A DNA stretch of 39,748 nucleotides from Magnetovibrio sp. (GTDB lineage: Bacteria > Pseudomonadota > Alphaproteobacteria > Rhodospirillales > Casp-alpha2), in contig JAPPPF010000125.1 of the NCBI GenBank assembly GCA_028817665.1, positions 1-39,748 of the forward strand. The letters are read 5' to 3'. This document shows, piece after piece, positions 1-39,748 of the stretch. The notes under the pieces are model-generated. The model saw nothing but the letters and a program-made list of their open reading frames with translations. It made no database searches and had not been told where the DNA came from. A program made the translations under genes and the position numbers. Every line of letters begins with the position of its first letter. Within the stretch, counting starts at the first letter, position 1.

Positions 1-750
1 CGGCGCGCCGATCCCCTCGGTCTCGGAGAGCCGCGCCCGCAACTCGTCGCGGTGCGCGTAGAGCGCCGTCAGCACGTGCGCCGCGCCCTCCAGCGCGTCG
101 GCGCCGGCGCTCGGGTTGCCGGCCGGCGCCAGCCAGCCGCGGATCTCGACGTCCAAGTTGAGGACGCCCGTCGTCGCCGTGCCGACGGCGCCGGCGCGCC
201 CCGGCACGATCACCCAGTCGGGTTGCGTCGCGCCGCTCTCCAGGAGCCACCTCGGCCCGAGCTCGCCGCCGCCGAATCCGTCGAAGGTGACGTGCAGCTC
301 GACCGCGCCGGCGAGGTCGCCTGAAATCTCCTCCAAGGCCAGGAGCGCGAACACGTAGGCCGCCAGGTCGCCCTTGCCGTCGCTGGCGCCGCGGCCGTAC
401 AGGCGTCCGTCCTCGATGGCGGCGGCGAAGGGCTGGCGCGTCCAGCGCTGGCCCACCGGCGCCGTGTCGACGTGCGCGGAAAGCGCCAGGGTCGGCCCGT
501 CGCCGAATTCGCGGCGCACGATCAGGTTGCGGAGATCGGCCGCCTCGCCGGCCGACTCGGTCTCCACCTTGAGGACGTCGGGCGTCAGCTCCAGCGCCGC
601 CATCGCGTCGACCAGGCGTTCGCGGATCGCCGTGGTCTCCCCCGGCGGGTTCTCGCTCGGCACCTTGACGATCTCGGTCAGGAACGCGAACTGGTCGGCG
701 CGCCGGGCCACCAGATAGGCGTTGATCCGTTCCCTGTTGGTCTGCTCCAT
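1..750 (-). CDS. M20-family peptidase-like protein with degenerate active site (partial, C-terminus off window)
   Basis: I translated this by hand because the ORF track lists only shadows here. The minus frame is open from ATG at 750 to the window edge (250 residues seen). The N-terminal half is plainly M20/ArgE/DapE-like: HVDTAPVG at residues 93-100 and YGRGASDGKG at 118-127 supply the HxD and bridging-Asp motifs. The second half departs from the family. The catalytic DEE motif reads DGF (157-159), the usual GEPT metal-ligand segment reads VPGR (182-185), and the dimerisation-domain RGxxAHxSxP motif reads RGWLAPAGNPSAG without its His. The frame stays intact with good codon usage, so this looks like a maintained protein and not a decayed pseudogene. 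It is divergent from argE across 166 bases. Inference: a metal-compromised pseudoenzyme or a changed activity. Missing C-terminal ligands cannot be judged. Confidence 0.85.
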   Translation of the reverse strand, partial: MEQTNRERINAYLVARRADQFAFLTEIVKVPSENPPGETTAIRERLVDAMAALELTPDVLKVETESAGEAADLRNLIVRREFGDGPTLALSAHVDTAPVGQRWTRQPFAAAIEDGRLYGRGASDGKGDLAAYVFALLALEEISGDLAGAVELHVTFDGFGGGELGPRWLLESGATQPDWVIVPGRAGAVGTATTGVLNLDVEIRGWLAPAGNPSAGADALEGAAHVLTALYAHRDELRARLSETEGIGAP

Positions 751-916
751 GGACGCTCGACACTCCCGGCAATGGCCGAAGCTGGCAAACTCCGGCGCGA
801 TCGTCAATCCATAGCACGATCCCGCATCGGTGAATTGCGCGGGCGGGCGAAACCTGCTTTTCTCCGACGGTCCGAAGACCCCGCAACCCATCATCGCACG
901 TTCGCATAGGATCGCC

Positions 917-2080
917 ATGGCCGCCGACACTTCCATCGACATGATCAAGCGCTTGATCGCCTTCGACACGACCAGCCGGGAATCGAACCTGGAGTTCCTC
1001 GACTTCGTCCAGGGCTACCTCAAGGACCTCGGCGTCGACAGCCTGCGGGTGCACAACGAGGAAGGCACCAAGGCCAACATGTACGCCACCGTCGGCGCCG
1101 CCGACAAGCCGGGGATCATGCTCTCGGGGCACACCGACGTGGTCCCCGTCGATGGCCAGGAATGGGACACCGACCCGTTCCAGGTGGCGGAAAAAGACAG
1201 CCGCCTCTACGGCCGCGGCACCTCGGACATGAAGAGCTTCATCGCCATCGTGCTGGCCATGCTGCCCCAATTCCAGGCGCGCGGCCTCAAGACTCCCCTG
1301 CACCTCGCGTTCTCCTACGACGAGGAGGTCGGCTGCATCGGCGTGCGCCGGCTGATCGAGAAGATGAACGGGATGCCGGTGAAGCCGGCCATGTGCATCG
1401 TCGGCGAGCCGACCAGCATGGACGTGGTCACCGGCCACAAGGGCAAGCGCTCCTACCGCATCCACGTGCGCGGCTTCGAGGCCCACTCGAGCCTGGCGCC
1501 GCATGGCGTCAACGCCATCGAATACGCGGCCCGGCTGATCGCGCACCTGCGGTCCCTGGCCGACCGGATCCGCGAGGAAGGGCCCTTCGACGAGCTCTAC
1601 GACGTCACCCACACGACCGTGCACACGGGCACCGTCGCCGGCGGCACCCAGCTCAACATCGTCCCCAAGGACTGCCACCTGGAGGCCGAGTTCCGCTACG
1701 TCGGCGGCCAGGATCCGGACGCGCTGGAGGCCGAGATCCGGGCCTTCGCCAGCGATGTATTGGAGCCCGAGATGCGGGCCGTCCACGCCGACACCGGAAT
1801 CACCATCGATTGCTACAACGACATGCCCGGCCTCGACATGGACGTCGACGCCGACGTCGTCACCTTCGTCAAGGCGCTGGCCGGCCGGAACGACCACAAG
1901 AAGGTCGCCTTCGGCACCGAGGCCGGCCTGTTTCAGGTCCGCGCCGACATCCCGACCGTGGTCTGCGGCCCGGGCTCCATCGACCAGGCGCACAAACCCA
2001 ACGAGTTCATCGAACTCGACCAGATCACCGCCTGCGAGCAGTTCCTGGAACGCCTGATGGACCGGGTCTGCGAGAGCTGA
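917..2080 (+). CDS. argE: Acetylornithine deacetylase (M20 family, ArgE)
   Basis: ArgE hydrolyses N-acetylornithine to ornithine and acetate in the cytosol using a dinuclear metal site. The 387-residue product has every M20 motif in order: SGHTDVVPVDG, YGRGTSDMKS, SYDEEVG (catalytic Glu plus metal Glu), VGEPTS, RGFEAHSSLAP and, near the end, GPGSIDQAHKPNEF, which is typical of ArgE. The track starts the frame at 830, but the ATG at 917 gives the normal family N-terminus and has AGGAT just upstream, so I use it. It is divergent from a degenerate M20 paralogue. Many alphaproteobacteria use ArgJ for this step, so related N-acyl substrates are possible; the ArgE subfamily assignment is firm, the physiological substrate less so. 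Confidence 0.92.
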   Translation: MAADTSIDMIKRLIAFDTTSRESNLEFLDFVQGYLKDLGVDSLRVHNEEGTKANMYATVGAADKPGIMLSGHTDVVPVDGQEWDTDPFQVAEKDSRLYGRGTSDMKSFIAIVLAMLPQFQARGLKTPLHLAFSYDEEVGCIGVRRLIEKMNGMPVKPAMCIVGEPTSMDVVTGHKGKRSYRIHVRGFEAHSSLAPHGVNAIEYAARLIAHLRSLADRIREEGPFDELYDVTHTTVHTGTVAGGTQLNIVPKDCHLEAEFRYVGGQDPDALEAEIRAFASDVLEPEMRAVHADTGITIDCYNDMPGLDMDVDADVVTFVKALAGRNDHKKVAFGTEAGLFQVRADIPTVVCGPGSIDQAHKPNEFIELDQITACEQFLERLMDRVCES

Positions 2081-2259
2081 AGCGCTGATAGTCTTCGTCC
2101 GCGGTTGTCCGCGGATGTACGCATTTTCCGCAGGCGCCCCGGAAAGCGCTTCGAAATCAACGCCTTGGCGTGAGGACAAAAGCGACCGTTTTGCGACCGA
2201 TGTCGCAAATGTCCGCCTTTCGTCGTGTTTTGCCGCATCTTCACCGTGTTCCCGGCCCG

Positions 2260-2358
2260 CATGCTTCGACTTTGCTCAGCATGAGGATTTCTGCGAAATC
2301 CTGAAATGTAGCGACGGTGCAACCTGCCTCTTCCTCATCCTGAGCTTGTCGAAGGATG
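2260..2358. repeat. Inverted pair of 'cttcgac-ctcagcatgag'-type repeat units
   Basis: The left arm ATGCTTCGACTTTGCTCAGC followed by ATGAGG (from 2261) and the right arm CCTCATCCTGAGCTTGTCGA followed by AGGATG (2333-2358) are imperfect reverse complements separated by about 45 bases. The right arm matches a very common dispersed alphaproteobacterial intergenic repeat (recognised from memory, not searched). It lies 180 bases after argE. The 2081-2259 stretch before it holds only a 6-bp CCGCGG stem with a TTGT loop (2099-2114), which is a poor terminator because no U-run follows directly. Confidence 0.75.
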
Positions 2359-2387
2359 GGCGGGCGACGGCTGACCAACGGCTAGAC

Positions 2388-2484
2388 ATCATCACCGGGC
2401 TTGACCCGGTGATCCACGACTTTGTCTGAAAGGCGCGACACCGCGTGAAGTCGTGGATGCCCGGATCAAGTCCGGGCATGACGG
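2388..2484. repeat. Inverted pair of 'ccgg(g/a)cttgacccgg' repeat units
   Basis: Two palindromic units face each other. The left is CATCACCGGGCTTGACCCGG then TGATCCACGACTT, and the right is AAGTCGTGGATGCCCGGATC then AAGTCCGGGCATGAC. Each unit is a hairpin in itself, and the shared GATCCACGACTT / AAGTCGTGGAT ends make the whole a larger inverted repeat around a spacer of about 25 bases. It is the familiar alphaproteobacterial 'GTCATGCCCGGACTTGATCCGGGC' element. It may act as a bidirectional transcription end or as mobile REP-like DNA; no transposase is nearby. Confidence 0.8.
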
Positions 2485-2901
2485 CGGGGCGAGGGGCCGT
2501 ATCCCGTATTATCAAAACCGCCCTTCACAAAATCCGCAATCGGGCGGGCCTCGATCCTGGCGGCGCCCCGAAGACACCGCAAGCGGCGGTTCGAGGCCCT
2601 ATTCACAGTGTCAAATAGCGCGCAACGGCCGATGGTCGGGCCGCGCATAATGAAAGAACATAATAGGAAAATAAAGGAATGTCAACCTATTTATATCGAC
2701 GGCTAGGGCTGGACCGTTTCGAGGTTTGTCTGAATTGGATAAGGAAGGCGACGAAGAATTCCGCGAACGCGGAGGTCCGCCTTTAGCCTAAAGGCGGACT
2801 CCATAATCGCTCCCGGCGGCATCGTCCCAGCGACCGAACTTAACTATTGTTGATGGCAAGCAACACCAGTACGTTCCTGGCGAAATTCCGAGACGACTGC
2901 C
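2485..2901. other. Gene-free, AT-rich spacer upstream of the GST gene
   Basis: No convincing coding frame is visible. The short track ORFs here and just upstream are translations of the repeat elements. From about 2645 to 2700 the composition turns clearly AT-rich compared with the rest of the window. A small TCCGCG-AA-CGCGGA stem (2760-2773) precedes a longer perfect stem at 2775-2799. The last 60 bases before the GST contain CTTAACTATTGTTGATGG, but I could not define a promoter with confidence. Confidence 0.6.
2775..2799. repeat. Perfect 11-bp stem-loop upstream of GST
   Basis: GTCCGCCTTTA and TAAAGGCGGAC are exact reverse complements around a GCC loop. No U-tract follows on either strand, so it is not a standard terminator. 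It sits about 100 bases before the GST start and could be an operator or an RNA structure in the leader. Confidence 0.7.
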
Positions 2902-3543
2902 ATGCTTCAACTCCACTATTTCCCGGACAACGCCAGCCTCGCGCCTCACTTCCTGCTGATTGAGACGAACGCCGAGTATGAGCTGAAACTTGTCGATCGC
3001 GATTCAAACGCGCAGAAATCCGAAGACTATCTGAAGCTCAACCCGGCGGGCCGTATTCCAACTCTCGTACATGACGATCTCGTCCTGTTCGAAAGCCCCG
3101 CCATCTGTATTTACATCTGTGAGCTTGACGCGGATTCGCGGTTCATCCCCCCACTCGGCGAATCCAACCGCGCGCTGTTCTTCCAATGGATGGCGTACCT
3201 CAGCAATACGCTGCAGGCGGAGTTCATGCTGTGGAGATATCCCGAAAACCACACCACCGACGCCACGGATGTCGAGCGTATCAAGGCGGCTCAAGACACG
3301 CGATTGGGGGACATTCTGGCACTCCTGGACGAACAGCTTGGCAGGAACAGGTTCTTGGTGAGTGACACCGTCGGTGCGTGCGATCATTTTCTATTCATGT
3401 TGGCGCTCTGGTGCGGAAGGATTTCTCGACCCCCGGCATTATTTTCGAACCTTCGGCGTTTCATGCGTGAAATGGCTCAACGACCGGCCATTCAGCGCGC
3501 ATGCGAAATTGAGAATATTGATCTAGGCCCATACGTTCGATGA
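2902..3543 (+). CDS. Glutathione S-transferase family protein
   Basis: Cytosolic GSTs conjugate glutathione to electrophiles or use it to reduce or isomerise substrates. The 213-residue product has the normal two-domain length. The N-terminal thioredoxin-like domain (about 1-78) contains YLKLNPAGRIPTLVHDD and ends in the glutathione-binding ESPAI segment; the helical C-terminal domain fills the rest, with DTVGACDHFLFML matching the conserved N-cap region. The N-terminal YFPDNAS region offers Tyr or Ser as the catalytic residue, and the class is not certain. The ATG at 2902 gives the standard GST N-terminus. Codon use is visibly less GC-biased than in neighbours (many A/T third positions), and the gene stands alone in a repeat-bearing spacer. 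Both facts fit recent acquisition, which is inference. Confidence 0.9.
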   Translation: MLQLHYFPDNASLAPHFLLIETNAEYELKLVDRDSNAQKSEDYLKLNPAGRIPTLVHDDLVLFESPAICIYICELDADSRFIPPLGESNRALFFQWMAYLSNTLQAEFMLWRYPENHTTDATDVERIKAAQDTRLGDILALLDEQLGRNRFLVSDTVGACDHFLFMLALWCGRISRPPALFSNLRRFMREMAQRPAIQRACEIENIDLGPYVR

Positions 3544-3721
3544 TTGGCTGCCCAGGCTGGACCTGTCTCGTCGGCGGACGGCGTGCTTAACCATGCGCAG
3601 GTCCGAATTGGGTCATAAGCCGACTTCACCACTAATGACCAAACTCGTCCGCTCTGAAGGGAGGAGCGGATCAATCGTCATGAAATGTCTGCCGTGCTCT
3701 TAGAAGCGGTCGTAACGAGCT

Positions 3722-4111
3722 TCATCGGTGGCCCCGCCAACCCGGCTCGGCATCCGACGGACTGCTCGCCGCCCCACCATACGGAACATCCATGTAATCA
3801 CGGACGTCGACGTCATCGAAACACGCGATGTTGATCCCGAACTGCGACGGCTCGCTGCGCCGCCGGTGATGGGTGTAGATGCCGCACACCGAGCAGAAAA
3901 AATGTTCGGCCACCCGGGTGCCCCATTGATAGAGCGTGAGCACATCGGTTCCTTTCAGGACCCGCAGGTCCTCCGCGGGAACGCAGGCCATCACGGCCCA
4001 ACGCCGGCGGCAGAAGGAACAGTCGCAGCGCCGAAGCGCCTTAAGTCCCTCATCGAGCTCGACTTCGAAATGAACGGCACCGCAATGGCAGCGGCCGACT
4101 TTGCTGGCCAT
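3722..4111 (-). CDS. GFA-domain (Gfa / CENP-V fold) zinc protein
   Basis: GFA-domain proteins bind two zinc ions through conserved cysteines. The founding member Gfa was linked to S-hydroxymethylglutathione formation from formaldehyde, and most other members have no known reaction. The 129-residue product shows the expected pattern: CHCGAV near the N-terminus, CDCSFCRRR about 20 residues on, then FFCSVCGIYTHH, with an HFEV strand between. Length is normal for the family. The ATG at 4111 starts directly before the first motif. It converges with the GST gene across 178 bases in which I see nothing definite. The tail GGAASSPSDAEPGWRGHR lacks recognisable family sequence and may reflect an altered C-terminus. 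The GST and GFA pairing hints at glutathione chemistry, but they are on opposite strands and not an operon. Confidence 0.88.
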   Translation of the reverse strand: MASKVGRCHCGAVHFEVELDEGLKALRRCDCSFCRRRWAVMACVPAEDLRVLKGTDVLTLYQWGTRVAEHFFCSVCGIYTHHRRRSEPSQFGINIACFDDVDVRDYMDVPYGGAASSPSDAEPGWRGHR

Positions 4112-4299
4112 TTCTCGATCCTTTCGTGAAGCCGATCCCTTGGACAGGCGATCCCCGGCAAATCATCGACGCTTCGTGAAACGGAATCTTACATGTTTGT
4201 TGGTTGGTCGCCAATGTCCGCACCGGGTCAAATTGAGACCTTTAGGAACCCCGGATTTCATGCCCCGAAAGTGCCTATGAGCCGGCGTTCCGTCCCCCC

Positions 4300-5061
4300 T
4301 CAAAACTGCACCAACGACGTCGCCGCGCCGTCGACGATGAGGTTGGCGCCGCTGATGAAGCTGGCCGCCGGGCTGGCCAGGAAGACGACCGCGTTGGCGA
4401 CTTCCTCGGGGCGGCCGAGGCGTTTCATGGGCGAGCGCTGGACCGCCGCCTCGTAGACGTCCGGCGTCTCGCGCTTGCGCGTGTCCCACACCCCGCCTTC
4501 GAAGTAGATGGCGCCGGGCGAGACCGTGTTGACGCGGATTCCCTGGGTACCCAGGTTGCGGCTGAGGCTCGACAAATAGTTGATCAGCGCCGCCTTGAGC
4601 CCGCCGTAGGCGCGCGGCTGGCCGGTGGTGTTGATGGCTGCGGTGCTGGCGATGCCGACGATGGCCGCGGCGGCGGAGGCTTCCAGATGCGGCAGCGCCG
4701 TCTCGACGGCGCGGACGGTGCCGAGGACGTCGACCTCCAGGCCCTGGCGCCAGGCCGCCTCGTCGGCGGCGGGGCCGAGCGCGCTGGCGTTCGGCACCAG
4801 GATATCGAGCCCGCCCAGTTCGTCGGCCGCCGCCGCGACCCAGGCGCGGAGGCCGTCCGTGTCGGTGACGTCGGCGACGCCGCCGACGACCTTGGGCCCG
4901 ATCGCCGCCATCTCGGCCGCCGCCGCCTCCACTTCCGCGCCGTCGCGCGCGCAGAAGCCGACCGCGCAGCCCTCTCCGAGCAGCGCCTCCGCGACCTTGC
5001 GGCCGATGCCGCGCGTGGCGCCTGTGACGATCGCGCGCTTGCCCTCCAATCCCAAATCCAT
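4300..5061 (-). CDS. SDR-family NAD(P)-dependent oxidoreductase
   Basis: Classical short-chain dehydrogenase of 253 residues. The cofactor motif is TGATRGIG (about 14-21), the NNAG-like position reads PNASA, and the catalytic Ser-Tyr-Lys set is in GIASTAAINTTG followed by AYGGLK. RVNTVSPGAI and the C-terminal GANLIVDGAA are typical of 3-oxoacyl-ACP-reductase-like members. The track extends the frame to 5193, but ATG at 5061 follows a strong GGGAGGAT ribosome-binding site and gives the usual family N-terminus. It is divergent from the cupin gene (103 bases apart). The substrate cannot be told from sequence. The 188 bases between this gene and the GFA gene hold no feature I can support. Confidence 0.9.
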   Translation of the reverse strand: MDLGLEGKRAIVTGATRGIGRKVAEALLGEGCAVGFCARDGAEVEAAAAEMAAIGPKVVGGVADVTDTDGLRAWVAAAADELGGLDILVPNASALGPAADEAAWRQGLEVDVLGTVRAVETALPHLEASAAAAIVGIASTAAINTTGQPRAYGGLKAALINYLSSLSRNLGTQGIRVNTVSPGAIYFEGGVWDTRKRETPDVYEAAVQRSPMKRLGRPEEVANAVVFLASPAASFISGANLIVDGAATSLVQF

Positions 5062-5164
5062 TTCGATCCTCCCTTCCCGGGTCCGCCGGCATCGACATCT
5101 CGCGCCGAACCGGGGATCATGGGAAAGCCATCGGGCCGAGATTGCAACGCTGAAGGAGCGGATC

Positions 5165-5551
5165 ATGCCGCAGAACTGGAAATTCACCAACAACCGGGAG
5201 GCGGAAGCCGAATGGACGCCGGGCCTGCGCGAGATCTTCGATTACCGCGACCTCGGCATCAAGGACGCCACCAACGGCGATTACGTGGCGCACGTGATCC
5301 GGGCCAACGGCCGCAAGGACCCGGACGAAGTCCAGCAATGGCACGTGCACCACTGCGACTTCCAGTTCGTCATGGTGCTGAACGGCTGGGCCGAGTTCGA
5401 ATACGACGGCGAGGGCGTGCGCCGGATCGAGAAGGGCGACGTCGTCAACCAGCGCCCCGGCATCCGCCACCGCGAGATCGCGTGTTCCGACGACTTCGAG
5501 GTCCTGGAGATCGTCTCGCCGGCGGATTTCGCGACCGAGATCGTGGAATAA
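5165..5551 (+). CDS. Small single-domain cupin protein
   Basis: 128-residue protein with one double-stranded beta-helix domain. The first cupin motif is QQWHVHHCDFQFVMVLNG, where Asp stands in for the usual Glu ligand; the second is RPGIRHREI. The His residues could bind one divalent metal. The ATG at 5165 has AAGGAG eight bases upstream, so the track's longer frame (from 4625, antisense to the SDR) is not needed. It is divergent from the SDR gene. Such small cupins may be dioxygenases, isomerases or sugar-binding proteins, and I assign no reaction. Confidence 0.88.
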   Translation: MPQNWKFTNNREAEAEWTPGLREIFDYRDLGIKDATNGDYVAHVIRANGRKDPDEVQQWHVHHCDFQFVMVLNGWAEFEYDGEGVRRIEKGDVVNQRPGIRHREIACSDDFEVLEIVSPADFATEIVE

Positions 5552-5564
5552 TTCCGCGCGGCCA

Positions 5565-5590
5565 ACAAAAAAGCCGGCGTTCGCCGGCTT
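5565..5590 (-). terminator. Intrinsic terminator of hspQ
   Basis: On the minus strand AAGCCGGCGAACGCCGGCTT folds into an 8-bp stem and is followed at once by TTTTTTGTTG, a good U-tract. It lies 24 bases after the hspQ stop. Read on the plus strand the same stem has only a weak T-run, so it may partly end cupin transcription as well. Confidence 0.85.
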
Positions 5591-5613
5591 TCCGTCGATA
5601 TTAGGCGGCGTCC

Positions 5614-6003
5614 CTAGTTGCTCTTCTGGCGCAGCACGAAGCGGCCGTCCTCCATGCCGACGAAGAACTCGTCGAGCTCCGGATGGTCGATGGGATCCGC
5701 GTTCTCGTCCTCGGCGACCAGGTTCTGCTCGGAGACGTAGGCGATGTAGGGCGAGCGCTCGGGCTCGGGGGTCTCGGCGAGCAGATGGTAGAACGGCTGG
5801 TTCTTCCGGGGCCGCACGTCCTCGGGGATGCTCTCCCACCACTCGTCTGTGTTGTTGAACACCGGGTCGACGTCGAAGATGACGCCGCGGAACCCGTAAA
5901 CGCGGTGCTTGACCGGCATGCCGATCTCGAACTTCGCCGAGGCGACGACGCGCGGCACTTCAGCCGTGGGGCCGGCGCCCTCGATATCGTTAAAACCGTA
6001 CAT
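5614..6003 (-). CDS. hspQ: Heat shock protein HspQ (YccV-like)
   Basis: HspQ is a small hexameric protein. In enterobacteria it acts as a specificity factor for Lon protease and was earlier described as binding hemimethylated oriC DNA. The 129-residue product carries the full YccV-like domain: FEIGMPVKHRVYGFRGVIFDVDP, then NTDEWWESIPEDVRPRKNQPFYHLLAE and PYIAYVSEQNLV. The first 23 residues (MYGFNDIEGAGPT...) are an extension before the domain; the ATG at 6003 begins it and no better internal Met exists. An intrinsic terminator follows directly. The gene is single, with about 130 bases separating it from the next minus-strand gene upstream. Confidence 0.93.
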   Translation of the reverse strand: MYGFNDIEGAGPTAEVPRVVASAKFEIGMPVKHRVYGFRGVIFDVDPVFNNTDEWWESIPEDVRPRKNQPFYHLLAETPEPERSPYIAYVSEQNLVAEDENADPIDHPELDEFFVGMEDGRFVLRQKSN

Positions 6004-6134
6004 AGGGGGAATATTAGCCCGGCATCGGTCGGCGTCAATGCCCGGCGGGCAAATGACACATACCGAAACATGCCCTCAATGACGCAACGGGCCCACAAAC
6101 GTGGGCCCACGAGGCGTCTCGGAAAGACGGGAAA

Positions 6135-6308
6135 TCAGGCGGCGATGCCGCCGGAACGCCACACGGACGTTTCCTTGCACGACGGGCAGACGCGCTCGCC
6201 GATGTGGTTCGACTGGAACTCGCCACTGCACATCAGGCAATTGCGCTTCTTCTTGACCGGCGGACGATCGGGCTCGGGTTTCTTGGTATCGGTGCGACGC
6301 GAAGCCAT
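6135..6308 (-). CDS. 57-residue zinc-ribbon protein (not in ORF track)
   Basis: I found this by reading the minus strand below the track's length cut-off. The product starts MASRRTDTKKPEPDRPPVKKK and then has CLMCSGEFQSNHIGERVCPSCK: two CxxC pairs 15 residues apart, a textbook single zinc ribbon, behind a basic N-terminal tail. Its ATG overlaps the stop of the upstream gene as TAATG, so the two are probably translationally coupled. The tail and ribbon suggest nucleic-acid or protein binding, but no function is known to me. It ends 131 bases before hspQ. Confidence 0.8.
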   Translation of the reverse strand: MASRRTDTKKPEPDRPPVKKKRNCLMCSGEFQSNHIGERVCPSCKETSVWRSGGIAA

Positions 6309-6493
6309 TATGCCGCCTCCAGGGTCTCGACGTCCGCGGGGGCGGATTTGTTGAGCATGGAAGCCGCCAGAGCCATCAGCTCCTCGGCCTCGTCGAGCAG
6401 CGCCGCGGCCGCGCCCGGCGCCGCGGTTTCGGCCTTTCCGAGCAACTCACCGGCGCTTTCGGAAAGGAACCGTACAAGGTCGGTATTCACCAT
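6308..6493 (-). CDS. 61-residue helical protein of unknown function
   Basis: The track begins at a TTG (6496); the ATG one codon later (6493) is the likelier start, with GAGGGAT upstream. The product is Ala/Glu/Leu-rich (LVRFLSESAGELLGKAE, LLDEAEELMALAASML) and should be almost wholly alpha-helical, perhaps a small dimer. There are no cysteines and no signal peptide. It is coupled by TAATG to the zinc-ribbon gene downstream. The 186 bases upstream (6497-6682) are notably AT-rich, with CTATATACA and a run of eight T, and probably hold the promoter of this pair; I cannot fix its elements. Confidence 0.72.
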   Translation of the reverse strand: MVNTDLVRFLSESAGELLGKAETAAPGAAAALLDEAEELMALAASMLNKSAPADVETLEAA

Positions 6494-6682
6494 CAAACGT
6501 ATCCCTCAATTTGTCGTCTGTCCGTCACGAAACTGTAACGGGCGTCTATATACACGATTTCTTATTGCAATGCATCATTTTTTTTGCAACGCAATATTTC
6601 ATGAAATCGCGACGGAGCACGAGTTCACGACCGTCCGCCGGCACCCCGGCGTCGACCGTTTTCATTGTTATGTTTCAGTAAC

Positions 6683-6883
6683 TTATATCGTTCTCGCCCG
6701 GCGGCGCTTGGGCTGAACGCCGATCACGTCCAGCGCGTTCGCGGTGAAAGCGTCGAGAAAGGTTTCCTTCTCGATTGCCGTGCCTGCGAGCGCCGGCGGC
6801 ATGTCGGTGAAATGCCGGATGTAGTGCCGATGGGCCTCGCTGGTGCTGATCCGGCGGACCCGGGGCCGTTTCGTTGACGCCAT
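6683..6883 (-). CDS. 66-residue hypothetical basic protein
   Basis: The ATG at 6883 with GGAGACC upstream is preferred to the track's 6946. The product is strongly basic at both ends (MASTKRPRVRR ... QPKRRRARTI) with a middle segment, ISTSEAHRHYIRHFTDMPPALAGTAIEKETFLDAF, that looks like a folded helix pair. I recognise no family. Support comes from the ribosome-binding site, a plausible globular centre and the absence of a better frame. It could be a small nucleic-acid-binding protein, or, less likely, not a gene. Confidence 0.5.
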   Translation of the reverse strand: MASTKRPRVRRISTSEAHRHYIRHFTDMPPALAGTAIEKETFLDAFTANALDVIGVQPKRRRARTI

Positions 6884-6988
6884 TTTCTTGGTCTCCAACC
6901 CTGGTCTTCGTGGTGGAGGGGAGAATAACGGGCGAGTCCTTAACATCTGCTGAATCGGGCCGCCGCCCCGGCCCGGCGCGCCCGGGCG

Positions 6989-8356
6989 TCAGGCGGAGCG
7001 CGCCGCCTGGGGCGCGGCCGCGTAGGGCAAGGCGCCGACATCGGCGCAATCCTCGATCCGCCACAGCGCGTCCAGCAGTGCCGCCGCCGGCGCCGCGCCG
7101 ATCACCGGTTCGACCAGTTCCCGGTACTTGTCCTCGAGTTCGGCGTCGCTCAACGGGTTGTCGGGGTCGCCCTTGCGGGTCGGCGCGTGGTGGCTGAAGG
7201 TCTCGCCGGCCGCCGTGGTCACCGTCACCGTCGCCGAGCGCCGGTTCGGGAACGCGTCCTCGGCGGCCGCGTCGGTCTCCACCTGGACGCGCGCCATGAC
7301 CGCCCGGATGCCGGGGTCGTGGAGCTTCTCCTCGGTGAAGGCGGCGAATCGGGCGCGCCCCTCGGTGAGCCCGATGGCGACCGTGTAGGGCAGGCTGAAC
7401 TTCGCCTCGTAGAGGGTCTTGGGGTCGGCGTTGCCGCAGATCTCGACGCCCTTGGCGTAGGTGCCGACGTGGATCGAGCGGACCGCGTCCGGGGTCAGGC
7501 CGTGCGCCGCCTTGAGCGCGATCATCGCGTCGATGGCGGCGAACATGTGGCCGCAGCAGGTGTGGTTCTTCTGGGTCATGCGGGTGATCGTGAAGCCGTC
7601 GTCGAGGCTGTCGAGCATGGCCTGCCAGTCGACGTCGCGGCTCATCGCCGCGCCGAAGCCGCGCGGCCCCTCGAACATGCCGTCGGCGCCGGTCATCCCC
7701 TTCCCCGCCAGCATGGCGGCGAGCGCGCCGGCCTCGGCGGCGTGGCCCGAATGCAGGGGCTTGCCCATGGAATCGGTGGCGAAGGCCTGCTGCAGGGCGG
7801 CCGCCATGGTCACCGCGTTGGCCAGCGCGTGGCGGGTCTGGCCGGCGTCGAGGCCGAGGGCCCAGGCGACCCCGGCGGCGGCGCCGATGGTGCCGATGGT
7901 GCCGGTGGTGTGCCAGTAGTCGTAGTGCGCCGGCTGCATCGCCTTGCCGACCCGGTTCGAGACCTCGTAGCCGGCGACGACGGCGCGGAGCAAGGCGCCG
8001 CCGTCGGCGGCCGCGCCCTGGGCGGCGGCCAGGACCGCCGAGATCACCGGCGGGCCCGGGTGGTAGACGGCGTCGCGGAAGATGTCGTCGACCTCCATGG
8101 CGTGGGCCGCGGCGCCGTTGATCAGGGCCGCCGTGCGCACCGGGGCGCGGCGCCCCGAGGGCACGATCTGCGCGCCGCCGTGGTCGAGTTCATCGGCGAG
8201 CGCGTCCGTCATCAGCGTCGCCGGCGGATGCGGCGCGCCGCAGATCATCGCGGCGAAGCCGTCGATCAGGCAGCGCTTGGCGGCGTGGACGACGTCGTCC
8301 GGCAGTTCGGCGGCGCCGAGGCCGGCCGCGTAGGCGGCGAGTTTTCCTGCAATCAT
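6989..8356 (-). CDS. MmgE/PrpD family protein
   Basis: This family includes 2-methylcitrate dehydratase (PrpD), cis-aconitate decarboxylase and iminodisuccinate epimerase, all acting on polycarboxylates without a metal. The 455-residue length is normal. Family signatures include CLIDGFAAMICG, ALINGAAAHAMEVDDIF, HPGPPVISAVLAAAQ, YDYWHTTGTIGTIGAAA and KNHTCCGHMFAAIDA. The ATG at 8356 follows GGGAGG. It is divergent from the TcuA-like flavoprotein, and a palindrome overlapping its predicted -10 box lies between them. Oxidation of a tricarboxylate by the flavoprotein would yield an unsaturated acid of the kind PrpD-family enzymes handle, which is inference. The family is firm, the reaction open. 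Confidence 0.92.
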   Translation of the reverse strand: MIAGKLAAYAAGLGAAELPDDVVHAAKRCLIDGFAAMICGAPHPPATLMTDALADELDHGGAQIVPSGRRAPVRTAALINGAAAHAMEVDDIFRDAVYHPGPPVISAVLAAAQGAAADGGALLRAVVAGYEVSNRVGKAMQPAHYDYWHTTGTIGTIGAAAGVAWALGLDAGQTRHALANAVTMAAALQQAFATDSMGKPLHSGHAAEAGALAAMLAGKGMTGADGMFEGPRGFGAAMSRDVDWQAMLDSLDDGFTITRMTQKNHTCCGHMFAAIDAMIALKAAHGLTPDAVRSIHVGTYAKGVEICGNADPKTLYEAKFSLPYTVAIGLTEGRARFAAFTEEKLHDPGIRAVMARVQVETDAAAEDAFPNRRSATVTVTTAAGETFSHHAPTRKGDPDNPLSDAELEDKYRELVEPVIGAAPAAALLDALWRIEDCADVGALPYAAAPQAARSA

Positions 8357-8430
8357 CGTTGTCGACCTCCCCTGGCGCCGGGCGTTTCGAGGGTCCGCGG
8401 GCGTTTGACCGCCGCCGGCGCCCGTGCAAG

Positions 8431-8459
8431 ATTGTATACAATCACCAAACGGACAACAA
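8431..8459. promoter_or_regulatory. Palindromic operator over the -10 of the prpD-like gene
   Basis: ATTGTATACAAT (8431-8442) is a perfect 12-bp palindrome in the 125-base divergent spacer. On the minus strand its TACAAT half is spaced exactly 17 bases from TTGTTG (8459-8454), a reasonable -35/-10 pair for the MmgE/PrpD gene. Binding there would block that promoter. The sequence resembles operators of FCD-type GntR regulators; the Caulobacter VanR site, as I recall it, is ATTGGATCCAAT. The GntR gene in this locus is the natural candidate. Confidence 0.7.
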
Positions 8460-8481
8460 CCGAGCCAACAACGAGGTTCCC

Positions 8482-9972
8482 ATGAGCGACATGATGGCCG
8501 ACGTGATCGTCGTCGGCGCCGGCAACGCGGCCTTCTCGGCCGCCCTCGCGGCGCAGGAGGCGGGCGCCCGGGTGCTGATGTTCGAGCGCGCGCCGAAGGA
8601 AGAGAACGGCGGCAACAGCCGCTTCACCGCCGGCGCCATCCGCTTCGCGCACTCAGGCCTCGAGGATCTCCGCGAGGTCATGCCCGACCTCACCAACGAG
8701 GAGATCGCGACCACCGACTTCGGCACCTACTCCGAGGACGAGTTCTACGACGACATGTTCCGCGTCACCCAGTACCGGACCGACCCCGACCTCTGCGAGA
8801 AGCTGGTCTGCTCGAGCCTCGACACCATGAAGTGGTTGCGTGGCCGGGGCCTCCGCTTCGTGCCCAGCTACGGCCGCCAGGCCTTCAAGATCGACGGCCG
8901 GTTCCGCTTCTGGGGCGGGCTCTGCGCCGAGTTCTGGGGCGGCGGCCCGGGCCTCGTCGACAGCGAGACCGAGATCGCCCTGGCCAACGGCATCCGCGTC
9001 GAATACGGCGCCCGGGTGCTGGAGCTGATCTATGACGGGCTCAAGGTCTCGGGCGTCCGGGTCAAGCAGGCGGGGCGCATCTTCGACGCCGGCGCCAAGG
9101 CGGTGGTCATCGCGGCCGGCGGCTTCGAGGCCAACCACGAATGGCGGACCCGCTACATCGGCCCCGACTGGGACCTGGCCAAGGTCAGGGGCTCGCGCTT
9201 CAACACCGGCGACGGCATCCGCATGGCCTTGGACATCGGCGCCGCGCCCTACGGCAACTGGTCGGGCTGCCACGCCGTCGGCTGGGACCGCAACGCGCCG
9301 GAGTTCGGCGACCTTGCCGTCGGCGACAACTTCCAGAAGCACTCCTATCCCTTCGGCATCATGATCAACGCCACGGGCAGGCGCTTCGTCGACGAGGGCG
9401 CCGATTTCCGCAACTACACCTACGCCAAGTACGGCCGCGTCATCCTCGCCCAGCCGCAGCAGTTCGCCTGGCAGGTCTTCGACGCCAAGGTCGTGCACCT
9501 GCTGCGCGACGAATACCGGATCCGCGAGGTCACCAAGGTCTCCGCCGACACCATCGAGGGGCTCGCCGACAAGCTGGAAGGCGTCGACAGGGCCGGTTTC
9601 CTGGCCGAGATCGAGGCCTACAACGCGGCCGTCCGGACCGACGTGCACTTCGACCCCACCGTCAAGGACGGCCGCGGCACCCACGGCCTCGAGGTGGCGA
9701 AGACCAACTGGGCCAACACCATCGACGAGGCGCCCTTCGAGGCCTACCAGATCACCTGCGGCATCACCTTCACCTTCGGCGGCCTGCGCATCGACGCCGC
9801 CACGGGCCAGGTCCTCGACGTCGACCACGACCCGATCCCCGGCCTCTATGCCGCCGGCGAGCTGGTCGGCGGCATCTTCTACTTCAATTATCCGGGCGGC
9901 ACCGGGCTGATGTCGGGCGCCGTCTTCGGGCGCCTGGCGGGGACTTCCGCGGCCGCCGCGGGCGTGGCATAA
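8482..9972 (+). CDS. tcuA: FAD-dependent tricarballylate dehydrogenase-like flavoprotein (TcuA/CobZ family)
   Basis: TcuA oxidises tricarballylate to cis-aconitate and passes electrons to the membrane Fe-S/b-haem protein TcuB. The 496-residue product has the N-terminal dinucleotide fold DVIVVGAGNAAFSAALAAQEAG, then FERAPKEENGGNSRFTAGAIRF, very close to TcuA style, and the second FAD segment IPGLYAAGELVGG near the end followed by NYPGGTGLMSGAVFGRLAG. The fumarate-reductase-like capping domain lies between. The ATG at 8482 is chosen over the track's 8359 because the fold begins five residues later. It is first in a tcuA-gntR-hydrolase operon (30-base gap to gntR). No tcuB or tcuC transporter is present, so the substrate may differ; other members of this flavoprotein superfamily reduce or oxidise diverse 2-enoates and steroids. 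Confidence 0.85.
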   Translation: MSDMMADVIVVGAGNAAFSAALAAQEAGARVLMFERAPKEENGGNSRFTAGAIRFAHSGLEDLREVMPDLTNEEIATTDFGTYSEDEFYDDMFRVTQYRTDPDLCEKLVCSSLDTMKWLRGRGLRFVPSYGRQAFKIDGRFRFWGGLCAEFWGGGPGLVDSETEIALANGIRVEYGARVLELIYDGLKVSGVRVKQAGRIFDAGAKAVVIAAGGFEANHEWRTRYIGPDWDLAKVRGSRFNTGDGIRMALDIGAAPYGNWSGCHAVGWDRNAPEFGDLAVGDNFQKHSYPFGIMINATGRRFVDEGADFRNYTYAKYGRVILAQPQQFAWQVFDAKVVHLLRDEYRIREVTKVSADTIEGLADKLEGVDRAGFLAEIEAYNAAVRTDVHFDPTVKDGRGTHGLEVAKTNWANTIDEAPFEAYQITCGITFTFGGLRIDAATGQVLDVDHDPIPGLYAAGELVGGIFYFNYPGGTGLMSGAVFGRLAGTSAAAAGVA

Positions 9973-10002
9973 AGGTCCGCCGGGACAGGGTTGGGAGACG
10001 GC

Positions 10003-10701
10003 ATGGGCAGCGAGCGACGGCGCGGCAAGGCGAAATCCGGCGACCAGCTGTCGCGCGGCGAGCTGGTGCACCTGAAGCTGCTCGACGCCATCCGGGCCGG
10101 CGAGTTCCGGCCCGGCGAGCGCATCCGCGAGGCCGAGATCGCGAAGTGGCTGGGCGTCAGCCGGACCCCGGTGCGCGAGGCCTTCCGCCGGCTGCAGGCG
10201 GACGGCCTGCTGGTCTTCGAGCCGTGGCGGGGGGTCGTCGTCGCCGAGCTCGACCAGCAGCAGCTGATCGAGCTCTACGCCATGCGCAAGGTCCTCGAGG
10301 GCACCGCCGCCGGCCTCGCCGCGCAGCACGCCGCCGAGTCGCAGATCGCCACCCTGGCCGAGCTCATCGACACGGCCGACACGGCCGCCGACGCCGCCGA
10401 GCGGGCCGAGCTGAACCGGCACTTCCACCAGAACATCTACGCCGCCGCGCACAACCGCTACCTGCTGAAGGCCCTGAACGCGCTCCGCGATTCCATGGCG
10501 CTTCTGCCGAGCACCACCTACGCGCTGACCGGCCGCCACGAGATCGCCCAGGGCGAACACCGCGACATCGTCGGCGCCATCGCCCGGCGCGACCCGAAGG
10601 CCGCCGAGGCGGCGGCCCGCCACCACATCGCCGAGGCCGAGAAGGCGCGGCTCAAGATGATCATCGAAATGAACCGCGGCAACAAGGACACGACGCCATG
10701 A
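10003..10701 (+). CDS. GntR-family transcriptional regulator (FCD subfamily)
   Basis: 232 residues. The N-terminal winged helix-turn-helix is clear (FRPGERIREAEIAKWLGVSR then TPVREAFRRLQADGLL), and the C-terminal all-helical FCD domain has the metal-binding His pattern (LNRHFHQNIY, EHRDIVGAI, ARHHIAEAE). FCD regulators usually repress a neighbouring catabolic operon and let go on binding a carboxylic acid. The track starts at a TTG (9991); ATG at 10003 behind GGGAGACGG is preferred. Its stop overlaps the next start as ATGA. It probably controls the divergent pair through the ATTGTATACAAT palindrome (inference). Confidence 0.92.
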   Translation: MGSERRRGKAKSGDQLSRGELVHLKLLDAIRAGEFRPGERIREAEIAKWLGVSRTPVREAFRRLQADGLLVFEPWRGVVVAELDQQQLIELYAMRKVLEGTAAGLAAQHAAESQIATLAELIDTADTAADAAERAELNRHFHQNIYAAAHNRYLLKALNALRDSMALLPSTTYALTGRHEIAQGEHRDIVGAIARRDPKAAEAAARHHIAEAEKARLKMIIEMNRGNKDTTP

Positions 10702-11810
10702 CCTATTTCCCCGGCGCCGGCGACGACTGGCGGCGCACCGACCCCGCCGACGCCGGCCTCGACCCGGCGCGCCTCGCCGAAGCCGTCCGGTTCGCCGAGG
10801 CCCACGAGACCGCCTGGCCCCGCGACATCGAGAAGGACGGCCGCATCCCCAGCCTCACGGACCTCGAAAAGCCGCCGTTCAACGAGATCCTGGGCCCCCT
10901 GAAGCCGCGCGGCGGCCCCAGCGGTCTGATCATCCGCGGCGGCGCCATCGCGGCCGAATGGGGCGATCCGGGGCGCGCCGACATGACCTTCTCCATCGCC
11001 AAGAGCTACCTCTCGATCCTCGCCGGCGTCGCCGTCGCCGACGGGCTGATCGACGACGTCGACCGGCCGCTCGCGGACACCATGCCGGCCGAGCTGTTCG
11101 CCGGCGCGCACAACGCCCGGATCACCTGGCGTCACCTCCTGCACCAGACCAGCGAGTGGGAGGGCACGCTCTTCGACAAGCCCGACCTGGTCGACCGCAA
11201 CCGCCAGGTCGGCCCGGGCAGCGACAACAGCCGCAAGGGCGAGCACCGCGACCTGCAGCCGCCCGGCAGCTACTGGGAATACAACGACGTCCGCGTCAAC
11301 CTGCTGTCGCTCAGCCTGCTGCACACCTTCAGGAAACCCCTGCCCGAGGTCTTGGCGGAACGGATCATGGGCCCCATCGGCGCCTCCGACACCTGGACCT
11401 GGTTCGGCTACCGCAACTCCTTCGTCGAGATCGACGGGGTCGAGATGCAATCGGTGCCCGGCGGCACCCATTGGGGCGGCGGCATCCACATCAACTCCTA
11501 CGACCACGCGCGCTTCGGCCTTTTGGTGCACCGCGAAGGCGTCTGGGACGGCCGGGCGATCCTGCCCGCCGGGTGGATCCGCGACCTCCGGACCCCCTGC
11601 CCGATCCGGCCCGGCTACGGCTACCTCTGGTGGCTCAACACCGGCCACGGCGAATGGCCCGGCGCCTCGGAAAGTTCCTATTCGGCCGTCGGCGCCGGCA
11701 CCAACATCATCTGGATCGACCCCGACAACGACCTCGTGGTCGTCGCGCGCTGGATGGATCAGGCCTCGGTCGCCGAGTTCCTGGGCCTGGTCAGCGCCGC
11801 CGCGGGCTAG
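10698..11810 (+). CDS. Beta-lactamase-related serine hydrolase (class C / esterase-like)
   Basis: 370 residues in the serine beta-lactamase/penicillin-binding-protein fold. The nucleophile motif SxxK is SIAK in DMTFSIAKSYLSILAG (about residue 98), and the second motif is YND in SYWEYNDVRVNLLSLSLL. Near the end SSYSAVGAGTNIIWIDPD occupies the usual place of the KTG-like strand. HLLHQTSEWEG and GGIHINSYDHARFG are typical of the 'serine hydrolase' members. No signal peptide is seen, so it is probably cytosolic, arguing against antibiotic resistance and for an esterase, amidase or lactonase role in the operon. It starts inside the gntR stop (ATGA). Its stop shares a CTAG with that of the convergent kinase. 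Confidence 0.88.
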   Translation: MTYFPGAGDDWRRTDPADAGLDPARLAEAVRFAEAHETAWPRDIEKDGRIPSLTDLEKPPFNEILGPLKPRGGPSGLIIRGGAIAAEWGDPGRADMTFSIAKSYLSILAGVAVADGLIDDVDRPLADTMPAELFAGAHNARITWRHLLHQTSEWEGTLFDKPDLVDRNRQVGPGSDNSRKGEHRDLQPPGSYWEYNDVRVNLLSLSLLHTFRKPLPEVLAERIMGPIGASDTWTWFGYRNSFVEIDGVEMQSVPGGTHWGGGIHINSYDHARFGLLVHREGVWDGRAILPAGWIRDLRTPCPIRPGYGYLWWLNTGHGEWPGASESSYSAVGAGTNIIWIDPDNDLVVVARWMDQASVAEFLGLVSAAAG

Positions 11811-13393
11811 CCGGCCGCGCCGGCTTCCGCTTCCTCGTCGTCGTCGACGATGATCCTGGCCTTCGGCAAGGTCACGGTCACCGTCGTGCCCTCGCCGAGC
11901 GCGCTGTCGATGCCGAACCGGCCGCCGTGCAGCTCGGTCAGCACCTTGGTCAGGTGCACGCCCAGCCCGGTGCCCTCGCCGGCGACGATGTAGCTGTCGC
12001 GGATCTGCTCGAAGGGCGCGAGGACACGCGGCATGTCGTCTTCGGAGATCCCGATGCCGGTGTCGCGGACCTGCAGGATCAGGTCGCCGTCGTCCGCCAG
12101 GAAAGCCAGCGCCGTGACCCGCCCGCCCGGCGGCGTGTACTTGACCGCGTTGGACAGGAGGTTGAACAGGATCTGCTTGATCCTGAGACCGTCGGCGCGG
12201 ATCTTCGGCAGGTGGTTGGCGAGCTCGGTGGCGAGCACGATCTGGCCGCGGTCCGAGCGCTCGCGCATCATCTTCATGCAGTTGACCATGGTCGCGGCGA
12301 CATCGACGTCCTCGTCGGCGATCTCGAGCTCGCCGGCCTCGATCTTCGAGATGTCGAGGATGTCGCTGATCACGTTGAGCAGGTGATGGCCGGCGGTGTG
12401 CACGTCGCCGACGTATTCGCGGTAGTTGTCGTGGCCCAGGGGCCCGAACATCTGCTCCATGAGGATCTGCGAGAACCCGATGATGCAGTTCAAGGGCGTC
12501 CGCAACTCGTGGCTCATGTGGGCCAGGAACTCGCTCTTCGCGCGGTTCGCCAGCTCCGCCTCCTCCTTCGCCTTGATCAGGTTGCGCCGGGCCTCGCGCC
12601 GGGCCGTGACGTCGACGGCCGAGCCCTCGAAGAACATCGGCAGCGCGTCGTCCTCGCGGACGCCCCGGATGCTCAGCAACACCCAGATCTCGGCGCCGTC
12701 GCGGCGCCGCCACTGGACCTCGGCGCCGTCGACGTGGCGGCCCTGCTTCAGCCCGGCCGCCATCTCGGCCATCACCTGGGGGTCGCCGAAGACGTCGCGG
12801 CCGATATCGCTGACCGCGTCCATCAGGGCGCGCGGGTGGTCGTAGCCGAGCATCTCCGCGAGCCGCGTGTTGGCGGCGACGAGCCGGCCCTCGGGGATCG
12901 AGCGGAACAGCCCCTCGCCGGCGTTCTCGAACAGCCTGCGGTATTCGTCCTCGCTGGTCTTCAGCGCCTCCTGGGCGAGTACCCGTTCGGTGACGTCGAT
13001 GAGGGTCGTGCAGATGGCCGGCTCGCCCTCCCAATCCATCCGGACCGGGCGGTTGTTGACCCAAATGAAGGCGCCGTCGAGGCGCCTGGCCTGCAGGATG
13101 TATTCGCTCGGCGCCGGCTCGCCCCTGAGCCGCGCCTCGTGGCGGCGCCGGAAGGCGTCCTGGGATTCCTTGGTGAACAGGTTGTCGATGCCGCTGAACT
13201 CCAGGACCTCGTCGCGGCCGCTGAACCCGAACAGATCGGCGAACGCCTCGTTGGCGTAGAGCGGCTGGAAATACCGGTGCACCAGGATGCCGACGTTCAA
13301 GGAGTCGGCGAGCAGCCGGAACTGCCCGTCGCCGGTCACGTCGGCGGGCCCAGGGTCGTCGCCATCCGGCCGAATTGCCTTTTTCTCAGCCAT
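11807..13393 (-). CDS. PAS-domain sensor histidine kinase (orphan)
   Basis: 528 residues from ATG 13393 (AGGGACTGGA upstream); the track's start at 13447 is a GTG. There is no membrane segment, so it should sense in the cytosol. Order of domains: PAS 1 (about 20-130, ending CTTLIDVTERV), PAS 2 (about 145-260, ending GSAVDVTARREA), a short coiled linker, HisKA with the phospho-His in FLAHMSHELRTPLN, and HATPase_c with N box QILFNLLSNAVKY, G1 DTGIGI and G2 GEGTGLGVHL. The C-terminus is an acidic tail (DDDEEAEAGAAG), not a receiver domain. No response regulator is in the window, so its partner is unknown. PAS cofactor residues cannot be judged. Confidence 0.92.
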   Translation of the reverse strand: MAEKKAIRPDGDDPGPADVTGDGQFRLLADSLNVGILVHRYFQPLYANEAFADLFGFSGRDEVLEFSGIDNLFTKESQDAFRRRHEARLRGEPAPSEYILQARRLDGAFIWVNNRPVRMDWEGEPAICTTLIDVTERVLAQEALKTSEDEYRRLFENAGEGLFRSIPEGRLVAANTRLAEMLGYDHPRALMDAVSDIGRDVFGDPQVMAEMAAGLKQGRHVDGAEVQWRRRDGAEIWVLLSIRGVREDDALPMFFEGSAVDVTARREARRNLIKAKEEAELANRAKSEFLAHMSHELRTPLNCIIGFSQILMEQMFGPLGHDNYREYVGDVHTAGHHLLNVISDILDISKIEAGELEIADEDVDVAATMVNCMKMMRERSDRGQIVLATELANHLPKIRADGLRIKQILFNLLSNAVKYTPPGGRVTALAFLADDGDLILQVRDTGIGISEDDMPRVLAPFEQIRDSYIVAGEGTGLGVHLTKVLTELHGGRFGIDSALGEGTTVTVTLPKARIIVDDDEEAEAGAAG

Positions 13394-13556
13394 TCCAGTC
13401 CCTGGCACGGCGGCACCGCGGCGAGCCGCCGTGATTCCTTCATGCACGCATTGTAAGCACCTCGGACGAGGTACGGCGAATCAATAATTTCTCGTATATG
13501 GCGTATTTATAAAAATGGCTCTACCCAGATTACGCACCGCGCGCGCCTTTCGGCGG

Positions 13557-14327
13557 TCAGCCGGCAGGTGTTTCCAGCGCTTCGCCGACCAGCGCCAGCG
13601 CGTTGAGCGCCCGGGGAAAGCCAGTGTAGGGGCCGGTATGGCCGATCGCCTCGAAGATTTCTTCCGTCGACAGGCCATGGGCATGGGCGGCCCGGGAGAA
13701 CTTCACCACCTGGCCCGGCAAGTTGAGTGCGGTGAAGGATGCCACCGTGCAGATCAGGCGTTGCCGGCGGTCGAGGCCGGGCCGGTTCCAAATGCCGCCG
13801 TAGGCATGGGCGACGGCGATGTCGTAGAGGCCCTTGGTGGCCGTGTTGTCGGGCGACGCGTAACCGGCCCTGGCCCCCGCGCCGTGCAACGCCTCCATCA
13901 CCTCGACGCCGGCCGCCATCAACGCCTCGGCGTCGGGCTCGGGGATGTCGGCGCCGGAAACCTCGACGCCGCGCTCCGCGAAGACCTCGGCGGCGGCGCT
14001 CAGGGAATTCAGGATCGACGGGAAGCCGGCATAGATGCCGCAATGAATGGCCACTTCCTGGATCGCCCGGGGCGCCACGCCGATGTTCAGGGCGCCGCCC
14101 ACATAGCGGCCGAACTGCGGCAGGAACTGGCGCGAGGTCAGCGCCGAAAGCGTCGCCAGCATGCGGTCCTCGATGGCCAGGCCCGGACGGGTCCAAACGG
14201 CGCCGAAGACCATTTCCGTGGTCAGGTCGTCGAGCCCCGGCGCCAGTTCCGGCACCGGCGTCGCCGCCTCGAAACCGAGGCGCTGGCGGACGGCGTCGCC
14301 GGCCCGCCACAGCTCGCCCCGGCTCAT
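13557..14327 (-). CDS. Tandem carboxymuconolactone decarboxylase (CMD) family protein
   Basis: 256 residues, made of two CMD/AhpD-like all-helical repeats: residues about 30-115 (MVFGAVWTRPGLAIEDRMLA, RAIQEVAIHCGIYAGFPSILNSL) and about 165-250 (IAVAHAYGGIWNRPGLDRRQ, EEIFEAIGHTGPYTGFPRALNAL). The two halves align well with each other. The first repeat keeps an HCGIYAGFP motif, whereas the second has HTGPYTGFP without Cys, so there is no CxxC peroxidase pair. That favours a gamma-carboxymuconolactone-decarboxylase-like or structural role over AhpD activity. Its ATG overlaps the leuD stop (ATGA), making it the last gene of a ubiX-leuC-leuD-CMD operon. The real substrate is unknown. Confidence 0.88.
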   Translation of the reverse strand: MSRGELWRAGDAVRQRLGFEAATPVPELAPGLDDLTTEMVFGAVWTRPGLAIEDRMLATLSALTSRQFLPQFGRYVGGALNIGVAPRAIQEVAIHCGIYAGFPSILNSLSAAAEVFAERGVEVSGADIPEPDAEALMAAGVEVMEALHGAGARAGYASPDNTATKGLYDIAVAHAYGGIWNRPGLDRRQRLICTVASFTALNLPGQVVKFSRAAHAHGLSTEEIFEAIGHTGPYTGFPRALNALALVGEALETPAG

Positions 14328-14932
14328 GCCGGGTAGATCCAGGGCCGGTCGACCCTGTCGGCGTCCTGGAAGGCGGCGATCTCGTCGGCCCGTTTCAGGG
14401 TCATGCCGACGTCGTCGAGGCCCGCCAACAACGCGGCGCGGCGGAACGGCTCGACCTCGAAGGCGACCGGCTGGCCGTTCGGCGGGGTGATGGCGAGCGC
14501 CTCCAGATCGATGGTGAAGGCGGCGCCGGGGCCGGCGCGGGCGGCGAAATCGTCGACCACGTCGGGCGCCAGGACGATCGGCAGGATGCCCGACTGGAAA
14601 CAGTTGTTGAAGAAGATGCCGCCGAAGCTCGGCGCGATCACCGCCTTGATGCCGATGCCATCCAGCGCCCAGACGGCGCCCTCGCGCGACGAGCCGCAGG
14701 CGAAGTTGGGGCCGGCGATGAGGATCGTGGCATCGCGGTAGCCGTCCTGGTTGAGCACGAAATCCGGGTTCTCGACGCCTTCCGAGCGGTAGCGCCAGGG
14801 CTCGAAGGCGTAGGCTCCCATGGTCGAGCGGTCGGTGCCGACCAGGCGCTTGATGGGGATGATGATGTCGGTGTTGATATTGGCTTCCATGAGCGGCGCG
14901 GCGACGCCGGTGAGGGTGGTGAACTTCTCCAT
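14324..14932 (-). CDS. leuD: 3-isopropylmalate dehydratase-like small subunit (LeuD family)
   Basis: Small swivelling domain of an aconitase-family hydro-lyase, 202 residues, normal for LeuD. Signatures: NINTDIIIPIKRL (substrate-specificity loop), GPNFACGSSREGAVWAL (the conserved GxxFGxGSSRE-like segment) and FFNNCFQSGILPI. It works with the LeuC-type subunit encoded one base upstream (TGA-G-ATG) to move a hydroxyl between adjacent carbons through an alkene intermediate. It may be true LeuD or a paralogue for a related dicarboxylate: the operon lacks leuA and leuB and carries ubiX and a CMD gene instead. Confidence 0.9.
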   Translation of the reverse strand: MEKFTTLTGVAAPLMEANINTDIIIPIKRLVGTDRSTMGAYAFEPWRYRSEGVENPDFVLNQDGYRDATILIAGPNFACGSSREGAVWALDGIGIKAVIAPSFGGIFFNNCFQSGILPIVLAPDVVDDFAARAGPGAAFTIDLEALAITPPNGQPVAFEVEPFRRAALLAGLDDVGMTLKRADEIAAFQDADRVDRPWIYPA

Positions 14933-14933
14933 C

Positions 14934-16349
14934 TCAGGCCTCCCCGTCCATCAGCTTGCGGACGTCGGTGACCCGGCCGGTGACGGCGGCGGCGGCGGCC
15001 ATCGCCGGGCTGGCCAGGTGGGTGCGGCTGCCCGGCCCCTGGCGGCCGACGAAGTTGCGGTTCGACGTCGACACGCAGCGCTCGCCCGCCGGCACGTTCT
15101 CGCCGTTGGCGCCGACGCAGAGCGAGCAACCCGGCAGCCGCCATTCGAACCCGGCGTCCTTGAACACCCGGTCCAGGCCCTCGGCCTCGGCGTCGGCCTT
15201 GGTCTGCTCGGACCCCGGTACCGCCCAGGCGCGCACGCCCTCGGCCACCTTGCGGCCGTCGAGCACCCGGGCCGCGGCGCGCAGGTCCTCGACCCGGCTG
15301 TTGGTGCAGGACCCGATGAACACCCACTGTATGCCGACCCCCTCGATGGGTTCGCCGGGCGCCAGGCCGGCGTAGGCCTGGGCTTCCCTGAGCGCGTGAG
15401 CGTGCTCGGCGTCGGGCGCGGCGTCCGGGTCGGGCACCCGCCCGTCGACGGCGATCACGTGTTCGGGGCTGGTCCCCCAGGTGATCTGCGGCTTCACGTC
15501 GGCCACGTCGACGTCGACCTCGGTGTCGAAGGCGGCGCCGGCGTCCGTCGCCAGCCCGCGCCAATGGGCGACGGCGGCGTCCCATTGCGCGCCCTTCGGC
15601 GCGTGGTCGCGGCCCTCGAGGTAGGCGAACACGGTGTCGTCCGGCGCGACCATGCCGATCTTGGCGCCCATCTCGATGGACAGGTTGCAGATGGTCATCC
15701 GCCCCTCGACGGACATGGACCGGATCGCCTGGCCCGCGTACTCGACCGCGTGGCCGTCGCCGCTCGCCGCCCCTTCCCGGCCGATGACGTGGAGGATCAT
15801 GTCCTTGGCCGACACCCAATCGGGCAAGGCGCCGTCGAAGGTGACGCGCAGGCGTTTGGGTTTCCGCTGCATCAGCGTCTGGGTGACCATGGCGTGGACC
15901 AGCTCGCTGCTGCCGATGCCCATGGCGAAGGCGCCAACGCCGCCGTGGGTGCAGGTGTGGCTGTCGCCGCAGACCAGCGTCGCGCCGGGCAGCGTCACGC
16001 CGAGCTCGGGCCCCATCACGTGCAGGATGCCGAAGCCCCGCTCGCCCATGGCGTAGTGGCGGATGCCGGCGGCCGCCGTCATTTCCGCCAGCGGCACCAC
16101 GCAGGTCTCGTGGAAGCCGCCGACGCCGCCGGTCGCGGGGTCGCTGGAGACGGTGTGATCGGGCGCCGCGAAACAGAGCTCGGGATGGCGCACCGCGTGG
16201 CCTTGGTCCTTCAGCATGCGCAGCGCCCGCAGCCCACTCAGGTCGTGCAGCAAGATCCGGTCGACGTGGATCAGGTTCATGCCGCCGCCCAGGTCGGCGA
16301 CCACGTGCGCGTCCCATACCTTGTCGAAGAGTGTCTGCGGACCGGTCAT
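14934..16349 (-). CDS. leuC: 3-isopropylmalate dehydratase-like large subunit (LeuC family)
   Basis: 471 residues, normal for LeuC. The three [4Fe-4S] cysteines are present: GSCTNSR and GCSLCVGAN. VCGDSHTCTHGGVGAFAMGIG, SVEGRMTICNLSIEMGAK and QITWGTSPEHV mark the family. The track's 1359-residue frame is an antisense artefact; the ATG at 16349 follows GGGGAGGGAAG. Compared with what I remember of biosynthetic alphaproteobacterial LeuC, the text is diverged (for example TCTHGGVGA where TSTHGAFGA is common), suggesting a catabolic paralogue such as a citraconate or 2-methylmalate-type hydro-lyase. That is inference. It lies in the ubiX-leuC-leuD-CMD operon. Confidence 0.9.
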   Translation of the reverse strand: MTGPQTLFDKVWDAHVVADLGGGMNLIHVDRILLHDLSGLRALRMLKDQGHAVRHPELCFAAPDHTVSSDPATGGVGGFHETCVVPLAEMTAAAGIRHYAMGERGFGILHVMGPELGVTLPGATLVCGDSHTCTHGGVGAFAMGIGSSELVHAMVTQTLMQRKPKRLRVTFDGALPDWVSAKDMILHVIGREGAASGDGHAVEYAGQAIRSMSVEGRMTICNLSIEMGAKIGMVAPDDTVFAYLEGRDHAPKGAQWDAAVAHWRGLATDAGAAFDTEVDVDVADVKPQITWGTSPEHVIAVDGRVPDPDAAPDAEHAHALREAQAYAGLAPGEPIEGVGIQWVFIGSCTNSRVEDLRAAARVLDGRKVAEGVRAWAVPGSEQTKADAEAEGLDRVFKDAGFEWRLPGCSLCVGANGENVPAGERCVSTSNRNFVGRQGPGSRTHLASPAMAAAAAVTGRVTDVRKLMDGEA

Positions 16350-16375
16350 CTTCCCTCCCCGGCGGTCGGCCGGTG

Positions 16376-17020
16376 CTATTCCCGTTCGGCCTCGACGCCG
16401 TTCGCCTCGCCGACGGCGGCGATACCGCCGCTTTCCCCCCACCGGGGCGCCGCCTCGACGGTCAGTCCGATCTGGTCGAGGATCCGCATGCAGGTCTGGT
16501 CGACGATGGCGCGGACGTCGGCGGGCCGGTGATAGAAGCTCGGCACCGGCGGGAAGATCACCGCGCCCAGCCCGGCGAGCCGGGTCAAGGTCTCCAGGTG
16601 CCCGGCGTGCAAGGGCGTCTCGCGGACCGCCAGGACCAGCGGCCGGCGTTCCTTCAGCATCACGTCGGCGGCCCGGGTGATCAGGTCGCCCGTGTTGCCG
16701 TAGGCGGTGTTCGACGCGGTCTTGATCGAGCACGGCGCGACGATCATGGCGTCGAGGCGGAACGACCCTGACGCCGGCGCGGCACCGACGTTGGCGCCCG
16801 AATGGACGACGTCGGCCAGCGCCTCGACCTCGGTTGGCGCGCGCTCGGTCTCCGCCGTGATCGTCAGCCGCCCGGCCTTCGAGACTATCAGGTGGCGCTC
16901 GACGCCGGGAACGGCGCCGAGCAGCTCGAGAAGCCGGATGCCGTAGACGGCGCCGCTGGCCCCGGTGATGGCGACCAGGACGCGCTTGGCGTCGGTGGTG
17001 GGCGTGAGTTGATCCTTCAT
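16376..17020 (-). CDS. ubiX: Flavin prenyltransferase UbiX
   Basis: UbiX joins a dimethylallyl group to reduced FMN, making the prenylated flavin cofactor of UbiD decarboxylases. The 214-residue product has ITGASGAVYGIRLLELL at the N-terminus (FMN phosphate site), APCSIKTASNTAYGNTGDLI, and ERRPLVLAVRETPLHAGHLE followed by IFPPVPSFYHRP. Length is normal, with a C-terminal tail after the core. It heads the minus-strand operon with leuC (26 bases). No UbiD is in the window, so the partner decarboxylase must be elsewhere. It could serve ubiquinone synthesis or a local aromatic/unsaturated acid decarboxylase. Confidence 0.93.
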   Translation of the reverse strand: MKDQLTPTTDAKRVLVAITGASGAVYGIRLLELLGAVPGVERHLIVSKAGRLTITAETERAPTEVEALADVVHSGANVGAAPASGSFRLDAMIVAPCSIKTASNTAYGNTGDLITRAADVMLKERRPLVLAVRETPLHAGHLETLTRLAGLGAVIFPPVPSFYHRPADVRAIVDQTCMRILDQIGLTVEAAPRWGESGGIAAVGEANGVEAERE

Positions 17021-17127
17021 CGGTGAATGCCGGCGCCTTTGCGATCGGTTGACCCGTCATGTTACCGCGACGCCCGCGAGATGAAACATCGATTTTCCGG
17101 CGGCGGCGGGCGGCGCCCTTCCGGCCA

Positions 17128-17156
17128 TTGGCGTCCGGTGAGCGGAGTGCTATACG
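17128..17156 (+). promoter_or_regulatory. Predicted promoter of the lipoprotein gene
   Basis: TTGGCG (17128-17133), a 17-base spacer and TATACG (17151-17156) match sigma70-type spacing. The ATG of the downstream gene is at 17163, only six bases after the -10, so the predicted transcript would begin at or near the start codon. Confidence 0.5.
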
Positions 17157-17162
17157 AAAGGC

Positions 17163-17684
17163 ATGATCAGACGGCTCATCATCGGCGATGCGCGGACGCG
17201 GTCCCTGACCCTGGCGGTGGCGTTCGGGATCGTCCTCGCCGGATGCAGCCAGACGGCCAGCATCATGCCGTCCAGCAACGCCGCCGGACAGTCCGGCGAG
17301 ACCGCCGGCAAGGCGGCCTTCAGCCAGTTTCCCGACCTGCCGATCCCGGCCGGTAGCAAGATCAACGTCGACAAGACCCTGGTGTTCGGCTCGAAGCCCT
17401 GGTTCGGGCAATTGGCCCTGAACGCGTCGGGCAGCGCCAACGCCATGTTCGATTTCTACCGCGAGCACCTGAGCGGTTACGGCTGGCAGGAGATCACCTC
17501 GGTGCGCGCGCCGACCTCGATCCTGACCTACGCCAACGACGAGCGGGTCCTGGCCATCGCCATCCGGAGCGCCACCATCACCGGCAGCGAGGTGACGATC
17601 ACCGTGTCGCCGCGCGGCAAGCCGCAACCGGCCGGCGGCGCCACCGGCGTGCTGCCGCCGCCGGTCCAACGAACCACCCAGTAA
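17163..17684 (+). CDS. Hypothetical lipoprotein
   Basis: 173 residues with a lipoprotein signal: a basic start (MIRRLIIGDARTR), hydrophobic LTLAVAFGIV and lipobox LAGC, lipidated Cys at about residue 28. The mature part, NAMFDFYREHLSGYGWQEITS and then VLAIAIRSATITGSEVTITV, looks like a small alpha/beta domain, and the tail is Pro/Gly-rich. I do not recognise a named family. The start is forced, as no other in-frame Met precedes the lipobox. The next gene (thiolase) begins 15 bases later, so the two could be cotranscribed, an odd pairing of an envelope lipoprotein with fatty/keto-acid metabolism. Confidence 0.82.
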   Translation: MIRRLIIGDARTRSLTLAVAFGIVLAGCSQTASIMPSSNAAGQSGETAGKAAFSQFPDLPIPAGSKINVDKTLVFGSKPWFGQLALNASGSANAMFDFYREHLSGYGWQEITSVRAPTSILTYANDERVLAIAIRSATITGSEVTITVSPRGKPQPAGGATGVLPPPVQRTTQ

Positions 17685-17699
17685 TCCGGAGAGGATCCC

Positions 17700-18947
17700 A
17701 TGCGAGAAGTTGTCATCGTTGACGGCGTGCGCAGCGCCATCGGTAAGTTCGGCGGCGGCCTGTCGTCGATCCGTCCCGACGACCTTTTGGCCGAGGTCTA
17801 CAAGGGCCTGATCGAACGCACCGGGGTCGACCCGGCGATCATCGACGACGTCTACGCCGGTTGCGGCAACCAGGCCGGCGAGGACAACCGCGACGTGGCG
17901 CGGATGTCGACCCTGCTGGCCGGGTTCCCCATCGAGGTGCCGGGCGTCACCGTCAACCGCAACTGCGCGTCGGGCCTGGAGGCCGTCAACCAGGCGGCCA
18001 AGGCGATCATCGCCGAGGAAGGCGACGTGTTCATCGGCTCGGGCGTCGAAAGCATGTCGCGCGCGCCCTGGTCGATGCCGAAGCCGGACCGGGTGCCGAC
18101 CTTCGCGCCGCCGAAGATGTACGACACGACCGTCGGCTGGCGCTTCGAGAACCCGAAGATGGACGCCCTGTACCCGATCGTCTCGCTCGGCCAGACGGCG
18201 GAGAACATCGCCGAGGAGATGCAGATCACGCGGGAGGAACAGGACGCCTACGCCGTCGAGAGCCACCGCCGCGCCGTCGCCGCGATCAGCGCCGGCAAGT
18301 TCAAGAACGAGATCCACCCGATCAGCGTCCCGCAGCGCCGGGGCGACCCGGTGGTCGTCGACACGGACGAGCACCCGCGCATGAAGAACGAGGACGGCAC
18401 CTGGGTGCTGGCCACGGACGCCGACGACATGGGCCGGCTCCGGCCCAGCTTCAAGAAGGACGGCACCGTCACCGCCGGCAATTCGTCGGGCATCAACGAC
18501 GGCGCCGCGGCGGCGCTGCTGATGGAAGCCGGGCGCGCCGAAAGCCTCGGGCTGAAGCCGAAGCTCCGCTGGATCGGCTCGGCCTCGGCGGGCGTCGATC
18601 CCGGCGTCATGGGCTACGGCCCGGTGCCGGCGACCGAGAAGCTGTTGAAGCGGTTCGACCTCAGCGTCGACGACATCGAGCTGTTCGAGATCAACGAGGC
18701 CTTCGCCGCCCAGGTCATGGGCTGCCAGCGCCAGCTCGGCATCGACCCCGACAGGCTCAACGTCAACGGCGGCGCCATCGCGCTTGGCCACCCCCTGGGC
18801 TGCTCCGGCACCCGCATCATGGTCACCCTGATGAACGAGATGGAACGCCGCGCCGAGACCGCGAAGCGGCCGTTCTACGGCGTCGCGTCGCTCTGCATCG
18901 GCGTCGGCATGGGGGTCTCGACCCTGGTCGAGTGGATCGGGGACTGA
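17700..18947 (+). CDS. Acetyl-CoA acetyltransferase (thiolase)
   Basis: Thiolases cleave 3-ketoacyl-CoA with CoA, or condense two acyl-CoAs. This 415-residue cytosolic protein has the acyl-accepting Cys89 in [11 protein letters not shown], then [21 protein letters not shown] (catalytic His) and the second Cys in [10 protein letters not shown]. Size fits a biosynthetic/degradative tetrameric thiolase. The ATG at 17700 has GGAGAGGAT ahead of it. It is followed after 4 bases by a CoA-transferase, so the pair probably acts in one route: the transferase activates an acid, the thiolase cleaves or forms its ketoacyl-CoA. Chain-length specificity (AtoB, FadA or PcaF type) cannot be settled by eye. 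Confidence 0.94.
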
Positions 18948-18951
18948 CGCC

Positions 18952-20187
18952 TTGAGCGCGACCCCTGACCGGCCGCTGGCCGGCATCCGCGTCGTCGGCC
19001 TCGAGCAGTACATGGCCGGCCCCTACTGCACCATGCTGCTGGCCGACGCCGGCGCCGAGGTGATCAAGATCGAACGCCCCGGGCCCGGCGATCCGCGCCG
19101 ATCCATGCCGCCCTTCGCCGAGAAGGACGGTCACCGGAAGGCGGCCGGCTTCATGGCCTATAACCGCAACAAGAAGAGCCTGGCTCTGAACCTCCGCGAC
19201 CCGAAGGGCCACGAGGTCTTCAAGCGCCTGGTCGGGACCGCCGACGTCGTCGTCGAGAACCTGAGGCCCGGCTCGATGGCCAAGCAGGGCCTCGGCTTCG
19301 ACGACATGCGCCAGCTCAACCCCAGGCTCATCTGGTCGGTGATCTCCGGCTTCGGCCAGCTGGAGGGCTACCGCGGCCCCTATTCGGACCGTCCCGCCTT
19401 CGACATCGTCGCCGAGGCCATGGGCGGCATCATGCACATGGTCGGTTTCGCCGACAAGCCGCCGAGCTGGACCATCTACGGCATGGCCGACATCTATTCG
19501 GGCCAGATCGCCGCCTACGGCGTCATGCAGGCCCTGTTCATGCGCGAGCGCACCGGCACCGGCCAGTTGGTCGACAGTTCCATGTTCGACAACATGATCG
19601 CGCTGAACGAGGCGCAGATGGCGCTCTATTCGGTCGCCGGCCAGGTCAATTCGCGCGGCCGGCCGAAGAACGCCTGGCCCCGCGACGCCTACGAATGCGC
19701 CGACGGCTGGGTCGCCATCAACGTTCCCGACAACATCATCTGGGGGCGCCTGGCGGAAACCATCGGACACCCCGAACTGAAGGACGACGAACGCGCCAAG
19801 GACGGAACCGCGCGCTGCCAGAACATCGCCTTCCTGCAGCCGCTCCTGGCCGATTGGTTCAAGGCCCAGGCGCGCGACGCCGCGGTCGGCGCCCTGAACG
19901 CCGCCGGCGTGCCCTGCGGCCCGGTCTACGACGCCGAGGACATCTTCAACGACCCGCAGGTCCAGGCGCGCGGCGCGCTCGTCGAGATCGACGATCCGGC
20001 GGTCGGCCCGATCAAGTTCGCGCGCTCGGCTCCGCACCTGTCGGCGGCGCCGGAGATTCCGAAAGTGGCGGCGCCGGAACTGGGCCAGCACAGCCGCGAG
20101 GTGCTGTCAGAGATGCTCGATTACTCGGATGCCGAGGTCGCCGAACTGGCCGAGGCCGGGGTCGTCGAGCTCGCCGGAGAGGCCTGA
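18952..20187 (+). CDS. CaiB/BaiF class III CoA-transferase
   Basis: Class III enzymes move CoA between acids without a ping-pong free-acid release. The 411-residue product begins LAGIRVVGLEQYMAGPYCTMLLADAGAEVIKIERPGPGDPRR-style sequence typical of the family and carries the catalytic Asp (about 151) in PAFDIVAEAMGG; GVPCGPVYDAEDIFNDPQVQARG is the usual C-terminal signature. The start is a TTG at 18952, four bases after the thiolase stop. No ATG precedes the conserved N-terminus, so TTG is probably real. Close spacing implies one operon with the thiolase. It ends five bases before the convergent SPOR gene. Substrate acid unknown. Confidence 0.93.
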   Translation: MSATPDRPLAGIRVVGLEQYMAGPYCTMLLADAGAEVIKIERPGPGDPRRSMPPFAEKDGHRKAAGFMAYNRNKKSLALNLRDPKGHEVFKRLVGTADVVVENLRPGSMAKQGLGFDDMRQLNPRLIWSVISGFGQLEGYRGPYSDRPAFDIVAEAMGGIMHMVGFADKPPSWTIYGMADIYSGQIAAYGVMQALFMRERTGTGQLVDSSMFDNMIALNEAQMALYSVAGQVNSRGRPKNAWPRDAYECADGWVAINVPDNIIWGRLAETIGHPELKDDERAKDGTARCQNIAFLQPLLADWFKAQARDAAVGALNAAGVPCGPVYDAEDIFNDPQVQARGALVEIDDPAVGPIKFARSAPHLSAAPEIPKVAAPELGQHSREVLSEMLDYSDAEVAELAEAGVVELAGEA

Positions 20188-20192
20188 GGCGC

Positions 20193-21563
20193 TCAGCCGG
20201 CGCCCATCATCGACGGTTCGCAGAACTGGCGCCGGCGCTTCAACTGCCGGCACGCGTTCTTCGCCGCGCCGGCGTTCTCGAAGGGCCCGGCCATGAGCCG
20301 GAAATAGGTACCCTTCTTGCCGAGCCGGACCTTCTTGACCTCGTGCTTGAGCTTGCCGAGGACGCCCTTGTGGGCGCGCTTGATCTGCGACCAGCCGCGC
20401 TCCGCCTGCTTCATCGAGCGGTACGACGCCAGGTGCACGGCCGGCTGCGGACCCGCCGGCGTCTCCGCCGCCTCCTTCTTCATCAGGGGCGCGGGCTTCG
20501 ACACCGGCTTCGCCGCCATCGGCGCCGGCGCCGGCGGCGCCGCCGGGCGCATGGCCAGCTCGATGGCCTGGCGCTCGCGCGAGTATTCGTCGGAATTGAT
20601 GTAGCCCTCGTTCTGCAGCTTCTCGAGGCGCCTGACCGAATCGGCGGCCTCCATCAGGCCGCGCGGCGGCATCGCCGGATTGGCGACGACGACCGGCGCC
20701 GACGGCATCAGGGCGTCGAGGATCATGCTGCGCTCGGCGGCGTGCTGGGAAACGGATATGGCGCGCATCTCCAGCGCCCGGCCGATGGCCCGGAGCCGCC
20801 CGGCGATCTGCTCGGTGGTCGGCACCGAGCGCTTCAGCCCGGCCGCCGGCGGCGGCGAGGTCAGCGGCAGCAGCGCGCCGACGTTGGTCTGGCGGCGCCG
20901 GGAATACTCATCGGGCGTCAACAGCCCCTGGTCGCGGAGCGCCTTCAGGGTCGTGAAGCGCGACATCACGTTGGCGTCCTCGCCGACGTAGTCGCCGACC
21001 TTGCCGGCGCCCGCCGGCGTCATCGCGGCCGGCGGCGGCGGCGCGGTGGTGCGGCCGAGCATGGCCGAGCCCGACGGCGCGCCGGTGACCGGCGTCGGCG
21101 CCGCCATCTTCGGCGCCATCGCGGCCGGCGCCGGGGCCTGGCCCGGCGTGCCGCCGCTGTCGAGCAGGGACAGGTTGACGCTGGCGATCTGCGAGGCCGG
21201 CCGGGTGGAGATATCGCTCCAGACGACGAACTGCTTCGATTCGTCGGGCCTCAGCGCCAGCACCGCTTCGTACATCTCGCGGGCCTTGGTCAGCTGGCCG
21301 GTGTTCTGATAGAGGATGCCGGCGCCGATCAGCGCGTCGATGTCGCGGGCGTTGCCCTTCAGGGCGCGCTTGAAATGCGCCTCGGCGGTGATGTAGTTGC
21401 CCTTGGCCAGCTCGGCGATGACCAGTTCGGCTTCGTTGTTGGTGTTGAACTGGCTGCCGGCCCAGAAGGATTCGGAAAACACCTCGCAGCGGAAAGCTCC
21501 GCATCCGCTCAGCGCCGCGGCGGCGATGATCACCGCGATCACGCGTCTCAAACTTCGAGCCAC
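20193..21563 (-). CDS. SPOR-domain lipoprotein with TPR and three internal SHOCT-like repeats
   Basis: 456 residues from a GTG start (21563) with GGAGGGGG upstream. Lipobox ALSGCG puts the lipid on Cys21, so it is envelope-anchored. Residues about 43-110 form a TPR-like helix pair (AELAKGNYITAEAHFKRALK, ALIGAGILYQNTGQLTKARE). Three spaced units follow: LKALRDQGLLTPDEYSRRR (206-224), IGRALEMRAISVSQHAAER (260-278) and LEKLQNEGYINSDEYSRER (313-331). Units 1 and 3 match the SHOCT pattern closely and unit 2 weakly; each is followed by a Pro-rich linker beginning ALLP, ALMP or AMRP. The C-terminal SPOR domain (about 375-452, AVHLASYRSMKQAERGW, FRLMAGPFENAGAAKNACRQ) should bind denuded peptidoglycan glycans at division sites. 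Function unknown; a division or cell-wall role is inferred. Confidence 0.88.
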   Translation of the reverse strand: MARSLRRVIAVIIAAAALSGCGAFRCEVFSESFWAGSQFNTNNEAELVIAELAKGNYITAEAHFKRALKGNARDIDALIGAGILYQNTGQLTKAREMYEAVLALRPDESKQFVVWSDISTRPASQIASVNLSLLDSGGTPGQAPAPAAMAPKMAAPTPVTGAPSGSAMLGRTTAPPPPAAMTPAGAGKVGDYVGEDANVMSRFTTLKALRDQGLLTPDEYSRRRQTNVGALLPLTSPPPAAGLKRSVPTTEQIAGRLRAIGRALEMRAISVSQHAAERSMILDALMPSAPVVVANPAMPPRGLMEAADSVRRLEKLQNEGYINSDEYSRERQAIELAMRPAAPPAPAPMAAKPVSKPAPLMKKEAAETPAGPQPAVHLASYRSMKQAERGWSQIKRAHKGVLGKLKHEVKKVRLGKKGTYFRLMAGPFENAGAAKNACRQLKRRRQFCEPSMMGAG

Positions 21564-21577
21564 TCAACCCCCTCCTC

Positions 21578-21645
21578 GGCGCCGAAGGGCGCCCAAATAC
21601 GGCGAATCCACGCCGTAAGATACGGCGCAAGCCGTACTAAGTATA
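21578..21645 (-). promoter_or_regulatory. Hairpin-rich leader and -10 element of the SPOR lipoprotein gene
   Basis: Three perfect stem-loops stand in a row: GGCGCC-GAAG-GGCGCC (21578-21593), TACGGCG-AATCCA-CGCCGTA (21598-21617) and TACGGC-GCAA-GCCGTA (21621-21636). On the minus strand TATACT (21645-21640) lies just upstream and is a good -10, so all three would be in the 5' leader of the GTG-started gene, the last one ending next to its ribosome-binding site. I see no clear -35 at ideal spacing. No U-run follows the hairpins in the minus direction. Confidence 0.55.
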
Positions 21646-21697
21646 GTGTTTTTTTGAAAGTTAAGCACAAATTCTTGCGCGAAACCCGGCCGGGCGG

Positions 21698-22267
21698 TTA
21701 TTTCTTCTTTTTCGAATCTTCTGCTTCCTGCAGCTCGTCGCAGCCGTTGACCGACGAGAACGGCAGTTTGGTGATCGAGCCGCCGCCCGACTTAATCGTG
21801 CCCTTGATGACCAGGATTCCGGTGACTTCGTCCTTCATGCCGATGGTCTTGTTGATGACCTTGATCAACTTGGCGTCCATCTTGCGTTGTTCGGGCGTGC
21901 GCCGGTAGTCGACCCGGGTCTCGCCGCTGCGCGCCTTGCGTTCGTAGAGGTAGTCGCGCGGGATCGGGTCACGGTACCAGGTCCGGAGCAGCGCGTCGGC
22001 GATCCGCGGGCCCTTAATGCAGACCTTGCCGACCTTGAAGTTGTCGCGGATGGTCAGGACCACGGTGACCGAGGTGTTGAAGGTGCGCTTCGACCGCGCG
22101 CTCTTGCGCACCGGCGCGATCATCGACTTCATCTGGACGTGGCCGCGGCCCTTCTTGCGGAGCCCGAAGGTCCGCTTCTTGGTGACCGAGCTCGCCTCCG
22201 CCACGTCTTCGGCGACGAAGCACCCGACGACCAAGGCGCCGATCAGCGCGATCCAGAACCGTTTCAT
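21698..22267 (-). CDS. Exported protein of unknown function
   Basis: 189 residues from ATG 22267 (AGAGGAC upstream; the track extends to 22342). The N-terminus MKRFWIALIGALVVGCFVAEDVAEA is a signal sequence, either with SPase I cleavage after VAEA or, since LVVGC is lipobox-like, a lipoprotein. The mature part is very basic (TKKRTFGLRKKGRGH, RKSARSKRTFNTS), then a beta-rich segment VTVVLTIRDNFKVGKVCIKG, then RIADALLRTWYRDPIPRDYL and a Lys-rich end. There are two Cys (in KVCIKG and VNGCDEL) that could form a disulphide. I know no family. It is next to the SPOR lipoprotein, on the same strand but 134 bases apart. Confidence 0.75.
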   Translation of the reverse strand: MKRFWIALIGALVVGCFVAEDVAEASSVTKKRTFGLRKKGRGHVQMKSMIAPVRKSARSKRTFNTSVTVVLTIRDNFKVGKVCIKGPRIADALLRTWYRDPIPRDYLYERKARSGETRVDYRRTPEQRKMDAKLIKVINKTIGMKDEVTGILVIKGTIKSGGGSITKLPFSSVNGCDELQEAEDSKKKK

Positions 22268-22386
22268 CGAAGCCCGTCCTCTTGCATTCAGGTCGTTGCC
22301 GCAATGTCCATATGTAACATCACAAGCCAACAGGTTCATCAAACAGTTTTACCCGCGAGGCTGACAGCCGCCTGAACGGCCCCGAA

Positions 22387-22872
22387 TCAGGCGCCGAGAT
22401 CGATCCCCATGTAGGTGACGCCGTCCAGGGGATTGTCGTAATAGGCGGGAATCTCCTCGAAACCCAAGGATACGTAGAGCGCCTTGGCGGCGTCCAGTTG
22501 CGCCAGCGTATCGAGGCACATCCGCGCGTAGCCGGCGGCCCGGGCCTCGCTCATGCACATCTCCGTCAGGTGCCGGCCGAGGCCGCGCCGGCGCCACGCC
22601 TCGCGCACGTAGAGGCGTTTCATCTCGCAGGTCCCGGGCCCGCGCGCCCGGATGCCGACGCAGCCGACGAGGCGCCCGTCCGAGGCGTCGTCGATGAGGT
22701 AGAGGCGGCCTTCCGGCGCAGCGTAGATGCCCGGCAGCGCGTTGAGCTCGGCCTCGAAATCCTGGAAGCAGAGGTCGACGCCAAGCCAGTCCTGGTACTC
22801 GCGGAACAGTTCGCGGATTTGTTCCATGTCGTCGGCCGTCACCGCGGCGCGAATGACGAAACCGTCGATCAT
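22387..22872 (-). CDS. GNAT-family N-acetyltransferase
   Basis: 161 residues, one GNAT domain. Motif A with the pyrophosphate-binding loop is MKRLYVREAWRRRGLGRHLTEMC, followed by AGYARMCLDTLAQLDAAKALYVSLGFEEIPAYY (motif B). It transfers an acetyl group from acetyl-CoA to an amine of unknown identity. The ATG at 22872 overlaps the phzF stop (ATGA), so the track's extension to 23034 is antisense-frame artefact. The two genes form a coupled pair. No resistance function can be claimed. Confidence 0.9.
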   Translation of the reverse strand: MIDGFVIRAAVTADDMEQIRELFREYQDWLGVDLCFQDFEAELNALPGIYAAPEGRLYLIDDASDGRLVGCVGIRARGPGTCEMKRLYVREAWRRRGLGRHLTEMCMSEARAAGYARMCLDTLAQLDAAKALYVSLGFEEIPAYYDNPLDGVTYMGIDLGA

Positions 22873-23657
22873 GGCAGCTCGATCCGGCCGGTCATGAACA
22901 TCACCGCGCGCCCGCCCATGGCGACCCGCTCGCCGTCGATCCGGCAATAGAGGTCGCCGCCGCGGGCCGAGACCTGGCGCGCGTGGATCTCGGGCTTGCC
23001 GAGGCGCTCGGCCCAATAGGGCACGATGGTGCAATGCGCCGAACCGGTCACCGGATCCTCGTTGATGCCGACCTGCGGCGCGAAGTAGCGCGACGCGCAG
23101 TCGCTGGCATCGCCCGGCGCGGTGACGATCAGGCCCATGCCGTCGAGCCCGGCGATGAAATCGAAGTCCGGCTCGATGGCCAGCACCGTGGCCTCGTCGT
23201 CGAACACCGCCATGTTCTTGACCGCCCGGAGGTACGCGTTCGGCTCATGGCCGCCGAGCGCCTCGGCGAGCCCCGCCGGCATCTCCACCGGCGCCGCCGG
23301 CAGGGCCGGGAAGTCCATCACCAGGGTGTCGCCGTCGCGGGCCACCTCGAGGGTCCCGGACCGGGTCTCGAAACGGACCCGCTCGGCGTCGGGGGTCAGC
23401 GTCTCCAGCAGGAGCGCGCCCGTGGCCAGTGTCGCGTGGCCGCAGAGGTCGACCTCGGCGGCCGGCGTGAACCAGCGGAGATCGTAGCCGCCGCCGCCAT
23501 TGGCGACGAAGAAGGCGGTCTCCGACAGGTTGTTCTCGAGCGCGATCGATTGCATGGTCTCGTCGGGCAGCCAGTCGTCGAGCGGGCAGACGGCGGCCGG
23601 ATTGCCGCCGAAGGCTTTGTCGGTGAAGGCGTCGATCTGGTAAATCGGGATTTGCAT
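22869..23657 (-). CDS. PhzF-family isomerase/epimerase
   Basis: 262 residues with the diaminopimelate-epimerase-like double fold. QIDAFTDKAFGGNPAAVCPL and ALENNLSETAFF place the conserved Glu (of NNLSETAF) that is the acid/base in PhzF; RWFTPAAEVDLCGHATLATG and NEDPVTGSAHCTIVPYW are the other signatures. PhzF itself isomerises dihydro-3-hydroxyanthranilate in phenazine synthesis, but no phenazine gene is here and most family members have unknown substrates. The ATG at 23657 with GGAGACC is preferred to the track's GTG at 23672. It is coupled to the GNAT gene. Confidence 0.92.
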   Translation of the reverse strand: MQIPIYQIDAFTDKAFGGNPAAVCPLDDWLPDETMQSIALENNLSETAFFVANGGGGYDLRWFTPAAEVDLCGHATLATGALLLETLTPDAERVRFETRSGTLEVARDGDTLVMDFPALPAAPVEMPAGLAEALGGHEPNAYLRAVKNMAVFDDEATVLAIEPDFDFIAGLDGMGLIVTAPGDASDCASRYFAPQVGINEDPVTGSAHCTIVPYWAERLGKPEIHARQVSARGGDLYCRIDGERVAMGGRAVMFMTGRIELP

Positions 23658-23708
23658 CACAGGTCTCCGCACATGAGCCGCCGAAACGGCAGCATTTCCA
23701 GGTTTTCA

Positions 23709-23833
23709 TTCCCCCCCTTGTGGGGGAGGGTTAGGGTGGGGGGTCGAAAGCGCCGTCCGGCGCGGAAGAGAGTCCTTCGCCCTCACGGGCTCCCACCCCC
23801 ACCTCGGTCCTCCCCCATCAAGGGGGAGGAAGA
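23709..23833. repeat. Inverted-repeat element of the 'cccccttgtgggggaggg' type
   Basis: The left arm CCCCCCCTTGTGGGGGAGGG then TTAGGGTGGGGGG (23711-23743) and the right arm CCCACCCCCACCTCGGTCCT then CCCCCATCAAGGGGGAGG (23792-23829) are imperfect reverse complements, and each arm has its own small stem. The roughly 50-base spacer is unrelated. This is a widespread alphaproteobacterial intergenic element (recognised from memory). It lies between the phzF start and the end of the dehydrogenase gene and may end the dehydrogenase operon transcript. Confidence 0.8.
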
Positions 23834-23869
23834 ATTCCTTCTCCCTTGGCGCCCGTTCGCATCGCCTCT

Positions 23870-24934
23870 CTACAACGCGTCGATGACGGCCTGTCCCAGT
23901 TCCTGGGTGTTGGCCTTGCCACCCATGTCGGGGGTCTTCACGTCGGATTCGCGGATCACCGTCTCGATGGCGTTGACGATGTCGGCGGCGGCGTGGTGCT
24001 GGCCCAGGTGGTCGAGCATCATCGCCGCCGACCAGATCTCGCCGATCGGGTTGGCGATGCCCTGGCCGGCGATGTCGGGCGCCGAGCCGTGCACCGGCTC
24101 GAACATGGACGGGAACTCGCGTTCCGGATTGATGTTGGCGCCGGGCGCGATGCCGATGGTGCCGGTCACCGCCGGGCCCAGGTCCGAGAGGATGTCGCCG
24201 AACAGGTTGGAGCCGACGACCACGTCGCACCAATCGGGGTGGCGGACGAAGTGCGCGGTCAGGATGTCGATGTGGTACTTCGAGGTCTCGACGTCCGGGT
24301 AGTCGGCCGCGACCGCCTCGAAGCGCTCGTCCCAGTAGGGCATGGAATGGATGATGCCGTTGGACTTGGTCGCCGAGGTGACGTGCTTGGCGTCGCGGGT
24401 CCGGGCCAGGTCGAAGGCGTAGCGCATGATCCGGTCGGTGCCGCGACGGGTGAAGATGGCCTGTTGGACGGCCAGTTCGCTGTCCGTGCCCTGGTAGAGC
24501 CGCCCGCCGATCTCCGAGTATTCGCCCTCGTTGTTCTCGCGCACGATCAGGAAATCGATGTCGCCGGGCTCGCGTCCGGCCAGCGGGCTCGGCATGCCCT
24601 CGAACAGGCGCACCGGACGCAGCGCCACGTACTGCTGGAACTCGCGCCGGATCGGGATCAACAGGCCCCAGAGCGAGACGTGGTCGGGCACGCCCGGGTA
24701 GCCGACGGCGCCCAACAGGATCGAATCGTGGTCCCTGATCTGGTCCAGGGCGTCGTCGGGCATCATCGCGCCCTGCTTGTGGAAGCGCTCGCAGTTCCAG
24801 TCCTTCTCGTCGAACTTGAAGCCGAGGTCGTACTTGCCGGCGACGGCCTCGAGGACCTTCACCGCTTCGGGCACCACCTCGTTGCCGATCCCGTCTCCGG
24901 GGATGACGGCGATGTTGTATGAATTGGATGTCAT
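23870..24934 (-). CDS. Tartrate dehydrogenase / D-malate dehydrogenase-type beta-decarboxylating dehydrogenase
   Basis: 354 residues of the isocitrate/isopropylmalate dehydrogenase family, which oxidise a 2-hydroxy acid with NAD and a divalent metal and may decarboxylate. IAVIPGDGIGNEVVPEAVKVLE opens the fold; DHVSLWGLLIPIRREFQQYV and ALRPVRLFEG are diagnostic of the tartrate/D-malate group and not LeuB. FLIVRENNEGEYSEIGGR, TSATKSNGI (Lys) and the metal-binding Asp run GSNLFGDILSDLGP are intact. The ATG at 24934 follows AGGGAGAG. It is last in an apparent operon with GNAT (17 bases), AlaX and threonine dehydratase. Likely roles are tartrate or D-malate use; it might also feed the polycarboxylate route. 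Confidence 0.92.
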   Translation of the reverse strand: MTSNSYNIAVIPGDGIGNEVVPEAVKVLEAVAGKYDLGFKFDEKDWNCERFHKQGAMMPDDALDQIRDHDSILLGAVGYPGVPDHVSLWGLLIPIRREFQQYVALRPVRLFEGMPSPLAGREPGDIDFLIVRENNEGEYSEIGGRLYQGTDSELAVQQAIFTRRGTDRIMRYAFDLARTRDAKHVTSATKSNGIIHSMPYWDERFEAVAADYPDVETSKYHIDILTAHFVRHPDWCDVVVGSNLFGDILSDLGPAVTGTIGIAPGANINPEREFPSMFEPVHGSAPDIAGQGIANPIGEIWSAAMMLDHLGQHHAAADIVNAIETVIRESDVKTPDMGGKANTQELGQAVIDAL

Positions 24935-24951
24935 GATCTCTCCCTGGCAGG

Positions 24952-25527
24952 TTAAATGGCGCGCACCATCAAAAGCGCGTCGCCGGAATATTGGATGAGT
25001 TCGTGCGGCACGACCGGGCGGCGGTCGAAGACCCGGAAACCGAGCCGATGGTAGAGGCGCACGGAGCCCTCGTTCTCCTCGAAGGCGATCAGCGATTGGT
25101 CGGCAAGGTCGACGTCCGGATGGTAGACGGCGCAAGACGTCAACAGCGTTTCACCGATCCCCTGGCCGCGACATTCCGGATCGACGGCGATGCCGGCGAT
25201 GTAGAGGCTGGGTACGTGCTCGAGCTCGGCGTAGGGCCGCAGCACCGGATCGAAGTCGTCATCGACCTCGGTTCTCTCGGTCATCGGGAAGGCATGGATC
25301 ATGCCGACGATTCCCTCCTCGCGCGCCGCGACGACGCAGTTCTGGAACGAGAAGTCCTCGCCGGTCCGAACGAACCGCCGGGCGCCGACGTCGAGGACGC
25401 TCTCACCGGGCTCGGCCATCCCCGACCACACGTAGTCGGCGACGCCGCCCGCCGCCATCTGGTAGAGCTCGGCGATCCGGCGGCTGTCGTCGGGGCCCGG
25501 CGGGTAGAATATGGCGCTTTCGTTCAT
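24952..25527 (-). CDS. GNAT-family N-acetyltransferase
   Basis: 191 residues, one GNAT domain. The acetyl-CoA loop is in LYIAGIAVDPECRGQGIGETLL (motif A), with SLIAFEENEGSVRLYHRLGF as motif B. The N-terminal PPGPDDSRRIAELYQMA is the usual first helix. The track shows a longer frame to 26064, but that part is antisense of alaX; ATG at 25527 is eight bases after the alaX stop, consistent with an operon. It is not closely similar to the other GNAT protein in the window. Substrate unknown. Confidence 0.9.
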   Translation of the reverse strand: MNESAIFYPPGPDDSRRIAELYQMAAGGVADYVWSGMAEPGESVLDVGARRFVRTGEDFSFQNCVVAAREEGIVGMIHAFPMTERTEVDDDFDPVLRPYAELEHVPSLYIAGIAVDPECRGQGIGETLLTSCAVYHPDVDLADQSLIAFEENEGSVRLYHRLGFRVFDRRPVVPHELIQYSGDALLMVRAI

Positions 25528-25535
25528 CGCTCCGC

Positions 25536-26243
25536 TCAGTCCTCCAGATGCACGTTGATGCGTCGGTTGTGCTTGCCCTTGTTCTCGATCTTGCCGACCC
25601 GGACGCGGCCGATCTCGCCGATGCGGGCCACGTGGGTGCCGCCGCAGGGCTGCAGGTCGACGCCCTCGACGGCCATCAGGCGCACCTTGCCCATGCCCGT
25701 CGGCGGCGCCACCGACATGGTCTTCACCAGATCGGGCTTGGCCGCCAGCTCCGCGTCGGTGATCCATTGCGCTTCGGTCGGCAGGTCGCGGGCGACCATC
25801 TCGTCGAGCTTCGATTGGATCAGCTCCTTGTCGGGCTTGCCCTCGGTGTTGAGGTCGATGCGGCTCTTTTCCTCGCCGATCTGGCAGCCGGTGATCTCGG
25901 CGTCGACGACGGCGCAGATCAGGTGAAGGAGTGTGTGCATGCGCATCAGCCGGTGGCGGCGGTCCCAGTCGATGGCCGCCGTCACCGCGTCGCCGGCGGC
26001 GAGCGCCGGCGCGCCCTCGGCCGGAACGTGCAGGTGCCGGCCGCTGGCCCGGTCCATGCGGCAATCGGTGATCTCGACGGCACGCCCGTCCTGCGTGGTC
26101 AGCGTGCCCGTGTCGCCGGGCTGACCGCCGGAGTTGTAGTAGAAGACGGTGCGGTCGAGCTCGATCCCGGCCTCGTCGGCGGAGACCACCCGGGCCTCGC
26201 AGGTCCTGGCGTAGGCGTCGTCGCGGAAAATCTCTTCGGTCAT
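25536..26243 (-). CDS. alaX: Alanyl-tRNA editing protein AlaX
   Basis: AlaX is a free-standing copy of the AlaRS editing domain and hydrolyses Ser- or Gly-tRNA(Ala). This 235-residue, medium-length form has the glycine-rich FYYNSGGQPGDTGTL segment, the zinc/catalytic HxxxH in MRMHTLLHLI, and CGGTHVARIGEIG with the second Cys/His pair. KGKHNRRINVHLED closes the domain. It sits between threonine dehydratase (69 bases upstream) and a GNAT gene (8 bases downstream). Linking Ser editing with a Ser/Thr dehydratase is attractive but inferred. Confidence 0.94.
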   Translation of the reverse strand: MTEEIFRDDAYARTCEARVVSADEAGIELDRTVFYYNSGGQPGDTGTLTTQDGRAVEITDCRMDRASGRHLHVPAEGAPALAAGDAVTAAIDWDRRHRLMRMHTLLHLICAVVDAEITGCQIGEEKSRIDLNTEGKPDKELIQSKLDEMVARDLPTEAQWITDAELAAKPDLVKTMSVAPPTGMGKVRLMAVEGVDLQPCGGTHVARIGEIGRVRVGKIENKGKHNRRINVHLED

Positions 26244-26312
26244 CGGGCGTCTCCAGGATCGATACTTCGGGTTGTCGTTCTCTATATGGCGTCTTCCGGG
26301 CGTCTCGGAAAG

Positions 26313-27284
26313 TCAGTTGGCGCCGTTTTCGGCGAGCACGCGGCCGAACAATTGGCGATCCGCGTTGCCGCCGTTCAGCACCAGGCCGACCCGCTTGCCG
26401 GCCATGGCGCCGCGCTCCTTCATGAGCGCCGCCAGCGGCGCCGCGCCGGCGCCCTCGGCGAGATTATGGGTGTCGGCGAAATAATGCACCATGGCCGCCG
26501 CCATCTCGTCCTCGCCGACGGTGACTATCCGGGCGGCGCCGGCCTTGATGATCTCGAAAGCGTCCGGGTCCGGGATCCGGCAGGCGAGGCCGTCGGCCAC
26601 GGTGTCGGCGGAGTTGGTGGCGACGCACGCGCCGGCGTCGAAGGACAGCGCGTAAGCCGGCGCGTTCTCGGCAACGACGCCGATGACGTCGGTGGTCAGG
26701 CCGAGCGCGTCGCGCGCCGAGATCATCCCGCAAATCCCCGATCCCATGCCGATGGGCACGTAGACCGCGTCGAGGTCAGGGACCGCGCTCAGGAATTCCA
26801 GCGAATAACTGCCGACCCCTTCCATCAGCCACGGATGAAACGGCGGGATCATGTGGAGGCCCTTCTCCGCCGCCAGCTCGCCGGCGTGTTCGCGGGCCTC
26901 CTGGAAATCGTGGCCGTGCACGATCAGGGTGCCGCCGAAGGCCTCCATGGCGTCGTTCTTCTCCGGGTTGTTGCCGTGCGGCACCAGCAGCGTCGAGGCG
27001 AGGCCGACCTTGGCGGCGGCGAGCGCCACGCTCTGGCCGTGGTTGCCGCGGGTCGCGGTGATCACGCCGGGGCAATCGGGCCGGTCGGCCTTCAGCCGGG
27101 TCATGAAGTTCAGGCCGCCGCGCACCTTGAAGGCGCCGATGGGCGTGTGGTTCTCGTGCTTGACCCAGACCTCGCAGCCGGTCCGCCGGGCGAGCAGCGG
27201 CCACCGGTGCTGCGGCGTCGCCGGCATGTGGGCGTAGACGGTCTCGGCGGCGGCTTCCAGTTCGGGTCGGGTGGCGACGGGCAT
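26313..27284 (-). CDS. PLP-dependent threonine/serine dehydratase-like protein
   Basis: 323 residues of fold-type II PLP enzymes. The Schiff-base Lys is in HTPIGAFKVRGGLNF, ATRGNHGQSVALAA grips the phosphate-side substrate loop, IGMGSGICGMI is the PLP-phosphate glycine loop and VLNGGNAD lies near the end. It has no C-terminal ACT domain, so it should be a catabolic or free form, not feedback-inhibited IlvA. Possible reactions: threonine or serine to 2-oxoacid plus ammonia, or threo-3-hydroxyaspartate ammonia-lyase. The gene lies 22 bases after a truncated EamA transporter on the same strand; their original shared promoter appears to have been lost (see finding at 27.68 kb). Confidence 0.9.
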   Translation of the reverse strand: MPVATRPELEAAAETVYAHMPATPQHRWPLLARRTGCEVWVKHENHTPIGAFKVRGGLNFMTRLKADRPDCPGVITATRGNHGQSVALAAAKVGLASTLLVPHGNNPEKNDAMEAFGGTLIVHGHDFQEAREHAGELAAEKGLHMIPPFHPWLMEGVGSYSLEFLSAVPDLDAVYVPIGMGSGICGMISARDALGLTTDVIGVVAENAPAYALSFDAGACVATNSADTVADGLACRIPDPDAFEIIKAGAARIVTVGEDEMAAAMVHYFADTHNLAEGAGAAPLAALMKERGAMAGKRVGLVLNGGNADRQLFGRVLAENGAN

Positions 27285-27306
27285 GGAGCGGCTTCCTTCG
27301 CGAATT

Positions 27307-27681
27307 TCAAGTCGTGCCCTTGCGGGCGATGATGATGCCGGCGAGGATCAGGACCGCCGCCACCGTCAACGGCATGGTCATGGTTTCCGAGAACAGGGCC
27401 ACCGCGATGACCAGGGAAACCAAGGGCTGGGCGAACTGCACCGGCGCCATGCGCACGACGCCGCCCTTGGAAAGCGCCCAATACCAAGCCGTGTAGCCAA
27501 GGATACCCACCAACAGGACAAGGTAAAGAAGTCCGCCCCAGCCGGCGTAGGTCAGCGCCGCCCAATCGACGCTCATGGGCAGCATGAACAGGAGCGGCAG
27601 CTGCAACGCCCCGGCCGCCAACAGCGCCCAGAAGTTCGCGCCCCAGGCGCCGATATGCGGCGCCAGGCGCGATCCGGTGAC
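27307..27681 (-). pseudogene. EamA/DMT-family transporter, C-terminal half only
   Basis: The frame matches the last EamA domain: GANFWALLAAGALQLPLLFM, GLLYLVLLVGILGYTAWYWAL, VQFAQPLVSLVIAVALFSET and TVAAVLILAGIIIARKG are four or five membrane helices followed by the usual cytosolic KGTT end. A full transporter has ten helices in about 290 residues; the first five are missing. Upstream of VTGSRLAPH (about 27681) the frame runs into sequence that on the other strand encodes an aminotransferase, so residues 1-12 of the track ORF are not EamA. The gene was probably the first of an operon with the dehydratase. The remaining half is unlikely to transport on its own. Confidence 0.82.
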
Positions 27682-27683
27682 GT

Positions 27684-28423
27684 ATCCGGTGCCCGACGCC
27701 CTCGACGAGGTCTGCAAGCGCTCGACGGCGAAACTGCTCTACTGCATGCCGACCGTTCACAACCCGACCACCGCGACCATGTCGGTGGCGCGCCGCGAGG
27801 CCGTCGCCGAGGTGGCGCGGCGCCACAACCTGTTCATCATCGAGGACAACGTCTGGGCCGCCGTGGCGCCCGACCATCCGCCGCCGCTGGCGACCTTCGC
27901 GCCGGAACGCACCTACTTCATTTCCGGTCCGGCGAAGGCCATGGCCGGCGGCTTGCGCATCGCCTTCGTGCACGCGCCCGAGGGCCAGGCGGAGCGGGTC
28001 CGCGCCACCGTCCGCATGACCAGCTGGATGGCGGCGCCGCTGATGGCCGAGATCACCAGCCGCTGGATCCAGGACGGCACCGGCGAGCGCCTGACCGAGG
28101 CCATCCGCGAGACCATCACCCGGCGCCTGGCCCTGGCCGAGAAGTATTTCCGGGGCTTCGAGTTCCGCAGCGACCCGGCCGTCTCCTTCTTCTGGCTGGA
28201 GCTGCCGAGCCCCTGGCGGGCGGCCGAGTTCCGGGCCGAGGCCGAGGCCCGCGGCATCCGCATCCTGACCGGCGAGACCTTCACCGCCGGGCGCGACCCC
28301 GCGCCCCACGCGGTCCGCATCTCGGTCGGCGGCAAACACACCTACGAGGAGGTCGAGCGCGCCCTGGCGACGCTCACGGAAATCCTGAAATCACCGCCCG
28401 GCGCCGCCACCGCCGTCATGTAG
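27684..28423 (+). pseudogene. MocR/PLP aminotransferase-like regulator, N-terminal half missing
   Basis: From VPDALDEVCKRSTAKLLYCM onward the frame matches the C-terminal part of fold-type I aminotransferases: PTVHNPTTATMSVARREAVA, then NLFIIEDNVWAAV (PLP pyridine Asp in EDN) and FISGPAKAMAGGLRIAFVHA, where the PLP Lys of SxxKxxxGGLR is present, then the small domain to the stop at 28423. The style is that of MocR/PtsJ regulators, which carry an N-terminal GntR-type DNA-binding domain; that domain and the first part of the aminotransferase fold are absent. No start codon with a ribosome-binding site precedes the truncated frame. It is probably non-functional. Confidence 0.82.
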
Positions 28424-28427
28424 GCGG

Positions 28428-29219
28428 CTATTCGAGCGGGTGCGCGTGGTTGAGCGGTCCGTGGCCGGTGCCGTATCCGGGCGCCCGGCGGATCGCCTCC
28501 TGGACGTAGGCGTGGGCGCGGCGGACCGCGGCCTCGAGATCCATGTCCTGCGCCAACCCGGCGGCCACCGCCGAGGCCAGCGTGCAGCCGGTGCCGTGGG
28601 TGTGGCGGGTCTCGGCGCGCGGCGCGCTGAACCGGGTGACCCCGCCGGGTTCGACCAATAGGTCGACCAAGGTTTCGCCGTCCAGGTGTCCGCCCTTCAT
28701 CAGCACCGCCGCCGGCCCCATCGCCAGGAGCGCCGCGCCGGCGGCGCGGGCGTCCGCCTCGCCGGCGATGTCGGCGCCGGTCAACGCCGCCGCCTCGGGC
28801 GTGTTCGGCGTCAGTAGCCGGGTCATCGGCAGCAGCCGGGCCTTCAGGGCCGATTGGGCGGTGTCCTCGAGCAGGGCGGCGCCGCCCTTGGCGATCATCA
28901 CCGGGTCGAGGACGACGGGAATGCCGGCGCCGGCGTCTTCGAGCACGTCGGCGACGGCGTCGATGACGTCGGGGCGGTGCAGCATGCCGATCTTGATCAC
29001 GTCGGCGCCGAGGTCGGCGAGCACGCTGGTCATCTGCTGGCGCACGAAGTCCGCCGGCACCTCGTGGATGGCGTCGACGCCCCGGGTGTTCTGCGCCGTC
29101 AGCGCGGTCACCGCGGTCATCGCGTAGCCGCCCAAGGCGGTCACCGTCTTGATGTCGGCCTGAATCCCGGCGCCGCCGCCGGAATCGGAGCCGGCGACGA
29201 TCAGAACCCGGCCCTGCAT
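28428..29219 (-). CDS. thiD: Hydroxymethylpyrimidine/phosphomethylpyrimidine kinase
   Basis: ThiD phosphorylates HMP and then HMP-P to give HMP-PP for thiamine synthesis. The 263-residue ribokinase-fold protein shows IAGSDSGGGAGIQADIKT at the N-terminus (substrate site), TALTAQNTRGV, VLDPVMIAKGG, LLTPNTPEAAALTG and the anion hole/catalytic HGTGCTLASAVAAGL, whose Cys is typical of ThiD. ATG at 29219. It follows glmM by seven bases, as in many alphaproteobacteria, and ends four bases after the stop of the convergent MocR remnant. Confidence 0.96.
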   Translation of the reverse strand: MQGRVLIVAGSDSGGGAGIQADIKTVTALGGYAMTAVTALTAQNTRGVDAIHEVPADFVRQQMTSVLADLGADVIKIGMLHRPDVIDAVADVLEDAGAGIPVVLDPVMIAKGGAALLEDTAQSALKARLLPMTRLLTPNTPEAAALTGADIAGEADARAAGAALLAMGPAAVLMKGGHLDGETLVDLLVEPGGVTRFSAPRAETRHTHGTGCTLASAVAAGLAQDMDLEAAVRRAHAYVQEAIRRAPGYGTGHGPLNHAHPLE

Positions 29220-29226
29220 GTCGGGA

Positions 29227-30579
29227 CTAGCGGCCCGAGGCCGCTTGCTCGATGGCGCCGGCGATCTCGCCGACGACGCTGGCGATCAGGTGTTCGTCCT
29301 CGCCCTCGGCCATCACCCGGACCACCGGTTCGGTGCCGGACGGCCGGATCAACAGCCGGCCGGTGCCGCTGAGGCGCGTCTCGGCGGCGGCGATGGCTTC
29401 CTTCACCTTGTCGTCGTCGAGCGGCGCGCCGCCGGCGACCCGGACGTTGGTGAGCTGTTGCGGCATCGGGGTGAACTGGCGGCAGACCTCGCTGGCCCGG
29501 CGCTCCGTGTCGACCAGCACCGCCAGCACCTGCAGCGCCGCGATCAGGCCGTCGCCGGTGGTCGCGTAGTCGCCGAGGACGACGTGCCCCGACTGCTCAC
29601 CGCCGAGGTTGTAGTCGCCGTCGCGCATGGCCTGGACCACGTAGCGGTCGCCGACCTGGGTGCGGACGATGTCGAGGCCGCGGCCCTCCAGGTATTTCTC
29701 GAAGCCCAGGTTTGACATCACCGTGGCGACCACGCCGCCGCCCCGGAGCCGGCCGGCGTCGGCCCAGTGGCCGGCGATCAGCGCCATGATCTGGTCGCCG
29801 TCGATCAGTTCGCCCTTCTCGTCGCTGACGATCAGCCGGTCGGCGTCGCCGTCCAGCGCCAGGCCGATGTCGGCGCCGTGGGCCAGGGTCTGGGCCTGCA
29901 TGTAGTCGGTGTCGGTGGAACCGCAGCCGCGGTTGATGTTGAAGCCGTCCGGGTCGACGCCGATGGGCACGACCTCGGCGCCGAGCTCCCACAGCACTTC
30001 CGGCGCGACCTTGTAGGCGGCGCCGTTGGCGCAGTCGACGACGATCTTCAGCCCGTCGAGGCGCAGCCCCCGCGGGAAGGTCTGCTTCACGTATTCCGTA
30101 TAGCGCCCGACCACGTCGTCGAGGCGCCGCGCCCGGCCGAGCTTCGACGGCGCCGCGCGATTCTCCTCGAGGCCGTTCTCGAGGCGCGCCTCGATGGCCG
30201 CCTCGACGGTGTCGGAAAGCTTGAAGCCGTCCGGGCCGAACAGCTTGAGGCCGTTGTCCTGGTAGGGATTGTGCGAGGCCGACAACATGACGCCCAAATC
30301 GGCGCGCAGCGAGCGCGTCAGCATGGCGATGGCCGGCGTCGGCATGGGCCCGACCAGGACCACGTCCATGCCGACGGAGACGAACCCGGCGGTCAGCGCC
30401 GGCTCCAGCATGTAGCCCGACAACCGCGTGTCCTTGCCGATGACGACGCGGTGGCGGTGATCGCCCTGGATGAAGTGCGCGCCGGCGGCCATGCCGATGC
30501 GCAACGCCGTCTCCGCCGTCATCGGGTCCGTGTTGGCGGTGCCGCGGATGCCGTCGGTGCCGAAAAACTTGCGAACCAT
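29227..30579 (-). CDS. glmM: Phosphoglucosamine mutase
   Basis: GlmM converts glucosamine-6-phosphate to glucosamine-1-phosphate for UDP-GlcNAc, hence peptidoglycan and LPS. The 450 residues include the start [11 protein letters not shown], the catalytic phosphoserine (Ser102) in [11 protein letters not shown], the Mg site [21 protein letters not shown] for sugar selection and the phosphate loop [12 protein letters not shown]. All four domains are complete. ATG at 30579. It is cotranscribed with thiD. Upstream, 118 bases separate it from the solute-binding gene, with an AT-rich patch (TTTTATTGCAATTCGG) that may hold its own promoter. Confidence 0.97.
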
Positions 30580-30697
30580 GAACCTTCTTTCGTCCCGTGC
30601 TCGGAATGCCGGGTGCTTAAGCTATCCGGTCTTTTATTGCAATTCGGTTAAGTGGTGGGGTCACGAATTGTTTCCGAACGTTGCCCCGCGCCGGCCG

Positions 30698-31546
30698 CTA
30701 CTGGCCGGCGAGCGGCACGAAGATGCGCAATTCCCGGATCGTTTCCGGCGCCAGGTTCTTCTCGTAGTGCCGGTACCAGTCGGGGTACGGACCGGCCTCT
30801 TCGATGATCTTGTCGACCGCCGCGATCACCCGTTTGCCGACCTCGCGCTTCGAACAGCCGACGTGGACGGGGAAGAACCGGGAAACGCCGGCCATCGGCA
30901 GATACTGGAAATTCGGTGTCAGCTTGAGCTGGCGCAGGTGATGAGTGGCTTCCGCCGGATAGGCGAAGGTGACGTCGAAGCGGCCGCCGGCGAGCATCTT
31001 CAACAGCGTCTCCGAATGGGTCACCGCCTGCCCGCGGGGATTGTCGCCGAGCGCCGCCAGGGTCTTGTCGATGACCGGCGCGTAGGACCGCTTGCGGCTG
31101 TAGCCGTACCGGATGGCCTCGTCGCGGAGCAGCGTCTCGACGTTGATCGCGCCGGACGGGTCGCGGTGAACGCCGATCTTCGCCGCCGCCGCCTCGCCGA
31201 CGACCAGCCGGTTGGCGACGATCCAGATATAGGGCTTCGAGAAGGCCACGTAGCCCTCGCGCTCGGCGGTCTTGAACAGGCCGTTGTTGCAGACCCCGTC
31301 ATGGCGCTTCATCTCGGCCAGGGTCCGGGCGATCGGACCCTCGGCGATCTCGTGGTCGAACCCCTTCAACGCCGTTTGGAAATCCCGGAGCACCAGGTCC
31401 ATGTGGCCGGTACCGGCGTTCGGGCCCTTCAGGATGTAGCCCGGCGGGAAATGGGTGACGAACCAGGTGACCGTCTCCGCCTGCGCCCCGGCCCACGGCA
31501 GCAGGCCGAGAAACAGGCCGGCCAAGGCCCCCGCGACCCGCCTCAT
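30698..31546 (-). CDS. Periplasmic solute-binding-like protein (TIGR02285-type)
   Basis: 282 residues with a signal peptide (MRRVAGALAGLFLGLLPWAGAQA, cleavage after AQA). The mature part resembles family-3 extracellular binding proteins and the uncharacterised TIGR02285 group: VTWFVTHFPPGYILKGPNAG, VCNNGLFKTAEREGYVAFSKP, SETLLKMLAGGRFDVTFAYPAEA and WYRHYEKNL near the end. No permease or ATPase genes adjoin it, so it may be a sensory or stand-alone binding protein. The ATG overlaps the folP stop (ATGA), so it is translated as part of the folP transcript. The family name is from memory and moderately sure; the ligand is unknown. Confidence 0.85.
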   Translation of the reverse strand: MRRVAGALAGLFLGLLPWAGAQAETVTWFVTHFPPGYILKGPNAGTGHMDLVLRDFQTALKGFDHEIAEGPIARTLAEMKRHDGVCNNGLFKTAEREGYVAFSKPYIWIVANRLVVGEAAAAKIGVHRDPSGAINVETLLRDEAIRYGYSRKRSYAPVIDKTLAALGDNPRGQAVTHSETLLKMLAGGRFDVTFAYPAEATHHLRQLKLTPNFQYLPMAGVSRFFPVHVGCSKREVGKRVIAAVDKIIEEAGPYPDWYRHYEKNLAPETIRELRIFVPLAGQ

Positions 31547-32403
31547 GGCGCCCTCCGCTCGATGGCTTCCCAGACGTCGAAGACCTGCCGGGTCTCGGCG
31601 ACGTCGTGGACGCGGAAGATCTGGACGCCGCGGGCCCTGGCCGCGAGCGCCGTCGCCAGCGATCCCGGAATCCGCGCCTGCGGCGTCTCGGCGTCGGCGA
31701 GGCGGCCGATGAAGCTCTTCCGGGAAGCGCCCAGCACGATCGGGCAGTCGAGGTCGTGGAAAACATCCATGCGCGACAGAATATCGAGATTATGGTCCAA
31801 ATTCTTGCCAAAACCGATTCCCGGATCGACGGCGATGCGCTCACGCGGAATGCCGGCGGCCTCGCAGGCCGCGATGCGCCGGGCCAGATAGTCGCGGATG
31901 TCCGCCGGCGCGTCGTCGTAGGTGGGGTCGGCCTGCATGGTCCGGGGCTCGCCCTGCATGTGCATGAGGATGACCGGCACGCCGGCCTTGGCGACGACGT
32001 CCATCGATCCGGGGTCGCCGGCGAGCGCGGTGACGTCGTTGACGATCGCCGCGCCGGCCGAGAGTGCCGCGTCCATGACGGCGGCCCGGCGGCTGTCGAT
32101 GGAGACCAAGTGTCCGTCGCCGGCGAGCGCCTCGATCACCGGCGCGACGCGCCCGATCTCCTCGTCGACGGCGACCGGCTCGGCGCCGGGACGGGTCGAC
32201 TCGCCGCCGATATCGAGGATGTCGGCACCGGCCTCGGCCATGGCCCGGCCGCGCCGCAGGGCATCCTCGACGCGGAACGCCTCGCCGCCGTCGGAGAAGC
32301 TGTCGGGGGTGACGTTGACGATCCCCATGATCCGCGGCCGCTCGAGGCTGAGGCCGGCGAAGGCGCGGACCAGGCTGGGCGGTTTCACGGAGGCGTGCGG
32401 CAT
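31543..32403 (-). CDS. folP: Dihydropteroate synthase
   Basis: FolP condenses 6-hydroxymethyl-dihydropterin diphosphate with p-aminobenzoate in folate synthesis and is the sulfonamide target. Signatures in order: IMGIVNVTPDSFSDGG, ADILDIGGESTRPGA, VSIDSRRAAVMDAAL, IVNDVTAL, ILMHMQGEPRTMQ, IAVDPGIGFGKNLDHNL, LGASRKSFIG and the RVHDV end. I take ATG 32403 (286 residues), 16 bases after the ftsH stop; the track's 32454 would overlap the ftsH end. There is no strong ribosome-binding site before 32403, so some doubt on the start remains. It is in the order ftsH-folP known from many proteobacteria. Confidence 0.95.
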   Translation of the reverse strand: MPHASVKPPSLVRAFAGLSLERPRIMGIVNVTPDSFSDGGEAFRVEDALRRGRAMAEAGADILDIGGESTRPGAEPVAVDEEIGRVAPVIEALAGDGHLVSIDSRRAAVMDAALSAGAAIVNDVTALAGDPGSMDVVAKAGVPVILMHMQGEPRTMQADPTYDDAPADIRDYLARRIAACEAAGIPRERIAVDPGIGFGKNLDHNLDILSRMDVFHDLDCPIVLGASRKSFIGRLADAETPQARIPGSLATALAARARGVQIFRVHDVAETRQVFDVWEAIERRAP

Positions 32404-32419
32404 GATTGGGAAGCTGGGG

Positions 32420-34351
<1,932 letters not shown>

Positions 34352-34449
34352 GTTTCCGTCCTTTCCGTCACCGTCTCGGCGGTCGATGTTCTTCGGTAAT
34401 CGCGCTCATTGTGCACCGATTTCCCTAAAGAGATAGTCTTTCAAACGGA

Positions 34450-35799
34450 TTACGCAACACAAAAGCCCGCGAGGGAGATCGGGCTGGCGGGGCGAAAACG
34501 CACCGAAACCCCTGGCGCCGCCGCAAATTCCCGCTGTTTCCGGCCCTCCGGGCCCGGCCCGGCATCATAGGCGAGCACGGGACAGGAGAAAACCTCGCCG
34601 CCGCGCGCCAGCACCGGCAACGAGGCGCGTGCTGGCGCCGGCACCGCCTTGAGCGCCCTGCCGAGCGGCGATTTCGGTTCGTATCCGCGCGCCCCGCCCC
34701 GGCCCAGCGGCCGCAACGCGGCGCCTTCGGCCACCGTATCCGACACCCGGACCGCGAACCGGCGGTCCCAATGCGCGCGCACCGCCGGCGCCAAGGCCAG
34801 CGGCGCCGGCAGGTCGCGGGCCTCGCGGCAAATCAAGATCCCCTCCCGGCCCTGGGAAAGATGGCACCGGCCCAACGTCGTCGCCGACGGGTCGCCGTCG
34901 AGGAGCGCGCCGAAGGCCCGTTCCAGCGCGGCGCGGCGCGGCGGGTGAACGCCACCGCCGACGGCGGCGATCAGGCGGCCGAGCGCCCGCACCCCGATCT
35001 CGCCGGGCGCCTCGGCCAAACGCCCGGCGTCGAGCCAGGCAAAGCCCGCCGGCGACATTCGGGACGCTAGGGCGAGAACCCGGTCGGTCTCGGCTTCCAT
35101 CACCCGGCGGACGCCGCCGTAGCGCGCCGCCGCCTGGGCCAGGCCGGCGGCGGGCATTTCCGCCGACGCGATCGCGCCGCGCAACCGCGTCCGGGCGAAC
35201 CGGGGGTCGTCGTTGCTGGGGTCTTCGATCCAGGCCTGCCCTAGGCCTTCGAGGTAATTTCTGAGATCGCCGCGCGGGACCGTCAGCAGCGGCCGCAGGA
35301 CACGGCACCGGCGAAGCTCGCGGACGGCGCTCATGGCCGACAGGCCGTCCGGCCCGCTGCCCCGCCCGAGGCGCAGCAACAGGGTCTCGGCCTGGTCGTC
35401 GCGGGTATGGGCGGCGAGCAGGTGCAGCACGCCGCGGGCCGCGCACCAATCCTCGAGCAACCCGTAGCGCGCGGCCCGCGCCGCCGCCTGGATGCCGTGG
35501 GTCGGTTTCGGGCCGGTCCAGGCGAGGGTCTCGTGCGCGATCCCCCGCGCCGCCAACCATTCGCTGACCTGGGCGGCTTCCCGGGCGGAACCGTCGCGCA
35601 GCCCGTGGTCGACGCTGAGCGCGCTCAACCGGCCGCCCCGGGCCCGGCACCAACGATCGGCGAGCAGCGTCAGCGCCAAGCTGTCGGAACCGCCGGAAAC
35701 GGCGACCGCGATGTGAGGGCGGGTCTCGAAGGGCCCGAGCGCCGCCATCGCCGCCTCGAAGGCGGCCTCGGAAACCGACGCCGGGGCGCCGCCGGCCAT
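34450..35799 (-). CDS. tilS: tRNA(Ile)-lysidine synthase
   Basis: TilS adds lysine to C34 of the CAU-anticodon tRNA-Ile, changing AUG to AUA reading; it is essential. The PP-loop AVSGGSDSLALTLL (ATP site, about 33-46) opens the N-terminal domain, LSVDHGLRDGSAREA and AAHTRDDQAETLLLRLGRGSG follow, and ALRPLGRGGARGYEPKSPLG marks the C-terminal domain. 449 residues, normal for long-form TilS. ATG at 35799 directly follows the cpoB stop with no gap, so they are cotranscribed. 98 bases separate it from ftsH. Confidence 0.96.
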   Translation of the reverse strand: MAGGAPASVSEAAFEAAMAALGPFETRPHIAVAVSGGSDSLALTLLADRWCRARGGRLSALSVDHGLRDGSAREAAQVSEWLAARGIAHETLAWTGPKPTHGIQAAARAARYGLLEDWCAARGVLHLLAAHTRDDQAETLLLRLGRGSGPDGLSAMSAVRELRRCRVLRPLLTVPRGDLRNYLEGLGQAWIEDPSNDDPRFARTRLRGAIASAEMPAAGLAQAAARYGGVRRVMEAETDRVLALASRMSPAGFAWLDAGRLAEAPGEIGVRALGRLIAAVGGGVHPPRRAALERAFGALLDGDPSATTLGRCHLSQGREGILICREARDLPAPLALAPAVRAHWDRRFAVRVSDTVAEGAALRPLGRGGARGYEPKSPLGRALKAVPAPARASLPVLARGGEVFSCPVLAYDAGPGPEGRKQREFAAAPGVSVRFRPASPISLAGFCVA

Positions 35800-36909
35800 C
35801 TACTTGCAGCCGGCGCGCTTGCGTTCGCGGTCGATGGCGCTGCTGATGCGCGCCGAGGCGGCGGGGAAGTCGGCGGCCAGCTTATCGAAGGTCGCGCAGG
35901 CTTCGGTCTTCTTCTTCAGCTGCGCCAAGGACATGCCCAGTTTCAACAACATGTCCGGCGCCTTGGCGCCGTCGGGCTTCGACTGGTAGCCGGCGAAGAA
36001 CGATTGCGCCGCCTGTTCGTAGTCGGCGCGCACGTAGTAGGTCTCGCCGAGCCAATAGCGCGCGTTGCCGGCGAGCGGGTCGTCGCCATGCGCCTTGACG
36101 AATTCGGCGAGCGCGATCTCCGCCTGGTCGTAGTTGGTCTGGCGCAACAGATTGAGGGCGTAGGTGTAACGTTCGCGCACCGTCCCCGACGGCAGGGCCG
36201 CGGCCGGCGCGGCGGCCACGGGCGCCGGCGCCGCGACGGCCTTCGCCGCCGGGGCCTGAGCGGCCGGCGCCGGTGGCGCGACCGGCGCCGCCTGAACCGC
36301 CGACGCCTGGCGGTTGGCGCGGACCGTCTCGACCGCCTTGGCCGAAACCGTACCGAGGCTGCCCGGCTGCGTCGGCGCGCCCGGCGCCGCGGTGGCCAGG
36401 CCGGCCGGCTGCACGGCCTCGGCGCCGGGCGCCGGGGCCGGCGCCGGGGCGACGTTCTGTCCGGCTTGCGCGGCCGGCGGCGCGGCCGGCGCGCCGGCGA
36501 TCCCGGCGCGCGTTTCCAGCGTGTTCAGCCGGTAATCGACGTCACCGACCAGCTTCTCCAGGCGCTGGCTCATCTGGTTGATCTGGTGACCGAGTTCCTC
36601 GATGCTGCCGGTGGCGCCGCGCAGGTCCTGCTCGAGGCTGTCGAGGCGCTGTCCGAGCCGGGTCAAACCCGGGTCGGCGGTGCCGCCGCCCGCCGGGGCC
36701 GGCGCGGCGCCGGCTTCGCTGGCGCCCCGCGACAGCTGGATGTTCAGGGTGCGGATATCGCGCTCCAGGCGCTCCAGGCGATCCATCAACGGACCGATTT
36801 CCTGTCCGACGGCCGGCGCCGGCGCCGCCCCCGTCAACATCACGCATAGGGCGGCAGCCAGCATCGGGAGCCGCCGTTCTTTTCCGGGCAAAGCCATTGG
36901 AACCATCAT
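35800..36909 (-). CDS. cpoB: Cell division coordinator CpoB (YbgF)
   Basis: CpoB is a periplasmic protein that links outer-membrane constriction by Tol-Pal with septal peptidoglycan synthesis. From ATG 36909 (the track begins at a TTG, 36927) the 369 residues comprise a signal peptide (RRLPMLAAALCVMLTGAAPA...), an N-terminal coiled coil for trimerisation (IGPLMDRLERLERDIRTLNI; LTRLGQRLDSLEQDLRGATG), a long Ala/Pro-rich linker (about 165-255), and C-terminal TPRs starting VRERYTYALNLLRQTNYDQA. It runs straight into tilS. An intrinsic terminator separates it from pal, so it probably has a promoter of its own in the intervening 60 bases. Confidence 0.94.
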   Translation of the reverse strand: MMVPMALPGKERRLPMLAAALCVMLTGAAPAPAVGQEIGPLMDRLERLERDIRTLNIQLSRGASEAGAAPAPAGGGTADPGLTRLGQRLDSLEQDLRGATGSIEELGHQINQMSQRLEKLVGDVDYRLNTLETRAGIAGAPAAPPAAQAGQNVAPAPAPAPGAEAVQPAGLATAAPGAPTQPGSLGTVSAKAVETVRANRQASAVQAAPVAPPAPAAQAPAAKAVAAPAPVAAAPAAALPSGTVRERYTYALNLLRQTNYDQAEIALAEFVKAHGDDPLAGNARYWLGETYYVRADYEQAAQSFFAGYQSKPDGAKAPDMLLKLGMSLAQLKKKTEACATFDKLAADFPAASARISSAIDRERKRAGCK

Positions 36910-36973
36910 CGCCTCGTTTTCGTGCAACCTAACTCACCATGCGCACCATGGGGCGCATTCCGGGCAAAATTAA

Positions 36974-37012
36974 GGCGCTTGCCCGCGACGGCCGAAGCCC
37001 GGGGCAAGCGCC
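36974..37012 (-). terminator. Intrinsic terminator after pal
   Basis: GGCGCTTGCCC and GGGCAAGCGCC form a perfect 11-bp stem around a 17-base GC-rich loop. On the minus strand it is followed by TTAATTTTGCCC, an adequate U-rich tail. It lies 25 bases after the pal stop and before the cpoB start, splitting the tol-pal cluster into two transcription units. Read on the plus strand the stem is followed by AAAACC, not a terminator. Confidence 0.8.
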
Positions 37013-37037
37013 AAAACCTTTCGAAACGGCGCGGCGC

Positions 37038-37565
37038 TTAGCTGCCGGCGCCACCCACGGTGGTGACCGAACGGCGGTTCTGGCGCCACGCGGCCTCATT
37101 GGAGCCCAACGCCACCGGCTTTTCCTTGCCGTAGGAGATGGTCTTGACGCGCGCCGGGTTGACACCCATCGCCGCCAAGTAGTCCTTCACCGCGTTGGCC
37201 CGACGCTCGCCGAGCGCCAGGTTGTACTCACGCGTGCCGCGCTCGTCGGCGTGACCTTCGATGGTGACGGTCACCGACGGGTTGCCCTTCAACCAGGCAA
37301 CCTGCTTGTCCAGGGTCTGGCGGGCGTCGTTGGTCAGGTTGAACTGATCGAAACCGAAGAACACACGATCACCGACGTTGACGACGAGATCCTCTTGCGA
37401 CCCGGCACGGACTCCGGCGGAACCGCCGAGCGGCGGGGAGTAAACTTCGACCGGTTTGGCATTGGCGACGCCGCTGCCGGACGACTTGCCACTACCTTCG
37501 GAGGCCGTTTCACAAGCGCTTACCAGCGCTACGGCGGCCAAGATGCCCAAGATCTTAATGCGCAT
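37038..37565 (-). CDS. pal: Peptidoglycan-associated lipoprotein Pal
   Basis: Outer-membrane lipoprotein binding peptidoglycan through an OmpA-like domain. 175 residues: signal MRIKILGILAAVALVSAC with the lipidated Cys18, a short Ser/Gly linker, then the OmpA_C domain with VFFGFDQFNLTNDARQTLDKQ, VTIEGHADERGTREYNLALGERRANAV (the Asp/Arg pair that grips diaminopimelate) and ISYGKEKPVALGSNEAAWRQNRR. The 195 bases up to tolB carry GTACCCC-TTGC-GGGG(A)TAC (a hairpin with one bulge) and several AT-rich stretches including TAATAT, so pal may also be made from its own promoter; I could not fix it. Confidence 0.97.
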   Translation of the reverse strand: MRIKILGILAAVALVSACETASEGSGKSSGSGVANAKPVEVYSPPLGGSAGVRAGSQEDLVVNVGDRVFFGFDQFNLTNDARQTLDKQVAWLKGNPSVTVTIEGHADERGTREYNLALGERRANAVKDYLAAMGVNPARVKTISYGKEKPVALGSNEAAWRQNRRSVTTVGGAGS

Positions 37566-37760
37566 TTAATTCTCCCCTTTGCCGGGATTTTTGCTGTCAT
37601 CATCAATGCTGTCGCCAGCGGAAACACTCAGGTACCCCTTGCGGGGATACGCTGCCTGCTCTCTTAAATGGGTTAAAACCCGATTCCAAGCGTTTTTTTG
37701 CATTGAACGCGTTGAATCACAAAGATATTACGCGCCAAGGACAGAATCAAGTCACAGCGG

Positions 37761-39098
37761 TTATGGAATCAGCGGCGACCACGCCGGGTCGGAGGCGTCG
37801 ACGGGGGTGATGATCTCCCGCTCGTTGTGCCCGGTGAGATCGATGGTCCAGAGCCGCGACTTGCCGCCCTTGCCGTCGGCGGTGGTCCGGCCCTGGCGGA
37901 AGAACATCAGAACCCGGCCGTTCGGCGACCAGGTCGGCGCCTCGACCAGGAAGTCCTTGGCGAGCAGCCGCTCGCCGGACCCGTCGGGGCGCATGACGCC
38001 GATGTAGAACGTGCCCTTGAGGATCTTGGTGAAGGCGATCAGGTCACCGCGCGGCGACCACACGGGCGTCGCGTAGCGGCCCTTGTTGTAGCTGATCCGG
38101 CGGACGCCGCGGCCGTCGGCGTCCATCACGTAGAGCTGCTGCGAGCCGCCGCGGTCCGAGTTGAAGACGACGCGCTGGGAATCGGGCGAGTAGCTCGGCG
38201 AGGTGTCGATGCCCGAATGCCGCGTCAACTGCTTGGCGATCCGGGTCTGCAGGTCCATGACGTAGATTTCCGAGTTGCCGTCCTTGGCCATGCTCATGAT
38301 CACCTTCTTGCCGTCCGGCGAGAAGCGCGGCGAGAACGTCATCCCGGGGAAGTCGCCGAGGATTTCCTGGCGGCCGGTGTCGATGTTGAAGATGTAGACC
38401 CGAGGCAAGTTGCCGTAATAGGAAAGGTAGGTGATCTCCTGCAGCGTCGGCGAGAACCTGGGGGTGAGCACCAGGGCGCTGCCGTCGGTGAGGAAGCGGT
38501 GATTGGCGCCGTCCTGGTCCATGATCGCGAGGCGCTTGACCCGCCGGTTAGGCGGCCCGCTCTCCGAGATATAGACGATGCGGGTGTCGAAATAGCCGCT
38601 CTCGCCGGTCAGCCGCTTGTAGATGGCGTCGGCGATGATATGGGCGACGCGGCGCCAGTTGTCGGGGATCGTGTAGTAGGCGAGGCCGACCATCTGTTGC
38701 TCGGCGAACACGTCCCACAGCCGGAACTCGACCCGAAGCCGGCCGTCGGTGACGAGATGCGCGCGGCCCTGGACCAGGGCTTGCGCGTTGATCACCCGCC
38801 AATCGCCGAAGCGCGGCAGCGTCTTGATGTCGCCGGCCTTCTGGATGAAGGCCTTGTTGTCGATCGGCTTGAACAAGCCGGAGCGCTCGAGGTCGGCGGC
38901 GATAACCCGCGAGATGTCGGCGCCGTAGTCCGACGGTTCGCCGTTCGGCCCGACCATGTCGGTGACGGCCAGCGGAATGGGTTCCGAGACGCCCTTGGTG
39001 ATGTCGATACGGAGTTCGGCCCGCGCCGTCGCCGCCGTCAGACCCGCCACAAGCACGGCCGCCAGAAGACAGAGCCAGCGGCTCGCGTTACCTGCCAT
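37761..39098 (-). CDS. tolB: Tol-Pal system beta-propeller protein TolB
   Basis: Periplasmic protein exchanging between TolA and Pal. I start at ATG 39098, which has GGGGAGCGGAGGA directly upstream; the track's ATG at 39113, one base after the tolA stop, is the alternative and adds five residues (MGSGG). A signal peptide ([22 protein letters not shown]) is followed by the N-terminal domain ([20 protein letters not shown] ... [19 protein letters not shown]) and a six-bladed propeller with repeated PRFSPDG / PSYSPDSQ / PVWSPRGD / PTWSPNGR units. Complete, 445 residues. It follows tolA and precedes pal. Confidence 0.96.
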
Positions 39099-39114
39099 TC
39101 CTCCGCTCCCCATC

Positions 39115-39748
39115 TTAGAACATCTCGCTCGGATTGAAGTTCAAGGTCATCTGCTGCCACAACTGATACTTCTCGGGCGGCAGCTTGAGCGGATTGCATC
39201 TGGGATTCAAGACCGCTCTTCGCGCGGCCTCGGCGGCGGTTCGGAAAAACGGGTCCGTGTGCATGCGCTGGGCGTCGACCACCCGGGCTTCGCGGACCGT
39301 GCCGTCCCTGTTCAATTTCACCGCCACCTCGATCACCAGGTTCTCCGCGTCCTTGGCGCCGGCCGGCAGGTTCCAACAGCGCTGGATCTGCCGGCGGACC
39401 GCGTTGATCTCGCTATCCGACAAGGGTTGCTGGGGATTGTGGCGTTTTTCGGGCCGCTTCAGGGCTTCCGCGATGGTCTGCTCGAAAGCCGGTTTGGGTT
39501 TCGGCTTTTCCTCGGGCTGCTTCACGCGCGGTTTCTTCTTCAGCGCCTCCAGGGTCTTCAGGACCGAGGCGAACGTATCGGGCGGCTTCGGCTTACGCGG
39601 CGGCCTGACCCCGGAGAGCTTCGGCTTCGGCGGCGGTGTCGGTTCGGCCTGCGGCGCGGGCTTCGGTTCGGGGTCGGGCTGCGGCTCGGGCTCCGGTTCC
39701 GGCGGCAGCTTGGCGACCTCGGGTTCGGGTTCCGGTTCCGGCTCGGGC
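39115..39748 (-). CDS. tolA: TolA, C-terminal part (N-terminus beyond the window)
   Basis: The minus frame is open from the window edge to a TAA at 39117-39115. The visible part begins with a Pro-Glu repeat ([20 protein letters not shown]), a stiff periplasm-spanning linker in place of the Ala/Lys-rich helix of enterobacteria, then [20 protein letters not shown] and the C-terminal domain [20 protein letters not shown] ... [20 protein letters not shown] ... [17 protein letters not shown]. That domain contacts TolB, Pal and colicin-like partners. The membrane anchor lies outside. The track shows only its last 136 residues because it needed an internal Met. Confidence 0.93.

Follow-up and report, generated by a model that had tools for sequence, protein, structure and literature searches.

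A predicted M20 pseudoenzyme maintained beside an intact argE-type deacetylase gene

The window (the whole stretch of DNA analysed, 39,748 nucleotides) opens with a truncated gene whose product, judged by its residues, is an M20 protein, a member of a conserved family, and catalytically dead. We hold with high confidence that this pseudoenzyme is a maintained non-hydrolase. The best explanation overall, with a probability of roughly 0.4, is that a dead M20 protein is made together with ArgE and modulates ArgE-type deacetylation; modulation of ArgE itself is offered as a tentative best guess.

The window is one contig of a draft genome (3.2 Mb in 312 contigs) and base 1 is a contig end, which is why the C-terminus of this copy is missing; the gene itself is not broken. 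Read on the minus strand, from position 750 down to 1, it has an ATG start and 250 stop-free residues (Table 1), bearing out the clean open frame described in the earlier note, and the orthologue frames are open as well. The fragment, which ends inside the PF07687 lid domain, matches PF01546 (Peptidase_M20) at 55 bits (E=9.8e-15), above the gathering score of 24.6, and scores 123.1 bits against TIGR01910 (ArgE/DapE), below the cut-off of 217.6, with only the fragment available for scoring.

Table 1. Positions of the features in the window
Feature	Position	Strand	Remark
M20-fold pseudoenzyme gene, N-terminal 250 residues	1..750	-	3' end lost at contig edge
LAPAG replacing lid-domain AHxS, residues 207-211	118..132	-	Lid His lost (Pro)
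VPGR replacing GEPT, residues 182-185	196..207	-	Glu metal ligand lost; sister enzymes likewise
DGF replacing DEE, residues 157-159	274..282	-	General base Glu to Gly, metal-ligand Glu to Phe
GRGASDGKG, residues 119-127	370..396	-	Asp at bridging-ligand position; minority of clade only
HVD, residues 93-95	466..474	-	His ligand and Asp of the M20 HxD motif, kept in window
Intergenic region shared by divergent genes	751..916	.	166 bp between start codons; 72-166 bp in orthologues
Bipartite element AATTGAC-N12-GTTTGCAAG	782..809	-	28 bp, 2 mismatches in window; candidate shared operator or promoter
argE-type deacetylase	917..2080	+	NF005710/PRK07522 568 bits (cut-off 412); TIGR01892 398 bits

Sixty-six sequences were compared at eight key sites (H, D, bridging D, base E, ligand E, GEPT E, lid H and C-terminal H). 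Aligned with the adjacent ArgE, the window protein reads H, D, D, G, F, P, P, the C-terminal His lying beyond the contig end. The earlier note had recognised an M20 homologue without its catalytic Glu and several ligands, and the change of DEE to DGF, that of GEPT to VPGR and the absence of His from the lid motif were all confirmed. Catalytic machinery is gone from all 22 relatives examined, and patterns in the argE-linked clade include HDDGFPP- (window), HDEGVPSA, HDDGAPPT, SDASQAPS, HDSGEGPH and NDSGEPPG. The base Glu is absent from every clade member in which the site is readable (0/20), with Gly in 17, a shared loss well beyond what chance would produce. The lid His is retained in one of 20 sequences, the C-terminal His in 3 of 17 orthologues (with a slightly uncertain alignment in genus g14) and the second Glu (ligand E) in 13/20, while the HxD motif keeps its His in 15/20 (the other five have N, S, A or Y) and its Asp in 19/20. 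Two residues invariant in the sister group are also depleted: the NTNVV-loop Asn (0/18) and the Asp of TDARHY (2/17). The GEPT Glu is absent across the whole clade and the sister group. Evidence that catalytic columns are lost in preference to other sister-invariant ones is no more than suggestive (six columns, Mann-Whitney p=0.07), because HxD is kept. The altered residues are those that serve as zinc ligands in DapE, namely H68, D101 and E164 for Zn1, and D101, E136 and the C-terminal His (H239 in the truncated construct) for Zn2 (PMC4012986). Some members, in which HGD and the second Glu remain, may bind metal weakly.

The bridging position calls for a narrower reading. The earlier statement that HVD and the bridging Asp are kept holds for the window protein, but the Asp is not a feature of the clade: within it, D or E occurs only in the window's genus and genus g8, with S, A or a gap in the others; E is found in the G037 relative and Val in the sister enzymes. 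Because of this distribution, the window's Asp, as far as the alignment goes, need not be an inherited ligand.

Searches of 61 relatives returned strong full-length matches with 37-59% identity to the window protein, the nearest full-length orthologue being that of genome G003 (59%). In a profile search of 48 genomes from its own taxonomic family, the pseudoenzyme is present in 20, spanning 7 genera; G014, in which the gene is cut by that genome's own contig end, probably also carries it. The order-level search (297 genomes) added, as strong matches, those of G037 and G078 from a second family together with DEE-type sisters, and at class level (385 genomes) all matches whose sequence was read, which is all but a few, are of the DEE type. 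A maximum-likelihood tree of 19 argE-linked sequences, the G037 protein and the sister group places the first 20 in a single clade (support 100/100) separate from the sister group. The DEE position reads D-H-E in G037 and D-H-Q in G078; since both proteins are degenerate yet occur without this ArgE, loss of the base Glu probably preceded argE linkage or was independent of it.

Complete orthologues measure 407-433 residues, with intact C-termini and neither frameshifts nor internal stops. Most closely related pairs give the pseudoenzyme a dN/dS of 0.06-0.18, and one recent pair gives 0.39 (0.31 for argE in that pair). These values are mostly similar to those of argE in the same pairs and nowhere more than roughly three- to fourfold larger, estimates that are rough as many dS values are near saturation. 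On this sequence evidence, the pseudoenzyme is under purifying selection and not in plain decay. An AlphaFold2 model of the G003 orthologue, built with 40 sequences, has a mean pLDDT of 92.5 and a pTM of 0.90, and its best foldseek matches are M20 deacylases that align along its whole length, including RPA2325, DapE and E. coli ArgE (E down to 1.6e-30). PF07687, the dimerisation (lid) domain, was found in the full-length argE-linked orthologues tested, with no match in L022. Fold, dimerisation domain and reading frame are thus kept while the catalytic residues are lost.

Genomic neighborhood analysis links the pseudoenzyme to one neighbour: it divergently adjoins ArgE in 20/20 of the family genomes that carry it. 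The window ArgE reads HDDEEEHH, with all M20 catalytic residues intact, as does the adjacent ArgE in 19/19 checked. Shared base loss, low dN/dS, intact C-termini and this complete ArgE together uphold the earlier view of a maintained pseudoenzyme diverging from an intact argE. The association is asymmetric. ArgE of the same type occurs in 39/48 family genomes, and 19 of these 39 have no pseudoenzyme, one of them (G014) having a contig end where the gene would start. In genomes without the pseudoenzyme, ArgE keeps every catalytic residue where checked, and it therefore does not need a partner; no consistent compensating change in ArgE tracks presence or absence of the pseudoenzyme in the genomes checked, and no clear remnants lie beside argE where the pseudoenzyme is absent. 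G037 and G078 carry degenerate relatives in the absence of such an ArgE, which is therefore not required for the protein's persistence. The earlier proposal of a regulator or subunit of an N-acyl amino-acid hydrolase accordingly stands in part: the strict linkage favors it, whereas the two genomes without ArgE and the intact ArgE without pseudoenzyme do not. Linkage of this kind does not by itself demonstrate that the two proteins interact physically.

ArgJ is encoded in 44/48 family genomes, including all 23 of good quality, and was not found in the window's own incomplete assembly. This ArgE is consequently not the sole route from acetylornithine, and its role alongside ArgJ is probably that of an accessory or catabolic deacetylase. 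Tandem argE paralogues occur in G018 and G005 (L159, L160) and in G023, all genomes without the pseudoenzyme.

The bipartite element has its halves at a fixed spacing in the argE/pseudoenzyme gaps. Across the 48 family genomes, 14/14 exact matches fall in such a gap, 19/20 gaps match within two mismatches, a genome normally has one good copy, and a reversed control pattern matches at background level. In genomes of the same genus that have no pseudoenzyme the element is missing too, except in G030, which keeps it. Weaker copies lie beside gmhA in G030 and G025 (L197, L198), so the exclusivity of the element to the gap is not absolute. Compared by eye, its spacing gave no convincing fit to a sigma-70 or sigma-54 promoter. 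A separate feature of the window is an inverted GGGCTTGACCCGGTGATCCACGAC / GTGGATGCCCGGATCAAGTCCGGGCATGAC repeat at 2380-2480, in the long non-coding stretch after argE, which resembles a dispersed palindromic repeat.

Having lost the water-activating and transition-state-stabilising residues, the pseudoenzyme would not hydrolyse amides and may instead work by binding. It would be produced together with ArgE and could modulate ArgE-type deacetylation through a lid-domain hetero-oligomer or through a shared N-acyl amino acid ligand; an accessory or catabolic ArgE activity may need such restraint. Since such M20 enzymes use the lid domain to dimerise and DapE lacking its dimerisation domain is inactive (PMC4012986), the linkage would be explained most simply by a hetero-oligomer with ArgE or by competition for its substrate. 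The most specific version, an allosteric or hetero-oligomeric regulator of the ArgE-type deacetylase expressed from a shared divergent promoter marked by the 28-bp element, is doubtful, and a regulatory-subunit role has been found for no M20 protein in the literature searched.

Given the second-family genomes without ArgE, a free-standing small-molecule binder or sensor is nearly as likely as ArgE modulation, though by itself still a rather unlikely reading. Its dead pocket would hold an N-acyl or carbamoyl amino acid, its target would be other than ArgE, and the linkage would reflect a shared inducer or an inherited position. Presence of the protein without ArgE in two genomes is consistent with this, as is the fold retained in the AlphaFold2 model, and the clade-specific invariants R17, F21, T98, C309, D391, R394 and E398 (G003 orthologue numbering) hint at a surface or function peculiar to this protein. 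However, such a sensor leaves the strict main-family linkage unexplained, and the expected substrate contacts, the loop Asn and the lid His, are gone from all sequences but one for the His.

Modulation of ArgE-type deacetylation is better placed than the remaining alternatives. An enzyme with altered chemistry that relies on what is left of the site (HxD, plus one acidic residue in some members) and on at most one metal is improbable. The frequent retention of HxD and of the second Glu fits it, and among the best fold matches are structures of 5-nitroanthranilate aminohydrolase, an M20 enzyme with unusual chemistry. Against this, no member has the base Glu, the HxD His is replaced in five, the bridging site may be D, E, S, A or a gap, and no new conserved polar set replacing the lost site was found in the clade alignment, so the new chemistry envisaged in the earlier note is not borne out.

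In several genera, Heparinase II/III, glycosyltransferase, carbamoyltransferase and Asn-synthase genes adjoin the pseudoenzyme (L136-L142, L144), a set that suggests a surface-polysaccharide locus. That the pseudoenzyme is a component of this locus, outside ArgE metabolism, is a poor prospect: these genes lie immediately downstream in several genomes, and in G022 the glycosyltransferase gene is codirectional at about 133 bp (a rough gene call), but they are convergent in most genomes and vary between genera, and in three same-genus genomes argE adjoins the glycosyltransferase gene without the pseudoenzyme. Pseudogene decay, an isolated mutation or an error in sequencing or assembly, to which the contig-edge truncation and the faster evolution of the clade relative to ArgE might point, is very improbable: every orthologue has an open frame, dN/dS stays far under 1, and all members, from independent assemblies, have lost the base Glu. 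The earlier note had named such a mutation or error, and a frameshifted C-terminus, as grounds for giving up its reading; no argE-linked orthologue has DEE, and the C-terminus is intact in the full-length ones.

Among kinases and M16 peptidases, the control of active enzymes by dead homologues is a familiar arrangement. No such case was encountered for the very large M20 family in the literature searched. The graded series from intact sister enzymes through half-degenerate second-family members to fully degenerate argE-linked members makes the loss of catalysis and the gain of a non-catalytic role testable. The clade is also a warning, as annotation pipelines would label these pseudoenzymes deacylases.

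A parallel among metallopeptidase pseudoenzymes that partner active paralogues is mitochondrial processing peptidase alpha (M16; review PMC11266112), likewise a dead homologue beside an active paralogue; it belongs to a different family and its heterodimer has been shown, whereas one with ArgE is inferred here. In that review, a text search for M20 hit only a substring of a citation, and the literature searched, in which subscription journals are poorly covered, held no published M20 pseudoenzyme of this kind. 5-Nitroanthranilate aminohydrolase (PDB 5k8m-5k8p) shares the M20 fold and ranks among the best structural matches of both the orthologue and the sister models; identity is about 17-23% and, unlike the pseudoenzyme, it is a working aminohydrolase. 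With the ArgE/DapE deacylases (TIGR01910; NF005710 neighbour), the pseudoenzyme has in common homology and the M20 fold of catalytic and dimerisation domains. Unlike them, it lacks the base Glu, the GEPT Glu and the lid His.

The nearest relatives are sister proteins of the 'ArgE/DapE family deacylase' type (Azospirillum, Roseomonas, Variovorax and others), with roughly 35-42% identity to the full-length orthologue. The pseudoenzyme clade shares an ancestor with this widespread M20 group, the GEPT Glu being missing in both. Over 40 sister sequences read HDVEEAHH with minor exceptions, with Val in place of the bridging Asp; a widespread group with GRGxAVSKSD at this position comprises L017, L039, L040 and L065-L104. 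Profile alignments made directly against solved ArgE and DapE likewise place these enzymes apart from the textbook M20 site, and their residues suggest that they are possibly single-metal M20 enzymes. Their structure model equals that of the G003 orthologue in confidence. Of about 43 sister genes, 20 adjoin an allantoate-amidohydrolase-like gene, a neighbour also found on Azospirillum and Roseomonas plasmids. Unlike the pseudoenzyme, the sister group has no argE neighbour and keeps HGD, the catalytic DEE, the lid His and the C-terminal His.
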